Under the pieces are notes generated by a model. That model searched no databases, was not told where the DNA came from, and saw only the letters and a list, made by a program, of their open reading frames with translations. Of a stretch of DNA of 64,000 nt, positions 1-64,000 are shown piece after piece; position 1 is the stretch's first letter, and each line of letters opens with the position of its first letter. The position numbers and the translations under genes were made by a program. The stretch comes from Mycobacterium sp. NBC_00419 (GTDB taxonomy: Bacteria; Actinomycetota; Actinomycetes; Mycobacteriales; Mycobacteriaceae). The stretch is from the NCBI RefSeq assembly GCF_036023875.1, contig NZ_CP107931.1, positions 1,612,001 through 1,676,000 of the forward strand, written 5' to 3'.

Positions 1-2
1 CT

Positions 3-587
3 CAGCGGCACATGATGGACGCCTTCGGCGGCGTCGTCGGTTCGCCGGAGGCCGCCTCGGCGCTGATGGAGGCCAACGAACCGATCCTGGTCTTCCCCGG
101 CGGCGGGCGGGAGATCTCCAAGTTCAAGGGCGAGGAATACCAGCTGCGGTGGGAGAACCGGGCCGGGTTCGCCCGAGTCGCGATCAAGCACGACTACCCG
201 ATCGTGACCGCAGCCCTCGTCGGTGGTGACGACGTCTACACCCCCATCACCGAACGGGACAGCTTGTGGGGCAAGGCCAGTGGCTGGCTCGGCAAGAAGC
301 TCGGCGGCCGCGACGACATGGCGATGCCCCTCGTCCGCGGAATCGGACCGACGCTGGTTCCCCGCCCGCAGCGGCTGTACCTGCGTTTCAGTGCGCCGAT
401 CGACACCGTCGCGCCGGCCGGTGTGAGCGCAGACGACTGGACACAGCAGGTTAAAGGGCGTGCCCAGTCGCAGCTGGAAGCCGATCTGCGCGACCTGCAG
501 GACATTCGGCGTCGTGACCCGTACCGCAACCTCAACCCGGCAGCCTGGCGCTCAGCAGTGATGCCCGAGATCGCCGCGGCGGTATGA
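3..587 (+). CDS. Lysophospholipid acyltransferase family protein (5' truncated)
   Basis: The reading frame is open to the window edge, so the start lies upstream and only the C-terminal ~195 residues are visible. The conserved FPGGGREISKFKG segment is the glycerol-binding part of the PlsC/DGAT-like acyltransferase fold; the catalytic HX4D motif should lie upstream. Such enzymes transfer an acyl group from acyl-CoA to glycerophospholipids or glycerolipids at the membrane. The stop overlaps the start of the next gene by four bases (ATGA), so the two are probably co-translated. The substrate cannot be deduced from this fragment. Confidence 0.8.
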   Translation, partial: QRHMMDAFGGVVGSPEAASALMEANEPILVFPGGGREISKFKGEEYQLRWENRAGFARVAIKHDYPIVTAALVGGDDVYTPITERDSLWGKASGWLGKKLGGRDDMAMPLVRGIGPTLVPRPQRLYLRFSAPIDTVAPAGVSADDWTQQVKGRAQSQLEADLRDLQDIRRRDPYRNLNPAAWRSAVMPEIAAAV

Positions 588-1114
588 CCATGGCCGCGAA
601 CAGGACGCTGCCCTGCGACGACGAGGTGCTGGCGCTGACCGAACCCGGCAGGTTCTTCGGCGAGATGCTGGACGTCGGGCGCCCCGAGGCCACCGTCCTG
701 GTCGTCAGGGTGGCCGGCAACTGCGCCATCATCGCCCTCGAAATCTCACCCGCCGCAGTGGAATTCGCGTGCCGCAGAGCCCGTCGCGGAGCCAGCCACT
801 CCGTCAGTCTCGCGATCGCCGAGATCAGCCAGTTCCTCGGGTACGGCAGCCAATGGGCAGCCACCCTGGGTGGGCAGTTGCCGGCGTCGAGCCAGGGCAT
901 CGCCCGGTTCGCGGTCGAGTTCGAACCGGAACCGGTACGGGCCGACGCGCTCTCTCCCGCACCCGGCGCGCTACCGGAACTGATCGGCCGACGCTGGCAG
1001 ATCGACGACGTGCGGCCGGCGCGGATCCGTCGCCAACTGTGGTCGCGGGACATCGAGTTCGAGGCTCCGATCCTCGCCTGGCTGCTTAGCGTGCATCGGC
1101 TCTCGACGCCGTAG
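584..1114 (+). CDS. Hypothetical protein, translationally coupled to the acyltransferase
   Basis: A 176-residue soluble protein that I do not recognise. It has no signal peptide or membrane segment and no motif I can name. It looks alpha/beta, with a hydrophobic strand near residues 35-50 (ATVLVVRVAGNCAIIALEI). The ATGA overlap with the preceding acyltransferase and the lack of a gap indicate one operon, so a lipid-related role is possible by context only. A second ATG two codons in is an equally good start. Confidence 0.65.
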   Translation: MTMAANRTLPCDDEVLALTEPGRFFGEMLDVGRPEATVLVVRVAGNCAIIALEISPAAVEFACRRARRGASHSVSLAIAEISQFLGYGSQWAATLGGQLPASSQGIARFAVEFEPEPVRADALSPAPGALPELIGRRWQIDDVRPARIRRQLWSRDIEFEAPILAWLLSVHRLSTP

Positions 1115-1322
1115 CCGGCGTACGGTTCAGTGTCCGGCGACGGCCTGCTTCACCACTCGACCGTAGGCCTGCCTCTGCGGCTCGCCTACCGCCGAGCCTA
1201 GCGACCGCGTCCGCCACCGATCGAGCCACCGAACGACAACGGACTCGAAACGGACCAAAAGACCAGTGCAGGAGCCACTTCGGCGCCTTGGCCTCACAGC
1301 GGGTTGACAGCTTTGCCGCCAG

Positions 1323-1328
1323 TACACT
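1323..1328 (+). promoter_or_regulatory. -10 element of a probable leaderless transcript
   Basis: TACACT lies 8 bases before the GTG start of the lipoprotein gene. A TANNNT -10 at this distance puts the transcription start at or next to the GTG. A TTGACA at 1304-1309 could act as -35, but the spacer is only 13 bases. Confidence 0.4.
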
Positions 1329-1336
1329 CGGATCTC

Positions 1337-2356
1337 GTGCTCATCCGCCGCGCGACTGCACTCCTGAGCGTTGTGGCGCTGTCGCTCGTCGGCTGCAGTA
1401 GCGGTATCGCAGATCGATCCGCCGACGCTCACGCGCTCACCGCAAACATTCGGAAGTTGGCCGGTGTGGTCTCTGCCGCCGACGATGTCGCCCACAACGA
1501 ACCGCAGGGCATGGTGTTCTTTCGCCTCTACGTCGACGTCAACGAGAACATCAACTCCAAGCAGATCGCCGAGATCGTCACCACGTATCTGCGTGGTACC
1601 GAGGACGCCAGATACTCCGGATACCGGCTCGAACTTGACCTCCGCCAGGGTTGGAATCTGTTCGCTGTGGACAGCGGCCAACTCCCCATCACCAATCGCG
1701 GCCAAGTGATCTCCCAAGCAAGCGATTGGGTCGAACTCAGACGTGATTTCCCATCTGCCACCGTCCGGGTGCGAGCGACGATCAGCCACCCCGATGGCCA
1801 AATTCCCGACCAGGATGCCGGGCACTCCAATGTGGCCGCCCTCGACTTGGCCAGCCCCGCGGACTACACCGCCGTTGTTGCGGCTGCACATCACATCGCC
1901 GACCGATTCCCACAACTGTCCCAACTGGACTGGGTGATTAATGCGGCAAAAGAACACCCCGCGGAGATCAAGACATCTCGACGGCTGCCTACCCCACCCG
2001 AGCTGGCGGTGTTCAGCCGGCTCAACGCCGACCAGTCGATTCCGCACGTCGACCGGCTGCGGATCAATGGTCCGGTGACTCCCCCGGTCTGGTTCTCCGA
2101 GCAGACGACCGAATCCCACGACGTCGCGTTGGCGTTGCAGCTGGCCAAGAACCACTTGCCGGTCGTCGCCACGCTGCCGGCGCCGATTCTCTACAGCGCC
2201 AGCGACGAGCTGTCGGGACACATCGGCGGTCTCGGTTTCGCCCGTGGCCCGGTGGCGATCACCGTCGGGGGCTGCACCAGGCACGATCCCCTGGTTTACC
2301 AGCCGATTCCCGAGGAGCGGCGGTTGATCGCCGAGTATGAAACCTGTGCTTCCTGA
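1337..2356 (+). CDS. Putative lipoprotein of unknown function
   Basis: A 339-residue protein. From the GTG start it opens with a short basic stretch, a hydrophobic core and a lipobox (LVGC, cysteine about residue 20), so it should be acylated and anchored on the outer face of the membrane. The rest is soluble with no motif I recognise. The GTG was chosen over the in-frame TTG 33 bases upstream because it gives a standard lipoprotein signal and because that TTG sits inside a TTGACA promoter-like hexamer. Codon use looks less GC-biased than the neighbours (many aat, caa, gat codons), which hints at later acquisition. It appears monocistronic. Confidence 0.7.
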   Translation: MLIRRATALLSVVALSLVGCSSGIADRSADAHALTANIRKLAGVVSAADDVAHNEPQGMVFFRLYVDVNENINSKQIAEIVTTYLRGTEDARYSGYRLELDLRQGWNLFAVDSGQLPITNRGQVISQASDWVELRRDFPSATVRVRATISHPDGQIPDQDAGHSNVAALDLASPADYTAVVAAAHHIADRFPQLSQLDWVINAAKEHPAEIKTSRRLPTPPELAVFSRLNADQSIPHVDRLRINGPVTPPVWFSEQTTESHDVALALQLAKNHLPVVATLPAPILYSASDELSGHIGGLGFARGPVAITVGGCTRHDPLVYQPIPEERRLIAEYETCAS

Positions 2357-2398
2357 GTTCGCAACTTCAATCCGGTCCTGCCCTCACGGTACGGTCCA

Positions 2399-2414
2399 CT
2401 AGAACACGTTCTAG
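2399..2414. promoter_or_regulatory. KstR-type operator upstream of epimerase/SDR operon
   Basis: CTAGAAC-AC-GTTCTAG is a perfect 7-base inverted repeat with a 2-base spacer, ending 14 bases before the start codon. It contains the TAGAAC-NN-GTTCTA pattern described for KstR, the TetR-family repressor of sterol catabolism genes in mycobacteria. A binding protein here would block initiation, and cholesterol-derived CoA thioesters are the known inducers of KstR. Confidence 0.65.
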
Positions 2415-2428
2415 GTATAGGGAGTTCA

Positions 2429-3490
2429 ATGTCCGACGCTGTGCTGGTCACCGGTGCTTTCGGGCTGGTCGGAAGCGCCACCGTCAAGCACCTGGCGGCG
2501 GCAGGCCGCCGCGTGGTGGCCACCGACCTGGACACCCCCGCCAACCGCAAGGCGGCCACGGCACTGCCGGCAGGCGTCACGGTGCGGTGGGCCGATCTGA
2601 CCGACCCCAAGGCGGTCGGCGTGCTGATGAGCAGCGTGGCACCGGCGTCGGTGATTCACCTCGCCGCGGTGATCCCGCCGGTCTGCTACAGCAACCCCGC
2701 GCTGGCCCGCAGGGTCAACGTCGAGGCAACCGGCACCCTGGTCAACGCCGCAGCCGCCGAGCCCAAGCCGCCGCGATTCGTGCAGGCGTCGTCCATCGCC
2801 GTCTACGGGCCGCGCAACCCGCATCACATCAGCGACGTGCTCACCGCCGACACCCCGGTGCGGCCGTTCGACATCTACGGCGGCCACAAGGTGGAGGCCG
2901 AGCAACTGGTGCGCGGCTCGGCGCTGGACTGGGTGATCCTGCGGCTGGGTGGCGTCATGACCACCGAGTTCGACCTCGGGATGAGCCCGGACATGTTGTA
3001 TTTCGAAGGGCTGCTGCCCATCGACGGCCGGCTGCAGACCGTCGACGTCCGCGACGTCGCGCACGCCTTCGCGGCCGCCACCACCGCCGACGCCATCGGG
3101 CGAACGCTGCTCATCGGCGGTGACGACACCCACCGCCTGGTCCAGGGCGAGGTATCGTCGGCCATCACCGCGGCGATGGGCCTGGTGGGCGCAACTGCCA
3201 AGGGCCGCAAGGGAAATCCGGACGATGATGACGGCTGGTTCGCCACCGACTGGATGGACTCCAGTGCATCCCAGGAGCTGCTCGGCTTCCAGCATCATTC
3301 GTGGCCAGACATCCTCAAAGAGACCGCCGACAAGACCGGCTGGAAGCGGCCGCTGTTCCGGTTGGCGGCACCGCTGGCCCATGAGTACCTCAAACGCCAG
3401 TCGCCGTACTACCGAAAGCCCGGCGGCTACGCCGATCCGTGGGGGACCGTGAAAAACAAGTGGGGACGATTCGAGGCGGACACAGCATGA
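2429..3490 (+). CDS. NAD(P)-dependent epimerase/dehydratase (extended SDR)
   Basis: A 353-residue extended short-chain dehydrogenase. The N-terminal GAFGLVG is the dinucleotide-binding glycine motif, D34-type acidic residues follow strand 2, and YGGHK is the catalytic YxxxK. It probably oxidises or epimerises a sugar nucleotide or a steroid-type alcohol; the family alone does not settle which. A GGGAG ribosome site precedes the ATG. The gene is first in a two-gene operon (ATGA overlap with the next SDR), and the KstR-like operator upstream favours a steroid or sterol-derived substrate. It is not the known 3-beta-HSD Rv1106c, whose sequence differs. Confidence 0.8.
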   Translation: MSDAVLVTGAFGLVGSATVKHLAAAGRRVVATDLDTPANRKAATALPAGVTVRWADLTDPKAVGVLMSSVAPASVIHLAAVIPPVCYSNPALARRVNVEATGTLVNAAAAEPKPPRFVQASSIAVYGPRNPHHISDVLTADTPVRPFDIYGGHKVEAEQLVRGSALDWVILRLGGVMTTEFDLGMSPDMLYFEGLLPIDGRLQTVDVRDVAHAFAAATTADAIGRTLLIGGDDTHRLVQGEVSSAITAAMGLVGATAKGRKGNPDDDDGWFATDWMDSSASQELLGFQHHSWPDILKETADKTGWKRPLFRLAAPLAHEYLKRQSPYYRKPGGYADPWGTVKNKWGRFEADTA

Positions 3491-4263
3491 GTGCACAACG
3501 GGTAGCGGTCATCATCGGCGGAGCGTCCGGGATCGGCTGGGCGACGGCCAAGAAGCTCGCCGGCGAAGGCGCTCGGGTGACGATCGCCGACCGCAACACC
3601 GAACTGGCGGCACAGCGGGCCACCGAACTCGGCGAGCCGCACGGGTGGGCCCCGGTGGAAGTGACCGACGAGGCCACCGTAGCCACCCTGTTCGACGACG
3701 TGGTGGCGCGCGAGGGCGGCCTGCACGTGGTGGTCAACTGCGCCGGATTCAGCGGATTCGGTGTCATCACCGAGCTGGACGCCGCCGACTTCAGGTCGGT
3801 GATCGACGTCTGCCTCAACGGGGCCTTCCTGGTGATCAAGCACGCCGGCAGACACCTCGGTGATGGCGGCACGCTGGTGTCGCTGACCTCGCTGAACGCC
3901 CGCCAGCCGGCCATCGGGATGAGTGCGTACTGCTCGGCCAAGGCCGGGTTGTCGATGCTCACCCAGGTGGCCGCACTCGAACTCGGGCCGCGCGGCATCC
4001 GGGTCAACGCGGTGGCACCCGGCTTCGTGCACACGCCGCTCACCGAGGGTGCCGCCGCGGTCCCCGGCGTGGTCGAGGAGTACGTCGAGAACACCGCGCT
4101 GGGGCGGCCCGGCACACCGGAGGACATCGCCGAGGCGGTGGCGTTCCTGTGCTCGCCCCAGTCGGCGTGGATGACCGGTGAGATCCTCGACCTCAACGGC
4201 GGGGCGCACCTCAAGCGGTACCCGGACATCAACGCGCACTTGCAGCGTCTGATGAATTCCTAG
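3487..4263 (+). CDS. Short-chain dehydrogenase/reductase (classical SDR)
   Basis: A 258-residue classical SDR. It shows GGASGIGWA (TGxxxGxG-type cofactor site), NCAGF (the NNAG equivalent), a SLTS serine segment, the catalytic YCSAK, and the PGFVHTP loop. The ATG overlaps the stop of the upstream epimerase (ATGA), which fixes the start and shows coupling; an upstream in-frame start would lie within the preceding gene. It is likely cytosolic and NAD(P)-dependent. Its place behind a KstR-type operator suggests a hydroxysteroid or fatty-acyl alcohol substrate, but that is inference. Confidence 0.85.
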   Translation: MSAQRVAVIIGGASGIGWATAKKLAGEGARVTIADRNTELAAQRATELGEPHGWAPVEVTDEATVATLFDDVVAREGGLHVVVNCAGFSGFGVITELDAADFRSVIDVCLNGAFLVIKHAGRHLGDGGTLVSLTSLNARQPAIGMSAYCSAKAGLSMLTQVAALELGPRGIRVNAVAPGFVHTPLTEGAAAVPGVVEEYVENTALGRPGTPEDIAEAVAFLCSPQSAWMTGEILDLNGGAHLKRYPDINAHLQRLMNS

Positions 4264-4277
4264 CCCTCTCAGGGGCT

Positions 4278-4299
4278 AGTGTTCACCTCGGTGAACACT
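4278..4299. promoter_or_regulatory. Perfect inverted repeat over the start of the AI-2E family gene
   Basis: AGTGTTCACC - TC - GGTGAACACT forms 10-base perfect arms around a 2-base centre. It lies on the two candidate GTG starts of the membrane protein gene. The size and symmetry suit a TetR- or GntR-type operator; alternatively it folds in RNA and masks the start. Confidence 0.5.
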
Positions 4300-5403
4300 G
4301 AATTCACGCTCACACAGAAGCGCGCGCTGGCGGTCGTCACGGTGGTGGCGCTGCTGTTCGGTGCGTACTTCCTGCGGCACTATTTCATCCTCGTGGTGAT
4401 CGCCGCGATCGTCGCCTACCTGTTCACCCCGCTGTACGACCGCTGCCGACGACGCTTCAACACCGGCCTGTCGGCCACGCTGACGGTGCTCGCCGCGCTT
4501 GCCATCGTCATCATTCCGGTCGGTGCGCTGATAACGCTTGCGGTGTTGCAGATTTCGCACATGGTGGTGCACGTCGCGGATTGGGTGGAGACCGCCGACC
4601 TGTCCACACTGGGTGCCAGGGCCATCGAGTTCGTCAACAACCTGCTGGCCAAGCTGCCGTTCGGGCACTTCACCGTCAGCGCAGAATCGCTGCGCACCAG
4701 CATGATCAGCGTCTCGCAGAACGTCGGGCAGTGGCTGCTGCATTCGCTTCAGGGTGCCGCGGGCGGGGCGATCGGCGTGATCACCTCGGCGATCATCTTC
4801 CTCTACGTCCTGATCTCGTTGCTGACCAATCAGCAGGAGCTGCTCACCCTGATCCGCAGGCTCAACCCGCTGGGCGAAGAAGCCACCGACCTGTATTTGG
4901 CGAAGATGGGCGCCATGGTGAAGGGAACCGTCAAGGGACAGTTCATCATCGCCACCGTCCAGGGTGTGCTCGGAGCGGCGTCGATCTACATCGCCGGCTT
5001 CCACAACGGGTTCTTCATCTTCGCGATCTTCCTGACCGCGCTGTCGGTCATTCCGCTGGGCAGCGGCATCGTCACCATCCCGTTCGGCATCGGAATGATG
5101 TTGTTCGGCAACATCGCCGGCGGCCTGTTCGTGGTGGCGTTCCACATCCTGGCCATCACCAACATCGACAACTTCCTGCGACCGATCCTGGTGCCGCGAG
5201 AGGCCCGCCTCGACCCGGCACTGATGCTGCTGGCGGTGTTCTCGGGCCTCGCGATGTTCGGATTCTGGGGGATCGTGCTCGGCCCGGTGCTGATGATTGT
5301 GATCGTCACCACCATCTCGGTGTATCTGGCGGTGTACAAAGGTGTGCCGATGACGGTGCACGAGCCGCCGGAGAAGCGCCGCAAGCTGTTTCGGCGCGGG
5401 TAA
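4279..5403 (+). CDS. AI-2E family transporter (PerM-like membrane protein)
   Basis: A polytopic membrane protein of up to 374 residues. Two N-terminal helices and a central soluble domain (residues ~70-150) are followed by about five C-terminal helices with the typical GxxxGxxxxxIP pattern, ending in a basic tail. This is the AI-2E/PerM family, whose members export small molecules or serve as Na+/H+ antiporters. Position before DUF4245, glpX and fum matches Rv1101c of M. tuberculosis. GTG at 4279 or 4291 may be the start. Either overlaps a perfect palindrome, so expression may be controlled at initiation. The true substrate is unknown. Confidence 0.8.
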   Translation: MFTSVNTEFTLTQKRALAVVTVVALLFGAYFLRHYFILVVIAAIVAYLFTPLYDRCRRRFNTGLSATLTVLAALAIVIIPVGALITLAVLQISHMVVHVADWVETADLSTLGARAIEFVNNLLAKLPFGHFTVSAESLRTSMISVSQNVGQWLLHSLQGAAGGAIGVITSAIIFLYVLISLLTNQQELLTLIRRLNPLGEEATDLYLAKMGAMVKGTVKGQFIIATVQGVLGAASIYIAGFHNGFFIFAIFLTALSVIPLGSGIVTIPFGIGMMLFGNIAGGLFVVAFHILAITNIDNFLRPILVPREARLDPALMLLAVFSGLAMFGFWGIVLGPVLMIVIVTTISVYLAVYKGVPMTVHEPPEKRRKLFRRG

Positions 5404-5418
5404 AACCGACCGAATTCC

Positions 5419-5431
5419 GGGACTTAGGTCC
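5419..5431. promoter_or_regulatory. Weak DosR-box-like sequence
   Basis: GGGACTTAGGTCC keeps the GGGAC and GTCC cores of the DosR consensus at the right spacing, but the outer positions do not match. It lies about 110 bases before a secreted protein gene. Treat it as a candidate only. Confidence 0.25.
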
Positions 5432-5498
5432 TTGGCTTTGTTTCGTTGTTTCCTGGACAGGACAACGCGGGGCGAGGATCGTACGATTTGTCATGAGT

Positions 5499-5518
5499 TC
5501 AGGCGCGGGGGCGCCTGA
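5499..5518 (+). other. GC-rich hairpin in the leader of the secreted protein gene
   Basis: TCAGGCGC-GGGG-GCGCCTGA gives an 8-base perfect stem with a 4-base loop, 20 bases before the ATG and just ahead of the purine-rich ribosome site. It has no T-run, so it is more likely an mRNA-stabilising or translation-affecting element than a terminator. Confidence 0.5.
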
Positions 5519-5538
5519 CTGGGAGATCGGGGGGATCC

Positions 5539-6375
5539 ATGATGACTTATGTGCGCCCATTTGCGCTGTCCGCGGCCTGTTTGGCCACCGCGGTGACCGT
5601 GGCAGTGACCACACCGACGGTCACCGATGCTCATCACAGCGTCGCACTCGCAACGCCGACCGTGACGAGTAGCTATGAACTGCTTGCCGATTCGCAGGCG
5701 ACCCGCGAAGTCGCGTACGGCGACTGGGGCGGACTGTTCGCCGGCTTCGGCGAAATCCTCGGCGGGCTGGGGCTGATGGGGAACAACTATCTGAACGCCA
5801 ACCAGGCGAGCGTCCTGGCCTTCACCTCCAAGCTTCCGACACTCATGCTCGGGCCGGTGGCGCTCGGCGGCGGCAGACTCGCCAACGCCTACTACTTCGG
5901 CTACAACGGATCACCCGCCGGTAATGCCGGCGTCGGGGCCTACGTCATCAGCCAGATAACGACCAATATGTCCCTGACGAATCTGGTCAAGAACTTCGTA
6001 CTGGGCCTGACGGGCAATATCCCGAAGTTCTACCTCGGGCCGGTCCAGGTGGGCGGTGGCCTGCTGGCGGATGCCTGGTTCAACGGCTACGGCGGCGGCA
6101 CGGGACCCGGCGGGGTCTACAACTACATCACCGGCAAGACCGGCCTGCCGGCCTCCGCAGGGAAATCCGCGGCCGCCGCCGAGACGTCGGTGGCAGTGGC
6201 GGTGCGGGAAGCCGCCGCGCCGACCGGACATTCGGCGCGCGCAACTCACACCGTCCAGGTGCCCCGCGCAGCTCGCGCCGCAGCCGCCACCGCGTCCTCA
6301 GCACACCAGGCCGAGGCCTCGGCGACGCCGAAAGCCGCCACCACGCACGGCGGGTCGAAGCGTCCTGCCGCCTAG
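5539..6375 (+). CDS. Secreted protein with duplicated LGP(V)xxGGG module
   Basis: A 278-residue exported protein. An N-terminal hydrophobic signal (residues ~5-30) is followed by a region with two copies of one module: LPTLMLGPVALGGG about residue 97 and IPKFYLGPVQVGGG about residue 160, each running into an aromatic FGYNG or FNGYG turn. The C-terminal third is Ala/Pro/Arg-rich and probably unstructured. I do not recognise a named family. A GGGGG-rich site precedes a double ATG. The stop overlaps the stop of the convergent metQ (CTAG), leaving no space for a terminator. Confidence 0.7.
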   Translation: MMTYVRPFALSAACLATAVTVAVTTPTVTDAHHSVALATPTVTSSYELLADSQATREVAYGDWGGLFAGFGEILGGLGLMGNNYLNANQASVLAFTSKLPTLMLGPVALGGGRLANAYYFGYNGSPAGNAGVGAYVISQITTNMSLTNLVKNFVLGLTGNIPKFYLGPVQVGGGLLADAWFNGYGGGTGPGGVYNYITGKTGLPASAGKSAAAAETSVAVAVREAAAPTGHSARATHTVQVPRAARAAAATASSAHQAEASATPKAATTHGGSKRPAA

Positions 6376-7274
6376 AGCGGCAGCAGGATGCCCTTGACGC
6401 TCGGGTCGGTGGCCAGGAACTGCTGAACCGCCGGGTCCTTGAACGTCGCGACCAGCTTCTTGATGTTGTCGGCATCGGCCCAGCGGCTGCCGATGGTGAG
6501 CTGTCCGGCGAACTCGTCGGGCGCGGGCGGGGCGAAGATCTGTTGCTGGAGCGGCACTTTGGCGGCCAGGTAGTACTCGGTGTAGCCGACGGCGGCGTCA
6601 AGATCGGGCAATGAGCGTGACTGCGCCGCGAAGTCGAGCAGCGTGAACTTCAGGTTCTTCGGGTTGCCGACGATGTCCTTGCGGGTGGCGGTCCACTTGT
6701 CGACGGCCGGGTTCAGCGTGATCAGGCCCGCGCGTTCCAGCAGCCACAGGCCCTGGGCCTCGTTGGCGGGATCGGAGTACAGCGAGACGTTGGCGCCGTC
6801 CGGCAGCTGCGAGACGTCACGGTACTTGTCCGACCAGATTCCGAAGCCCCACCGGAATACCGGGGTGGCGGCCTCTTCCCGGAAGTCGGGGTTAGCCTCG
6901 AGCACCTGACCGAGCCACAGCTTGTGCTGATAGATGGTGCCGGCGACTTCGCCGTCACTGACCGCGCGGTTGATGGTGTTGCTGTCGGACAGGCCGCGGA
7001 AAGCCACCTTGATACCGTGCTTCGGGGCGACCTCGCGGCTGATGTACTCGATCAGCGCCTGCTCGGCGGCGTTGCCCTCGTTGGTCGCCACCACCAGCGT
7101 TGCCCCGGGAATCTCGTTGGCGGACTTGGTGTCTCCGAAGAAGAACAACCGTCCCGCGACAACGGCGACAACGACGACAACCAATCCCGCGGCGATCCAC
7201 ACCCATCGACGTCGTTTCTTGATCTCGAACCCGTGGTTGTCGGGACTTTCGACTTCGACTCCGGTGGCGGTCAT
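6372..7274 (-). CDS. metQ: Methionine ABC transporter substrate-binding protein (MetQ/NlpA family)
   Basis: A 300-residue NlpA-family protein that delivers methionine to the MetNI importer. A cytoplasmic tail, a KKRRR stop-transfer cluster and one long hydrophobic helix (residues ~25-46) precede the binding domain, which starts at IPGATLVVATNEGNAAEQ. MetQ is usually a lipoprotein, but no lipobox cysteine is present here (RLFFFGDTK follows the helix), so it should be held by an uncleaved anchor. The ATG overlaps the stop of metI (ATGA), fixing the start and the operon order metN-metI-metQ. Specificity for methionine rests on family and operon, not on residues I could check. Confidence 0.85.
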   Translation of the reverse strand: MTATGVEVESPDNHGFEIKKRRRWVWIAAGLVVVVVAVVAGRLFFFGDTKSANEIPGATLVVATNEGNAAEQALIEYISREVAPKHGIKVAFRGLSDSNTINRAVSDGEVAGTIYQHKLWLGQVLEANPDFREEAATPVFRWGFGIWSDKYRDVSQLPDGANVSLYSDPANEAQGLWLLERAGLITLNPAVDKWTATRKDIVGNPKNLKFTLLDFAAQSRSLPDLDAAVGYTEYYLAAKVPLQQQIFAPPAPDEFAGQLTIGSRWADADNIKKLVATFKDPAVQQFLATDPSVKGILLPL

Positions 7275-7990
7275 GCGGTGACGGTTCCTCTCGAACGGAT
7301 ACGTGCGTGGGGGGTGGTGAAGCGGACAAGGACGTCGCCGATGAACTGCACGGCGGCGACGGTGGCGACGAGGATGACGATGGTGGCGAGCATGACGCCC
7401 TGGTCGAAGCGCTGGTAGCCGTATGTCACTGCGACATAGCCGATTCCACCGGCACCGATGGTCCCGGCGATCGCGGAGTACTCGATCATCGCGATGATGT
7501 TGATCGTCAGGCCGCCGAGAATCGACGGGATCGCCTCGTCGAGCTGGGCGGTGCGGATGATCTGCAGACGCGAGGCTCCCGATGCCCGGGCCACCTTCAC
7601 CACCGACGGCGGAACGGACCGAAGTGCGTTCTCGACGATGCGGGTGAAGAAGGCGATGCCGGCCAGCGACATCGGCACTACCGCGGCCGCGATGCCGATG
7701 TTGGTTCCGGTGATGAAGCGGGTGAACGGCATGATCGCGGCCATCAGGATCAGGAACGGCAGTGACCGCCCGATGCTGATGATCCAGCTCAAAATCGTAT
7801 GCAGTGCCGGGTTTTCGAACAGTCCACCGGGAGCCAGGTTGTGGATCAACGCCCCGAGGGGCACGCCGACGGTCACCACGATGGTCATGACGATGCCCAC
7901 CATGATGAGGGTGTCGAGCAGGGCAGGGATCAGCAGGCCGGGCAGTTCGTTGACGGGGACTTTGGCGCTGGCGAGCAGGGTCGCGGTCAC
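7271..7990 (-). CDS. metI: Methionine ABC transporter permease MetI
   Basis: A 239-residue inner-membrane permease with five predicted helices. The segment ARASGASRLQIIRTAQLDEAIPSI is the coupling loop that contacts the ATPase in the MetI family. It starts four bases before the metN stop and ends inside the metQ start, so the three subunits are translationally coupled. It forms the membrane channel of the D/L-methionine importer. M. tuberculosis has no metNIQ at this locus, so the unit is accessory here. Confidence 0.88.
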   Translation of the reverse strand: MTATLLASAKVPVNELPGLLIPALLDTLIMVGIVMTIVVTVGVPLGALIHNLAPGGLFENPALHTILSWIISIGRSLPFLILMAAIMPFTRFITGTNIGIAAAVVPMSLAGIAFFTRIVENALRSVPPSVVKVARASGASRLQIIRTAQLDEAIPSILGGLTINIIAMIEYSAIAGTIGAGGIGYVAVTYGYQRFDQGVMLATIVILVATVAAVQFIGDVLVRFTTPHARIRSRGTVTA

Positions 7991-8979
7991 GCAGCACCCC
8001 GCAGCGCGTGTTCGCCGGTGGCAAGGCCGTAGCGGGCAAGCACATCGGCGGCGCGCCCGGCCACGTCGGCCGGGATGCCGAGGGTGGCCGATCCCACGGT
8101 GACACCGTGCACCTCTTGCACGAAGGCGCCGAGCACCGAGATTGGTGCGCCGAGCTCTCCGGAGGCCCGCGCGATCCAGTCGGCGGGCACGTCAGACGCG
8201 TAGACGACTCGCCACACCTGTTGGCCGGCATCAGCGTTACGGGCCTGACCCTGTGGCCGCAGAGCGGCGCCGAGTTCGGAGTGCGGATCGGTGAGAAGGT
8301 CGACGAGCCGCCCGGATTCGACGATGGTGCCGCGATCCAGTCGGGCAACGGAGTCGGCGATCTCGACCACGGTGTCCATCTCGTGGGTGATGAACACGAT
8401 GGACAGGTCGAGGTCGTCGCGCAGTTCGCGCAGCAGTCCGACGACCGAGGCGGTGGTGATCGGGTCCAGGCCCGCAGTGGCCTCGTCGGACAACAACACC
8501 GACGGTCGCAGCGCCAGTGCCCGGGCGATGCCCACCCGCTGCTTCTGGCCTCCGGACAGCTGGAAGGGGTAGTGATCGGCGCGCGACGACAGCCCCACCC
8601 GGTCGAGTAGCTCGGCGACCCGCTTGTGTGACTCCTGCGCGGTCACGCCCAGGTATTGCAATGGGAGCGCGACGTTTTCAGCTGCGGTACGCCGTTCCAG
8701 CAGACCAGCTGACTGGAAGATGGTACCGATGCGGCGCCGCGCGACCCGCAGCTTGCTCGACGACAGCGTGGTCAGGTCCTCGCCGTTGACGACGACCGAA
8801 CCCGACGTCGGCGCGGTGAGTAGGTTGATGCATTCAGCCAGCGTGCTTTTGCCCGCCCCGCTGGGGCCGACGACGGCGAGGATCTCCCCCGCGGCCACAC
8901 GAAAACTGATGCGGTCCAACACGACGGAACGGTGGGTGCCGTGGCCGTAGACCTTGGTCAGCTCGGTAAGTTCGATCAT
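7987..8979 (-). CDS. metN: Methionine ABC transporter ATP-binding protein MetN
   Basis: A 330-residue ATPase. Walker A is GPSGAGKST, the Q-loop is FQSAG, the signature is LSGGQKQRVGIARAL, Walker B is VLLSDEATAGLD and the switch histidine lies in FITHEMD. A C-terminal extension of ~90 residues matches the NIL domain that lets MetN sense intracellular methionine and shut the transporter (trans-inhibition). The MIELTELTKVYG start was chosen because it is the usual MetN N-terminus; a GTG 33 bases upstream is the alternative. It is first in the metNIQ operon. No riboswitch was seen in the short upstream gap. Confidence 0.9.
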   Translation of the reverse strand: MIELTELTKVYGHGTHRSVVLDRISFRVAAGEILAVVGPSGAGKSTLAECINLLTAPTSGSVVVNGEDLTTLSSSKLRVARRRIGTIFQSAGLLERRTAAENVALPLQYLGVTAQESHKRVAELLDRVGLSSRADHYPFQLSGGQKQRVGIARALALRPSVLLSDEATAGLDPITTASVVGLLRELRDDLDLSIVFITHEMDTVVEIADSVARLDRGTIVESGRLVDLLTDPHSELGAALRPQGQARNADAGQQVWRVVYASDVPADWIARASGELGAPISVLGAFVQEVHGVTVGSATLGIPADVAGRAADVLARYGLATGEHALRGAA

Positions 8980-9103
8980 AGGAAGGCAACAGTGCCCTAC
9001 GGCACGCGGCACAGGTCACCCTTAGGCTCAGGATGAATCGATGGTGCGACAAGGATTCCGGTTGCCGCTGCTGCGCCGGTCCCCGCAGTCCATGATGGAC
9101 GTC

Positions 9104-9469
9104 ATGGAATCGACCCGGGTGGACCGGTGGTTATGGGCGGTGCGGTTGACCAAGACCCGCCCGGATGCCGCGGCCGCATGCCGCGGCGGACACGTCCGGG
9201 TCAACGACCGGCTGGCCAAACCCTCGACGATGGTCTCCCCCGGCGATCACATCCGCGCCCGGGTCGGCGACACCACCCGGATCGTCGAGGTGCTGCGGGT
9301 GATCCAGAAGCGGGTCGGCGCCGCCGACGCGGTGACGTGCTACCTCGATCGAACGCCTGCCCCACCCCCGGTCTTGGCGGTGCCGGTGGCAGCCCGGGAC
9401 CGCGGCGCCGGCCGGCCGACCAAACGGGATCGTCGCGTTCTGGACAAGTGGCGAGCCGGCCAACTGTGA
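9104..9469 (+). CDS. S4-domain RNA-binding protein (Hsp15-like)
   Basis: A 121-residue basic protein. VDRWLWAVRLTKTRPDAAAAC and GHVRVNDRLAKPSTMVSPGD are the two halves of an S4 RNA-binding domain, as in Hsp15/HslR, which binds stalled 50S subunits. The C-terminal tail (GAGRPTKRDRRVLDKWR) is highly basic, as in Hsp15. The start at 9104 gives the usual MxSTRVDRWLW opening; ATGs at 9092 and 9095 and a further upstream start are possible. It is divergent from metN with a short shared control region. Confidence 0.8.
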   Translation: MESTRVDRWLWAVRLTKTRPDAAAACRGGHVRVNDRLAKPSTMVSPGDHIRARVGDTTRIVEVLRVIQKRVGAADAVTCYLDRTPAPPPVLAVPVAARDRGAGRPTKRDRRVLDKWRAGQL

Positions 9470-9574
9470 CGGATTCCGGGAGTTTCGCCCTCGAACACGG
9501 ATAGCGCGCGCCAACGCACCAGTCGTTGCTAGGTTCGCACTGCTCGGTACGGTGACACCTCGAGGGAGTAGCCG

Positions 9575-11215
9575 ATGGACACGGCCGTTCGCACGGCAGA
9601 GACCCGGCTGAATCGGTGGGCACGCGCCGCTGCTGCCGCAGTACTGGTGGTCGCGCTGCTGGACCTGTCCGGCTGGGTCAGCGACATCGACGAACTCAAG
9701 TCGTTCACCCCGCTGTGGCTGGCCGGGATGGCGGTGGCGGTTCTGCTGCAGACCGGGCGGCCCCCGCAGTGGCGGGTGTGGTGCGCACGGGCACTGGCGG
9801 TAGCGATCGGCGTCCACGCCGCGGCCGTGGTGTTCGAGCACCTCGCCGGTCACCCGTTCGGCCCGACCCCGCGGACGGCGGCGTCGGTGCTGTACCTGTC
9901 GGTCGCCGTCGTCGTCATGCGAATGGACCGCCGTCGCACCGGATTGCTCTGGGGAGCATTCCTGGTGGGGGCAATAGCCGCACCTGTCATCACGGTGATC
10001 GGGCATCTTTTCCGGCTGGTCTCGGCGGTGCGGATAACGGAGTCGACCGGCCAGGGCATCACCACGGCTGTCGGCGTGCTGCTGCTCGTCGCCGCCGCGG
10101 TGCTGGCCCGCCCGGACCGTAACCCGAGCGCCTGGCTGCTGGCCCGGGGCGACCGGTGGGCGCTGCTGCGGTTGACCGGCGTGCTGGCCGGGCTGCCCCT
10201 GGTGGTGAGTCTGGCCCGGCTGCCCTTCCTGGAGCTGGGGCTGGGCTCGGAAGCGGCCTGGATTCTGGCGACGACGATCTCGACCACCATCGTCGGCGTG
10301 GTCGCGTTCTACTTCAGCCAGCGAGAGCAGAAGCTTCTGATCGGGCGCGCCGACGCCGAACGGCGCTACCACATCCTGGCCGACAACGCCGTCGACGTCG
10401 TCTTCCACCTGCACGACGGGCAGGTCAGTTGGGTGTCGCCGTCCGTGCAACCCGCCTTCGGTGACCCACCCGCGCGGTGGGCCGGCTCGGACCTGAGTGA
10501 CCGCATCGACCCCGAGGACCTGCCGGCGGTGACCACAGCCGTTCGTGAAATGCGCACGGGCACCATCGGTTCGGCACGGTTTCGGGTCCGTACGACCGAG
10601 GGTGGCTACCACTGGGTCGACGGCAACGCCAAACCCTATATCGACGAGGACGGCAACACCGACGGGATGATCACGGCGTTGCGGATCGTCGACGACAAGG
10701 TCGAGGCCGAGCGGCGACTGGACCGGTTGGCCCGATTCGACATCCTGACCGGATTGCCCAACCGGGCCGAGGTCATCACCCGCCTGGAGTCCGCACTCGA
10801 CCAACCTCGTTCCCCAGGATCACAATTGGGCATCCTGTTCTGCGACGTCGACCACTTCAAGACCATCAACGACACCCTGGGCCACGCCGCAGGCGACGTG
10901 GTGCTGTCCACCATCGCGGCGCGCATCAGTGACAGCGTCCGCAGCGGGGACACGGTGGGGCGGATGGGCGGCGACGAGATGGTGGTCCTGCTGCCCGGGG
11001 TCCACAGCCTCGACGAGGCCGTCCAGATCGCGGAGAAGATCCGTTGTCGCGCAGCCGAACCCATTGATCATGACGGCACGGCGATCAGCGCCACACTGAG
11101 CATCGGGGCGACGGTGTCGGCGCCGGGCGAGTCGTCCAGCGCGGTCACCGCCCGCGCCGATGCCGCGATGTATCAGGCCAAGCAGGCCCGTCGCAACACC
11201 GTGGTCCGAATCTAG
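9575..11215 (+). CDS. Membrane PAS-GGDEF protein, probable diguanylate cyclase
   Basis: A 546-residue protein. About seven or eight hydrophobic helices fill residues 15-250, a PAS domain follows (~260-375) and a GGDEF domain closes it (~380-546). The nucleotide-binding FDILTGLPNR is at 388-397. The active-site loop reads GGDEM at 465-469 instead of GGDEF/GGEEF, with the catalytic Asp-Glu pair intact. RSGD at 456-459 is a canonical inhibitory I-site five residues before it. It should make c-di-GMP in response to a membrane or PAS-sensed signal. It is accessory relative to M. tuberculosis at this locus. The stop overlaps that of the convergent hydrolase. Confidence 0.88.
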   Translation: MDTAVRTAETRLNRWARAAAAAVLVVALLDLSGWVSDIDELKSFTPLWLAGMAVAVLLQTGRPPQWRVWCARALAVAIGVHAAAVVFEHLAGHPFGPTPRTAASVLYLSVAVVVMRMDRRRTGLLWGAFLVGAIAAPVITVIGHLFRLVSAVRITESTGQGITTAVGVLLLVAAAVLARPDRNPSAWLLARGDRWALLRLTGVLAGLPLVVSLARLPFLELGLGSEAAWILATTISTTIVGVVAFYFSQREQKLLIGRADAERRYHILADNAVDVVFHLHDGQVSWVSPSVQPAFGDPPARWAGSDLSDRIDPEDLPAVTTAVREMRTGTIGSARFRVRTTEGGYHWVDGNAKPYIDEDGNTDGMITALRIVDDKVEAERRLDRLARFDILTGLPNRAEVITRLESALDQPRSPGSQLGILFCDVDHFKTINDTLGHAAGDVVLSTIAARISDSVRSGDTVGRMGGDEMVVLLPGVHSLDEAVQIAEKIRCRAAEPIDHDGTAISATLSIGATVSAPGESSSAVTARADAAMYQAKQARRNTVVRI

Positions 11216-12009
11216 GTCAGGCGTTCCTTGAGGAACTCCACCATCCGCTTGCGGGCCTCGTAGGCCTGCTGACCCTCCTCCTCGCGGACCTCCAGCGTCA
11301 GCACCGAGTGCGCCATCCGGCCGAAGCCGCCGGCATTTCCCGGCGAGGAATCGAGTTCGATGACCTCGAAGGCGTCGCCGAGGCGGTCCTTGAGTGTCTG
11401 GAACCGCTCCCGCGGCGCCATCGGGTCGCCGCTGAACCGCAGCCCCAACGCGCACAGTCCCTCTTCGGCGGCACGCTTCTCGATGATCTTGAGCTCAGCC
11501 TCGGACAATCCGGGGTCACGCTTCTGCTTGGGGGTCAACGGGATCGGCACCGACGGCTGGCTGAGCACCGGAGCCAGCACGCTGTCGTCGACGGCCGCGG
11601 CCAGGGCGAAGCCACCCGAGAAGCACTGCCCGATCACCCCGACACCCTTGCTGCCGGTCTTCTCCTTGAGGTCGCGCGCCAGCGCCCGCAGGTAATGCGA
11701 GACCGGTCGCTCCTTGTTCGTCGCGAACGCCGCAAACTCCTTGGTCACACACCCGCGCACAAGCACCGGCACCATCCCCGGACGGATCCCCGGCGCCCCG
11801 GGCGTCCCGTACAACGACGGGATCGCGACCGTGAACCCGTTGTCCACCAGATGGTTTCCGAGCGCCAGCACACCCGGGTGTACACCCGGCATCTCCGGGA
11901 TGAGCACCACACCGGGGCCCGCCCCCTTGCGGTACACGTCGTGGGTGAAACCGGCGGCGCTGAAGGGCTCGCACGCCCATCCGGTCAGATCTGCTTCGGG
12001 TCCGGGCAT
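11212..12009 (-). CDS. Dienelactone hydrolase family protein
   Basis: A 265-residue alpha/beta hydrolase. The nucleophile elbow is GQCFSGG with Cys129, and Asp195 (SGDPMAP) and His234 (MAHSV) sit where the triad acid and base are expected; Glu39 in IPEMPG matches the glutamate that activates the cysteine in dienelactone hydrolases. It would open lactones or enol esters, but the physiological substrate is unknown. It is monocistronic, convergent with the GGDEF gene with overlapping stop codons, and 11 bases downstream of the DUF4245 gene on the same strand. Confidence 0.82.
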   Translation of the reverse strand: MPGPEADLTGWACEPFSAAGFTHDVYRKGAGPGVVLIPEMPGVHPGVLALGNHLVDNGFTVAIPSLYGTPGAPGIRPGMVPVLVRGCVTKEFAAFATNKERPVSHYLRALARDLKEKTGSKGVGVIGQCFSGGFALAAAVDDSVLAPVLSQPSVPIPLTPKQKRDPGLSEAELKIIEKRAAEEGLCALGLRFSGDPMAPRERFQTLKDRLGDAFEVIELDSSPGNAGGFGRMAHSVLTLEVREEEGQQAYEARKRMVEFLKERLT

Positions 12010-12020
12010 TGCGTCTCCCT

Positions 12021-12695
12021 TTATCGGCCGGGAACGATCGGCTGCTGCGACTGTGTCGCGAGGGCCAGCGTACGGAAGTCATCGGCGCTGCCGGCACCGG
12101 TTATGGCAAGCTGCGCCGGGCCCCGCGAGCTGTCCAGCCGCGTCGTCCACACCGGCTCGGTGCCCTCGCCGCCTTCGTAGACCACCCACTTCACCCCGCC
12201 GACGTCCTGGGCGCCGGTCGGCACCATCGATCGGTGGATGGACGAGACCAGGGCCACCTCGTCGGCGTTGCTCTGGGTCAGGCTGACGAACATCTTCGAC
12301 GGGGCGAGGTAGCCGACCTTCGAGGTGACCGCACGCTGGCGCTGGCCGGTCGTGGGGTCAGTGCGGCCTGCGTCGATGCCGGCACGGGCACCGGAGTTGG
12401 CCTGCCAGCCCGCGGGCAGCGCAGGCAGCCGGATCGGAATGCCCAGCGTGTCGGCGTCGGCCTTGAGCGCAGCGGGGGCGTCATAGGCCGGGGCCATGCC
12501 GTCCTCGGGGCCGTTGGGACGGAACGAACACATGCCGACCAGGCCTGCCAGCACGATGCACGCCACCACCAAGGGCGCGAGCGACCAGAACATGTCGCGG
12601 CCGTCCTGGAGCAGGCGCGGCTTGGCCTCCTTCGGCGCCGGAGCCGCCGGGCCGGCGACATTGGCAGCCGAGGCGGCGACATGTGGGTCGGTCAC
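12021..12695 (-). CDS. DUF4245 family membrane-anchored protein
   Basis: A 224-residue protein. One transmembrane helix (residues ~35-55, [19 protein letters not shown]) anchors an extracytoplasmic domain that opens with [14 protein letters not shown] and ends near [13 protein letters not shown]. The family is DUF4245; the place beside glpX matches Rv1100. The GTG start is supported by a GATACT -10 box seven bases upstream (leaderless arrangement) and by the length of the M. tuberculosis protein (about 232). It is divergent from glpX with 55 bases between starts. Its function is unknown. Confidence 0.82.
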
Positions 12696-12702
12696 GCCTG
12701 CC

Positions 12703-12708
12703 AGTATC
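12703..12708 (-). promoter_or_regulatory. -10 element for the DUF4245 gene (leaderless)
   Basis: GATACT on the minus strand is followed by seven bases and then the GTG start, so transcription should begin at or next to the start codon. Confidence 0.45.
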
Positions 12709-12750
12709 CCAGGTCTGGACTGCTCACCCTCTTCTGGGACAATCTCAGCC

Positions 12751-13782
12751 ATGCCTGAAGCCCGCCGCCGCGAAGCACCCGATCGAAACCTCGCCATGGA
12801 GTTGGTGAGAGTCACCGAAGCCGGCGCCATGGCGGCCGGCCGGTGGGTCGGCCGTGGTGACAAGGAAGGCGGCGACGGCGCGGCCGTCGATGCCATGCGT
12901 GAACTCGTCAACTCGGTCTCGATGCGCGGGGTGGTGGTGATCGGCGAGGGCGAGAAGGACAACGCCCCGATGCTCTACAACGGCGAAGAGGTCGGCAACG
13001 GCGACGGGCCGGACTGCGACTTCGCCGTCGACCCGGTCGACGGCACCACGCTGATGAGCAAGGGCATGCCGAACGCGATCTCGGTGCTGGCGGTGGCCGA
13101 ACGCGGCGCGATGTTCGACCCGTCGGCGGTGTTTTACATGAACAAGATCGCCGCCGGGCCCGATGTCGCCGACTTCATCGACATCACCTCACCGATCGCG
13201 GCCAACATCCAGCGCCTGGCCAAGGTGCGCAAGGCGTCGGCCTCCGACATCACCGTCTGCATCCTGGACCGGCCCCGGCACACCAAGCTGATGGCCGAGG
13301 TGCGCGAGGCCGGCGCCCGCATCCGGCTGATCTCCGACGGCGACGTCGCAGGCGCGATCTCGGCCTGCCGGCCCGACTCCGGCACCGACATGCTCGCCGG
13401 AATCGGCGGCACCCCCGAGGGCATCATCACCGCCGCCGCGATCCGCTGCATGGGCGGTGAGATCCAGGCCATGCTGGCACCCACCGACGACGAGGAGCGC
13501 CAGAAAGCGATCGACCGGGGCCACGACCTCGACCGAGTGCTGACCACCCGGGATCTGGTCGCCGGGGAGAACGTCTTCTTCTGCGCCACCGGCGTCACCG
13601 ACGGTGACCTGCTCAAGGGTGTCCGCTACTTCGGTGGCGGCTGTACGACGCAGTCGATCGTGATGCGCTCGAAGTCCGGCACAGTCCGGATGATCGACGC
13701 CTACCACCGGCTTTCCAAGCTCAACGAATACTCCGCGGTGGACTTCACCGGGGACACGTCCGCGGCCCACCCGCTCCCCTAA
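12751..13782 (+). CDS. glpX: Class II fructose-1,6-bisphosphatase GlpX
   Basis: A 343-residue class II FBPase that hydrolyses fructose 1,6-bisphosphate in gluconeogenesis in the cytosol. [15 protein letters not shown] and VDPVDGTT are the metal- and phosphate-binding motifs of the Li+-sensitive phosphatase fold. The sequence is nearly collinear with M. tuberculosis Rv1099c from [19 protein letters not shown] onward; only the N-terminal tail is shorter. The ATG at [11 protein letters not shown] was chosen as the nearest start to the conserved region. Eleven bases separate it from fum, so the two are probably one operon, as in M. tuberculosis. Confidence 0.93.
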
Positions 13783-13793
13783 GAAAGGCAACA

Positions 13794-15221
13794 ATGACCG
13801 ACAGCGCTGTCGAAACGAACGCAGCCGAGGGCGAATACCGCATCGAGCACGACACGATGGGCGAGGTCCGGGTTCCGGCCAAGGCCCTGTGGCGCGCCCA
13901 GACCCAGCGGGCCGTCGAGAACTTCCCGATCTCCTTCCGCGGGCTGGACCGCAACCAGATCCGTGCCATGGCACTGCTGAAGGCCGCCTGCGCGCAGGTC
14001 AACAAGGACCTCGGCCTGTTGTCGGCAGAGAAAGCCGACGCCATCATCTCCGCCGCCGGCGAGATCGCCGACGGACTGCACGACGACCAGTTCCCCATCG
14101 ACGTCTTCCAGACCGGCTCGGGCACCAGCTCCAACATGAACGCCAACGAGGTGATCGCCTCGATCGCGGCCCGCAACGGCGTGACCGTTCACCCCAACGA
14201 CGACGTCAACATGTCGCAGAGCTCCAACGACACGTTCCCCACCTCCACCCACATCGCGGCTACCGAAGCTGCTGTGCGCCAGCTGATTCCGGCCCTGGAG
14301 ATTCTGCACGAGTCGCTGGCCAACAAGGCCCGCCAGTGGCGCACTGTCGTGAAGTCCGGCCGCACCCACCTGATGGACGCCGTCCCGGTCACCCTGGGTC
14401 AGGAGTTCGGCGGCTACGCCCGCCAGATCGAGGCCGGCATCGAGCGGGTCAAAGCGACGCTGCCCCGCCTGGGTGAGCTGGCCATCGGCGGCACCGCCGT
14501 CGGCACCGGCCTCAATGCCCCCGACGGCTTCGGCGCCAAGGTGGTCGCCGTGCTGGTCGAGCAGACCGGTCTGCCCGAATTGCGCACGGCCAAGGACTCT
14601 TTCGAGGCTCAGGCCGCCCGCGACGGTCTGGTCGAGGCATCCGGTGCGCTCAAGACCATCGCCGCCTCGCTGACCAAGATCGCCAACGACATCCGGTGGA
14701 TGGGCTCGGGCCCGCTGACCGGGCTGGGCGAGCTGGCGCTGCCCGACCTGCAGCCGGGCAGCTCGATCATGCCGGGCAAGGTCAACCCCGTCATCCCCGA
14801 AGCCGTCACCCAGGTGGCGGCCCAGGTCATCGGCAACGACGCCGCCATCACCGTCGGCGGCCTGTCCGGCGCGTTCGAGCTGAACGTCTACATCCCGATG
14901 ATGGCGCGCAACCTGCTCGAGTCGTTCACGCTGCTGGCCAACGTGTCGAAGTTGTTCGCCGCCAAGTGCATTGACGGCCTGATCGCCCACGAGGCGCACC
15001 TGCGCGAGCTGGCCGAGTCGTCCCCGTCGATCGTCACCCCGCTGAACTCGGCGATCGGCTACGAGGAGGCCGCCAAAGTGGCCAAGCAGGCGCTCAAGGA
15101 GAAGAAGACCATCCGGCAGACGGTCATCGACCGCGGCCTGATCGGCGAGAAGCTCTCGGAGGCCGAACTCGACAAGCGCCTCGACGTGCTGGCGATGGCG
15201 AAGGTCAAGGACGGCGACTAG
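13794..15221 (+). CDS. fum: Class II fumarate hydratase
   Basis: A 475-residue class II (iron-independent) fumarase that interconverts fumarate and malate in the TCA cycle. It shows the superfamily signature [11 protein letters not shown], the [14 protein letters not shown] substrate loop and the SSNDTFPT segment. AAGAAAGG precedes the ATG. It follows glpX in a gluconeogenesis/TCA operon corresponding to Rv1098c. Its 3' end overlaps the convergent antiporter gene by 17 bases. Confidence 0.94.
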
Positions 15222-16404
15222 CGGCAAACCGGCGGATGCCGAGCGGGGCGGTCAGGCTGTGTACCAGCAGGCTGATCGTCACCGCGACGACGACGACCTG
15301 CGAGATGAGGTCGGACTCCTCGATCTGACCGCGCTCCAGCACGATCAGGCCGAGCACCACGGTGCCGATGCCGCGCGGGCCGAACCAGCCGATGAACACC
15401 CGGCTGTACATCGGTAGGTCGCAGCGGATCAGCGCGAGCAACACGGCGACCATGCGCACCGCGAACACGGCGAGCACCGCGAACAGCACCACCCGCCAGC
15501 TCGCGTACTGCCAGCCCTCGCGGACCGCGAACGCGCCGAACATGGCGAACACCAACAGCTCCAGCAGCTGACCGGCCGCGTCGGACACCTGCGTGGGGAC
15601 CTGCTCGTCGTGGCGGCGCGCCACCACCGCCGAGACCAGGCCACCGGCGAACGCGGCGACAAACCCGCTGCCGTGCAACCCCTCCCCCGCCTCGAAGCAC
15701 AGCAGCGCCACCGCGACCGTCGCCAACTGCGCCCAGGTGTCGCTCATCCACCCGCGCTTCCAGGACGTCGCGATCGCCCAGCCGCCCACGACCCCGATGA
15801 CCGCACCGGCCACCAGCGAGACGACCTCGGTGCGGAACGCGAACCACGCCCAGCGACCCGGATGGGCGTCGTTGCTCGCCGAGGCCAGGGCCACCGCGGC
15901 CAGCAGCGCGGCCAGGGCGAACCCGTCGTAGAACCCGCTCTCCACCGACAGTGCGTGGCGGACCCGCTCGGGGATGCGTTCGTCGTCGAGCAGCGCGTCG
16001 ATCAGCGCCACCTCGGTGGGCGCCACGATCGCCGCCAGGCACACCGCCTCCCACCACGGCAGCACCGGCAGCAACAGCACCGCCGTGAGCGCGCCGAGGC
16101 CCAGCGTCAGCGGGATGCCCACGAAAAGCAGGCGGAACGTGACGTGGCCGCGCCGGACGACGCTGCGCAGGTCGAGGCGGGCGGCCTGGTTGAACAGGAT
16201 GACCGTCAGCGCCAGCTGGGCCAGCACGGTGAAACTGCCGGCCTGCGGGCTCGCGTCGATCAGGTGCAGCCCCGACGGGCCGAGCAGCATGCCCAGCGCG
16301 ATGAAGATCAGCGCCGGAGCCACATACCAGCGGCTGACCAGCGCCGAGACGACCGCGTAGCCGAGGACAAGCAGGGTCAGAACGAGCGAGGTGTTGGTGT
16401 GCAC
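15205..16404 (-). CDS. CPA1-type sodium/proton antiporter
   Basis: A 399-residue polytopic protein with about 12 helices, starting [20 protein letters not shown] and containing [19 protein letters not shown], typical of the NhaP/CPA1 antiporter N-terminus. [31 protein letters not shown] is the conserved exchanger core with paired acidic residues. It should exchange Na+ or K+ for H+. The GTG start lies five bases after the stop of the upstream deacetylase, so they form an operon; it is absent from this place in M. tuberculosis. It ends inside fum in antisense. Confidence 0.82.
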
Positions 16405-16409
16405 GTCGG

Positions 16410-17291
16410 CTAGGCGCCGTTGTTCGCCCCGCCGGAGTTGGCCCCGGGGATGTCGGTGATCGGGATGTTCGGCATCGGCTTGGGTGACGGGGTGGCCGGC
16501 AGCGTCGGGATGTCGGCGGGCGCGATGTCCTGCAGCGCATTGACCGGCGGGCCGTTGTCCCGTGAGCCGTAGACGCTGCCCGGAGCGCGCGGTCCCAGCA
16601 TCTGGCTGACCGTCACCAGGTGGTAGCCGTTGGCCTTGAGGACCGGGATGAACTGGTACACCAGGTCCACGGTCGAGGAGTAGGTGTCGTGGAACAGCAC
16701 CACCGAGCCCGGCTTGATCTGGCTCATCAGCATGTAGCGGGTGGCCGCGGTGTTGGAGTCGTTGATCCAGTCGAACGGGATGACGTCCCACAGGATGGCG
16801 GCCACGCCGTACTGGGCGGCGACCTTGTTGACCGCGTCGTCGGTGAGCCCGCCGGCCGGGCGCCACAACGTCGGGGTCTGGCCGGTGGCGGCCTTGATCG
16901 CATCGTTGGCCTTGCTGAACTGGGCCGGGACGTCCTCGACGGGGATCGCCGTCATGTTCGGGTGCTCCCAGGTGTGCGAGCCGATCTCCATGCCCGCGTC
17001 GGCCACCCGCTTGGCCCCGGCCGGGTTGGCCGCCACCTTGTTGCCGATCATGAAGAACGTCGCCTTGGCGTCGGCGTCGCCCAGGATGCCCAGCAGCCGG
17101 TCGGTGTAGGGCGTCGGCCCGTCGTCGAAGGTCAGCGCCACACACTTGACCACCGCGCAGTCCACCGCGTCGGCTTTCGCCACCTTGACGTGCCCGGTGA
17201 AGCCGCCGATGACGACGACAGCCACACCGGCGCACACGCCGATCACGGTCCGCAGATAGGACCAGGACGGGCTGTCAGGACGGCGTCGCAC
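16410..17291 (-). CDS. Secreted polysaccharide deacetylase (NodB family)
   Basis: A 293-residue exported enzyme. An N-terminal hydrophobic segment (residues ~15-32) is followed by the NodB domain: LTFDDGPTPYT holds the catalytic base and a metal-binding aspartate, SHTWEH supplies the metal-binding HxxxH, WRPAGG is motif 3 and LFHDTY is motif 5. It would remove N-acetyl groups from peptidoglycan or another surface glycan. It matches Rv1096 in place and length (291). The C-terminal 60 residues are Pro/Ala-rich. It is co-transcribed with the antiporter. Confidence 0.88.
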   Translation of the reverse strand: MRRRPDSPSWSYLRTVIGVCAGVAVVVIGGFTGHVKVAKADAVDCAVVKCVALTFDDGPTPYTDRLLGILGDADAKATFFMIGNKVAANPAGAKRVADAGMEIGSHTWEHPNMTAIPVEDVPAQFSKANDAIKAATGQTPTLWRPAGGLTDDAVNKVAAQYGVAAILWDVIPFDWINDSNTAATRYMLMSQIKPGSVVLFHDTYSSTVDLVYQFIPVLKANGYHLVTVSQMLGPRAPGSVYGSRDNGPPVNALQDIAPADIPTLPATPSPKPMPNIPITDIPGANSGGANNGA

Positions 17292-17335
17292 CCGGAAAGT
17301 TTACCGGGCACGCCTGGACGGTCCCTGTTACGCGC

Positions 17336-18658
17336 TCAGGGCAGGGCGCCGGGGGTGATCTCCTCGAGCATCTCGGTGACAAGCGCCGCGATCGGCGAAC
17401 GTTCGCTGCGCATCAGCGTGATGTGGGCGAACAGCGGATGCCCCTTGAGCTTCTCGATGACCGCGGCCACCCCGTCGTGGCGCCCGACGCGCAGGTTGTC
17501 GCGCTGGGCCACGTCGTGGGTGAGCACCACCCGCGAGCCCGCACCCAGTCGCGACAGCACGGTCAGCAGCACGTTGCGTTCCAGCGACTGCGCCTCGTCG
17601 ACGATGACGAACGAGTCGTGCAACGAACGCCCGCGGATGTGGGTCAGCGGCAGCACCTCGAGCATCCCGCGGGAGAGCACCTCTTCGAGCACCGCCGGGC
17701 TGGCGAGACCTTCCAGGGTGTCGAACACCGCTTGGGCCCACGGGCCCATCTTGTCGCTCTCGCTGCCCGGCAGATAGCCGAGCTCCTGGCCGCCGACGGC
17801 GTACAGCGGACGGAACACCACGACCTTGCGCTGGGTGCGCCGTTCGAGGACCGCTTCCAGGCCGGCGCACAGCGCCAGAGCCGACTTGCCGGTGCCCGCC
17901 TTGCCGCCGAGGGAGACGATGCCCACCGACTCGTCGAGCAGCAGATCGAGGGCGACGCGTTGTTCGGCTGACCTTCCCCGGAGGCCGAACACTTCGCGAT
18001 CGCCGCGGACCAACTGGACCTTCTTGTCGGCGTTGACCCGGCCCAGTGCGTGCGAGCTGCCGCCAAGCAGCCGAACACCGGTGTGGCAGGGCAGGTTCCG
18101 CGCGTCGACGAGGTCGATCTCGCCCTCGGCGAAGAGCGTATCGATATCCTCGGGAGCCACGTCGAGCTCGCTCATCCCGGTCCAGCCGGAGGTGATGACG
18201 TCCTGCGCGTGGTACTCGTCGGCCGGCAGGCCGACGGCGCCGGCCTTCACCCGAAGCGGGATGTCCTTGGAGACCAGGGTGACTCGCTTGCCCTCGGCGG
18301 CGAGATTGGCCGCGCAGGTGAGGATCCGGGCGTCGTTGGTGTCGGTGCGGAAGCCCAGCGGCAGTACCGTGGGGTCGCTGTGGTTCAGTTCAACCTGCAG
18401 CGTACCGCCTTGTGTCCCAACGGGAATCGGCTGATCGAGGCGACCGTGCTCGATGCGAAGGTCGTCGAACAATCGAAGCGCCTGCCGGGCGAACCAGCCC
18501 AGCTCGTGGTGATGACGCTTGGCTTCCAATTCACTGATGACCACGAGTGGTACCACCACTTCGTGTTCGGCGAACCGGTTGCACGCCCACGGATCGGAGA
18601 GCAAGACGGAGGTGTCGAGCACATATGTCCGACGTTCGGGCGACGACGATTGGGTCAC
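17336..18658 (-). CDS. phoH2: PhoH2: PIN-domain RNase fused to PhoH ATPase/helicase
   Basis: A 440-residue two-domain protein. The N-terminal PIN domain (residues ~10-150) carries the acidic RNase residues, including Asp15 (VLDTS) and Glu43 (ISELEAK). The C-terminal PhoH domain has Walker [10 protein letters not shown] (251-259) and Walker B VIVDEAQ. Mycobacterial PhoH2 is reported to unwind and cut RNA using ATP. The GTG start is fixed by an AAAGGAG site six bases upstream. A small ORF ends in a GTGA overlap with this start, as described for the phoAT antitoxin gene. It corresponds to Rv1095. Confidence 0.93.
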
Positions 18659-18798
18659 TGGGCGCTCCTTTGAGCAAACAGCCGGTCCGCGCGGCCCCGC
18701 ACGAACCTTCCGAGGGGCACAGCAGCACCAGGACCGGAGCCGGTCCTTTCGTCGAAACGATTGGTACCGCCCGGATAGCAGAGCATGTCGCTAGCCAT
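18655..18798 (-). CDS. phoAT: Candidate PhoAT antitoxin small ORF overlapping phoH2
   Basis: An open frame of 47 codons from ATG (a second ATG four codons in) ends TGA four bases into phoH2 (GTGA), so ribosomes could re-initiate directly. The product is small, basic at its C-terminus ([17 protein letters not shown]) and Gly-rich in the middle. A short upstream gene, phoAT, whose product is the cognate antitoxin, is described for phoH2 of M. smegmatis and M. tuberculosis. I could not compare sequences, and no clear ribosome site precedes either ATG. Confidence 0.4.
18665..18671 (-). promoter_or_regulatory. Shine-Dalgarno site deciding the phoH2 GTG start
   Basis: AAAGGAG on the minus strand, six bases before the GTG. 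It lies inside the small upstream ORF, so translation of that ORF would run across this site. Confidence 0.7.
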
Positions 18799-18861
18799 CA
18801 ACGGCGACGCTACTCCGATGCGAGCCCGCGCGCCGGGCAGGCGCGCCGCGTCATATGGCTG

Positions 18862-19692
18862 TTACGCGAGGACGAATGTGCGCACGACCGGCTCGTCGCT
18901 CAGACCCCAGTGCTTGATGGTGTCGGAGACCACGGTGCGCGCCGCAGCAAGGTCGAAAATGCCGGCCGCAGCGACGTTGGCGACCTTGTCCTGGTACTCG
19001 ATGATGTCGCCGCCGACGACGCCGAAGGCACCGGCCCGGCGGGCGATCGAGCTCAGCGTGGAGTCGCGGCTGACCTCTTCGAGGCAGTAGTTCACCAGGT
19101 TGCGGAAGAACTCGGTGTGGCGTTCCTCGTCGGTGGCGATCCGGCCGATCAGACCCTTGAGCACCGGCTCGGTGATCTTTGCTTCCAGGTTGCGCAAGTA
19201 CACCGCGTAGGCGCCCTCGAGGAAAGCCATGAACACCAGCGTCTCGATCTGGGTCAGCTTGTCGCCGCGGTAGCCGCGCATGACGTGCGCGACGCGGACC
19301 TGCTCGTCGGCGGCCGGGTCGAAGTTACGGGTGACCACCAGGTACTCGCGCAGCGCGATGGCATGCAGGTTCTCCTCGGCGGTCCAGCGGCCCAGCCAGC
19401 GGCCCCACTTGTCCTCGAGGATGAAGTGCTCGACGAGCTCGCGGTGGTATCCGGCGAGGTTGTCCTTGGTGATCAGCATGATCTCGCAGGCGTCGACGAC
19501 GTCCTTGGGCAGCGTGACCTGGGACTGATCCCAGTCCTTTCCGCCCAGGAAGGCGAAGTTCTCGCCCTGGTCGAACGGGACGTAGTCGTGGGCGTACCAC
19601 TCCTGTGCCGTCTCCAGGAAGCGGGCCAGATTGTCGGCGACAACCGGCTCAAGTTCGAGGGTCAGCGAGTTCGCGACAGGTTTCTGTGCCAT
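18862..19692 (-). CDS. desA2: Acyl-ACP desaturase DesA2
   Basis: A 276-residue soluble desaturase homologue of the mycobacterial DesA1/DesA2 type. EENLHAIALREY and DEERHTEFF are the two helices that carry iron ligands in the ferritin-like four-helix bundle. MAQKPVANSLTLELEPVV closely matches the N-terminus of Rv1094, which fixes the ATG; a -10 TACAGT six bases upstream agrees. DesA2 is essential in mycobacteria and acts in mycolic acid synthesis. Whether DesA2 itself is an active desaturase is debated in the literature. Confidence 0.92.
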   Translation of the reverse strand: MAQKPVANSLTLELEPVVADNLARFLETAQEWYAHDYVPFDQGENFAFLGGKDWDQSQVTLPKDVVDACEIMLITKDNLAGYHRELVEHFILEDKWGRWLGRWTAEENLHAIALREYLVVTRNFDPAADEQVRVAHVMRGYRGDKLTQIETLVFMAFLEGAYAVYLRNLEAKITEPVLKGLIGRIATDEERHTEFFRNLVNYCLEEVSRDSTLSSIARRAGAFGVVGGDIIEYQDKVANVAAAGIFDLAAARTVVSDTIKHWGLSDEPVVRTFVLA

Positions 19693-19698
19693 GCGGTT

Positions 19699-19725
19699 AC
19701 TGTAACTCACCGACACGGCTGTCAA
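19699..19725 (-). promoter_or_regulatory. desA2 promoter (TTGACA / TACAGT), leaderless
   Basis: On the minus strand TTGACA (19725-19720), a 15-base spacer and TACAGT (19704-19699) are followed by AACCGC and the ATG. The -10 to ATG distance of six bases predicts a leaderless mRNA. The spacer is shorter than the ideal 17. Confidence 0.5.
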
Positions 19726-19755
19726 AAAATCGCGCCGCCCGCGTTTCGCGAGTTT

Positions 19756-21219
19756 TTAGAGGGTCAGGCCGGGATACAGCGGGTTGGCGTCCAGCAGCTC
19801 CGCGGACGCGGCGTGCACCCGGTCGGCCGTGCCGTCGGCCAGCACATACTTGGCCTTCGACGGTCCGGCGCTGGCCGGGGCCGGCTGAGTATTGGACAGC
19901 ACCTCGACCACCAGCTCGGCCACCCGGTCGAATTCGGCCGGGCCGAAACCACGCGTGGTCAGCGCCGGGGTACCGAACCGGATACCGGAGGTGTACCAGG
20001 CGCCGTTGGGGTCCGCCGGAATCGAGTTGCGGTTGGTGACGATGCCCGAGTCGAGCAGCGCCGACTCGGCCTGCCGGCCGGTGAGCCCGAAGCCCTGCAC
20101 GTCGAGCAGCACGATGTGGTTGTCGGTGCCGCCGGTGACCAGACGGGCGCCGCGCTTGAGCAACCCGTCGGCGAACGCCTGGGCATTGTCGGCGACCCGC
20201 TGGGCGTAGGCCTGGAACGACGGCTGGCGCGCCTCGGCGAACGCGACGGCCTTGGCCGCCATCACGTGCGACAGCGGACCGCCCAGGACCATTGGGCAGC
20301 CCTTGTCGACGGCGTCGGAGTACTCGGCGGTGGCCAGCACCATGCCGCCGCGCGGACCGCGCAGCGACTTGTGCGTGGTGGTGGTGACGACGTGGGCGTG
20401 CGGCACCGGATCCTCGTCGCCGGTGAACACCTTGCCCGCCACCAGACCGGCGAAGTGCGCCATGTCGACCATCAGGGTGGCGCCGACCTCGTCGGCGATC
20501 TCGCGCATCTTGGCGAAGTTGACCCGCCGCGGGTAGGCGGAGTACCCGGCGACCAGGATCAGCGGCTTGAACTCGCGGGCGGTGGCGGCGACGGCGTCGT
20601 AGTCGATCAGACCGGTCTCCGCGTTGGTGCCGTAGCTGCGCTGGTGGAACATCTTGCCGGAGATGTTGGGCCGGAAGCCGTGGGTGAGGTGCCCACCCGC
20701 GTCCAGCGACATGCCCAGCAGGCGTTGGCTGCCGAGCTTGGCGCGCAGCCGCTCCCACTCCGCCTCAGACAGGTCGTTGACGTTCTTGACGCCGAGATCG
20801 GCCAGCGCGGGCGCCTCGATCCGGGTGGCCAGGATGGCCCAGAACGCCACCAGGTTGGCGTCGATGCCGGAGTGCGGCTGGACGTAGGCGTACGGGGCGC
20901 CGAACAGTTCGCGGGCATGCTCGGCCGCAATGGACTCGATGTCGTCGACGTTCTGGCAGCCGGCGTAGAACCGGTGCCCGACGGTGCCCTCGGCGTACTT
21001 GTCCGACAGCCAGGTGCTCATGGTCAGCAGCACCGCCGGGGAGGCGTAGTTCTCGCTGGCGATCAGCTTGAGCGACGCGCGCTGGTCGGCAAGCTCCTTG
21101 CGAGTGGCCGCAGCGATGCGCGGTTCGACGGACTCGATGACCTCAAGGGCGCTGCGGTAGGCCTCGCTGGCGGTGGCGGCGTAGTCGGTGGCGCCGGACA
21201 GAATCGCGTCGGTGGACAT
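19756..21219 (-). CDS. glyA: Serine hydroxymethyltransferase, long form
   Basis: A 487-residue PLP enzyme that converts serine plus tetrahydrofolate to glycine and methylene-[18 protein letters not shown] carries the PLP lysine (Lys284), and GYSAYPRRV and [12 protein letters not shown] are SHMT core motifs. It sits where glyA1 (Rv1093) lies, but is about 60 residues longer. It has an insertion around residues 131-165 ([20 protein letters not shown]) and a different N-terminus, so it belongs to a separate SHMT subgroup. A TACGCT -10 box sits six bases before the ATG. Confidence 0.9.
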
Positions 21220-21225
21220 GCCAAG

Positions 21226-21231
21226 AGCGTA
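21226..21231 (-). promoter_or_regulatory. -10 element of glyA (leaderless)
   Basis: TACGCT on the minus strand, then CTTGGC and the ATG. The six-base gap predicts transcription starting at the ATG. Confidence 0.4.
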
Positions 21232-21257
21232 GTCGGCGCGCCCATGGCCGGAGTGGC

Positions 21258-24200
21258 CTACCCGATCACCACCGGCGCCGAGAACTGCGAGGTGTTGGGG
21301 GCCCCGGCGGTCGGCGTCGCGAGCACGGTGATCCAGTCACCGGCCGCCAGTGCCGTGGCGTCGACCTCGACGCTGAAATCCGACGGGCTCGAGGGCACCG
21401 TTGCGAGCAGCCGCCTGCCCTCGACGTTGCCCGCGTCGCCCGCCGGGCTGCTGTACACCTGCAGCTGGAACGGCCCGGTGCCGGCGACCGATCCGGTGAC
21501 CCGCACCGTCGAAACACCCTGCAGTGTCGCCGATTGCACCACCGGGGCGGGCTGACCGCCGTTGCCGCCGTTGGTCAGCGCGATACCGAGACCGGTGTTG
21601 GCGTAGATGGAGTTCGCGGTGAGCGCGTTGCCGATCGATGTCTGGCCGTTCACCGTCACCCCGTTGCCGGCGTTCGCGGTGATGGTGTTGCCCTCGACGG
21701 ACAGATTCGTGACACCGCCGGGAATCTTGAAGTTCGGGTAGTAGGCCGCCTCGAAGGTGCCCCCGGCACTGGCGAACGCCGTCGACTGCTGCGGGTTGGT
21801 CACCGGGTCGGCGGGCGTGTAGAGCCCCTCGTAACCGCCTGCGGCGTCGTACAGGTAATTCATCCCGGCCACAACCCGCATTCCGGTGTTGAAGAACTGC
21901 TGGCTCATCTGCGGCATGTTCTGCGTGTACGCACCGGCCAGCGGGCTGAAGAACGACACCGAAGTCGCCGTCATCTGATTGGTGGTGTCGGTGGGATCGA
22001 CCGTGTAGCCGACCTTTCCGCCGGAGTTGAGCAGATCAACCGTCAGCTGACCGGTGAACACCGACGACGCGGTGTACCCGGGCAGGGTGAGGATTCCGCT
22101 GGGGATGCCGAGGTCGATCACGACCGTCCCCAAGTCGGAGGTCTGCGACTGGTAGGTGACGCGGCCGGTGGCCGGCTGCCAGTCCGGTGCGCTCTGGCCG
22201 CCTTGGGACAAACCGGACGGTGCGAGATCGGTGTAGGCGTAGGGGGTGCCGGACGTGACCGTGCTGTCCAGGCCCAGCGTGACGCCGTCGGCGGTGATGA
22301 CGTAGCCCGGGCGCATCGTGCCGTCCTGCATCTCGGCCAGGTTGAGGAAGGTGTTGTACGCCTGATTGCGCCCGTTGGCGGTGGGGTCGGTTCCCAGTCC
22401 GGTGCGGTCGAACCCGACGCCGAAGTTCGACACCGGGGCCAGCACACCCGGGTTGGCATCGTAGGTCGCCCACCACCCGCCCGGGATCGTCACGGTGCCG
22501 GCGCCGCCCGTGCCGGCGGTGATGGCCACCTGCTGGGTGCTGCTGCCGTTGGTGATCGTGACGGTGCCCGCATCGGTTTTGGTGGCGAAGGTGGCACTCG
22601 CGGCGGTGGTACCCGGCTGCGGCGTCATCGACGCCCCGACGGCGCTGACCACCAGGACCGGGGCGTAGGCCGTCGCGACCTTCTGGTCGGCGGTGATCTC
22701 GGACCAGGTCGCCTGCGGGAAGGTGATCTCGGGGTTGACCCAGGTGCCGAAGAACAGCCGATTCGAGCTGTTGAGATAGACGTAACCCTTGGTGCCCTGC
22801 GAGGTGTCGAGATAGGGCACGAGGTCCTGGCCGAAGTACAGCCCGCGCGAGCCGGTATCGAGGTAGACCGCGATGGACTGTTCTCCGTTGAGGGACACCA
22901 TGACCTGCGGACCGGTGGGGATCGGCTCGTCGTAGAAGCCGGGGTCGTTGGCATACGGCAGCACGTAGTGGCCCAGGACATACGGGTTCTGGTCGGCCGG
23001 GTTGCCGGGATTGTTGTCGGTATAGCCGCTCAGGGGATTGCCGAAATCGTTGAGCGCCTGGCCGATTCCGGCGCCCAGGAGAATCCCGTCACCGCCGTTA
23101 CCGGTGATGATGTTGCCTTTGACGGTCGTCCCGGTGAAGTCGCCGCCGGTGAACTCGATGCCGTTGCCCTGGTTGTAGCGCAGCGTGTTGCCGGAGATGG
23201 TCAGGCCCTCGACGCCGCCGGGTGCGGTGATCGCGTCACGCCGGTTGTACTGAATCGTGTTGTCCGCGATGACCGTTCCGGTGTAGTCGCCCGCCGCCAG
23301 CACGATGCCGTGGGCATTCGGGCCGCCGGAGGTGTAGCCCCACGGGTTGGTCTGCCCCTTGATGCCGATGGTGTTGTTGCGGATCGTCAGGCCAGTGGTC
23401 GCTTGCAGGGTTTCGATGCCGAAGCCCGAGTTCCCGAAGATGGTGTTGTAGCTGATGGTGGTGTTCGCGTAGTTCTGACCGGCGAACTGGATGCCGTCAT
23501 AGACGTTGCCGGAGATGGTGAAACCGGTGAGCACCGAGGACGGCGAGTCGCCGTTGAAGACCACACCGGAGTTCGTGAAGCCGGTGATGGACCCGCCGCG
23601 GGCGAACGTGGCCGTCACGTTGCCGCCGATGAACAACCCGACTCCCTGGGAGTTGGGCAGGCTGCCACTGAGGGTGACCGGGCCGTTGGCGGTGACGGCC
23701 GCGGAGTTCGTGACCACCAAGCCGCCCAGCGGGTTACGCGCTCCGACCCGTCCGTTGAAAGTAACGGTGTTGCCGGCCGCCGAGACCGACAGCACATGAC
23801 CGGCGCCGGCAGCCGAATCCACGTCGCCGCCGAAGGTGATCGCGGCGTTGGTGGTCTGCACCGAGGTGGGACCGGCGACCGTCGTCGCGCCGCCCACGGT
23901 GAACGCACCACTGGCGGCGACGTAGGCGCCGTTGAGGGTGAGGTCGTCGCCGTAGGACTGTGCGCCCGTGGTGGCGACGGCCGCGGTGACGGTCGATCCG
24001 CCGCGGTCGGTGCCCAGCGCCGCTAGCGGCACGTCGCCGCCCACGGCCCGCACGAAGGTGGTGGTGCCGCGCGAATTGACCTGCAGCGACTGCACTCCGG
24101 CGTTCGCGGCGTCCACGGTGCCGGAGAACGTCACGTCACCCCGGGCGTCGACGGTGGTGTCGCCGGTCACCTGCGTCACGCCAGCCACCGAGAATGTGCC

Positions 24201-26366
24201 GCCGGCGGTGTAGGTGCCGTCGAGTTCGGCGTTCTGGCCGTAGGACTGCGCACCCCGGGTGGTCACCGAATGCAGGTTGACTGTCGACTGGCCGCCGTTG
24301 GGCCGCAACCAGATCACCTGTTCGGCGACGTCGTACATGACGTCGAAGTCATTGAACATGTTCAGGCCGGTGTTGACGTTGGGGACGTCGATGGCCGCGC
24401 CGGTCTCGTTGACGTAGCCGACGAGATTCACCGAGGCGATGTTGCCTGCCGTGGTCTGCCAGACCAGCGGAGCCAGCCCCTTGGTGGTGGGGAACACGGC
24501 GACGAGGGTGGCACCGGCGGTGAGGTTGCCGTCCGCGTCCTCCCCCGGCTTGGGCAGGTCGGGCAGCCGCAGACCGGTCGAGCCGGCGCCGCTGTCGATC
24601 AGGCTGGGCAGCGGCCCGTCGCCCACCGGCACCGGGAACGGATTGCCCACGATGTACTGGGGGCTGAAGCCGAACTGCTGGAGCAGCGGATACCCGGAGA
24701 TCGGGTAACTGCCCGCGGACTCCGGGTAGTTGGGGTCGGGATTGAGGATCTCTGAAATCGGTACGGCATAAGTGAATTGGGCCCGCAGCGCATCGGTGAC
24801 CCCGACGGTCAGCGATGGCGTCGTGCCGATCGGGCCGAGCTGGGCGAGGTAGCCGCTGGAGAGGTTGCCGGGCAGCTGGAACAGCGGGCTGGTGATGAAC
24901 GACCCCGGCGCGTAGAGCACCTGGCCGTTGATCTGCTGGACGCCGAACGCACCGCCGAAGTCACCGGCGAAGGGGCCGCCGAACGGCGCGCTCACCGGAA
25001 TCGGGGCACCGCTGCCGTTGGTCGCGCTGACCACCGCCGAGATGTCCACCGGCTGAGCCGTCGACACGGTGTGGGAACCGGAGCCGATGGTGATGGTCGC
25101 GGCGGTGACGAGACCGTTGAGAGTCTGGCCGCTGGTGTAGGTGATGTCGGCCTGTTCGGTGCCGGGCACCACGCCGGTGAAGTAGGCCGGGTCGTACCCG
25201 GCGAAGAACCCGTTGCCGCCGGTGTCGAACAGGTACTGCCGTGACGGGTTGTTGCCGATCGCGACGTCGATGCCGTACTTCACCGTGACGCCGCCCGCAC
25301 CCGCGACCGGCACGAAGCTCAGCGGGATGGTCTTCGAATCTGCCGACTGCTCGATCTGCAGGGGTGCGATACCCCGTGTGGTGAGGGTGCCCAGCGGCGT
25401 GTAGGAACCAATGTCGCCACCGAACGTTGTTGTCCCCAAAGCGGTTACGGTCAGCGATTGGCCGCCGAACCAGCCCCGCCCGTCGACCGTCGAGGCGAAT
25501 GCCGCGTTACCGGTCCCGGCGTCGATCTCGGTGTCGCGGGCCAGGATCACCGGCGCGTTCAGTGACACGCCGAGCAGTCCGCGCACCCCGTCGGCGACCG
25601 TCACCGGGCCCGGCACCGAGGTGACGTCCACCCAGCCGGTGAACGCCGCCGCCGACTCGAAACGCAGCGAGTCGATACCGGCGGTGGTGAAGTCGGTGGC
25701 CGCAGTTCCCCCGGTGAACACGAACCCGGCGCAGCCGGCGTTACTGGCGCCGTTGGCGCTGACGTGGCTGACCGTGGATGCGCTGAACTGCGCGGCGTTT
25801 CCGAAGCCCGGATCGCCGGACACCTCGATGGTGTCGCCGGTGGTGCGGAAGTAGGCGACGCTTCCGGTATTCACGTCGACGGTCAGCGAGTTGCCGGTCT
25901 GGGTGGCGGTCACCCCGGTCGGCACGAAGCCGAACATGCTGCGCCGGACCAGCAGCAGTCCGCCTTCGACGAGGTCGGTGATCGGGTTGGCGGGCAATGT
26001 CGACACCCCGTCGAAGGCGTCGTTGAACGCGTGGTTGACGGCCGTGACGACGCCCTGCTGGATCGTGGGCGCGGTGAAGCCCCAGCACGCCGCGCAGGAC
26101 GTATTTCCCGCCCGGCGCGGGGTGGTGGTTTTCGCCGCGCTGGTCGAGGCGGCCGGGCGACGGGATGCACCGGTTGCCGTGGCGCGGGGGGTGTTCGGCG
26201 TGTGCCCGGAGACCCGCTTGGGATGGTCGCGCGCACCGCCGGCATGCGACGGGGAACCGGTCGTCCCGCTGTCGGCGGCGGCCACGCCGATCGGCGGGCC
26301 GAGCAGGGACAGGCCCAGCACGAAAGCAGCAGCACCGACATGGGTCGCCCCCCGCGAAAACGACAT
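21258..26366 (-). CDS. Giant secreted protein: two aspartic-protease-like modules with adhesin and beta-helix repeats
   Basis: A 1702-residue exported protein. Order: signal peptide (1-31); Ser/Thr/Arg linker (32-90); a module with CAAC and [17 protein letters not shown] (91-150); aspartic-protease-like module 1 (~355-690) with FDTGGNG (Asp381) and [14 protein letters not shown] (Asp591); haemagglutinin-like repeats containing TTRGAQSYG and [10 protein letters not shown] (~698-900); right-handed beta-helix repeats such as [18 protein letters not shown] (~910-1100); module 2 (~1150-1520) with [11 protein letters not shown] (Asp1170) and [10 protein letters not shown] (Asp1418, D-L-G in place of DTG/DSG); a short beta-helix (~1550-1600); and a beta-sandwich-like end. 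Pepsin-like domains are known in some PE_PGRS proteins (PE_PGRS16, PecA/PE_PGRS35), but here a Sec signal replaces PE. Activity is inferred. Confidence 0.8.
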
Positions 26367-26373
26367 GTCGTGA

Positions 26374-26379
26374 ACCGTA
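26374..26379 (-). promoter_or_regulatory. -10 element of the giant secreted protein gene
   Basis: TACGGT on the minus strand (within TTATACGGT) is followed by seven bases and the ATG, which suggests a leaderless transcript. Confidence 0.35.
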
Positions 26380-26406
26380 TAACCGCGGACGCGGTCTAGC
26401 AGTGCG

Positions 26407-27612
26407 TTACTTCAAGGACGACGGAATCAGTGGCTCGTCCAGCAGCCGCCCGAAACGCTCGGTGAGTCCCACCCCGGCGGGGCGTTCATCGAGCCAAGTC
26501 CGCAGCAACCGGTAGCCCTCCACATAGGTGCTCGTGTAGGCCCGCCACAGCGGCGAGGACAGAAACCGCAGCGACTGCCGCGCCCGGGTGTCGTCGATCA
26601 GCAGCCAGCGCTGCAGGAAGGCGGCGACGTCGTCGGCGTCGCGGTGTTCGTCGTGCAGCATCAGCGCCGCGTCCTGGCGCACGTCGGCCAGGGCGGCTGA
26701 GGCCTCCGAAAGCGCTTCGGCGCGTTCGCCGTCGAAGCGCAGACCGAGATCGGCGTAGATGTCGGTGGCCCAACTCCCCCAGCCCGGGCCGACCGCGGCG
26801 TAGAGCGCCAGGTCGGCAAGGCCTTCGGCCATCAGACACTGCGGGGTATTGACCAGGAAGATCGTCTGCTCCTGCTGGTCCTGCCCGGCGACCAGGCCGG
26901 CCTCCTTGCGGCAGTGCTCGGTGTGATGGCCGGGGTAGGACTCGTGGGCGACCAGCCGCGGCAGGTTGGCCATCTGCTGCTTGAGGTCGGCGTTGACCGC
27001 CACCGTCGAGCGGTAGTCGCCGTCGTAGTAGTTGAACCCCGACCACGGTTTGTCGGTAACGACCTCGTAGACGATGGTCTCGGCGTCGGGCAGCGGGTAG
27101 GTGGCCCTGACCTTGTCGCGCAGCGCGCTGGAGAAGGCGTGGATGCACTCCTCGAGGCGCTGCGGCGGGATCTCGTCGGAACTGCGGTGAGCGGCCATCC
27201 GCTCGACCAGTGGCCCGCTACCCCCGAGCACCTCGTCGATGCGGGCGTGGGCGGCGCGGTAGCGGTCCTCGTCACCGCGGCTGATCCGCACATCGAAGTA
27301 GGCCTGTACTTCGTCGACGAACCCGACCGGTTCACCGGCGAACTTGCGGGCCGAGAAGGCCAGGGCACGCAGGTGGGCGCCGATGAAGTCGGCGCGCTGG
27401 TCGGTGAAGCTGTCGGTGCGCGCAACCTGCGGCAGAGCCCCCAGCAGGCGCTGCGCCTCGCGGGCCAGCTCGGCGGGCTGCGGGGCGGACTCGTCGGCCA
27501 CGGCACGGCGCAGCGCCGGGTCGCCGGTGAACGAGTCGACGTAGCCTTCCTCGATGCGGTCGAAACGCAAACCGAGCATGAGGTAGTCGCGGATGAGGGT
27601 GCCGGGCTGCAT
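26407..27612 (-). CDS. DUF885 family protein, putative metallopeptidase-like
   Basis: A 401-residue soluble protein of the DUF885 family. [12 protein letters not shown] resembles the HExxH-type zinc site noted in this family, and a downstream glutamate in [12 protein letters not shown] could be the third ligand. No signal peptide is evident from the chosen ATG ([18 protein letters not shown]), so it is probably cytosolic. It ends about 40 bases before the start of the giant secreted gene on the same strand, and is divergent from coaA. Peptidase activity is family-based inference. Confidence 0.78.
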
Positions 27613-27642
27613 GCCGTCCACGCTAACTGCAAGACTGTGCCC

Positions 27643-28581
27643 ATGGCGCGGCTGAGCGAACCCAGCCCCTACGTGGAGTTCAACCGGACTGAGTGGCGCG
27701 GACTGCGCATGTCGACCCCGTTGAAGCTCACCGAGGACGAGCTGACCGGGCTGCGCGGTATGGGCGAGCAGATCGACCTGCTCGAGGTCGAAGAGGTCTA
27801 TCTGCCGCTGGCCCGATTGATCCATCTGCAGGTTGCCGCGCGCCAGCGGTTGTTCGCCGCAACCGCGGAGTTCCTCGGCGAGCCGCAGCAGAATCCCGAC
27901 CGGCCGGTGCCGTTCGTGATCGGCGTGGCGGGCAGCGTGGCCGTCGGCAAATCGACCACCGCACGCGTGCTGCAGGCGCTGCTAGCTCGCTGGGAGGACC
28001 ACTCCCGCGTCGACCTGGTCACCACCGACGGATTCCTCTACCCCAACGCCGAGTTGGGCCGTCGAAACCTGATGCACCGCAAGGGTTTTCCAGAAAGCTA
28101 CAATCGACGCTCACTGATGCGTTTCGTGACGTCGGTGAAATCCGGTGCCGATCAGGTGTGCGCGCCGGTGTACTCGCACCTGATCTACGACATCGTGCCG
28201 GGCGAGAAGCACGTCGTCACCCATCCGGACATCCTCATCCTGGAGGGGCTCAACGTCCTGCAGACCGGTCCCACGCTGATGGTCTCGGACCTGTTCGACT
28301 TCTCGGTGTACGTCGATGCCCGCATCGAGGACATCGAGCACTGGTACATCGAGCGGTTCCTGGCGTTGCGCAGCGGCGCATTCGCCAACCCCGCGTCGCA
28401 CTTTCATCACTATGCGGGGTTGTCCGACAACCAGGCCGTCGCGGCCGCCCGCGACATCTGGAGTTCGATCAACCGGCCGAACCTCATCGAGAACATCCTG
28501 CCGACCCGGCCGCGCGCGACGCTGGTGTTGCGCAAGGATGCCGATCACGCGATCAACCGGCTGCGGCTGCGCAAGCTCTAA
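27643..28581 (+). CDS. coaA: Pantothenate kinase, type I
   Basis: A 312-residue CoaA, the same length as Rv1092c. It phosphorylates pantothenate in the first step of coenzyme A synthesis. Walker A is [21 protein letters not shown] is the substrate-binding aspartate region, and [11 protein letters not shown] and [10 protein letters not shown] match conserved PanK elements. The ATG at [18 protein letters not shown] is the usual start. It is monocistronic; its stop overlaps the stop of the convergent hypothetical gene by four bases. Confidence 0.95.
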
Positions 28582-28994
28582 TTGGCGGTACCGGTCAGCG
28601 GGTTGAGCCGCAGTACGGGCAGCGGGAAGGCCACTTCAGCTTCGCCCTCGGGGTCCTCGTACAAGCCGACGGTGTACACGCCCGCGAAGTACACCGAGAT
28701 CGACAGATAGTGCGCGAAGACCCGGAACTTGACCGGCGTGCCCGGGTTGTCGGGCCACTGCCAGGCGAAGTCGAGCAGGCCCATCCGCTCGCCCTCAGGC
28801 GATTTGGCGATGATGAATCGCCGCATCTCGTAGTCGGTACCACCGGTGGTGTGCACGCCGAGGACCAGCGGGATGGTGATCTGGGTGGGGAAGCTCTCCA
28901 CCAGGCAGCTGGTCATCGGGAAACCTTCGGCGGTCACGCCGCCGGCTTCCTCTAGGACTGCCCTTCGGGATGCCGCGAATACGTCGACCTGCAT
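28578..28994 (-). CDS. Hypothetical 138-residue protein
   Basis: A small soluble beta-rich protein that I cannot assign. It opens [19 protein letters not shown] and has a central [19 protein letters not shown] followed by [19 protein letters not shown], which suggests a compact beta-sandwich. There is no signal or membrane segment. A TAGGGT -10-like hexamer lies eight bases before the ATG. It is convergent with coaA and divergent from the PGRS gene with about 200 bases between. Confidence 0.6.
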
Positions 28995-29202
28995 GACAGC
29001 AAACCCTAGTCGGGGTTTGTCCTCGGCGCGGCAAGCCGGTGGATATGCCGGGTGAACTCCTCAGGTCCTTTTGATCGCAAACGGCCGCTTCACAGCTCAC
29101 CCATAGCTACAGTTCGATCTGCGCTGAGGTCGGGTTCAGCAGATAAGCCTTCCCTCCGTGTGCCCATCCGTCAGGCAGTACGCACCCCCGGAGGACCTCG
29201 CG

Positions 29203-32200
29203 ATGACTTCAACCGTTCCTCAATCCGGTTCTGCCGCCTGCTGGGTGGGCCGTGTCGGGGGGCTTGCGGTGGCGTTGGGGGTCGGGGTCGGGATTGCGTG
29301 GGCGGCCGGCAGCGCGCAGGCCGATACCGGGTCCTCGTCGACCGGATCGTCGGCGCGGCAGCAGTCTTCGCACTCGGCGTCGTCGTCGAAGGCCGGGACG
29401 CGGACAACGGCCGTGCACCCCTCGGCGGCCGTGACCGGCCCAGTCGCCACGGTCACCCACACGCCCACCGTCACCTCCCGCGCGGCGGCATCGACCGCCA
29501 GGACCGCGGTCACCGCCCCGAGCGTTCCCGTCGCCTCGATCAGCGCGTCGTCCACCGGCAACCCGATCGCCGACTTCGTCGCCATCTTCGTCAGCGACGG
29601 CACCGCCGACCATCCCAACGCCGGCCTGCTCGTCGGCAACGGCTACAGCTACACCACCGCCACCTGCGCCAGCCTGTCGTGTGCGGGCGGGCGCGGCGGC
29701 CTGCTGTACGGCAACGGCGGCAACGGTGCCAAAGGCGGCCCCGGCGGCGTCGCCATCTTGTTCGGCAACGGCGGAAACGGTGGCGACGGCATCGCCGGCG
29801 TCAACGACGGCCGTGGCGGCGACGGCGCTTCCGGCGGACTGTTCAGCGGCCGGGGCGGCGACGGCGGTCACGGCATCGACGGCGTCGCCGGAGTCAACAA
29901 CGGCGCCGGAACAGCCGGTGGAAATGGCGGCGGCACAGGACTTTTCGCGGTATCGAGCACTGCGGGTAACGGTGGCACCGGCGGCAACGGAGCCAACGGC
30001 GGCAACGGGGCTGCGGGCATCGGCGCAGGGGCCAACGGCGGCAGCGGCATTACGGGCGGCGCCGGCGGCGCGGGCGGAAACGGCGGCAGCGCCGGGCTGT
30101 TCGCCCTCTTCAGTGTCGGCGGCAACGGTGGCGAAGGCGGCAACGGCGCCAAGGGCGGCAGCGGGGGCAGTGGCGTCACCGGGTCCGACGGCGGGGCCGG
30201 GCAGGCGGGCCAGGCCGGCGGAAACGGCGGAGCGGGCGGTACCGGCGGCGCCGGCGGCGTCGGCGGCACAGCCGGTCGCGGCTCGATTTTGTTGGGGCGC
30301 ACGGGCGCTAACGGCGACGGCGGCAACGGCGGCAACGGCGGCGATGCGGGCACCCCAGGCGACGGCGGCGACGGCGGCGACGGAACAGCCGCCGCACTCG
30401 ACGGCGGCAACGGCGGGGCCGGCGGGCAGGCGGGTGCCTTGGGTCTGGGCGGTGCGGCAGGCGCGGCCGGAGGCAGCGTCGGAAACGGCGGCACGCCGGG
30501 CGCCGCCGGGACGGCGGGCACCGGCATCAGTGGCCTGTTCGGTTCAGGCGGCGACGGCGGCGACGGCTTCAGCCCCACCACGCACGGAACCGACGGCGGC
30601 AAGGGCGGAAACGGCGGCGATGGCGGCACCAACGGCAACGGCGGCAAGGGTGGCAACGGCGGCAACGGATTCGCCGGTGCAGCAGGTGACACCCCGAGCA
30701 GCCCCGGCCAGTCGGGCCTGACCGGTCAGACCGGCGGTAAGGGCGGCGCGGGCGGCAACGGCGGAACCGGCGGTTCGGTCATCGGTAACGGTGGCGCCGG
30801 CGGCACGGGCGGAAACGGCGCGCGGGGCGGAAACGGCGGCGCCGGGTCCAACGGCGCGGACGGCACCGATCCCGGCCAGAACGGCGGAGACGGCGGTAGC
30901 GGCGGCAACGGCGCTAGCGGCGGTGCGGGCGGCGCCGGCGGGAACGGTGGCGGCGTGGCCGTCGGCGGCTCGGGCACCAAGGGCGCCAACGGTGACGGCG
31001 GCAGCGGTGGCGACGGCGGCAACGCCGGGGCGGCCGGTGACGGCGGCGACGGCAAGAACGGCGACGCGTCCTCCCCCGACGGCGGCAACGGCGGAAAGGG
31101 CGGCGATACCGGATTCCGCGGCCAGGGCGGAGCGCGCGGACTGGCCGGTACCGGCGGCACAGGCGGCACCGCCGGCTCCAACGGAACGGCAGGCACCCTG
31201 GTGTCCGGGGTCTCGGGCAACGGCGGCGACGGTGGTGACGGCTGGGATGCCACCACCCCCGCAACCAACGGCGGCAACGCGGGCAGCGGCGGAAACGGTG
31301 GCAGCAACGGCAACGGCGGCAAGGGCGGAACCGGCGGTGACGCCTCCGACGGAGACGGCGGCAATGGCGGCAACGGGGGCAGCTCGTCGGTGACCGATGG
31401 CACCGGTGACCGCACCGGCGGCAACGGCGGCGCGGGCGGAAACGGCAGCGACAACGGCGGAAACGGCGGCAACGGCGGCTCGGTGTTCAACTCCGGGACC
31501 GGTAGCGCCACCGGCGGCAACGCCGGCTCGGGCGGCACCGGGACCACCGGTGCCGGCGGCACCGGTGGCAATGCCGGAAACGCCAAGATCCTCAACACCG
31601 GCTCGTCGGCCGCCGCCACCGCAGGTGCAGCCGGCAATGGCGGGAACGGAGCCGGCGGCGGCAACGGCGGCACCGGGGGCAGCGCCGAGACCGCGGGAAC
31701 CGGATCCGTCACCGCGACCGCGGGTGGGGTGGGCCGTGACGGTAGCGCGGGACCAGGTGGAAGCGGCGGTGATGGCGGCGACGCCATCATCACCAATACG
31801 TCGTCGACCGAAAACGCGGTCGGCGGTGCCGGCGGTGCGTCAGGGACCGGAACGGTCGGCGGCAATGGCGGCGCGGGTGGCAATGCCTCCAACCGTGGCA
31901 GCGGCGACGCCAGTGGCGGAAGCGGCGCATCCGGCCAGGACGGAACCATCACCGGCGGCAAGGGTGGGCGTGGCGGCAGCGCGGTGACCGAGGGCGGCGG
32001 ACGGTCGACCGGCGGCAACGGCGGCTACGGCGGCGCGGGCGGAACAGGCACCGGCGGCGACGGTGGTCAGGGCGGTGCCGGCCTCGTGACCAGCCTCAGT
32101 TCCGGCATTGTGGTGGGCGGCGACGGCGGACAGGGCGGAGACGGTGCGACCGTCGGCGGCATCGGCGGCGCCGGCGGTACCGCATTGACCAACGGAACCG

Positions 32201-32592
32201 GGGACGCGTTCGGCGGCGCCGGCGGATGGGCTGGTAGCTCGTTCGGTGGTGCGGGCTCCAGCGGCGGACTCGGCGGCAGCGCCATCATCGTCAACTCGAC
32301 CTCTGACGGGTCGGCGTACGGCGGCAAGGGTGGCATCGGTGGTCTCGGCACCACGACGGGCGGCACCGGCGGCGGTGGCGGCGCAGCCAGCACCTCAGGC
32401 ACGGGATACGCCAGCGGCGGCAACGGCGGCCAAGGCGGTCTGGGCATCTCCGGCGCCAACGGCGGCAACGGCGGAAATGGCGGAGACGCGTTGTCCCCCA
32501 ACGATAATGCGACCGGAGGCACCGGCGGACCCGGCGGCGGCGCGTTTCCTCCCGGCACGGCCGGATCCGACGGCGCGAACGGCACTCCCTAG
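29203..32592 (+). CDS. Secreted PGRS-domain protein lacking a PE domain
   Basis: A 1129-residue protein. A conventional signal peptide (about residues 15-41, ending SAQADTG) replaces the PE domain. A Ser/Thr-rich linker and the short segment GNPIADFVAIFVSDGTADHPN follow, then CASLSCAGGRGGLLYGNGGNG opens a ~950-residue run of GGxGGx (PGRS) repeats extending to the C-terminus. In M. tuberculosis such repeats are fused to PE and leave by ESX-5; the Sec-type N-terminus here implies another route. GGAGG lies eight bases before the ATG. It lies close to the place of PE_PGRS22 beside coaA. The function is probably cell-surface or extracellular. Confidence 0.85.
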   Translation: MTSTVPQSGSAACWVGRVGGLAVALGVGVGIAWAAGSAQADTGSSSTGSSARQQSSHSASSSKAGTRTTAVHPSAAVTGPVATVTHTPTVTSRAAASTARTAVTAPSVPVASISASSTGNPIADFVAIFVSDGTADHPNAGLLVGNGYSYTTATCASLSCAGGRGGLLYGNGGNGAKGGPGGVAILFGNGGNGGDGIAGVNDGRGGDGASGGLFSGRGGDGGHGIDGVAGVNNGAGTAGGNGGGTGLFAVSSTAGNGGTGGNGANGGNGAAGIGAGANGGSGITGGAGGAGGNGGSAGLFALFSVGGNGGEGGNGAKGGSGGSGVTGSDGGAGQAGQAGGNGGAGGTGGAGGVGGTAGRGSILLGRTGANGDGGNGGNGGDAGTPGDGGDGGDGTAAALDGGNGGAGGQAGALGLGGAAGAAGGSVGNGGTPGAAGTAGTGISGLFGSGGDGGDGFSPTTHGTDGGKGGNGGDGGTNGNGGKGGNGGNGFAGAAGDTPSSPGQSGLTGQTGGKGGAGGNGGTGGSVIGNGGAGGTGGNGARGGNGGAGSNGADGTDPGQNGGDGGSGGNGASGGAGGAGGNGGGVAVGGSGTKGANGDGGSGGDGGNAGAAGDGGDGKNGDASSPDGGNGGKGGDTGFRGQGGARGLAGTGGTGGTAGSNGTAGTLVSGVSGNGGDGGDGWDATTPATNGGNAGSGGNGGSNGNGGKGGTGGDASDGDGGNGGNGGSSSVTDGTGDRTGGNGGAGGNGSDNGGNGGNGGSVFNSGTGSATGGNAGSGGTGTTGAGGTGGNAGNAKILNTGSSAAATAGAAGNGGNGAGGGNGGTGGSAETAGTGSVTATAGGVGRDGSAGPGGSGGDGGDAIITNTSSTENAVGGAGGASGTGTVGGNGGAGGNASNRGSGDASGGSGASGQDGTITGGKGGRGGSAVTEGGGRSTGGNGGYGGAGGTGTGGDGGQGGAGLVTSLSSGIVVGGDGGQGGDGATVGGIGGAGGTALTNGTGDAFGGAGGWAGSSFGGAGSSGGLGGSAIIVNSTSDGSAYGGKGGIGGLGTTTGGTGGGGGAASTSGTGYASGGNGGQGGLGISGANGGNGGNGGDALSPNDNATGGTGGPGGGAFPPGTAGSDGANGTP

Positions 32593-32990
32593 CCCTTGAT
32601 CCGTCGTACCCCGAGGTACTGCAGGTCGGCGAACACCAGGGTGTACACGCCGCCGGCGATCACCGCGACCACACCGGCGGTGGTCAGGTCGACCGGGCGC
32701 GCCAGCACCACGACCACGGCAGCGACGGTGAACAATAGATTGGCGATCGCGGTGATGATGCCCGCGGTGCGCACGCGTTCGAGTCCGGCGCCCAGGAACA
32801 CCGCCGTGGCATAGACGAGGAAGGTAGCGCCGATGGCGTACTCGGCGGCGGTCGGTAGTCCGGTGAGCGTGGATATCGGCCCGGCCGCCACGATCAGGGC
32901 AAGACCGCACAGCCCGGAGCACACGGCGTCGACCCGCATGGCCATCCGCAGCAACGAGTCGGAACGAGTAGCAGTGGTCAGAGTCGTCAT
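32589..32990 (-). CDS. Small four-helix membrane protein (paralogue 1)
   Basis: A 133-residue protein with four predicted helices and a C-terminal DLQYLGVRRIKG. It shares length, helix layout and the xLQYLGVRR ending with the next gene on this strand, so the two are tandem paralogues. AAAGGAAG precedes the ATG. I do not recognise a function. Its stop overlaps the end of the convergent PGRS gene. Two copies of an 18-base direct repeat lie just upstream of its ribosome site. Confidence 0.7.
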   Translation of the reverse strand: MTTLTTATRSDSLLRMAMRVDAVCSGLCGLALIVAAGPISTLTGLPTAAEYAIGATFLVYATAVFLGAGLERVRTAGIITAIANLLFTVAAVVVVLARPVDLTTAGVVAVIAGGVYTLVFADLQYLGVRRIKG

Positions 32991-33001
32991 GAATCTTCCT
33001 T

Positions 33002-33039
33002 TCTCAGTGGGGAATTGAAGGTCTCAGTGGGGAATTGAA
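33002..33039. repeat. Tandem 18-base direct repeat upstream of membrane protein gene
   Basis: TCTCAGTGGGGAATTGAA occurs at 33002-33019 and 33022-33039, a 20-base period close to two helical turns. It lies 12 bases from the ATG of the downstream gene, partly in its leader. It could be a double protein-binding site or a simple duplication. Confidence 0.75.
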
Positions 33040-33101
33040 AGCCGGTGCGGGGCGGCCCGCCGAAACCTCTACGGCGGCGCCCCACACCGGCGGGGCGGGA
33101 G

Positions 33102-33509
33102 TCACGCCAGACGGCGCACTCCGAGGTACTGCAGGACCGCGAACACCGCGGTGTAGGCCGAGCAGGCCAGGGTCACGGCCACCCCGGCCGAGGTCAGGGG
33201 CAGCACACCCGACATCGCGATAGCGACGATGCCGGCCGTGCCCACGGTGTTGAACACCGCCAGGGCGATGCCGACCCGTCGCACGTCGGGCATGGCGGCC
33301 AGGGCGTAGACCCCGAGGCCGTAGAGCACGAACATCGCGCCGATGACGTACTCCTGGACGGCGGTCAGGCCGGTGAGCCGGGCCATCGGATCAGCCATGG
33401 CCGCGATGCCCAATCCGAGGAACCCGGTGAGCGTGGCATCGAGCCGCAGGGCGAACCGCAGCAGTGAATCAGTGGAATCCGAGAGTGGTCGGGTAGCGAT
33501 GGCGGTCAT
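33102..33509 (-). CDS. Small four-helix membrane protein (paralogue 2)
   Basis: A 135-residue protein with four hydrophobic helices, opening MTAIATRPLSDSTDSLLRFALRLDATLTGFLG and ending VLQYLGVRRLA. It is clearly related to the adjacent 133-residue protein (SLLR[MF]A[ML]R[VL]DA near the N-terminus, LTGL..A.EY.IGA.F in helix 2). It is the upstream member of the tandem pair, with 111 bases between. No function is recognised. Confidence 0.7.
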   Translation of the reverse strand: MTAIATRPLSDSTDSLLRFALRLDATLTGFLGLGIAAMADPMARLTGLTAVQEYVIGAMFVLYGLGVYALAAMPDVRRVGIALAVFNTVGTAGIVAIAMSGVLPLTSAGVAVTLACSAYTAVFAVLQYLGVRRLA

Positions 33510-33669
33510 GACAACGGCTCCTCGATGAGCGGTGGTTCGGACACCTTCGAGGCTGCTGCGCAGTCACTGCCAGATCGAGGCCTCACACTGCCAACTACTG
33601 CCAAGCGCAGGTCAGCGACGATGCGGGCGAGGAACGAGCCCGAGGAGGAGCTGACCAATCAGGTCAGTG

Positions 33670-35040
33670 TCAGGGCTGCGACACCGCCACCTGCGCGCGC
33701 AGGTCGGCGGCGATCAACCGGGCCGCCGCGTTCTGCCAGTTGTGCAAAGAGCGCTGCGGCACCTCGGTGACGAACCACTGCCAGGCCTGGCGGGCCACCG
33801 GGTCCAGGCCTGCCGCCGTGGCGTTCTGGGCGTAGGCCCGCACGCCGACGACGTACGGGAAGTACAGCGAGTTGTAGTAGCGCCAGTGTTCGGTGGTGCC
33901 GAACTCGCCACCGTCGCGTGGCTTGAGCCGGGCGATGTGATCGGCCAACACGGCACGTAATTCGTTGGCCCGTTCCAGCGGCTGGTCGGGTGCGCCGCGC
34001 GCAGCCAGCCGCTCGTCGATCACCGGGAGCTGGGTGAGCGGACTCGCGACGAGTTTGGACAGATCGCCGTAGTGGCCCAAAGCGCGCCGGGTCAGCCGGG
34101 CGAAGGTGTCCTCGGCTACCCCGTCGAGCGGGTTGGGCGACACCAACGGCAGCGCCGCCTCGGTACTGCGTAGCGCGGCGCGCTGGGCGGCAAGTCGCGG
34201 CGAGCGGGAGAACGCCAGCCGGTCGAGCAGCCCGGCCAGCGGGTCGGCGAGCACGTTGATCGCGATCGCGATCGCCAGGCTGGTGAACAGCAGCACGGTC
34301 AGCGCCGTCCGTTCCGGCCCGCCACCGCCGACCACGGCCATGCCGATCAACGCCTGTCCGCCGAACAGCACCGCCACCACCGACGTTCCGACGAAGGACC
34401 GCAGCATGTCGGCGCGCAAGGCCTGGCCCTCGTCGAAGGCGTCCCACAATGCGACCGCCACACCCAGCAGTAGCACGTCAAAACCGGTGGAGGCCAACGC
34501 AAGCCAGCTCGGCAGCAAACCCAGCGGGATCACCAGGATCGCATTGCCCAGCGCGAAGAACAGCGTCGCGACGACCACCACCCCGGCCACCCGCACCGGC
34601 TGGGACGGCCGGCGCACGGCGGCGACCATCGCCCCGAGCGTGGAGGCCGAGATCACCGCGAACATCACCCAATGACCGGCCCGCAGTGGGCCTTCGACGC
34701 TGCCCGCCATCCCGGAGCCGACCAGCGCCAGCGCGGCGACCACCGTGATCAGCGTCAGTTCGGTGGCCCGGCTGCGCCAGGTGTCCGACGGGCGGGCCAA
34801 TTCGAGTACGACCGCGAACCATGCCACCCCGGGAACGGCCACCAGATATATCTCGATCTGGCTGAGGAGCTCGGAGTGGGTGACGCTGACCAGACGCACA
34901 GCGTCCAGCGCCACCACCGCGGCGAAACCGCACAGGCCGACGGCCGCCAAGGCCAGCACCGGCTTTCGCGAATCCCGTGCCAGCAAGTACAAGCCCAGCC
35001 ACCAGCTCAGGGTGAAGACCACCGCCGAGAGCGCAGCCAT
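33670..35040 (-). CDS. Polytopic membrane protein with cytoplasmic C-terminal domain
   Basis: A 456-residue protein with about eight helices in residues 1-290 and a soluble C-terminal region of ~165 residues (RSPRLAAQRAALRSTEAALPLV onward). The layout of an integral sensor-like half plus a cytosolic half recalls a regulatory protein, but no kinase, GGDEF or DNA-binding motif is visible. It may be co-transcribed with the upstream Z-isoprenyl diphosphate synthase, 19 bases away. I do not recognise the family. Confidence 0.7.
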   Translation of the reverse strand: MAALSAVVFTLSWWLGLYLLARDSRKPVLALAAVGLCGFAAVVALDAVRLVSVTHSELLSQIEIYLVAVPGVAWFAVVLELARPSDTWRSRATELTLITVVAALALVGSGMAGSVEGPLRAGHWVMFAVISASTLGAMVAAVRRPSQPVRVAGVVVVATLFFALGNAILVIPLGLLPSWLALASTGFDVLLLGVAVALWDAFDEGQALRADMLRSFVGTSVVAVLFGGQALIGMAVVGGGGPERTALTVLLFTSLAIAIAINVLADPLAGLLDRLAFSRSPRLAAQRAALRSTEAALPLVSPNPLDGVAEDTFARLTRRALGHYGDLSKLVASPLTQLPVIDERLAARGAPDQPLERANELRAVLADHIARLKPRDGGEFGTTEHWRYYNSLYFPYVVGVRAYAQNATAAGLDPVARQAWQWFVTEVPQRSLHNWQNAAARLIAADLRAQVAVSQP

Positions 35041-35059
35041 GGATTCAGTGTCGCACGCG

Positions 35060-35854
35060 CTACTGCCCGAAGCGCCGGTGTCGGCGGCTGTAATCCCGCA
35101 GCGCGCGCAGAAAGTCGACCCGCCGGAACGCCGGCCAGTGCGCGTCGGTGAACCACATCTCCGAGTAGGCGCTCTGCCACAGCAGGAATCCGGACAGCCG
35201 CTGCTCGCCGGAGGTCCTGATCACCAGATCGGGGTCGGGCTGCCCGGAGGTGTAGAGGTTCTCCGAGATGCCATCAATGGTGACGGCCTCGATCAGCTGC
35301 TCGGCGGTGGCGCCATTGGCCAGTTCCTTGCTCAGCAGCGCGCGCACGGCGTCGACGATCTCCTGCCGGCCGCCGTAGCCGACAGCGACGTTGACATGGA
35401 ACGAGGACGGCGGAAGGCCGGCGGTGGAGTCCACCGCGTCACGCAGCCGGCGGGCGGGTTCCTCGCCGAGCAACTCCAGATCACCGACGGTCCGGACGCT
35501 CCAGCGGTTGGTCGGCGCGCAGATCTCCTCGACGACGTCGGTGATGATCTCGATGAGGGCGGCCAGCTCGCCCGGGTCGCGCTGCAGGTTCTCGGTGGAC
35601 AGCAGGTACACGGTGGCCATCTCGATGCCGGCGTCGGCGCACCAGCGCAGCATCTCGGCGATCTTCGCCGCGCCCATCCGGTAGCCGATGCTGACGTCGT
35701 CGTGACCAGCGTCACGAGCCCAGCGCCGGTTGCCGTCGCACAGCACGGCGATATGCCGCGGTAGCTCGGACTTCGAGCGCGCGAGCTCCTGGCGCAGCCG
35801 CATCTCGTAGAGCCGGTAAGCCGGTTCTTTGAGGCGAGGCGGAATGATGTCCAC
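35060..35854 (-). CDS. (2Z,6E)-farnesyl diphosphate synthase
   Basis: A 264-residue cis-prenyltransferase very close to Rv1086, which makes omega,E,Z-farnesyl diphosphate for decaprenyl phosphate synthesis and hence arabinogalactan and peptidoglycan assembly. CDGNRRWAR holds the catalytic aspartate; GYGGRQEIVDAVR and DLVIRTSGEQRLSGFLLWQSAYSE-type motifs are present. The GTG at VDIIPPRLKEP was chosen because the M. tuberculosis protein starts at the matching EIIPPRLKEP. A TAGTCT -10 lies eight bases upstream. Confidence 0.93.
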   Translation of the reverse strand: MDIIPPRLKEPAYRLYEMRLRQELARSKSELPRHIAVLCDGNRRWARDAGHDDVSIGYRMGAAKIAEMLRWCADAGIEMATVYLLSTENLQRDPGELAALIEIITDVVEEICAPTNRWSVRTVGDLELLGEEPARRLRDAVDSTAGLPPSSFHVNVAVGYGGRQEIVDAVRALLSKELANGATAEQLIEAVTIDGISENLYTSGQPDPDLVIRTSGEQRLSGFLLWQSAYSEMWFTDAHWPAFRRVDFLRALRDYSRRHRRFGQ

Positions 35855-35907
35855 GACCAACCAGACTACTGTGAGCAGCACGTGCCCCCGCGCGCAATGG
35901 AGGTGAC

Positions 35908-36642
35908 ATGACCGCAGGAGTCGACACCACCGATCCCCGCCGTTCCCAATCGTCGGACGCCGAGGACTTCCCCGAAGCCGTCGTCGACGCCGCCGTCGAA
36001 TTCCTCGGAAAGCCGCGATTACGCGGCTGGATTCACGTCTACGCCGCCGTGATCGCGGCGATCGCCGGCGCAGCCCTGGTCTCGGTGTCGTGGTCGTTGG
36101 AGTCCACCCGCGCGGGCGTCGCCACGCTGATCTACACGCTGACGATCGTGGCGATGTTCACCGTCAGCGGCACGTATCACCGGGTGAACTGGACTTCACC
36201 GAACGCGCGCAAGTGGATGAAGCGCCTCGACCATTCGATGATCTTCATCTTCATCGCCGGCAGCTACACACCGTTTGCCATGCTGGCGTTGCCGGAACGC
36301 AGCGGCGCCGTTCTGCTCACGATCGTGTGGAGCGGGGCGGCGGCCGGTGTGCTGCTGAAGTGCTTCTGGCCCTCGGCCCCGCGGTGGGTCGGGGTTCCGC
36401 TCTACCTGCTGCTGGGCTGGGTCGCGGTCTGGTTCATCGTGCCGATCATGAACGGTGCCGGGGTCACGGCGATGGTGCTGCTGATCGTCGGCGGCGCCCT
36501 GTACAGCATCGGCGGTGTGCTCTACGCACTGAAGTGGCCCAACCCGTGGCCGACGACGTTCGGCCACCACGAGTTCTTCCACGCCTGCACCGCGGTGGCG
36601 GCGATCTGCCACTACATCGCGATGTGGTTCGCCGTCTTCTAA
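35908..36642 (+). CDS. Hemolysin III family (PAQR) membrane protein
   Basis: A 244-residue protein with seven predicted helices after a ~35-residue cytoplasmic leader. Metal-ligand-type motifs of the PAQR/HlyIII family are visible: [26 protein letters not shown] and [22 protein letters not shown] lies four bases before the ATG. It corresponds to Rv1085c. Bacterial members are proposed intramembrane hydrolases or membrane-homeostasis proteins; haemolytic activity should not be assumed. Confidence 0.88.
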
Positions 36643-37002
36643 CTAACTGGTGCTGATGTTCTCCGGGCCCCAGTAGGCCTTCATCGAGGCGATCTTGGCC
36701 TCGGCGTCGAACGTCATCACGCTGATGATGCTGATCTTCATGCCGTGGATGGCCAACGTCCAGTAGAACGCCGCCTCATGGCCGAGCACCCGCAGCGTCT
36801 CGATATCGGCTTGGCTGCTGGCGTTTTCGACCGCGGTGTAGAAGGCGCGGATGGCCTGGCGGCCGATGTGCACCTCGCCGCCGACCGGATCCTCGACGGT
36901 GGCATCCGCGGCGTACAGCGTCGCGATGGTGTCGGCGTCGCCCTTGGCGACGGCATCGAGGTACTGATGGACGGTCTGGGTGATCTGCTCGGCACTCGGC
37001 AT
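36643..37002 (-). CDS. Ketosteroid-isomerase-like protein (NTF2 fold)
   Basis: A 119-residue cone-fold protein strongly like bacterial delta-5-3-ketosteroid isomerase. Tyr14 (HQYLDAV) and the general base Asp38 (ATVEDPVGGE) are kept, as are AIRAFY and MKAYWGPENI. The third catalytic residue, Asp99 of the C. testosteroni enzyme (PIDHF), aligns with Ser94 (IISVM). It may isomerise 3-keto-delta-5-steroids with altered chemistry, or only bind them. It lies 10 bases downstream of yyaL. It is not at this place in M. tuberculosis. Confidence 0.82.
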   Translation of the reverse strand: MPSAEQITQTVHQYLDAVAKGDADTIATLYAADATVEDPVGGEVHIGRQAIRAFYTAVENASSQADIETLRVLGHEAAFYWTLAIHGMKISIISVMTFDAEAKIASMKAYWGPENISTS

Positions 37003-37012
37003 GGCCGGAACG

Positions 37013-38996
<1,984 letters not shown>

Positions 38997-39013
<17 letters not shown>

Positions 39014-39263
39014 TGGCGGACTTCCCGGTCTCTGCCTGCGCCTCGGGTTCGGCGTCCTCGGCTGCCGACTCCACCGGCTCATCGTCGAAGCTCTTCGGCA
39101 GCTTCTTGAGGTGCCGGTTCATCGACCAGACCAGGATGAACACGCCGATCAGCAGCAACACCACGACCAGCAGACCCAGCGGACTGGCCTTGCCGAAATC
39201 CGGCCCGGAGTTCTTCGGCGGATCGGCGAGCACCGATACCGCCGTGGTCAACAGGTCAATCAC
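38997..39263 (-). CDS. Small single-pass membrane protein (Rv1083-like)
   Basis: An 88-residue protein with one transmembrane helix (about residues 29-49, [19 protein letters not shown]) and an acidic Ala/Glu-rich C-terminus. It has the same length and position as Rv1083. The GTG start overlaps the mca stop (GTGA), and its 3' end overlaps yyaL, so mca, this gene and yyaL form one operon. The function is unknown. Confidence 0.82.
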
Positions 39264-40132
39264 TCGAATATCTCGATTCCGGCGAACAGGTCTTCCTCGG
39301 GCAGGGTCGCGGGCACCCGTGAGCGAGCCAGTTCGAACTCCTCGGTGGGCCACAACCGCTGCTGCCACTCTATGGGTGTCGCGAAGAAGAACCCGGAGGG
39401 GTCGATCTGGGTGGCGTGCGCCTTGAGCGCCTCGTCGCGGACGTGGAAGTAGTCCGAGCATGGAACGCGGGTGGTCACCCGCCCGGCGTGCACGTCGATC
39501 TCCGGGTCCCAGCTCTCCAGCCACTTCGCGAACGGGCCCTCCTGGCCGTTCTTGGCGAACTCGTCCTGCAACATCTGCAGGCGCGCACGCAGGAAGCCGT
39601 GGTTGTAGTACAGCTTGCTGACACTCCACGGATCCCCGGCGTCGGGATGCAACCGGTGATCGGCCGCCGCCTCGTAGGCGGCGACCGAAACCTGGTGGCA
39701 GCGAATGTGATCCGGGTGCGGATAGCCACCGTTCTCGTCATAGGTGGTCATGACGTGGGGGCGGAAGTCCCTGATGAGCTTGACCAGCTCGGCAACGGGT
39801 TCTTCCAGCGGCACATCCGCGAAGCAGCCCTCCGGCAGCGGCGGCAGCGGGTCGCCCTCGGGAAGTCCGGAGTCGACGAATCCCAACCACCGGTGCTCGA
39901 CGCCGAGAATCTCGGCGGCCTTGGCCATCTCGTCGCGGCGGACGTCGGCGATGCGGCCACGCACCTCCGGCAGATCCATCGCCGGGTTGAGGATGTCGCC
40001 GCGCTCCCCGCCAGTCAGCGTCACCACCAGCACCCGGTGGCCTTCATTTGCGTAGCGCGCCAAGGTCGCCGCACCCTTGCTGGACTCGTCGTCCGGGTGG
40101 GCGTGAACGGCCATCAACCGCAGTTCGGTCAC
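39260..40132 (-). CDS. mca: Mycothiol S-conjugate amidase
   Basis: A 290-residue zinc amidase that cleaves mycothiol S-conjugates to mercapturic acids for export, a detoxification route restricted to mycothiol-making actinobacteria. AHPDDES and HPDH supply the metal ligands, and the sequence follows Rv1082 throughout ([30 protein letters not shown]). The GTG at [16 protein letters not shown] matches the known start, with GAGGGAG just upstream. A 13-base direct repeat lies in the divergent promoter region shared with the DUF4307 gene. Confidence 0.95.
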
Positions 40133-40152
40133 GTCTCCCTCGATTTGCTCTC

Positions 40153-40182
40153 GCGTACTGCTGCACCCTGCGTACTGCTGCA
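40153..40182. repeat. 13-base direct repeat in the mca / DUF4307 intergenic region
   Basis: GCGTACTGCTGCA occurs at 40153-40165 and 40170-40182, a 17-base period. It lies 20-50 bases upstream of mca and about 90 bases upstream of the divergent gene. Function not known. Confidence 0.6.
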
Positions 40183-40272
40183 ACACCGACAGCACGCCCT
40201 ATAGTCCAATAGTTCCATCCGGGGCATGCATACCCGTAATCAAGCCCGCTGACGAGAGTTGCACTCGACACC

Positions 40273-40704
40273 ATGACCGAGAGCCGCACCAAGCTGGAGT
40301 CGAGGTACGGCCGGCAGCGGATGGCACCCGGCACGCGGCGCTGGCTGGCCATTGTGCTGGGCGTGGTGGCCCTGGCCCTGGGAATCGTCGTCGCGGCCGT
40401 CGGCTACCAGCGCTTCGAGGGCAATGACGTCGAGGGCACCATGGCGGCCTACGAGGTCCTGGACAGCCAAACGGTGTCGGTCACGATCAGCGTGACTCGA
40501 AAGGACCCGTCGCGGCCCGCGCACTGCATCGTGCGGGTGCGTTCGCGCGACGGTTCCGAAACCGGCCGGCGCGAAATCCTGGTGGCGCCGTCGGAGCAGA
40601 AGACGGTGCAGGTGACGGCCACGGTCAGGTCCTACAAGCCGCCGTACGTCGGCGACATCTACGGCTGCGGCATGGACGTGCCGTCCTACCTGGTCAGCCC
40701 GTAG
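40273..40704 (+). CDS. DUF4307 membrane protein
   Basis: A 143-residue protein with a short cytoplasmic N-terminus, one transmembrane helix (residues ~25-45) and an extracytoplasmic immunoglobulin-like beta domain ending GDIYGCGMDVPSYLVSP. It is the DUF4307 family and corresponds to Rv1081c. It lies upstream of greA with 253 bases between, so greA has its own promoter. The function is unknown. Confidence 0.85.
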   Translation: MTESRTKLESRYGRQRMAPGTRRWLAIVLGVVALALGIVVAAVGYQRFEGNDVEGTMAAYEVLDSQTVSVTISVTRKDPSRPAHCIVRVRSRDGSETGRREILVAPSEQKTVQVTATVRSYKPPYVGDIYGCGMDVPSYLVSP

Positions 40705-40801
40705 GTTCTCCTGGTCGAGGCGTCGCGCCGATGGCTTGCGCGCTAACGGCGAACTGCGAATTTTTGAAAGCTGTGAGTCGCCTCGGTGGTAGACTTGGTC
40801 G

Positions 40802-40876
40802 ATACACGGTTCCTGCTGGGAGCCGTGTATTGCTTCATTAGCGCGTTTATACGCAGCTCTTCGGAGGCAATACACG
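40802..40876 (+). promoter_or_regulatory. greA leader with mutually exclusive stems
   Basis: Segment 2 (CGTGTATTGC, 40824-40833) can pair either backward with segment 1 (ATACACGG, 40802-40809, to CCGTGTAT, 40823-40830) or forward with segment 3 (GCAATACACG, 40867-40876). The two 8- and 10-base perfect stems share bases and cannot form together, as in attenuators and riboswitch expression platforms. The loop of the second stem holds a small GCGT-TTAT-ACGC hairpin. Confidence 0.5.
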
Positions 40877-40957
40877 CGGGACTGCCCGCATGTTCCCGGC
40901 AGCGACAGACAGACTGCACCGCTAGCCGCGGAAATAACGAATGAGGAGCACGACGAG

Positions 40958-41452
40958 ATGACCGATACCCAGGTGACCTGGCTGACTCAGGAGTCATACG
41001 ACCGGCTCAAGGGCGAGCTCGATCAGCTGATCGCCAATCGTCCGATCATCGCCGCCGAGATCAACGACCGGCGCGAAGAGGGCGACCTGCGCGAGAACGG
41101 CGGCTACCACGCTGCCCGCGAGCAGCAGGGCCAGGAAGAGGCGCGCATCCGCCAGCTGCAGGAGCTGCTGACGACGGCCAAGGTGGGCGAGGCCCCCAAG
41201 GTGTCCGGCGTGGCCCTGCCCGGCTCGGTCGTCACGGTCTATTACAACGGCGACGAGTCCGACACCGAGACCTTCCTGATCGCCACCCGCCAGGATGGCA
41301 TCGATCACGACAAGCTCGAGGTCTACTCCCCCAACTCTCCGCTGGGCGCCTCGCTGCTCAACGCCAAGGTCGGCGAGACGCGGTCCTACACCGTGCCCAA
41401 CGGCAACATCGTCAAGGTGTCGCTGGTCAGCGCGGAGCCCTACCAGGGCTAG
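40958..41452 (+). CDS. greA: Transcription elongation factor GreA
   Basis: A 164-residue GreA that binds the secondary channel of RNA polymerase and stimulates cleavage of backtracked RNA. The N-terminal coiled coil (residues ~10-80) carries the acidic tip DLRENGGY, and the C-terminal FKBP-like domain includes [23 protein letters not shown] precedes the ATG. It corresponds to Rv1080c. A ~250-base upstream region with competing hairpins suggests control at the leader. Confidence 0.95.
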
Positions 41453-41463
41453 TTCGCCGACGC

Positions 41464-42123
41464 GTGGCACGCATCGCCGAAGACCTGCTGCTGCTGCTTC
41501 TCGACAACGCCGCAGCCCAGCCCGCAATCGAACGCGGCACTCTGCAGCGGCTGATGGCCGCCGCGGTACTGCTGGATTTGGCCTACGAGTGCCGGATCCG
41601 GCCCGCGTTGCCGCAGGAGCCGGTGGACTCCGATCGGCTGGTCGCGCTGGCCGGCCCTCCCCCTGCGGATCCGGTGGTGCGCCCGGCCCTGTCACTGCTG
41701 CTGCAGGCGCCGATGACCCCAGCCCAGGCGATCGCCAAGCTCCGCAAGCGCGCCGAGGACGATGTGCTCGACCAACTGCTGCGCACCGGGCAGCTGCATC
41801 AGGTGCAGCTGTCCTCACATCGGTTCCGCCGCAACGACTATGCCTGGCCGATGGCCAACCGTGCCCGGGTGGACCGGGCGCGCTCGGCCCTGTTGGCGGC
41901 GCTGTTCGACGGGCAGCGGCCCGATCCGCAGACCGCGAGCATCATCTCGCTGTTGCATACGGTGAACGCACTGGGCGGCCTGCTGTCCCTCAACGAGCGC
42001 GGCTGGCAGTGGGTTGTCGGCCGGGCAAGCGAAATCGCCAGCGGCACATGGGTTGACGACGCTCAGATGGCCGACGTCAATCTTGCGGTGACGACGGCCG
42101 CGATCCGGGCCGCGTTAGCTTAG
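41464..42123 (+). CDS. GPP34 (GOLPH3/Vps74-like) family protein
   Basis: A 219-residue protein opening MARIAEDLLLLLLDNAAAQP, the typical N-terminus of bacterial GPP34 proteins, which share the fold of the Golgi PI4P-binding protein GOLPH3. The family is expanded in actinobacteria and its role there is unknown; lipid-headgroup binding is possible. The GTG start is 11 bases after greA, so it may be read from the greA promoter. Its end overlaps metB in antisense by nine bases. It is not between greA and metB in M. tuberculosis. Confidence 0.82.
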   Translation: MARIAEDLLLLLLDNAAAQPAIERGTLQRLMAAAVLLDLAYECRIRPALPQEPVDSDRLVALAGPPPADPVVRPALSLLLQAPMTPAQAIAKLRKRAEDDVLDQLLRTGQLHQVQLSSHRFRRNDYAWPMANRARVDRARSALLAALFDGQRPDPQTASIISLLHTVNALGGLLSLNERGWQWVVGRASEIASGTWVDDAQMADVNLAVTTAAIRAALA

Positions 42124-43287
42124 GGCCTGTTCGAGGTCGCCCAGCAGATCGGCCGGGTCTTCGATGCCGACCGAGAGCCGGACGAGGTCGTCGGGCACCT
42201 CCAGTTGCGAGCCCGCCGTCGAGGCGTGGGTCATCGCACCCGGATGCTCGATCAGCGACTCGACCCCACCGAGGGATTCCGCGAGGATGAAAACCTCTGT
42301 GCGCGAGCACAACCGGCGTGCCGCATCGGCACCGCCACGCATCCGTACCGAGACCATGCCGCCGAATCCACGCATCTGTCGGGCGGCGACCTCGTGGCCC
42401 GGATGGCTCGGCAGGCCCGGGTAGAGCACCTGACTCACCGCGGCATGGCCGACGAGGAATTCGGCGACCTGCGCGGCGTTCGCGCTGTGCCGCTGCATCC
42501 GCAGTTCCAACGTCTTGAGGCCGCGCATGGTCAGGTAGGCGTCGAACGGGCCCGGCACACCGCCGGCGCCGTTCTGCAGGAACGCGAACTTGGTGTCCAG
42601 TTCCTCGTCGTTGGTCACCAGTGCGCCACCGACCACGTCGGAGTGCCCGCCGATGTACTTCGTCGTCGAGTGCAGCACGATGTCGGCGCCCAGGGACAGC
42701 GGCTGCTGCAGCGCGGGGGACGCAAAGGTGTTGTCCACCAACACCTTCAACCCAGCGGCAGAGGCGATCTGGGCGATCCCGGCGATGTCGGCGATCGACA
42801 GCAGCGGGTTGGTCGGTGTCTCCACCCAGATCAGGCGGGTCCGGCTGGTGATCGCCGCGCGCACCGCGTCGAGATCCGACAGCGGCACCGGCGTGTGCTC
42901 GACGCCCCACTGGCTGAACACCTTGTCGATGAGCCGGAACGTGCCGCCGTAGGCGTCGTCGGGGATCACCAGGTGGTCACCGGGTCGCAGGACAGCGCGC
43001 AGGGCACAGTCGGTGGCGGCCATGCCGGAACTGAACGCGCGCCCGAAGGTGCCGTCCTCGACCGCAGCCAGCACCGCCTCCAGCGCGGCGCGGGTGGGGT
43101 TGCCGGTGCGGGCGTATTCGAACCCGCCGCGCAGGCCGCCCACACCGTCCTGGGCGAAGGTGCTGCTGGCGTAGATCGGCGCATTGACCGCACCGGTCGC
43201 GGGGTCCGGCCGGTAACCGGCGTGGATGGCTTTGGTCGCGAAACCCTGTGCCCTGTGCCGGTCGGCGGCGCTGCGCTGCTCACTCAT
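42115..43287 (-). CDS. metB: Cystathionine gamma-synthase
   Basis: A 390-residue PLP enzyme that joins O-succinylhomoserine (or the acetyl ester) with cysteine to give cystathionine on the way to methionine. The PLP lysine is in HSTTKYIGGHSD (Lys210); SSGMAATDCALRA and VDNTFASPALQQPL are family motifs. It is close to Rv1079 over its length. The start at MSEQRSAAD matches; MAMSEQ two codons upstream is possible. It is separated from the upstream pra operon by an intrinsic terminator. Confidence 0.93.
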   Translation of the reverse strand: MSEQRSAADRHRAQGFATKAIHAGYRPDPATGAVNAPIYASSTFAQDGVGGLRGGFEYARTGNPTRAALEAVLAAVEDGTFGRAFSSGMAATDCALRAVLRPGDHLVIPDDAYGGTFRLIDKVFSQWGVEHTPVPLSDLDAVRAAITSRTRLIWVETPTNPLLSIADIAGIAQIASAAGLKVLVDNTFASPALQQPLSLGADIVLHSTTKYIGGHSDVVGGALVTNDEELDTKFAFLQNGAGGVPGPFDAYLTMRGLKTLELRMQRHSANAAQVAEFLVGHAAVSQVLYPGLPSHPGHEVAARQMRGFGGMVSVRMRGGADAARRLCSRTEVFILAESLGGVESLIEHPGAMTHASTAGSQLEVPDDLVRLSVGIEDPADLLGDLEQALS

Positions 43288-43311
43288 CGCCATGGAGCCT
43301 ATCGGCATGAG

Positions 43312-43345
43312 AAAAGGCGCTCACCGCGGGCGGTGAGCGCCTTTT
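43312..43345 (-). terminator. Intrinsic terminator after the pra operon
   Basis: A 15-base perfect stem (AAAAGGCGCTCACCG with CGGTGAGCGCCTTTT) around a CGGG loop, ending in TTTTC on the minus strand. It lies 20 bases after the stop of the proline-rich membrane protein gene and 24 bases before metB, so it insulates metB. Confidence 0.85.
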
Positions 43346-43364
43346 CCGTTCAGACCTCAGATGG

Positions 43365-44345
43365 CTACGCCGGAACCGGTGCGACCTCGCCGCCGGTCAG
43401 CCGCCGGTAGACGAAGATCTCGAAGAGATACGCCACCGGAACTGCGACGATCAAACCGATACCGCACAACAGTGCCCCGACCAGGGTGATGGCGATGGCG
43501 ACGAGCCACGCCAGGATCGCCGGTCCGAAGTTGGACTTGACGATGTCGAAGCTGAATTTGATCCCGTTGATCGCAGAGAGGTTGCGGTCGACGACCGCCA
43601 CGATCGCGAACATCGTGAAGACCGACACGATCAGGCCGGGGATGACGCACAGGAAGTTGCCGATCGCCGACAGGATTCCCACGATCACGGTGGTCAGGAC
43701 CACGTTGGCGACATTGCGCGGCTTGAAGAACGAGCCGACGCTCACCTTGTGCCCGTTGGCGATGTCCAGCAGGCCGCCGACATACGCCGACGCGATCGCG
43801 CCCGCCACGACCAGGAGTGCGATGCCCCCGATGATGAGCACGACGGTGCCGCCGGCACCCAACTCCATGCCGGACGAGTAACTGAAGCTCGAACCGTCGG
43901 ACTCATAGACCGTGGCGGTGTCGGGCGACATGGCACTGAGGACAGCCGACAGGATGCCGCTCAGGCCGCCGACGATGACACCGAGCACCAGCGTGGCGAC
44001 CAGCAGCGGGACAGCGTTCTTGGAGAACTGGCCCCAGGCCCACGAGAAGGCCTCACCGATGCTCACCTGCGGCCCGGTGGGCGGTCCGTAACCGGGCGGC
44101 GGCGGCGCGTAGTTCCCGGGCGGCGGCGGCGGATAGTTGCCCGGCGGAGGTGGCGGGTAACTCCCCGGCGGTGGGTAGCTGCCGGGCTGTTGCGGCGGCG
44201 GGTAGCCCCCAGGCGGGGGGTAGTTCCCCGGCGGCGGGTAATTCCCGGGCTGCTGCGGCGGCGGGTAGCCACCGGGCTGCTGCGGCGGCGGGTAGCCCCC
44301 AGGCGGCGGGGGGAAGTTCCCGGGCGGTTCAGGCGGTTGCGTCAT
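43365..44345 (-). CDS. Proline-rich membrane protein, downstream partner of Pra
   Basis: A 326-residue protein. The first ~90 residues are near-perfect YPPPQQPGG / NYPPPG repeats, probably cytoplasmic and disordered. The rest has five or six helices with paired basic loops (FFKPRNVANVV, VYRRLTGGE). It starts 12 bases after the pra stop, so the two are one operon of proline-rich membrane proteins. The C-terminal membrane domain differs from the RDD domain of Pra. The function is unknown; roles at the growing pole would fit the class but are not shown. Confidence 0.75.
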   Translation of the reverse strand: MTQPPEPPGNFPPPPGGYPPPQQPGGYPPPQQPGNYPPPGNYPPPGGYPPPQQPGSYPPPGSYPPPPPGNYPPPPPGNYAPPPPGYGPPTGPQVSIGEAFSWAWGQFSKNAVPLLVATLVLGVIVGGLSGILSAVLSAMSPDTATVYESDGSSFSYSSGMELGAGGTVVLIIGGIALLVVAGAIASAYVGGLLDIANGHKVSVGSFFKPRNVANVVLTTVIVGILSAIGNFLCVIPGLIVSVFTMFAIVAVVDRNLSAINGIKFSFDIVKSNFGPAILAWLVAIAITLVGALLCGIGLIVAVPVAYLFEIFVYRRLTGGEVAPVPA

Positions 44346-44357
44346 CGTGTCCTTCGG

Positions 44358-45047
44358 TTATAGGGGTAGACAAACGGTGGTCATGATCTTGTCGGCAAGT
44401 GTCTGCCGCTTAGCGTCCCACAGCGGGAACAGGTAACCGATGTAGCAGATGATCGCGTCGACGATATGTGCCAGCTGCCGCACGATCGACAGACCGAAGC
44501 CGATCGGTTGACCGGTCTTCTCGCTGACCACCTTGAACTTCATGATCGACTTGCCGATGCTCGAACCGGTGGTGCCCTGCTTGTATCCGTAGTTCCACAA
44601 CAGGTACGCGAGGCCGACGAGCACGCTCAGACTGAACGCCGCGACGCCCAGCGTCGAATTTCCCGTGGCACAGAACTCCCCGAGGTTGTACTCGGAGCTG
44701 TCGGTGACGCACGCAGTCTCCTGAGTGGCGGCCTCGATGCCGTAGCCGATACCCACGACGATCATGTACGGGATGTAGTCGATGATCCACGCCACAGCTC
44801 GGGTGACCCACGACGTGTAGGCGGTCTGCGGCAGTTGACCCAGGGGTTGCCCTGGCAGCGGCGGCGCTCCGAACCCGGCACCGGGAGGCGGGGGTGCGTA
44901 CCCACCCTGCGGCGGCGGAGGAGGCGGATAGCCACCACCCGGCGGTGGTGGCGGATAGCCACCACCGGACGGCGGCGGGAAGCCCCCAGGGGGCGGCGGA
45001 GGAGGCGGATAGTTCCCAGGCGGGGGGCCAGGTGGTTGTTCGGTCAT
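44358..45047 (-). CDS. pra: Proline-rich antigen Pra, RDD domain
   Basis: A 229-residue protein. A Pro/Gly-rich N-terminus (residues 1-~85, GGYPPPPPGGG-type repeats) precedes an RDD membrane domain with YTSWVTRAVAWIIDYIPY and the strongly conserved GSSIGKSIMKFKVVSEKTGQPIG-type loop. It is close to Rv1078 (Pra), the 36-kDa proline-rich antigen homologue. The ATG at MTEQPPGPPPG was chosen because Pra proteins start MTEQPP. It is first in a two-gene operon. Confidence 0.92.
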   Translation of the reverse strand: MTEQPPGPPPGNYPPPPPPPGGFPPPSGGGYPPPPPGGGYPPPPPPQGGYAPPPPGAGFGAPPLPGQPLGQLPQTAYTSWVTRAVAWIIDYIPYMIVVGIGYGIEAATQETACVTDSSEYNLGEFCATGNSTLGVAAFSLSVLVGLAYLLWNYGYKQGTTGSSIGKSIMKFKVVSEKTGQPIGFGLSIVRQLAHIVDAIICYIGYLFPLWDAKRQTLADKIMTTVCLPL

Positions 45048-45157
45048 GGCGCCTTCCAGCAGAGGTATTAGCTGAGGTAAAGCGGCAACGAATCTACCTG
45101 AGAAGTTGCTGCGCATCCCCTCAAAGCGCAATGTTCATCTGCGGGCTACACAGCAGG

Positions 45158-46552
45158 TCAGCGGCGGCGCGGGCCCTCCGAAAGGAAGCCCAGAAGGTCG
45201 TGGCGGGTGATGACGCCGACGGGCTTGCCCTCCTCGACGACCATCAACGCGTCCCATTCCCGAAGCGACTTGGCCGCCGCGCTCACCAGCTCGCCGCCGC
45301 CGATGAGGGGCAGCGGCGGGCCCATGTGCAATGCCACCGCGTCGGCCAGCTTGGCCCGGCCCTCGAACACCGCCGAGAGCAGCTCGCGCTCGGACACGCT
45401 GCCGGCGACCTCCCCGGCCATCACCGGCGGTTCGGCGCCGACGACGGGCATCTGGGAGACGCCGTACTCGCGCAGGATCCCGATCGCGTCGCGCACCGTC
45501 TCCGACGGGTGGGTGTGCACCAGGTCGGGCAGCTCCCCGGACTTCCCGCGCAGCACATCGGCGACGACGGGTTCGGGTACCGACTCGTCCAGCGGCGTGC
45601 GCAGGAAGCCGTAGGACGACATCCACGCGTCGTTGAATATCTTGGACAGGTAGCCACGTCCGCCGTCGGGCAGCAAGACCACCACGAGTGAATCGGGCCC
45701 GGCCTCCTTGGCCACCTTCAGTGCGGCGACCACCGCCATACCGCACGAGCCGCCGACCAGCAGCGCCTCCTCGCGGGCGAGCCGGCGCGTCATGTCGAAC
45801 GAATCGGCATCAGAGACGGCGATGATCTCGTCGGCGACCGCCGGGTCATAGGCCGACGGCCAGAAATCCTCGCCCACGCCCTCGACCAGGTAGGGCCGCC
45901 CGGTGCCGCCGGAGTACACCGATCCCTCGGGGTCGGCGCCGATGATCTTGACCTTCCCGCCGGACACCTCCTTGAGGTAGCGGCCGGTGCCGGTGATGGT
46001 GCCGCCGGTGCCTACGCCCGCCACGAAGTGGGTGATCTTGCCGTCGGTGTCCGCCCAGATCTCCGGACCGGTGGTCTCGTAGTGGCTGGCCGGCCCGTTG
46101 GGGTTGGAGTACTGATCGGGCTTCCAGGCGCCCTCGATCTCGGTGACCAACCGGTTGGAGACGCTGTAGTAGCTGTCCGGGTGGTCCGGTGCCACCGCGG
46201 TGGGGCAGACGACGACGTCGGCGCCATAGGCGCGCAGGACGTTGCGCTTGTCCTCACTGACCTTGTCCGGGCAAACAAACACGCACTTGTAGCCGCGGCG
46301 CTGCGCGACCAGCGCCAGGCCGACGCCGGTGTTGCCGGAGGTGGGTTCGACGATGGTGCCGCCAGGCTTGAGCTCGCCGCTGGCCTCGGCGGCGTCGATC
46401 ATCTTGACCGCAATGCGGTCCTTGGAACTGGACCCCGGGTTGAGGTATTCGATCTTGGCCGCGACCAATCCCGACCCCTCGGGCACAACGGAGTTGAGTC
46501 GAACCAGCGGGGTGTTGCCGATCAGCTCGCTGATGTGCGGCGCGATACGCAT
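45158..46552 (-). CDS. cbs: Cystathionine beta-synthase
   Basis: A 464-residue PLP enzyme, the same length as Rv1077. It condenses homocysteine with serine to cystathionine (reverse transsulfuration, methionine to cysteine). SSSKDR holds the PLP lysine (Lys44), TSGNTGVGLAL binds the cofactor phosphate region, and the C-terminal ~130 residues hold a CBS-domain pair that may bind an adenosyl effector. Nearby metB catalyses the partner transsulfuration step, so sulfur can move either way from this locus. Confidence 0.93.
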   Translation of the reverse strand: MRIAPHISELIGNTPLVRLNSVVPEGSGLVAAKIEYLNPGSSSKDRIAVKMIDAAEASGELKPGGTIVEPTSGNTGVGLALVAQRRGYKCVFVCPDKVSEDKRNVLRAYGADVVVCPTAVAPDHPDSYYSVSNRLVTEIEGAWKPDQYSNPNGPASHYETTGPEIWADTDGKITHFVAGVGTGGTITGTGRYLKEVSGGKVKIIGADPEGSVYSGGTGRPYLVEGVGEDFWPSAYDPAVADEIIAVSDADSFDMTRRLAREEALLVGGSCGMAVVAALKVAKEAGPDSLVVVLLPDGGRGYLSKIFNDAWMSSYGFLRTPLDESVPEPVVADVLRGKSGELPDLVHTHPSETVRDAIGILREYGVSQMPVVGAEPPVMAGEVAGSVSERELLSAVFEGRAKLADAVALHMGPPLPLIGGGELVSAAAKSLREWDALMVVEEGKPVGVITRHDLLGFLSEGPRRR

Positions 46553-46586
46553 ACCTACATGGTGTCAGGCCCGCACCGAAGTGCGC

Positions 46587-47651
46587 TCAGCCGGTGGCCT
46601 CGCGGATGTATTCACCGATCTGGCGCAGCGATCGCGTCGCCTCCGGAATCAGCGGGGCGGCGAGTTGGAAGTCGTGGATCTGGCCGGGCCACACCCGCAC
46701 CTCGGTCGGCACGCCCGCGGCGGCCAACGCGCGCGCCGCCAGCCGGGCATCGTGCAGCAGCACCTCGGAGCCCGAGACGTGAATGAGGGTGCGGGGCAGG
46801 CCGGGCTCGATGTGATCGAGCGGTTCGTAGGCGCCCTCGGGTTCGCCGTCGACGATGTTCTTCGCGGCTGCGCGGGCCACCAGGGCCACCAGAGCGTCAA
46901 ATGCCTTGGGCGGGAACATCGCATCGGTGTGGATGTTCGGATGGCTGAGCTTGGGACCGTGGTCGAGTTGAAGCAGCGGCGAGATCGCGACGAGCGCGGC
47001 GGGCTCCTCCCCCTCGGCCTGCAACCGCTGCGCCAGCGCCAGCGACAGGTACCCACCGGCGGAGTCGCCGGCGAGCACGATCTGGTCCGGCTCGTAGCCG
47101 CGCAGCCGCAGCCACTGGTAGGCGTCGTAGCAGTCGTCGAGGGCGTTGCCGATGGAGTGCTTGGGAATGAGCCGGTAGTCGACCACCAGCACCGGCGAAT
47201 CGGCGTACTTGGACAACGACGTTGAAATCCGGCTGTGCGAATTGACACCGCACGTGAGGAACGCCCCGCCGTGCATGTAGAGCACGATGCGGCGACGGCC
47301 GTCGGCGGGCAGCACACCGGGGGCACGGACCAGTTGCGCCGAGGCATTGGGCAGGCCGACGGTGGCGCGCACGGTGCCCGGCGTCGGCAGGACCGCGCGG
47401 GCGACGAAATCCACCAGACCGAACGGCCACGGCCAGTGCGGCACGTGGCTCAGCACAGCCAAGGTGGGCCACATCGTGGCGCGGGTGCCCATGGACACCA
47501 GCCGCGCGGCGATGCTCGGGCCGTCCTCGACGACCTCGACGGGTGCGCCGTCGGAAACCGGATAGCGGCGCGGGCGCTGCACTGTGTCAGGCCCGCTACC
47601 GGCATGAGTTCGATGGGGCGAAGAAGCCCGGACCTTACTGGGTGCGGTCAT
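46587..47651 (-). CDS. lipU: Alpha/beta hydrolase-fold-3 lipase/esterase, LipU-like
   Basis: A 354-residue hormone-sensitive-lipase family enzyme. HGGAF is the oxyanion-hole motif, GDSAGG the nucleophile elbow, and GQIHDFQ carries the catalytic histidine. It corresponds to Rv1076 (LipU) but has a longer N-terminus (~55 residues), so a later start is possible. AGGGAG lies eight bases before the chosen ATG. It would hydrolyse short to medium acyl esters; the physiological lipid is unknown. It lies 34 bases upstream of cbs on the same strand and is divergent from the SGNH esterase gene. Confidence 0.85.
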   Translation of the reverse strand: MTAPSKVRASSPHRTHAGSGPDTVQRPRRYPVSDGAPVEVVEDGPSIAARLVSMGTRATMWPTLAVLSHVPHWPWPFGLVDFVARAVLPTPGTVRATVGLPNASAQLVRAPGVLPADGRRRIVLYMHGGAFLTCGVNSHSRISTSLSKYADSPVLVVDYRLIPKHSIGNALDDCYDAYQWLRLRGYEPDQIVLAGDSAGGYLSLALAQRLQAEGEEPAALVAISPLLQLDHGPKLSHPNIHTDAMFPPKAFDALVALVARAAAKNIVDGEPEGAYEPLDHIEPGLPRTLIHVSGSEVLLHDARLAARALAAAGVPTEVRVWPGQIHDFQLAAPLIPEATRSLRQIGEYIREATG

Positions 47652-47831
47652 CGTCAACACTCCCTACGCCGTTGTAGATACGTGTCCCCGGGACCCACCA
47701 GCGAACCCCGGTAACTTAGCTTGACAGCTTCGATAGATACAACAACTAACGATTTGTTTTCTTACCGGAAGTGATACCTGTCCGTAATCGCGGGGCCACT
47801 GTCAGGACCGGTTTGCGGGGGTGTCGGCACC

Positions 47832-47837
47832 TAAACT
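47832..47837 (+). promoter_or_regulatory. -10 element of the SGNH esterase gene (leaderless)
   Basis: TAAACT followed by six bases and the GTG start. The distance predicts a leaderless mRNA and supports GTG 47844 as the start. Confidence 0.45.
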
Positions 47838-47843
47838 GGCCGG

Positions 47844-48809
47844 GTGGACATGCGCGGGCCGCGTCGGTCAACGGTGGTGTTGGGGGTGGCGGGAGTACTC
47901 GCCTCCACCGGCACAGCTGTGCTAGGTGCCCGGACTCTGCTCAATGAACAGGCAGCCCAGGCTCGAACCGTGATCCCGAAGGCCTGGGACGTCCCGCCGC
48001 GCGCAGACGGCGTCTACGCCCCCGGCGGTGGGCCGGTCCGCAAGTGGGACCGCGATGTCCCCTATGACCTGCACATGATGGTGTTCGGCGACTCGACGGC
48101 CACCGGTTACGGCTGCCGCGACGCCGACGAGGTGCCCGGCGTGCTGATCGCGCGGGGGCTGGCCGAGGAGTCCGGCAAGCTGATCCGATTGTCGACTAAG
48201 GCCATCGTCGGCGCGACGTCCAAGGGGCTGTCGGGTCAGGTGGACGCCATGTTCGTGGCCGGTCCCCCGCCGGATGCCGCGGTGATCATGATCGGCGCCA
48301 ATGACATCACCGCACTCAACGGCATCGGGCCATCAGCCAACCGGCTCGGTGCCGCGGTCAAGCGGCTGCGCGCCTCCGGCGCGGTCGTCGTCGTCGGCAC
48401 CTGCCCGGACTTCGGCGTCATCACCGCCATTCCGCAGCCGCTGCGCTACACCGCGCGATCCCGCGGACTGCACCTGGCCCGCGTGCAGGCCACCGCGGTG
48501 CGGGCCGCGGGCGGTGTGCCGGTGCCGCTAGCCGATCTGCTGACGCCGAACTTCCTCGAGACTCCGGAGTTGATGTTCTCCGACGACAAGTTCCACCCGT
48601 CGGCGGCCGGCTACGCGTTGGCGGCCAACCAGTTGCTGCCCGCCCTGTGCCACGAACTCGGCGAGTGGACGGGCGCGACCGTGCCGGACCTGCCGTGGAT
48701 CACGCCCTCGCAGAGCTGGAATGTCAGTACCCGTCTGGCGCCGATCACCCGGCTGTTCCGCCGGCGTACCACCGGGGTGCCCGCACCGATCGTGGTACCC
48801 GCGAGCTAA
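47844..48809 (+). CDS. Secreted SGNH/GDSL-type esterase (Rv1075c-like)
   Basis: A 321-residue exported hydrolase. An N-terminal hydrophobic signal (residues ~10-30) precedes VFGDSTATGYG (block I serine), IGANDIT (block III Asn) and DDKFHPSAAGY (block V Asp and His), the complete SGNH set. Its M. tuberculosis counterpart Rv1075c has been characterised as an esterase for short acyl chains. It is followed 38 bases later by fadA3 on the same strand. Confidence 0.88.
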   Translation: MDMRGPRRSTVVLGVAGVLASTGTAVLGARTLLNEQAAQARTVIPKAWDVPPRADGVYAPGGGPVRKWDRDVPYDLHMMVFGDSTATGYGCRDADEVPGVLIARGLAEESGKLIRLSTKAIVGATSKGLSGQVDAMFVAGPPPDAAVIMIGANDITALNGIGPSANRLGAAVKRLRASGAVVVVGTCPDFGVITAIPQPLRYTARSRGLHLARVQATAVRAAGGVPVPLADLLTPNFLETPELMFSDDKFHPSAAGYALAANQLLPALCHELGEWTGATVPDLPWITPSQSWNVSTRLAPITRLFRRRTTGVPAPIVVPAS

Positions 48810-48847
48810 GTTCGTGTGCAGTTGCCGCACTCCCAAGGAGCCTTGTC

Positions 48848-50065
48848 ATGCCCGAAGCCGTCATCGTTTCCACTGCCCGCTCGCCGATCGGCCGCGCGAT
48901 GAAGGGCTCGTTGGTCGATATCCGACCCGACGATCTTGCCGCCCAGATGGTGCGCGCCGCCCTGGACAAGGTGCCTTCGCTGGATCCGAAGGAGATCGAC
49001 GACCTGATCATGGGTTGCGGTCAGCCCGGCGGCGAGTCCGGCTTCAATATCGGCCGCGCCGTGGCCGTGGAGCTGGGCTACGACTTTATGCCGGGCACCA
49101 CGGTCAACCGGTATTGCTCGTCGTCGCTGCAGACCACTCGGATGGCATTCCACGCGATCAAGGCCGGCGAGGGCCATGCGTTCATCTCGGCGGGTGTGGA
49201 GACCGTGTCGCGGTTCGTCAAGGGCAACGCCGACGGGTGGCCGGACACCAAGAACGCGCTGTTCGCTGACGCTCAGGCACGCTCGGAGGCCGCCGCGGCC
49301 GGTGCCGACGAGTGGCACGATCCGCGTGCCGACGGCCTGATTCCTGACGTCTACATCGCGATGGGCCAGACCGCCGAGAACGTCGCACTCTTCACCGGGA
49401 TCAGCCGGGAGGACCAGGACCACTGGGGTGTGCGGTCGCAGAACCGTGCCGAGGAGGCCATCAAGAGCGGCTTCTTCGAGCGCGAGATCGTGCCCGTCAC
49501 GCTGCCCGACGGGACCGTCGTCTCGACCGATGACGGTCCCCGCGCGGGGACCAGCTACGAGAAGATCAGCCAGCTCAAGCCGGTGTTCCGGCCCAACGGC
49601 ACGATCACCGCAGGCAACGCGTGCCCGCTCAACGACGGCGCGGCCGCGCTGGTCATCGTCTCCGACACCAAGGCCAAGGAGCTGGGCCTGACCCCGCTGG
49701 CGCGCGTGGTGTCCACCGGTGTTTCCGGCCTCTCGCCGGAGATCATGGGCCTGGGCCCGATCGAGGCCGTCAAGAAGGCGCTGGCCAATGCGAAGCTGTC
49801 GATCTCCGATATCGACCTTTACGAGATCAACGAGGCGTTCGCCGTTCAGGTGCTCGGCTCGGCTCGGGCGCTGGGGATGGATGAAGACAAGCTCAACGTC
49901 TCCGGCGGCGCGATCGCGCTGGGGCATCCGTTCGGTATGACGGGCGCCCGGATCACCGCCACGCTGCTGAACAACCTGCAGACCTACGACAAGACGTACG
50001 GCATCGAGACGATGTGCGTCGGCGGCGGCCAGGGTATGGCCATGGTCATCGAGCGGCTCTCCTAG
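48848..50065 (+). CDS. fadA3: Acetyl-CoA acyltransferase (thiolase) FadA3
   Basis: A 405-residue thiolase, the same length as Rv1074c. It cleaves 3-ketoacyl-CoA in beta-oxidation. The nucleophilic cysteine is in NRYCSSSLQT, the second histidine in GGAIALGHPFGMTG, and the catalytic cysteine base in MCVGGGQGMA. AAGGAG precedes the ATG by about eight bases. It lies near echA9 and echA8, giving a local fatty-acid degradation group. A large hairpin follows the stop. Confidence 0.93.
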   Translation: MPEAVIVSTARSPIGRAMKGSLVDIRPDDLAAQMVRAALDKVPSLDPKEIDDLIMGCGQPGGESGFNIGRAVAVELGYDFMPGTTVNRYCSSSLQTTRMAFHAIKAGEGHAFISAGVETVSRFVKGNADGWPDTKNALFADAQARSEAAAAGADEWHDPRADGLIPDVYIAMGQTAENVALFTGISREDQDHWGVRSQNRAEEAIKSGFFEREIVPVTLPDGTVVSTDDGPRAGTSYEKISQLKPVFRPNGTITAGNACPLNDGAAALVIVSDTKAKELGLTPLARVVSTGVSGLSPEIMGLGPIEAVKKALANAKLSISDIDLYEINEAFAVQVLGSARALGMDEDKLNVSGGAIALGHPFGMTGARITATLLNNLQTYDKTYGIETMCVGGGQGMAMVIERLS

Positions 50066-50075
50066 GAACCCCCAA

Positions 50076-50132
50076 CGATTCTGCGGTGAGAGCGTCCTTT
50101 TCCGAGGATTTCGCGCTCTCACCGCAGAATCG
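50076..50132. terminator. Long stem-loop between fadA3 and the DUF559 gene
   Basis: CGATTCTGCGGTGAGAGCG and its exact complement form a 19-base stem around a 19-base loop. It lies just after the fadA3 stop and overlaps the last codons of the convergent DUF559 gene, so it can terminate or separate both transcripts. No U-tract follows. Confidence 0.65.
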
Positions 50133-51006
50133 ATGCACGCCGGGCCAGGGCAGCGCGCACCCGCCGCACGATGTCGGCTGCCGTGTCGCCGACGAGTACA
50201 CGGATCACGATCCAGCCCAGCGACTCCAGTTCCTCCTTGCGGCGCGAGTCCTTTGCGTATTGACGGCGGTCGGTGCGGTGATGCTCGCCGTCGTATTCGA
50301 CCGCGACTTTCATGTCCTCCCAGCCCATGTCGAGGTAATAGCTTGACCAGCCTCCTTCTGGGCGCCGCACCGGGATCTGCGTACGAGGACGAGGCAGCCC
50401 GGCTTCGACCAGAATCATGCGAAGCCAGCTCTCCTTTGGTGACTGCGCACCGGGGTCTACCCATCTCAAGACTGTCTCGAGCTGTCTTAGGCCCGGCGCG
50501 CCCCGGTGTTTCCCAGCAACGGCTGCCACCTCCTCGACACTGACACCGGTGGCCCTGAACAGGGCATCCATCCGCGCGACGGCTACGCGTGCTGGACGAC
50601 GGCGCCCGATGTCGAAGGCTGTGCGCGCGGGAGTTGTGACAAGCAGGTTGTCCATCTCGACGTACTCGTCACAGTGCATGCGGAGGTAGTGCGTTGTGAT
50701 GCCTTGGGGTGGACGGGCATTGAGCCACATCAGCTCGACGGGTAGATCGTCATCAAGCCACTGGCTGCCATGCAGTCCCGCCGCCGTCAGCCCCATCACA
50801 ATCCCCTGCCGGTGCGACCACAGCCATGCCGCCTTCGCACGCTCGCGCAACGTCAGCTCAACACCTTTGGGCGCATAGACGTCGGGAAATACGGCGGTGT
50901 ACCGGGTTCGTAGCAGATGTTTGCCGACCAGCCCGGCGTCGACGGCCTCACTTCCGATGAATGGCGCAGTGCTCGTCACCGGCCCACCATCGCGCGGACC
51001 GGTCAT
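50119..51006 (-). CDS. DUF559 (Vsr-like fold) protein with AbiEi-like N-terminus
   Basis: A 295-residue protein. The N-terminal half (LLRTRYTAVFPDVYAPKGVELTLRERAKAAWLWS, GLTAAGLHGSQWLDD) resembles the AbiEi/winged-helix region of a family abundant in mycobacteria. The C-terminus has YLDMGWEDMKVAVEYDGEHHRTD and a late LGWIVIRV, the DUF559 nuclease-like core related to Vsr endonucleases. It lies at the place of Rv1073. A GTG nine codons in is an alternative start. Imperfectly related palindromes lie on each side. A nuclease role is inference. Confidence 0.78.
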   Translation of the reverse strand: MTGPRDGGPVTSTAPFIGSEAVDAGLVGKHLLRTRYTAVFPDVYAPKGVELTLRERAKAAWLWSHRQGIVMGLTAAGLHGSQWLDDDLPVELMWLNARPPQGITTHYLRMHCDEYVEMDNLLVTTPARTAFDIGRRRPARVAVARMDALFRATGVSVEEVAAVAGKHRGAPGLRQLETVLRWVDPGAQSPKESWLRMILVEAGLPRPRTQIPVRRPEGGWSSYYLDMGWEDMKVAVEYDGEHHRTDRRQYAKDSRRKEELESLGWIVIRVLVGDTAADIVRRVRAALARRASILR

Positions 51007-51008
51007 CC

Positions 51009-51061
51009 GTTCTGCTCACAGAGCGACCTGCTGGGGACAAAACCCGATCTGTGAGCAGAAC
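51009..51061. repeat. Inverted repeat upstream of the DUF559 gene
   Basis: GTTCTGCTCACAG (51009-51021) and CTGTGAGCAGAAC (51049-51061) are exact complements around a 27-base loop. It begins three bases from the ATG, within the leader or operator region of the DUF559 gene. Confidence 0.6.
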
Positions 51062-51085
51062 CGATGAGCCCGCGCCCACCTACGA

Positions 51086-51122
51086 CAAAGCCCCAGCCTC
51101 TATAGAAGGGGCCGGGGCTTTG
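51086..51122 (-). terminator. Intrinsic terminator of the Bax-inhibitor family gene
   Basis: CAAAGCCCC pairs with GGGGCTTTG, extending to 12 of 13 bases, around a short A/T-containing loop, 13 bases after the stop of the upstream gene on the minus strand and ending TTTGTC. Confidence 0.7.
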
Positions 51123-51135
51123 TGCGTGGGCAAAG

Positions 51136-51984
51136 CTAGCGCTGCTGGAAGTAACTGAGCAGACGCAGGATCTCCAAGTACAGCCACACCAGCGTGACGG
51201 TCAGGCCGAGGGCCACACCCCAGGCCGCCTTCTCCGGTGCGCCGGCGCGGATCATCTGATCAGCGGCGTCGAAGTCGAGCAGGAAGCTGAAGGCCGCCAG
51301 CGCGATGCACACCAGGGAGAAGATGATCGCGATCGTGCCGCCGGAGCGCAGGCCCATGCCGTCGCCGCCACCGACGCCGAACATCGACAGGACGAAGTTG
51401 CCGAGCATGAGCACCAGCACGCCGACCATGCCCGCGACGAGCATGCGGGTGAACTTCGGGGTGACGCGGATGGCACCGGTCTTGTAGACGACGAGCATGC
51501 CGAAGAAGACGCCGATCGTGCCCAGGATGGCCTGACCGATCAGTGCACCGGCGTTGGCGCCAGACACCACGACGTTGGCCAGCACGAATGAGATCGCGCC
51601 GAGGAACAGGCCCTCGAGCGCGGCGTAGCTCAGCACGATGGCCGGGTTGTCCTGCTTGCGGCCGAAGGTCGCCACCAGCACCAGGGCCAGGCCGCCGAGC
51701 GAGCCGATCAGGGTGAACGGCATCGCCAGCGCCAGGTTGGACGCCACCAGGAAGTACGAGACGACGGCGACGATCGACAGCACGCCGAGGGTGATGCCGG
51801 TCTTGGTGACGACGTCATCGATCGTCATGGGCCGCGAGACACCGGTCTGCGGCGGATGCTGCGTGGTGTAGGGGTCGGCCTGGTAAGCCACCTGCTGGGC
51901 ACCGGCTACGCCGCTACCGAACTGTGCATATCCGCCCTGCTGCTTGGGCAGCGAGCGAAATATCGGGTTGCTGGTCTCCCGCAC
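51136..51984 (-). CDS. Bax inhibitor-1/YccA family membrane protein
   Basis: A 282-residue protein. A ~55-residue cytoplasmic Gln/Pro/Gly-rich leader (RETSNPIFRSLPKQQGGYAQF) precedes seven helices. The BI-1 family signature is visible in helix/loop regions (GLFLGAISFV, LLDFDAADQMI, LEILRLLSYF). The GTG start is supported by AGGAGAGG upstream and by the length of Rv1072 (about 278). Family members are pH-sensitive Ca2+ leak channels or stress regulators; the role in mycobacteria is unknown. It ends at an intrinsic terminator. Confidence 0.85.
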   Translation of the reverse strand: MRETSNPIFRSLPKQQGGYAQFGSGVAGAQQVAYQADPYTTQHPPQTGVSRPMTIDDVVTKTGITLGVLSIVAVVSYFLVASNLALAMPFTLIGSLGGLALVLVATFGRKQDNPAIVLSYAALEGLFLGAISFVLANVVVSGANAGALIGQAILGTIGVFFGMLVVYKTGAIRVTPKFTRMLVAGMVGVLVLMLGNFVLSMFGVGGGDGMGLRSGGTIAIIFSLVCIALAAFSFLLDFDAADQMIRAGAPEKAAWGVALGLTVTLVWLYLEILRLLSYFQQR

Positions 51985-52208
51985 CGTCGGATCCTCTCCT
52001 GGAAATCGAGTGAACGCACCGTCAACGAACGGCGCGACGGCCAGGTTCCCAGAAATCTTTCGAACTTCCCGACGTATCCCGACCGTACAAAGCCCGACCT
52101 TACCTGTGAGGCGACTGTGGTGGGGTCTCGATCTGGATCCGACTGGGCTGGGTGGTAAAACTAGGACATCCAACCTTTCGACCTTTCGACGACAAGGACC
52201 GCGCTGCC

Positions 52209-53258
52209 GTGACGGCTGTTTCCGACGAGATCCTCACCAGGGTCGACGGCCGCGTCGGCCGCGTGACGCTCAATCGCCCCAAGGCCATCAACTCCCTGAC
52301 CCACCACATGGTCACCGTGCTCGACACGGTGCTCACCGACTGGGCGGGCGATCCGGCGATCACCGCCGTGGTGCTCGACGGCGCAGGTGAGCGCGGGCTG
52401 TGTGCCGGCGGTGACGTGGTGGCGGTCTACGAGAGCGCCAAGGCCGGCGGCGCCGAGGTGCGGCAGTTCTGGTGGGACGAGTACCGGCTCAACGCCAAGA
52501 TCGGCAGCTACCCCAAGCCGTACGTCGCGATCATGGACGGCATCGTGATGGGCGGTGGCGTCGGGGTATCGGCCCACGGCAACGTCCGCGTCGTCACCGA
52601 TCGGTCCAAGATCGCGATGCCCGAGGTCGGCATCGGCCTCATCCCTGATGTCGGCGGCACCTACATCTTGTCGCGGGCACCGGGCTTGCTGGGGCTGCAC
52701 GCCGCACTCAGCGGCGCACCCTTCACCGGGGCCGACGCCATCGCCACCGGCTTCGCCGACCACTACGTCCCACACGAGGCGCTCGAGGCCTTCACCGCCG
52801 CCGTAGCCGGGGCGGGCGTGGAGGGCGCGATCGAGGCCTTCGCTATCGAGCCTCCCCCGAGTCACCTTCTGGCGCAGCGGGAGTGGATCGACGCATGCTA
52901 TGCCGGTGAGACGGTCGCCGATATCGTCGCGGCTTTGCGGGAACACGACGACGCCGCCGCCAGGGACACGGCCGACCTGATCGCCTCCCGCTCGCCGATC
53001 GCGGCCTCGGTCGCGCTGGAGGCGATCCGCCGCGCCGCCCAGTTGCCGACGCTGGAGGACGTCTTGATCCAGGAGTACCGGACGTCGTCCGCATCGAGTC
53101 GGTCCCACGACCTCGTGGAGGGCATCCGGGCCCAGATCATCGACAAGGACCGCAACCCGAAATGGTCCCCCTCGTCGCTGGCCGCGGTGACCGAGGAGGA
53201 TGTGCAGGACTACTTCGCCCCGGCCGACCCCGACCTGACCTTCGAGGAGGACAAGTGA
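52209..53258 (+). CDS. echA9: Enoyl-CoA hydratase/3-hydroxyisobutyryl-CoA hydrolase family, EchA9
   Basis: A 349-residue crotonase-fold enzyme of the ECH_2 (HIBYL-CoA hydrolase-like) branch. [15 protein letters not shown] and [15 protein letters not shown] give the oxyanion hole, and [20 protein letters not shown] carries the Glu/Asp positions typical of the hydrolase subgroup. It corresponds to Rv1071c. It may act on 3-hydroxyisobutyryl-CoA in valine breakdown or on another 3-hydroxyacyl-CoA. The GTG start follows AAGGA. Its stop overlaps the echA8 start (GTGA). Confidence 0.9.
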
Positions 53259-54040
53259 GCCCTAAATCGAGCTTTGAAACCATCCTGGTGGACCGCGACG
53301 AGCGCGTCGGCACCATCACGCTGAACCGCCCGCAGGCGCTCAATGCCCTCAACACCCAGGTCATGAACGAAGTGACCACGGCCGCAGCGGAATTCGATGC
53401 TGACCCGGGTATCGGGGCGATCATCGTCACCGGCAACGAGAAGGCCTTCGCCGCAGGCGCCGACATCAAGGAGATGGCCTCGCTGTCGTTCTCCGAGGTG
53501 TTCGACGCCGATTTCTTCGCCGCTTGGGCCAAGCTGGCCGCGGTGCGCACCCCGACCATCGCCGCGGTCGCCGGTTACGCGCTCGGCGGTGGCTGCGAGC
53601 TGGCCATGATGTGCGATGTCCTGATCGCCGCCGACTCCGCGAAGTTCGGCCAGCCCGAGATCAAGCTCGGCGTGCTGCCCGGCATGGGCGGCTCGCAGCG
53701 GCTGACCCGCGCGATCGGCAAGGCCAAGGCGATGGACCTGATCCTGACCGGCCGCACCATCGGGGCCGAGGAGGCCGACCGCGCCGGCCTGGTCTCCCGG
53801 GTGGTGCCGGCCGCCGATCTGCTCACCGAGGCCAAGGCCGTCGCGACGACGATCTCGCAGATGTCACGCTCGGCCGCCCGGATGGCCAAGGAGGCCGTCA
53901 ACCGTTCCTTCGAGTCCACTCTGACCGAGGGTCTGCTCTACGAGCGCCGGCTCTTCCATTCGGCGTTCGCCACCGACGACCAGACCGAGGGCATGGCTGC
54001 GTTCACCGAGAAGCGCGCTGCGAACTTCACGCACCGATAA
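53255..54040 (+). CDS. echA8: Enoyl-CoA hydratase EchA8
   Basis: A 261-residue crotonase. [14 protein letters not shown] and [15 protein letters not shown] form the oxyanion hole. [24 protein letters not shown] has the two catalytic glutamate positions of mitochondrial-type hydratases. It hydrates 2-trans-enoyl-CoA in beta-oxidation and corresponds to Rv1070c, a broad-range hydratase. Translational coupling to echA9 by GTGA fixes the start. Confidence 0.93.
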
Positions 54041-54041
54041 A

Positions 54042-55742
54042 GTGCTGCAGGTGAGCGAAGCCGAGGTCGAGACCGCCGAACCTGCCCCGCCCACCACTGA
54101 AGTGCCGAAACCGGACTGGTGGCAGCGCCGTTACACCTTCACCGGGACCGCGGTCGGCATGGTGTTCCTCTGGTTGTCGCTGACGCCGTCGCTGCTGCCG
54201 CGTGGACCGCTGTTCCAGGGTCTGGTCAGCGGTGCTGCCGGCGCCATCGGATACGGGCTCGGCGTCTTCGGCGTGTGGCTGGTGCGATTCATGCTCTCGC
54301 GGCCCGCCAGCCCCCGGGCGCCCCGCTGGGCCTGGCCGATCCTGATGATCGCGGCGGTCATCGGGCTGGCGTTCTCCATCTTCTGGTTCCACCTCTGGCA
54401 GGACGAGGTTCGCGACCTGATGGGCGTGCCGCGGCTGAAGTGGTTCAACTACCCGCAGGCCGCGATCATCTCGGTGATCGTCCTGTTCGTCTTCGTCGAG
54501 CTGGGCCAGCTCATCGGCAGGCTCATCAGATTCCTGGTCGGCCGGCTCAATCGCTTTGCCCCACCGCGTGTTTCATTCATCGTCGTGGTGGCCCTGCTGC
54601 TCAGCCTGTCGATCTCACTGCTCAACGGCGTGGTGGTCAAAGGCGGTATGGCCTTCCTGAACAAGACCTTCGCCTCGGTCAACGACGAGATGGACGCGGA
54701 CAACCCCGCGCCGACCACCCCGCTGCGCTCCGGCGGCCCTGGATCGCTGGTCAGCTGGAACACCCTGGGCCATCAGGGCCGCATCTTCGTCGCGGGCGGC
54801 CCGTCCGTCGAGAAACTGACCACGTTCAACGGCACCCCGGCCGTCGAACCCATCCGCGCCTACGCGGGCAAGAACTCCGCACCCGACATCCGGGCCACCG
54901 CCGACCTCGCCGCCCGTGAACTCGAGCGCGCGGGGGGTTTCAAGCGCAAGGTGATCGCGGTCGCGACGACGACCGGGACGGGCTGGATCAACGACGCCGA
55001 GGCCTCGGCGCTGGAGTACATGTTCAACGGCGACACCGCGATCGTGTCGATGCAGTACTCGTTCCTGCCCAGCTGGCTGTCCTTCCTGGTGGACAAGGAG
55101 AACGCCCGCCAGGCCGGCCAGGCGCTGTTCGAGGCGGTCGACGAAAGACTGCGTGCCATCCCGGAGGCGCAGCGGCCCAAGATCGTGGTGTTCGGTGAAA
55201 GCCTGGGCTCCTTCGGCGGTGAGGCGCCGTTCCTGAGCCCGAACAACATCATCGCCCGCACCAACGGCGCTCTGTTCAGCGGTCCGACGTTCAACAACAC
55301 GATGTGGGAGGACGTCACCGCCAACCGCGACGAGGGCACGCCGATGTGGCTGCCGACCTTCGACGACGGCGCCAACATCCGATTCGCCGCGCGCCCGGAC
55401 AATCTCGGCCGCCCGGACAAGCCGTGGGGCAACCCGCGCATCGTCTACCTCCAGCACGCGTCGGACCCCATCACATGGTGGAATCCGGATCTGCTGTTCG
55501 CCGAACCGGATTGGCTGCGCGAGCCCCGCGGTTACGACGTCTCCCCCGACATGAACTGGATTCCGGTGGTGACGTTCCTGCAGGTGTCCGCGGACATGGC
55601 CGTCGCCATCGACGTGCCCGACGGTCACGGCCACCGCTATGTGCGCGACGTGGTCAACGCCTGGGCGGCGATCACGCAGCCGCCGGGGTGGACGCCGGAG
55701 AAGACCGAGCGGTTGCGCGGGATCGTCAACGCGCCGGAGTAG
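54042..55742 (+). CDS. Membrane alpha/beta hydrolase (Rv1069c-like)
   Basis: A 566-residue protein of the Abhydrolase_9 type. Five or so N-terminal helices (residues ~35-200) precede a large hydrolase domain with the nucleophile elbow GESLGSFG and a late HASDPITWWNPD that may hold the acid. It follows echA8 by one base and corresponds to Rv1069c. A GTG three codons downstream (VSEAEVETAEP) is an alternative start. Lipid or wax-ester hydrolysis is possible but unproven. Its end overlaps the convergent rhodanese gene by 17 bases, next to a 15-base tandem repeat. Confidence 0.83.
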   Translation: MLQVSEAEVETAEPAPPTTEVPKPDWWQRRYTFTGTAVGMVFLWLSLTPSLLPRGPLFQGLVSGAAGAIGYGLGVFGVWLVRFMLSRPASPRAPRWAWPILMIAAVIGLAFSIFWFHLWQDEVRDLMGVPRLKWFNYPQAAIISVIVLFVFVELGQLIGRLIRFLVGRLNRFAPPRVSFIVVVALLLSLSISLLNGVVVKGGMAFLNKTFASVNDEMDADNPAPTTPLRSGGPGSLVSWNTLGHQGRIFVAGGPSVEKLTTFNGTPAVEPIRAYAGKNSAPDIRATADLAARELERAGGFKRKVIAVATTTGTGWINDAEASALEYMFNGDTAIVSMQYSFLPSWLSFLVDKENARQAGQALFEAVDERLRAIPEAQRPKIVVFGESLGSFGGEAPFLSPNNIIARTNGALFSGPTFNNTMWEDVTANRDEGTPMWLPTFDDGANIRFAARPDNLGRPDKPWGNPRIVYLQHASDPITWWNPDLLFAEPDWLREPRGYDVSPDMNWIPVVTFLQVSADMAVAIDVPDGHGHRYVRDVVNAWAAITQPPGWTPEKTERLRGIVNAPE

Positions 55743-56136
55743 CCAGCCCCAGTTCGGCCAGCCCAAGTTCGGCCAGCCCAAGTTCGGCCAGCGCCTCGAA
55801 TCCGCCGACGACGTCGGTGGCGCGGTGCAGGCCGAGGTCCTGCAGGGCCGCCGCGGCCAGGCTCGAGGTGTAGCCCTGCGAGCACAGCACCACCCATTCG
55901 ACGTCGTCGCCGACCGCCTGCGGCAGCCGGGCATCGCTGGTGGGGTCGCAGCGCCACTCCAGCACGTTGCGTTCGATCACCAGCGCGCCGGGCACCTCGC
56001 CTTCGGCGGCGCGTTGGGCAGCGGGCCGGATGTCGACCAGAATCGCACCCCGGCCCAGCGCAGCGGGAACCTCGGCGGCCTCGAGCCGGCGCAGCCGCGC
56101 CCTCGCGGCCGCCAGCGTGGCGTCGATGCGGCTCAC
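55726..56136 (-). CDS. Rhodanese-like sulfurtransferase
   Basis: A 136-residue single-domain rhodanese. The active-site loop is LCSQGYTSSLAA with the persulfide cysteine, and GAILVDIRP is the typical N-terminal strand. It corresponds to Rv1066. The GTG start overlaps the stop of the upstream cysteine dioxygenase gene (GTGA), so a cysteine-oxidation product or persulfide link is likely. The C-terminus reads AELGLAELGLAELGLA because of a 15-base tandem repeat, which may vary between strains. Confidence 0.88.
   Translation of the reverse strand: MSRIDATLAAARARLRRLEAAEVPAALGRGAILVDIRPAAQRAAEGEVPGALVIERNVLEWRCDPTSDARLPQAVGDDVEWVVLCSQGYTSSLAAAALQDLGLHRATDVVGGFEALAELGLAELGLAELGLATPAR
55751..55793. 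repeat. 15-base coding minisatellite (about 3 copies)
   Basis: AGTTCGGCCAGCCCA is repeated in tandem at 55751, 55766 and, partly, 55781. It encodes the repeated AELGL in the rhodanese C-terminus. The unit is a multiple of three, so copy changes would keep the frame. Confidence 0.85.
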
Positions 56137-56693
56137 GACCCTTCCGGCCCGTCGGTCAGTTCGGTGCGGGTCCGCCGAAGCGTATTGCGCTCGGTGACTT
56201 CGTAATACGACATCGCAGTCAGCGGCGGCGAATACGCGTGCACACTCAGCGTCGCAGTATCCGGGTCGGCCAGGGCCGGTGCCCCCACCACGTCGTGCAC
56301 CCAGCCCAGCGGGAAGGCCGCCTGGTCGCCGGCGTCGAGGCGACGGCGGCGCAGATCTTGCCCATCCCAACGGTATTCGTGCAGGGCACCCGACAGCACG
56401 GTGAGCGCCCCGAGGGACCCGCCGTGGTCGTGCAGTTCGGTGGTGTGGCCGGGCACCCAGCTGATCAGCCAGACGTCGAGTTCGTCGTCGGCGTGCAGCC
56501 GGGTGTACCACCGTCCGTCGGTCGGCGGACCGCCCGCTGGCATCAGCGCGTCGTGCTCGCCGCGCAACACGGCATCGGCGAACAGGTCGGTCGTGTGCAG
56601 AAGGTCCGGTAACCGCAGCCGGGTGGGCGCGGACACCGCGGGAAGCACTGACGGGAAGTGGGTGACGGCACGAGCTGAGCTCGATAACGACAT
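56133..56693 (-). CDS. Cysteine dioxygenase family protein
   Basis: A 186-residue cupin close in length to Rv1065 (188). HTTELHDHGGSLGAL supplies two iron-ligand histidines, and VHDVVGAP the third. Cysteine dioxygenases convert cysteine to cysteine sulfinate with Fe(II) and O2. The ATG at MSLSSSARAVTHFP was chosen by length, and no good ribosome site precedes it. It is followed by the coupled rhodanese gene and is divergent from lpqV. Confidence 0.85.
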   Translation of the reverse strand: MSLSSSARAVTHFPSVLPAVSAPTRLRLPDLLHTTDLFADAVLRGEHDALMPAGGPPTDGRWYTRLHADDELDVWLISWVPGHTTELHDHGGSLGALTVLSGALHEYRWDGQDLRRRRLDAGDQAAFPLGWVHDVVGAPALADPDTATLSVHAYSPPLTAMSYYEVTERNTLRRTRTELTDGPEGS

Positions 56694-56792
56694 GAGGAGA
56701 AACTCCGGATTGCAGGGACGGATCGGGGGCAGGGCTAAACCCGACAACACTCCCGAGAACCGGCACGCTCCGTCATGGCCGCCAGTGTTGCA

Positions 56793-56798
56793 TAGATT
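56793..56798 (+). promoter_or_regulatory. -10 element of lpqV (leaderless)
   Basis: TAGATT followed by GACACC and the ATG. The six-base distance predicts a leaderless mRNA. Confidence 0.45.
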
Positions 56799-56804
56799 GA
56801 CACC

Positions 56805-57239
56805 ATGCGCCGGGACCGATGTCGTTCACTGACTGCTGCCGCCATCGTGGTGGTGGCCCTCAACGCCGCCTTGATGGCGTGTTCGTCGGGGGGCGGCGGC
56901 AATGCCACGTCCAAGGCCCCGGTGCCGTCGAGTCCAGCCGAGGAGCAGGGCGCACCGGCCGAGCCGATCGGGGTGTCACCTAACGGGGTGACCACCCGGA
57001 TCGACGTCCCCGCCGAATCCACCGAGGAGCAGTACGCGCAGGCCTGCATGGCCACCAAGAGCTGGATGGAATCCCACGGCGGTGATCCCACGACATTGGT
57101 GGAGACGAAGCTCAAGGAGTTGCAGGCCAGCACCGAGCCGAGTCCGCAGACGTTCAACAGCACCTGGGCCCAGCTGTCCACCGCGCAGCAGGCCGCGGTG
57201 ATCATCGCGGTACGGGCCGCCTCGCAGGGCGGGTGTTGA
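56805..57239 (+). CDS. lpqV: Lipoprotein LpqV
   Basis: A 144-residue lipoprotein. A basic start, a hydrophobic core and LMAC (Cys about residue 26) form the signal; a Ser/Gly/Pro linker and a small helical domain (STEEQYAQACMATKSWMESHGGDP onward) follow, with an internal Cys and a terminal Cys that may pair. It corresponds to Rv1064c in place and length. The function is unknown. Confidence 0.88.
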   Translation: MRRDRCRSLTAAAIVVVALNAALMACSSGGGGNATSKAPVPSSPAEEQGAPAEPIGVSPNGVTTRIDVPAESTEEQYAQACMATKSWMESHGGDPTTLVETKLKELQASTEPSPQTFNSTWAQLSTAQQAAVIIAVRAASQGGC

Positions 57240-57353
57240 CGGTCACATCCGGTTCGGATCACGGGTAGCAAAAGTCGTCCCGGACACCTGATTGCTGCCA
57301 ACGGGCGATCACTTCCTGCCACCGGAATTAATACCCTGAGCTGGTGGTTTTCA

Positions 57354-57368
57354 CCTCCGTAAAGGAGG
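57354..57368 (+). promoter_or_regulatory. Hairpin masking the Shine-Dalgarno site
   Basis: CCTCC (57354-57358), GTAAA loop and GGAGG (57364-57368). The 3' arm is the ribosome site of the following small gene, and the 5' arm mimics the 16S anti-SD sequence. It could lower translation until melted or bound. Confidence 0.5.
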
Positions 57369-57376
57369 CAACAAAG

Positions 57377-57556
57377 ATGACGAAATTCGGATTCGCGGCA
57401 CTGGTCGGTAGCGCCCTGAGCGCTGCCCTGATCGGTCTGGCCGCCCCGGCGGTCGCCGCACCGAGCGCCGACCATCAGCACACCACCACCGTCGACTCGC
57501 TGGGCTACACCGTGGGCAGCGACAGCGGAACAGTCGACGCGGTCCAGCGCGACTGA
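57377..57556 (+). CDS. Small secreted peptide
   Basis: A 59-residue product with a signal peptide (residues 1-~30, ending AAPAVAAPS) and a mature part of about 30 residues, rich in His, Thr, Asp and Val. I know no family for it. AAAGGAGG eight bases before the ATG is one of the strongest ribosome sites in the window, which supports a real gene despite its size. It lies 22 bases upstream of the patatin-like gene and may share its transcript. Confidence 0.65.
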   Translation: MTKFGFAALVGSALSAALIGLAAPAVAAPSADHQHTTTVDSLGYTVGSDSGTVDAVQRD

Positions 57557-57578
57557 TACCGGCGAGCAGAATGGAGTG

Positions 57579-58547
57579 ATGGCGAGGGGACGGGTTGCGC
57601 TGGCACTCGGGAGCGGAGGTGCGCGGGGTTACGCGCACATCGGCGTCATCGACGAACTACAGGCCCGCGGCTACGACATTGTCGGAGTCGCGGGCTCGTC
57701 GATGGGGGCGCTGGTCGGCGGATTACACGCCGCCGGTTCGCTCGACGAATTCGCCGACTGGGCAAAGACTTTGACCCAGCGCGCGGTTCTGCGCCTGCTC
57801 GACCCGTCCATCACCGCCGCAGGCGTGTTGCGGGCGGAGAAGATCCTGGACGCGGTGCGCGACATCCTCGGCGAGGCCACCATCGAGAACCTGCCGATCC
57901 CGTTCACGGCGGTGGCGACCGACCTGATCACCGGCAAGTCGGTGTGGTTGCAGCGCGGGCCTGTCGATGCCGCGATCCGGGCCTCGATCGCGATCCCCGG
58001 TGTCATCGCACCCCATGTGCTCGACGGCCGGCTGCTGGCCGACGGCGGCATCCTCGATCCGGTGCCGATGGCGCCGATCGCCGCGGTCAACGCGGATCTG
58101 ACCATCGCCGTCAGTCTCAACGGGGGTCGGTCCGACGCACCGGCCGACCAGAGCGCCAGTCCGGAGACCCGGGGCACCACCGAGTGGCTCAACCGGCTGC
58201 TGCGCAGCACCTCGGCACTGCTGGACACCGCGCCGGCGAAGTCGGTGCGCAACCGGTTCGGCAGTACTGACGATCCCGGTGACGACGCCGACGACAGCTC
58301 CGACGAGCTGGTCGACAGCTCACGGGAGGCCGGTCTGCCCAAGCTGGGCAGCTTCGCGGTGATGAACCGCACCATCGACATCGCGCAGTCCGCGCTGGCC
58401 CGCCACCAGCTGGCGACCTACCCGCCCGACCTGTTGATCGAGGTGCCCCGCACGGCGTGCCGGAGCCTGGATTTCCACCGGGCCGCCGAGGTCATCGACC
58501 TCGGCCGCGAACTCACCGCCCGGGCGCTTGACCAAGAAAATCTGTGA
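57579..58547 (+). CDS. Patatin-like phospholipase (Rv1063c-like)
   Basis: A 322-residue patatin. GSGGARGYAHIG is the oxyanion-hole motif, GSSMGA carries the nucleophile Ser41, and LADGGILD supplies Asp155, the full catalytic dyad. It is predicted to release fatty acids from phospholipids or acylglycerols. The start is ATG or the overlapping GTG one codon earlier. It corresponds to Rv1063c. Its 3' end overlaps the convergent second patatin by 35 bases. Confidence 0.88.
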   Translation: MARGRVALALGSGGARGYAHIGVIDELQARGYDIVGVAGSSMGALVGGLHAAGSLDEFADWAKTLTQRAVLRLLDPSITAAGVLRAEKILDAVRDILGEATIENLPIPFTAVATDLITGKSVWLQRGPVDAAIRASIAIPGVIAPHVLDGRLLADGGILDPVPMAPIAAVNADLTIAVSLNGGRSDAPADQSASPETRGTTEWLNRLLRSTSALLDTAPAKSVRNRFGSTDDPGDDADDSSDELVDSSREAGLPKLGSFAVMNRTIDIAQSALARHQLATYPPDLLIEVPRTACRSLDFHRAAEVIDLGRELTARALDQENL

Positions 58548-59376
58548 CGGCCGCGGCCACCCGGCGGCCCTGCTCCCGTCCAGCCCGCGCCGACGGCACC
58601 CGGCACACCGGGTCCAGCGGGTTGGGCCCGAACGCGGCAAGAGACTCCTCGTCGGCGTACACCGTGAAACTGCGTGCCCCGAACCCGGCGATCTCGGCGG
58701 CGGTGCCGTCGCTGAACGGCGAGGGTGCGAACTCCGACGCCGGGACCAGTAGCACCGCGGTGTCGCAATCGGCGGCCACCCCGGTGTGCACCGAGCTGCT
58801 GACCCCGCCGTCCATGTAGCGCCGCCCGGAGATGGTGACCGGCGGCCACGTCGCCGGCACCGCACAGCTTGCGGCGACCGCGTCCACCAGCGACACCCCC
58901 GACGACGAGTCGAAGACCACCAGCTCGCCGGTGGCGATGTCGATGGCGGTGATGCGTAGTTCGGCATCGGGCCAGTCGTGGCTGGGCAGGCGCGCTTCGA
59001 TCACCCGACGCCGCACGGGTTCGGCGACGGTGGCTGCCTCGGCGGCCACGGCTCCGATGCGGCGCAGCTTCTCCGGCAACCCGCCGGGTTCGGCCATCGC
59101 ATTCAGAAAGAGTTCGGCGATGGTGTCGATGTCGACGCCGGGATCCAATTCGCTTGACGTCGGCGCGATCTGGCGTTCGTAGAGCTCGTCGAGCGGCATC
59201 GGGCTGCTGATCTGGGCGGCCACCGTGGAACCGGCAGAGGTGCCGACCAGGACGTCGGAGGCCAGCAGTGCGCGGGCGGTGTCAGGCGATTCGTCGGCGA
59301 TGCCGCGCAGCACGCCGGTTTCCCAGGCGATGCCGGCCAGGCCGCCGCCGGCCAGGATCAAGGCTCTTCTCGTCAC
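58513..59376 (-). CDS. Patatin-like phospholipase (Rv1062-like)
   Basis: A 287-residue patatin. AGGGLAG is the oxyanion-hole motif, GTSAGS carries Ser47 and YMDGGV supplies Asp189. It belongs to the same superfamily as the convergent neighbour but to a different subgroup, and corresponds to Rv1062. The GTG start at TRRALILAGGGLAG was chosen because patatins begin just before this strand. The two patatin genes share a 35-base antisense overlap at their ends. Confidence 0.88.
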   Translation of the reverse strand: MTRRALILAGGGLAGIAWETGVLRGIADESPDTARALLASDVLVGTSAGSTVAAQISSPMPLDELYERQIAPTSSELDPGVDIDTIAELFLNAMAEPGGLPEKLRRIGAVAAEAATVAEPVRRRVIEARLPSHDWPDAELRITAIDIATGELVVFDSSSGVSLVDAVAASCAVPATWPPVTISGRRYMDGGVSSSVHTGVAADCDTAVLLVPASEFAPSPFSDGTAAEIAGFGARSFTVYADEESLAAFGPNPLDPVCRVPSARAGREQGRRVAAAVTDFLGQAPGR

Positions 59377-59401
59377 AGCCTGGCAGTGTGCCAGGCCGTG
59401 C

Positions 59402-60556
59402 TCAGCGCGTGCCGGTGTAGGCCCGTGCAACCCGGGTGACGAACTGGTAGACCCCGTCCTCGTCGGGTGCCAGCGGGCCCGGCCGGGAGTGCGGGGAACT
59501 GAGTCCGCGTTGCACCGACTCGCAGGCAGTCCAGTCCTGACGGTTGGTCAGGTCCCAGAAGTCGACCGCGTACGACGGGTCGAAATCGGGCGCCTCGAGT
59601 GCCTCCCTGGGAAACGCCCACGCGCATTCGACGTGCGTGCGGTCGACGCCCAACGGCGTCATGATGTGCGTCATCACGTAGTCCGGGTGCAGGCTGACCA
59701 GCAGGTTGGGGAAGCCCACCAGGTACATGACGGTGCGCAGTTCATGCTCGGAGAGGCCCTTGATCGCCACGCCGCCGCTCGCACCGGACAGCGACATCGT
59801 CTGTGCGCCATCGATGATCGACATCCAGCCGCCCATCCACTCACCGGGCAGGTCGATGTTCTCGCCGCTGGTCGGCGGGGAGATCCGGGACAGCTCGGGG
59901 TGGATCATCTGGCAGTGGTAGCACTCCTGGTAGTTCTCGACGATCACCTTCCAGTTGGTGTCCAGCACGTAGGAGTGCCGGTCCACCACGGTCAGGTCCT
60001 CGGGCCGGTAGGGGCCGATGATGTCCTCCAGGCCCGCGACGTGCTGGTCGAACTCGCCGTCCTCGCCGCTGGGGTCGACGAACAGGTAGCCGTGCCAGTT
60101 CACCAGCCGCAGTTCGGTGAGCCCGAATTGGCTTGTCTCGAACTGGAATCCGTCGGCGTCGTCGAAGCCCGGCGCATTGCGCAGTTCGCCGTTGAGCTTG
60201 TAGGACCATGCGTGGTACGGGCACACGATGCCGCGGCGTTTGGCGCTGGACCCGCAGGCAAGCATTTCGTGGCCGCGGTGCCGGCACACGTTGGCGAAGG
60301 CCCGCACCTGGCCGTCGTCGCCGCGCACCAGCAGGATGCTGTTCTTGCCGGAGCCGACGGCCTTCTGCGCACCAACGCCGTCGAGGTCGCTGGCGTGGCC
60401 CACACAGTGCCAGCCGGAGAAGATGCTCTCCTTCTCCCACTCGAAGACCTGCGGGTCGACGTAGGCCTCCCGCGGCAGCATCCGCGACTGCCCGAAGGGG
60501 GCGAGCGCGGCGGCCAGATCGTCGGCGGGAACCGGAGCGGGCTGTTGTTTGAACAT
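59402..60556 (-). CDS. Rieske non-haem iron oxygenase, probable quaternary-ammonium type
   Basis: A 384-residue oxygenase alpha subunit. The Rieske 2Fe-2S site is CRHRGH (Cys91, His93) with CPYHAW (Cys112, His115). The mononuclear iron site is ENYQECYHCQMIHPEL with His214 and His219. The bridging residue three before His214 is Glu211, not the usual Asp; Glu here is known in carnitine, glycine betaine and related quaternary-amine oxygenases. No reductase gene is in the window. It follows the Pot-like transporter operon by 50 bases with a palindrome between. The substrate is inferred. Confidence 0.85.
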   Translation of the reverse strand: MFKQQPAPVPADDLAAALAPFGQSRMLPREAYVDPQVFEWEKESIFSGWHCVGHASDLDGVGAQKAVGSGKNSILLVRGDDGQVRAFANVCRHRGHEMLACGSSAKRRGIVCPYHAWSYKLNGELRNAPGFDDADGFQFETSQFGLTELRLVNWHGYLFVDPSGEDGEFDQHVAGLEDIIGPYRPEDLTVVDRHSYVLDTNWKVIVENYQECYHCQMIHPELSRISPPTSGENIDLPGEWMGGWMSIIDGAQTMSLSGASGGVAIKGLSEHELRTVMYLVGFPNLLVSLHPDYVMTHIMTPLGVDRTHVECAWAFPREALEAPDFDPSYAVDFWDLTNRQDWTACESVQRGLSSPHSRPGPLAPDEDGVYQFVTRVARAYTGTR

Positions 60557-60561
60557 ACAGT

Positions 60562-60573
60562 CAGACTAGTCTG
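60562..60573. promoter_or_regulatory. Palindrome upstream of the Rieske oxygenase gene
   Basis: CAGACTAGTCTG is a perfect 12-base palindrome ending five bases before the ATG, in the 50-base gap after the permease gene. It is a candidate operator for separate control of the oxygenase. Confidence 0.45.
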
Positions 60574-60606
60574 TCGCGCGGTTCCGGTCCAGAGATGGAC
60601 GCAGAC

Positions 60607-61485
60607 TCAGGCCTCGCCCGCGAAGGCCGCGATCCCCTTGCCGGTGGTCGCATCACCGCGAGTCATCCTCCGGTACAGCAGGTATCCGACGGTGACCGCC
60701 AGCAGCGCGAAGACCAGCAGCAGGGTGGCCAGCGCATTGAGCGCAGGCGTCGGTGCGGCACGCGCGGTGTTGTAGATCTTCACCGACACCGGTTCGGTCG
60801 AGGAATCCCCGGACAGGTAGCGCACCAGCACGAAGTTGTCGATCACGTCGGCGAACACCAGCACCGTGCTGGCGAAGATCGCCGGGAACAGCATCGGCAC
60901 GGTGACCCGGCGCAGCGCCTGCATCGGCGATGCCCCCAAATCCATTGCCGCTTCTTCGTATTGGTTGCCGATCGTGGCGAGCCTGGCCCGCACCAGCACG
61001 GCCGGATACGCGATCTGGAAGGTGATCAGGCCGACCACCTGTGCCGAGGTGCCCAGCCCGATCGGCAGTGCCAGCGAGGTGATGGCGAACAGCAGCGCCA
61101 CCGCCAGCAACACCTCGGGGATGACGAACGAGACCAGCATCAGCATGTTGGCCCCGGCAGGCAACCGGCCGCGCCAGCGGTCGATGCCGATCGCGAACAG
61201 CACCCCGAGCGGGACGGTGATCAGTGTGGCGATCACGCCGAGTTTCAGGGTCTGCAGCAGTGCCTGGTGCAGGGTCGCGTCATGCCACACCGATCGGGTC
61301 TGGTCGCCCCAGTACCAGCGGAACGAGAAACCCTGCCAGTTGGTGCGCGACTTGCCGTCGTTGAAGGAGAAGGCCACCGCGATCAGGACGGGCAGCAGTG
61401 ACCACACCAGGTACCCGACAGTGACCGCCACCAGAACCCGCGGCGGCCGCCAGGGATCGTTCCACCACGCCAGCGGCCCCCTCAT
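60607..61485 (-). CDS. ABC transporter permease, PotC type
   Basis: A 292-residue permease with six helices. EEAAMDLGASPMQALRRVTVPML is the EAA loop that docks the ATPase. It pairs with the adjacent PotB-type permease (ATGA overlap) and the PotD-type binding protein. The family imports polyamines, and related members take up other cationic amines. The ATPase subunit is not in the window and probably lies beyond the divergent aminotransferase. Confidence 0.87.
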   Translation of the reverse strand: MRGPLAWWNDPWRPPRVLVAVTVGYLVWSLLPVLIAVAFSFNDGKSRTNWQGFSFRWYWGDQTRSVWHDATLHQALLQTLKLGVIATLITVPLGVLFAIGIDRWRGRLPAGANMLMLVSFVIPEVLLAVALLFAITSLALPIGLGTSAQVVGLITFQIAYPAVLVRARLATIGNQYEEAAMDLGASPMQALRRVTVPMLFPAIFASTVLVFADVIDNFVLVRYLSGDSSTEPVSVKIYNTARAAPTPALNALATLLLVFALLAVTVGYLLYRRMTRGDATTGKGIAAFAGEA

Positions 61486-62450
61486 GTGGACACCTCGTCA
61501 CCGCGGGCGGTGACGCGCACGTAGTAGAACATCGGCAGCACGGTGGCCAGCAGCACCAGCATCACGAACGCACCGGCCTGCCCGGTCTGTCCCGGCGACT
61601 GCACGGAGTCGTTGATCAGGTTGCCCACCATCGCGGTCTTCGGCGAGGCCGACAGCATGTCGGAGGTGAAGTAGTCGCCGAGCATGGGCAGACAGGTGAG
61701 TAGCACCGCGGCCACGATGGTCGGCCGGCACATCGGCAACGTCACCCGCCAGAACGACGCGACCCGGTTGGCGCCGAGGTCGCGGGCGGCCTCGAGGGTG
61801 GCCTGGGGCAGGCGGTCCAGCCCGGCGTAGAGCGGCAGGATCATGTAGGGCACATAGCCGTACACCAGGCCGAGCACCACCACCACGGGTTGGCCGGTGA
61901 GCCAGTGCACGTGCACATCGAACAGGCCGCCGAAGCTGGCGATCCGGTTGACCAGTCCGTCGTCCTGAAGCAGGTTGACCCAGGCCAACATTCGCATCAT
62001 GTAGCTGATCCAGAACGGGGCGATCAGCGCGGCGAGCAGAATGCCCGCCCACCGCCCGGACAGCCGGGCCACGTAGTAGGCCACCGGGAAAGCGATCAGC
62101 AGGCACAGCACGCTGGCGATCACCACGTAGACCGCCGTGCGGATCAGCGCCGGGCCGTAGGCGCCGCTCGGCCCGATCCTGGAGAGCACATAGGTGAACT
62201 GGGTCGGGTCCCACTGCAGCGGGTTCCACACCGGAACGGGGGTGCGGAAGATCGGGTCCACCTGGCCGAAGACGATGGCCAGCACGACGTACATCGGCGC
62301 CAGGAAGAACACCAGTAGCCAGATGACTCCCGGCATGGCCAGCGCGGGCCACAGCGAGTTGGCCCGGTTGCGCCGAGACGTCTTCGCGGGTTGCGCTGGC
62401 GCCTCGGCCGTCTCCGTGGTCAGGATCCCCCGGCCTTGAATGTGCGCCAA
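61482..62450 (-). CDS. ABC transporter permease, PotB type
   Basis: A permease of up to 322 residues with six helices after a ~35-residue cytoplasmic leader. LEAARDLGANRVASFWRVTLPM is the EAA coupling loop. The start is uncertain: the TTG used here overlaps the binding-protein gene by 31 bases and has no clear ribosome site, so a downstream start is possible. It is co-transcribed with the binding protein before it and the PotC-type permease after it. Confidence 0.82.
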   Translation of the reverse strand: MAHIQGRGILTTETAEAPAQPAKTSRRNRANSLWPALAMPGVIWLLVFFLAPMYVVLAIVFGQVDPIFRTPVPVWNPLQWDPTQFTYVLSRIGPSGAYGPALIRTAVYVVIASVLCLLIAFPVAYYVARLSGRWAGILLAALIAPFWISYMMRMLAWVNLLQDDGLVNRIASFGGLFDVHVHWLTGQPVVVVLGLVYGYVPYMILPLYAGLDRLPQATLEAARDLGANRVASFWRVTLPMCRPTIVAAVLLTCLPMLGDYFTSDMLSASPKTAMVGNLINDSVQSPGQTGQAGAFVMLVLLATVLPMFYYVRVTARGDEVST

Positions 62451-63664
62451 ACATTGTGCCAGGCAGCATCATTGGCAGGATCGAGCTCAAGAGTCCGGTA
62501 GCCGGTGTCGAAGTACTCGGGCTTGACGATCGCCGTGCGCAGGTTCTCCGGAATGAAGCCGTCGGCGACCAGGGTGTCGGGGTTGATCGACACCTGCGGC
62601 GGCTGATAGCCGATCGCGGAGAAGTTCTGCTTGGCCACGTCGGGCTCGAGCATGTGGTTGATGAACAGGTGCGCGAGCACCGGGTTCTTGCCTCCGCGCA
62701 GCGACACCATCAGGTCATTGTCCACCAGACCCTTGCCGTCCGCAGGGAACCAGTAGCGCAGGATGTCCACGCCGGTGCCCTCGGGCAGGTAGTTCTGGGC
62801 GTTGATGATGTCACCGGACCACATCTGCGACAGGCCGATCTGCCCGGCGGGCAGGTCGCTGTACATGGTGATGGTGACCTTGGGCGAGGTGGCGGACACC
62901 AGCGCCGACAACTGCTCGCCGACCTTCTTCAGGTCGTCGGCCGAGGAGGTGTTGACGTCGGTGATCCCGAGTTTGAGCAGCACCATGGCCATCGCGGTAT
63001 GCCAGTCGTCGATGACGGCGGTCTTGTTCTTGTAGGCCGGATCCCACAGCGACTCATAGGGATTCTTCAGCGCGCCGATGTCGGCGGGCACCTGATCGGC
63101 ACGCCAGCCCAGGCCGGTGGTGTACACGGTGTAGGGCACGCTGTAGCGCCATTCCCCGTCGTACCAGGGGTTGGCGAAGAACGGCCAGACGTTCTTGATG
63201 TTGGGGATGTAGCTGTGGTTGAGCGGACGCACCAGCCCGCCGGTGACCAGCCGGCCGATCTGGTCGTAGCTGGGGAAGAAGATGTCGTAGTCGACGTTGC
63301 CGCCGCGGATCTTGGTCAGGGCCTCGTCGGTGTCGTTGAATGTCGAGACCTGCACCTTGACGCCGTACTTGTCCTCGAAGGACTTGACCGCTTCGGGCGC
63401 CATGTAGTCGGCGTAGCTGTAGAGCTGCAGCGTGGCGCCCTTCTCCGGCCCGAGGCTGTCGGCGATGGCCTTGTTGTCCGCGGGGATGTCCCAGGTGACG
63501 GGGTTACCGGGCGAGGCGATCTTCAGACTGGGAGCCGAAGTCGATTGTCCGCCTTTGGAACACGCGTCCAGGAAGGCCACCAGTGCCGGAGTTCCGGCGG
63601 CCAGCAGCGCAGCCCGGGTCAGGAACTGGCGGCGGTTCGGACCGGGTCGATTGGGAACAGGCAT
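62420..63664 (-). CDS. PotD-type substrate-binding lipoprotein, Tat signal
   Basis: A 414-residue spermidine/putrescine-binding family protein. The N-terminus has a twin-arginine motif (RRQFLTRAALL) and a lipobox (LDAC, Cys ~35), so it should be exported folded by Tat and lipid-anchored. YSYADYMAPEAVKSFEDKYG and GNVDYDIFFPSYDQIGRLV are typical of the PotD/PotF class. The ATG was chosen over a GTG two codons upstream because GGAGG sits five bases before the ATG. It is first in the transporter operon. The ligand could be a polyamine or another amine. Confidence 0.87.
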   Translation of the reverse strand: MPVPNRPGPNRRQFLTRAALLAAGTPALVAFLDACSKGGQSTSAPSLKIASPGNPVTWDIPADNKAIADSLGPEKGATLQLYSYADYMAPEAVKSFEDKYGVKVQVSTFNDTDEALTKIRGGNVDYDIFFPSYDQIGRLVTGGLVRPLNHSYIPNIKNVWPFFANPWYDGEWRYSVPYTVYTTGLGWRADQVPADIGALKNPYESLWDPAYKNKTAVIDDWHTAMAMVLLKLGITDVNTSSADDLKKVGEQLSALVSATSPKVTITMYSDLPAGQIGLSQMWSGDIINAQNYLPEGTGVDILRYWFPADGKGLVDNDLMVSLRGGKNPVLAHLFINHMLEPDVAKQNFSAIGYQPPQVSINPDTLVADGFIPENLRTAIVKPEYFDTGYRTLELDPANDAAWHNVWRTFKAGGS

Positions 63665-63688
63665 CCGCACCTCCGTGAGTTTTCGGGC

Positions 63689-63729
63689 TTGTAGCTAACT
63701 GGACTCTGACATAGACTGAACGCTCAGTC
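63689..63729 (+). promoter_or_regulatory. Promoter with operator-like palindrome, binding-protein/aminotransferase divide
   Basis: TTGTAG (63689-63694), a 17-base spacer and TAGACT (63712-63717) form a plus-strand promoter. GACTGA-ACGC-TCAGTC (63714-63729) is a perfect 6-base inverted repeat over the -10 and start point. A TTGACT on the minus strand (63731-63726) overlaps it, so one regulator could control both directions. Confidence 0.5.
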
Positions 63730-63787
63730 AATAGCTGGCGCGGTGCTTTTACGCAGGTCCGCACAGCATTCGAGCGGAGGTTTTCCC

Positions 63788-64000
63788 GTGGCTTCGTCGA
63801 TTATCGAGAGCCCGGTTGCAGACGCGGTCGACCAATTGATCGCCGACGAGGAGAGAGTGTTCCTGGCGCGCCAGCCGCGCAGCACCGAAATGATCGCTCT
63901 CGCACGGGAACACCTCGCCGGCGGCGCGACGTCCAACTGGCAGATCGCCCAGCCGCAGGCGGTCTGGATGAGCCACGGCGCGGGGTCCAAGGTCTACGAC
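63788..64000 (+). CDS. Class-III aminotransferase, N-terminal fragment
   Basis: The first 71 codons of a gene that runs off the window. REHLAGGATSNWQIAQPQAVWM and SHGAGSKVYD match the N-terminus of class-III PLP aminotransferases (GABA, beta-alanine, glutamate-semialdehyde group). GGAGG seven bases before the GTG fixes the start. It is divergent from the Pot-type transporter and shares its control region, so it probably acts on an amine brought in by that transporter or a product of the Rieske enzyme. The lysine and specificity regions are outside the window. Confidence 0.75.
   Translation, partial: MASSIIESPVADAVDQLIADEERVFLARQPRSTEMIALAREHLAGGATSNWQIAQPQAVWMSHGAGSKVYD

Follow-up and report, generated by a model that had tools for sequence, protein, structure and literature searches.

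The locus raised the question of whether a single mycobacterial surface protein may bear two pepsin-type aspartic proteases and, if so, what each of them would do there. In the window (the whole stretch of 64,000 nucleotides analysed), a 1702-residue protein had been placed at 21258..26366 by the first-pass annotation, and a 1702-aa ORF with an ATG start was indeed present there, on the minus strand, which the annotation had not given. With respect to the nearest relative, dN/dS was 0.18-0.45 across its regions (0.19 for module 1, 0.32 for module 2, and 0.45, the top of the seven regions, for residues 1-94), and the ORF is therefore under purifying selection. Two antisense ORFs, 830 and 1002 aa long, on the plus strand were taken as GC-rich artefacts, because homologues and selection both match the minus-strand reading. 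An NCBIfam search with the 1702-aa protein gave zero matches. The features were as follows; counts refer to an alignment of 118 family members for module 1 (M1), and to 64 close plus 35 diverse members for module 2 (M2).

21258..26366, minus strand: coding sequence, 1702 aa; M1 in 118/121 family sequences, dN/dS <0.5 in every region with respect to the nearest relative.
26274..26366, minus strand: residues 1-31, putative Sec signal peptide (h-region ~9-26, A-x-A near 29-31), at the hydropathy maximum.
26085..26273, minus strand: residues 32-94, low-complexity Ser/Thr/Arg/Lys-rich linker, as read from the sequence.
25332..26084, minus strand: residues 95-345, N-terminal region with adhesin-like repeats at its end; family-wide, 45% repeat similarity to residues 736-786.
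24282..25331, minus strand: module 1, residues 346-695, predicted bilobed pepsin-type aspartic protease (predicted model).
25224..25226, minus strand: Asp381, first motif DTGG; Asp in 117/118, one gap.
24594..24596, minus strand: Asp591, second motif DSGA; Asp in 118/118.
23670..24281, minus strand: residues 696-899, adhesin-like repeats C-terminal to module 1; repeats in self and family comparison, weak DUF5649 match.
23010..23669, minus strand: residues 900-1119, right-handed beta-helix, first part; PF13229 E 2.9e-17 over residues 890-1130.
21747..22991, minus strand: module 2, residues 1126-1540, predicted bilobed pepsin-type domain between beta-helix rungs (predicted model).
22857..22859, minus strand: Asp1170, first motif DTGS; 64/64 close and 35/35 diverse members.
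22113..22115, minus strand: Asp1418, second motif DLGI, Leu replacing Thr/Ser; Asp in 64/64 and 35/35.
21261..21746, minus strand: residues 1541-1702, last beta-helix rungs and C-terminal domain; PF13229 E 7.5e-5.

The modules had been described as embedded among adhesin and beta-helix repeats, and this held: adhesin-like repeats flanked module 1, and the Pfam Beta_helix model (PF13229) matched the protein with E 5.5e-18 (65.5 bits, above the cut-off of 25.9). Its match on residues 1541-1702 (22.8 bits) was slightly below that cut-off, and the DUF5649 match on residues 696-899 was weak (E 0.0039, three stretches, under cut-off). The above-cut-off match likens the protein to other right-handed beta-helix proteins, from which it differs in that its helix is broken by a predicted pepsin-fold domain. 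The “tandem” arrangement claimed for the modules was not found, since they are not adjacent but ~430 residues apart. The hydropathy maximum of the protein fell in residues 1-31; this hydrophobic N-terminus fits a Sec signal, and export is likely. The scaffold was PE-free, as previously stated (a Pfam search of the protein gave no PE domain). Neither a membrane anchor nor an LPxTG-type wall anchor was seen in the sequence, so that surface retention was assumed.

The aspartates, D381 (in LFDTGG) with D591 (in LIDSGAG) in module 1 and D1170 (in YLDTGSRG) with D1418 (in VIDLGIPSG) in module 2, were observed at the positions and spacings (210 and 248 residues) first reported; their conservation, together with the predicted models, excluded a chance occurrence of DTG/D-x-G motifs. 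The bilobed fold, selected beforehand as the point on which the proposal could fail, was predicted for both modules, whose models superposed on pepsin-type structures over both lobes; judging from this superposition, the paired aspartates would face each other in space. Comparison of the modules revealed homology over both lobes, motif aligned to motif, with the candidate flap tyrosines Y410 and Y1197 one residue out of register (Tyr/Phe in 118/118 for Y410; in 64/64 close and 25/35 diverse members for Y1197).

The modules differed from peptidase family A1 (pepsin, renin, cathepsin D, plasmepsins) in several respects. Identity was 11-18% in the structural alignments listed; the A1 motif (hydrophobic-hydrophobic-Asp-Ser/Thr-Gly-Ser/Thr per lobe), defined in PMC2761423 by Ser/Thr after Asp, was not reproduced, though Asp and Gly were kept wherever the position was filled, and lobe 2 of module 2 reads D-[MIL]-G. 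By our own placement, the psi-loop residues of lobe 1 are [DN]FG and those of lobe 2 NTG, where A1 has hydrophobic-hydrophobic-Gly. Neither module matched the Pfam pepsin families; PDB sequence searches with the full protein and with alignments A1 and A4 gave no matches, and that with alignment A2 gave only two unrelated weak ones.

We infer that module 1 is catalytically active, because D-T-G and D-S-G are kept and Ala follows the second motif (Ala594 in 108/118; Gly384, closing the first motif, in 112/118). In renin and HIV protease, the same Ala is associated with a neutral pH optimum (PMC2761423), and near-neutral activity would thus be expected of module 1. Its profile matched the Candida protease Sapp2 by sequence, DTG aligned (E 0.0034). 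Shewasins, bacterial pepsin homologues, are also bilobed, and six of the seven sequences of this type share the Ala of module 1, at position 218, according to the body text of PMC2761423 (its abstract prints Asp); these seven are described there as devoid of signal peptides and predicted intracellular, whereas the 1702-aa protein is putatively extracellular and built on a large scaffold.

Kinship to the C-terminal domain of PE_PGRS16 and PecA, originally suggested for both modules, was upheld for module 1, whose comparison with the PE-PGRS_C profile (alignments A1-A5, no shared rows) gave E 5.3e-15 and probability 98.4 over 306 columns, covering most of the domain; for module 2 the link was weak (hhalign probability 77%, E 2e-5). 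The A3-A5 comparison (E 1.7e-42) was set aside because P0137 and P0139 are present in both alignments. The PF20729 model (PE-PGRS_C) matched neither M1 nor M2 of the 1702-aa protein and only one of 11 M1 relatives, weakly (0.013), and was carried by 5 of the 19 proteins recovered with the M1 profile. The lobe-2 NTG was also present in both PE-PGRS_C domains of the same genome. PDB 4EHC (the PE_PGRS16 domain) was not in the best 50 structural matches listed for either model, which is no argument against kinship. The 1702-aa protein shares with PecA (PE_PGRS35) and PE_PGRS16 the mycobacterial host, a presumably extracellular location, the two-Asp DTG/DSG pattern and NTG in lobe 2; it differs in its Sec-like start without a PE domain, in having two modules in one chain, and in their position mid-protein, embedded in repeats. 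In PMC6819658, PecA is presented as an active, self-cleaving surface protease, unusual in being bacterial yet extracellular, which is inactive as a DTG mutant and processes PE_PGRS and surface proteins of its own cell; for PE_PGRS16, no activity was observed in a study cited there.

Module 2 had been regarded as structural, and this was not sustained as worded: both aspartates were invariant (64/64 and 35/35), and dN/dS was 0.25-0.49 in five comparisons, always inside the range of the other regions and the lowest of all in three. These values also spoke against a decayed copy. The full DTG was present at 1170 in all 64 close members carrying module 2. The residue after Asp1418 in these members was M in 45, I in 9, L in 8 and T in 2, lobe 2 reading D-[MIL]-G-[IYF] in 62/64; by sequence, the Leu falls within the normal state of its branch. 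No Pfam model matched module 2 above cut-off.

The layout was not peculiar to the 1702-aa protein: both modules were present in 62 of 116 classifiable homologues. No publication describing it was found by title and abstract, subscription journals being thinly covered. A paralogue was devoid of module 2, the site of absence lying between beta-helix rungs. In the tree of 116 M1 sequences the module 2 label changed five times (two changes forced by starred branches), and gain and loss of module 2 cannot be told apart on it. In two Verrucomicrobia-class genomes, G396 (Spartobacteria) and G706, the M2-like gene had an M1-like one immediately upstream, on the same strand and in the fusion order (18 nt apart in G396). 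The existence of these relatives as neighbouring separate genes suggests that the modules work as a pair. I, L or M followed the second Asp in 11/13 M2 domains with an M1 partner vs. 0/6 without (S 4, A 1, T 1; n=19), a comparison amounting to two independent contrasts on starred branches, with significance out of reach. P0113 and P0121 had both modules, yet DTG in module 2, and 4 of 6 full-length M2 genes (five Verrucomicrobia-class genomes) had no M1-like neighbour within the stretch examined. The stand-alone M2 genes among P0141-P0162 read D-I-G with the single exception of P0149 (D-S-G). Left out of the comparison were G787 (M2 582 nt from the contig end, DSG), G565 (M2 incomplete), L017/L088 (one record that contains 320 N and has M1 and M2 in separate frames), L039, L040 and L047 (cut or broken), other P entries, and the M2 of the 1702-aa protein itself, for which its near relative L044 stood in.

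The reading we favour, with about even confidence, is that of a Sec-exported surface protein with two predicted pepsin-type proteases in a predicted beta-solenoid stalk, module 1 cutting surface proteins and module 2 being its remodelled partner. The protein would be exported via Sec to the cell surface, where the stalk would hold both modules; module 1 would cleave surface proteins at near-neutral pH, by analogy a PecA-like trimming of surface repeat proteins, its own included. Module 2, having no hydroxyl residue after the second Asp, would likely act either as a protease of lower or specialised activity or as a partner that holds substrates or regulates, and would depend on module 1. Only tentatively do we extend this to a two-protease machine made up of a canonical, active aspartic protease and its obligate sister, in which Met/Ile/Leu replaces the hydroxyl residue while both Asp are kept; the two would occur as an operon-like pair in Verrucomicrobia, and in mycobacteria and planctomycetes as a fusion to a beta-solenoid. 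If true, bacteria would have an extracellular pepsin system of a new, partnered kind.

It seems rather unlikely that both modules are active, independent proteases with different substrates, merely displayed by the scaffold. The conserved aspartate pairs, the purifying selection on both modules and the M2 domains without M1 in the same protein or stretch examined would fit this, but the second Asp of module 2 is followed by a bulky hydrophobic residue in 62/64, vs. the Ser/Thr of A1 (PMC2761423), and the partnerless M2 domains have S/T (5/6) or A (1/6) there. Still less probable are two non-enzymatic pepsin-fold domains with which a surface solenoid would adhere or capture ligands, comparable to pregnancy-associated glycoproteins or the xylanase inhibitor: the scaffold is adhesin-like and beta-helical, family A1 includes known non-peptidases (PMC2761423) and PE_PGRS16 is a relative without observed activity (in the study cited by PMC6819658), but the non-peptidases named in PMC2761423 have no conserved active-site aspartates, here Asp was kept wherever the position was filled (117/117, 118/118, 64/64 and 64/64), and activity is known for PecA, the other relative that has been characterised (PMC6819658).

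The distribution of M1 and M2 proteins was patchy and accessory: M2 was found in 18 and M1 in 32 of 396 same-genus genomes, and the gene location was common to the nearest relative only, of 10 other same-genus genomes compared (6-19.5 kb stretches). Proteases for extracellular nutrient scavenging or degradation of prey or polymers would fit this distribution, but are very improbable given the long repeat scaffold, which suggests attachment, and the processing of its own cell's surface proteins by PecA (PMC6819658). The favoured surface-processing protein would represent a second, putatively extracellular pepsin-like lineage in mycobacteria besides PecA, with two modules in one polypeptide; the invariant Asp pair of module 2 beside Met/Ile/Leu offers a sharp test of aspartic protease requirements, and the Verrucomicrobia gene pair, at 4705-5874 and 5893-7317 of L018, a compact form of the system suited to expression. 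Relatives of module 2 extend to Verrucomicrobia and, going by the labels of metagenome bins, to Planctomycetes and Acidobacteria.

The two-module protein of Mycobacterium sp. NBC_00419, whose genome is a single contig of 5.6 Mb, carries two predicted bilobed pepsin-type modules, M1 (residues 346-695) and M2 (1126-1540). Its closest surroundings in the window were as follows:

21258-26366, minus strand, the 1702-residue two-module ORF
26407-27825, minus strand, ORF 5' of the two-module gene, its end lying 40 nt ahead of the two-module start codon
same strand, glyA (serine hydroxymethyltransferase), starting 38 nt past the two-module stop

The aspartate pairs of the first-pass annotation, D381/D591 in M1 and D1170/D1418 in M2, were confirmed in the translated ORF. 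The nearest independent homologue was P0003, an “S-layer family protein” from Mycobacterium sp. DL592 (86% identical). The N-terminus suggests Sec export. A short segment (residues 62-148; 25923-26183) contained a hydrophobic stretch followed by Arg-Arg at its end (..LLLVRRSMF), was repeated in other ORFs of the same genome (L004 and L005, 37-50% identity), and is perhaps a surface-targeting motif.

All four aspartates were highly conserved. The homologue search gave 132 proteins at E ≤ 0.001 among 7993 candidates scored, and the family set comprised the query and the best 120 of these 132. Counting a module when at least 75% was covered, M1 was present in 118 of the 121 sequences and M2 in 64. 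For M1, Asp occupied position 381 in 117 of 118 sequences (the other has a gap) and position 591 in all 118, the second motif being DSG (96), DTG (20), DDG (1) or DNG (1). For M2, the first motif was DTG at 1170, and Asp1418 was present, in 64 of 64; the residue that followed was Met (45), Ile (9), Leu (8) or Thr (2). Both aspartates were again invariant among 35 diverse M2 relatives, with I (15), S (9), M (8), T (2) and L (1) after the second. Nei-Gojobori dN/dS values (own script; some synonymous rates near saturation) against the nearest relative were 0.19 for M1, 0.32 for M2 and 0.18-0.45 for other regions. Over five comparisons, M2 ranged from 0.25 to 0.49, never outside the span of the remaining regions and lowest of all in three.

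M1 has DTG and DSG motifs and Ala594 at pepsin position 218. In renin and HIV protease, Ala at this position has been tied to activity at neutral pH; the body text of the same source gives Ala in six of seven bacterial pepsins, where the abstract prints Asp (PMC2761423). The characterised active relative is PecA, described as active at the surface, cutting itself and PE_PGRS proteins, and dead as a DTG mutant (PMC6819658). Because of these motifs, Ala594 and this active relative, M1 would be expected to be an active protease at the surface, working near neutral pH. In M2 the residue after the second Asp no longer carries a hydroxyl group. In family A1 (pepsin peptidases), Thr/Ser at this place links the two lobes at the active site; owing to its loss, M2 is probably a weaker, specialised or regulatory partner of M1.

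M1 and M2 are homologous by profile comparison (hhalign E 7.3e-14, probability 98), with the motifs superimposed in both lobes; with smaller alignments the match covered the second lobe only (E 4.8e-6). The proposed relation to the domain of PE_PGRS16 and PecA (Pfam PF20729, PE-PGRS_C) held for M1, which on alignment evidence is a remote relative (E 5.3e-15, probability 98.4, no rows in common, the PE-PGRS_C side being a four-row alignment with two rows originally found via the M1 profile), and was weaker for M2 (E 2e-5, probability 77). Pfam scans of the window's M1 and M2 gave no significant match of their own, and P0198, a distant M2 relative, matched PF20729 under its cut-off. An Acidobacteria-bin protein (L020 5557-7383 / L081 9226-11052) matched the M2 profile as well as that of PE-PGRS_C and is possibly an intermediate between these families. 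The lobe-2 psi-loop was N-T-G (our placement) in M1, M2 and this genome's two PE-PGRS_C domains, in place of the hydrophobic pair plus Gly of family A1.

Those two domains, both over the cut-off, lie in proteins at 4.625 Mb and 2.447 Mb (L034 82-2409 and L033 1465-3384), in which Pfam found no PE domain and the start looked Sec-like by eye, PGRS repeats being present in one; PE-free export of such domains is thus not confined to the two-module protein. Close to the N-terminus of a 1144-aa Gly-rich PGRS-like protein in the window (29158-32592, plus strand) lay a hydrophobic, Sec-like stretch; Pfam detected no PE domain in this protein, and its PGRS score was 18.7 bits (cut-off 27).

A Beta_helix match preceded M2 (residues 890-1130, E 2.9e-17), and a weaker one followed it (1535-1702, 22.8 bits, under the 25.9 cut-off). 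In a paralogue in the same genome (420-423 kb), M1 matched the M1 profile at E 2.7e-139 and beta-helix rung joined rung, M2 being absent, and a related scaffold protein (L086) from G979, a genome in the same class as the Planctomycetaceae bin, had M2 and no M1; each module can therefore be present or absent independently. Two of the 118 M1 sequences could not be classified; on the tree of the other 116, the M2 label changed five times. An M1-only paralogue directly adjoined the two-module gene at five mycobacterial loci (L038, L040, L042, L043 and L046); in the window's genome the two were about 1.2 Mb apart. A further protein of this genome (L037 1492-3132, at 737 kb; 546 aa) has a Sec-like start and a single M1-like module (E 4.3e-32), and looks similar by eye to the M1-like proteins adjoining M2 in Verrucomicrobia.

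Relatives of the two modules occurred as separate genes in the Spartobacteria genome (G396):

L018 4705-5874, M1-like gene with signal-like start, DTG/DTG and PEP-CTERM-like end (by eye)
L018 5893-7317, M2-like gene, 18 nt after the M1-like gene, DTG/DIG

A third, divergent M1-like gene lay beside this pair (L079), and G706 (L074) had the same order, M1-like then M2-like. No M1-like ORF was found near M2 in G594, G645 and G778 (14-19.5 kb read; second motif DSG) or near the second M2 copy of G396 (11 kb read; DAG). These four loci were the remaining full-length M2 genes from the class search; G787, a sixth genome, was set aside because its M2 lies at a contig end. The context was readable for 19 M2 domains. 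In the 13 with an M1 partner, the residue after the second Asp was I/L/M (11) or T (2); in the 6 without, it was S (4), A (1) or T (1). For the partnerless T case (G399), M1 was not found in the whole genome either. The two partner contrasts, on starred branches, each ran in the expected direction or gave no difference, never the opposite. The link between an I/L/M residue and an M1 partner is a lead drawn from few independent events, with significance out of reach.

By profile search, M2 was detected in 18 of 396 same-genus genomes: 10 had it full-length, one in part and one split over three ORFs, and in six only shorter ORFs matched, weakly. The M1 count, 32 of 396, likewise takes in weak matches; PE-PGRS_C was detected in 69 of 198 genomes. 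The three ORFs of the split two-module gene (L047, G009) were in different frames and may reflect a pseudogene or a sequencing error. The glyA neighbourhood was shared only by the nearest relative (G241) among 10 other same-genus genomes (6-19.5 kb around the gene). M2 was also present in 8 of 384 genomes of the class of the Spartobacteria genome and in 2 of 397 of the class of the Planctomycetaceae bin. The metagenome-bin labels of L010, L015, L017 and L020 may be mis-binned: GC of the first three (0.66-0.70) does not separate from mycobacterial loci (0.65-0.69), and the housekeeping genes adjoining L015 (PHO4 transporter, GMP synthase) did not settle the phylum. For the planctomycete link, G979 and P0113 carry more weight; P0113 has a Planctomycete extracellular motif under its cut-off. 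Among 59 proteins of M2-like length recovered with the M2 profile, PEP-CTERM was assigned in 6 and Ig-type Pfam domains in 7 (two of each kind, or borderline, rescanned).
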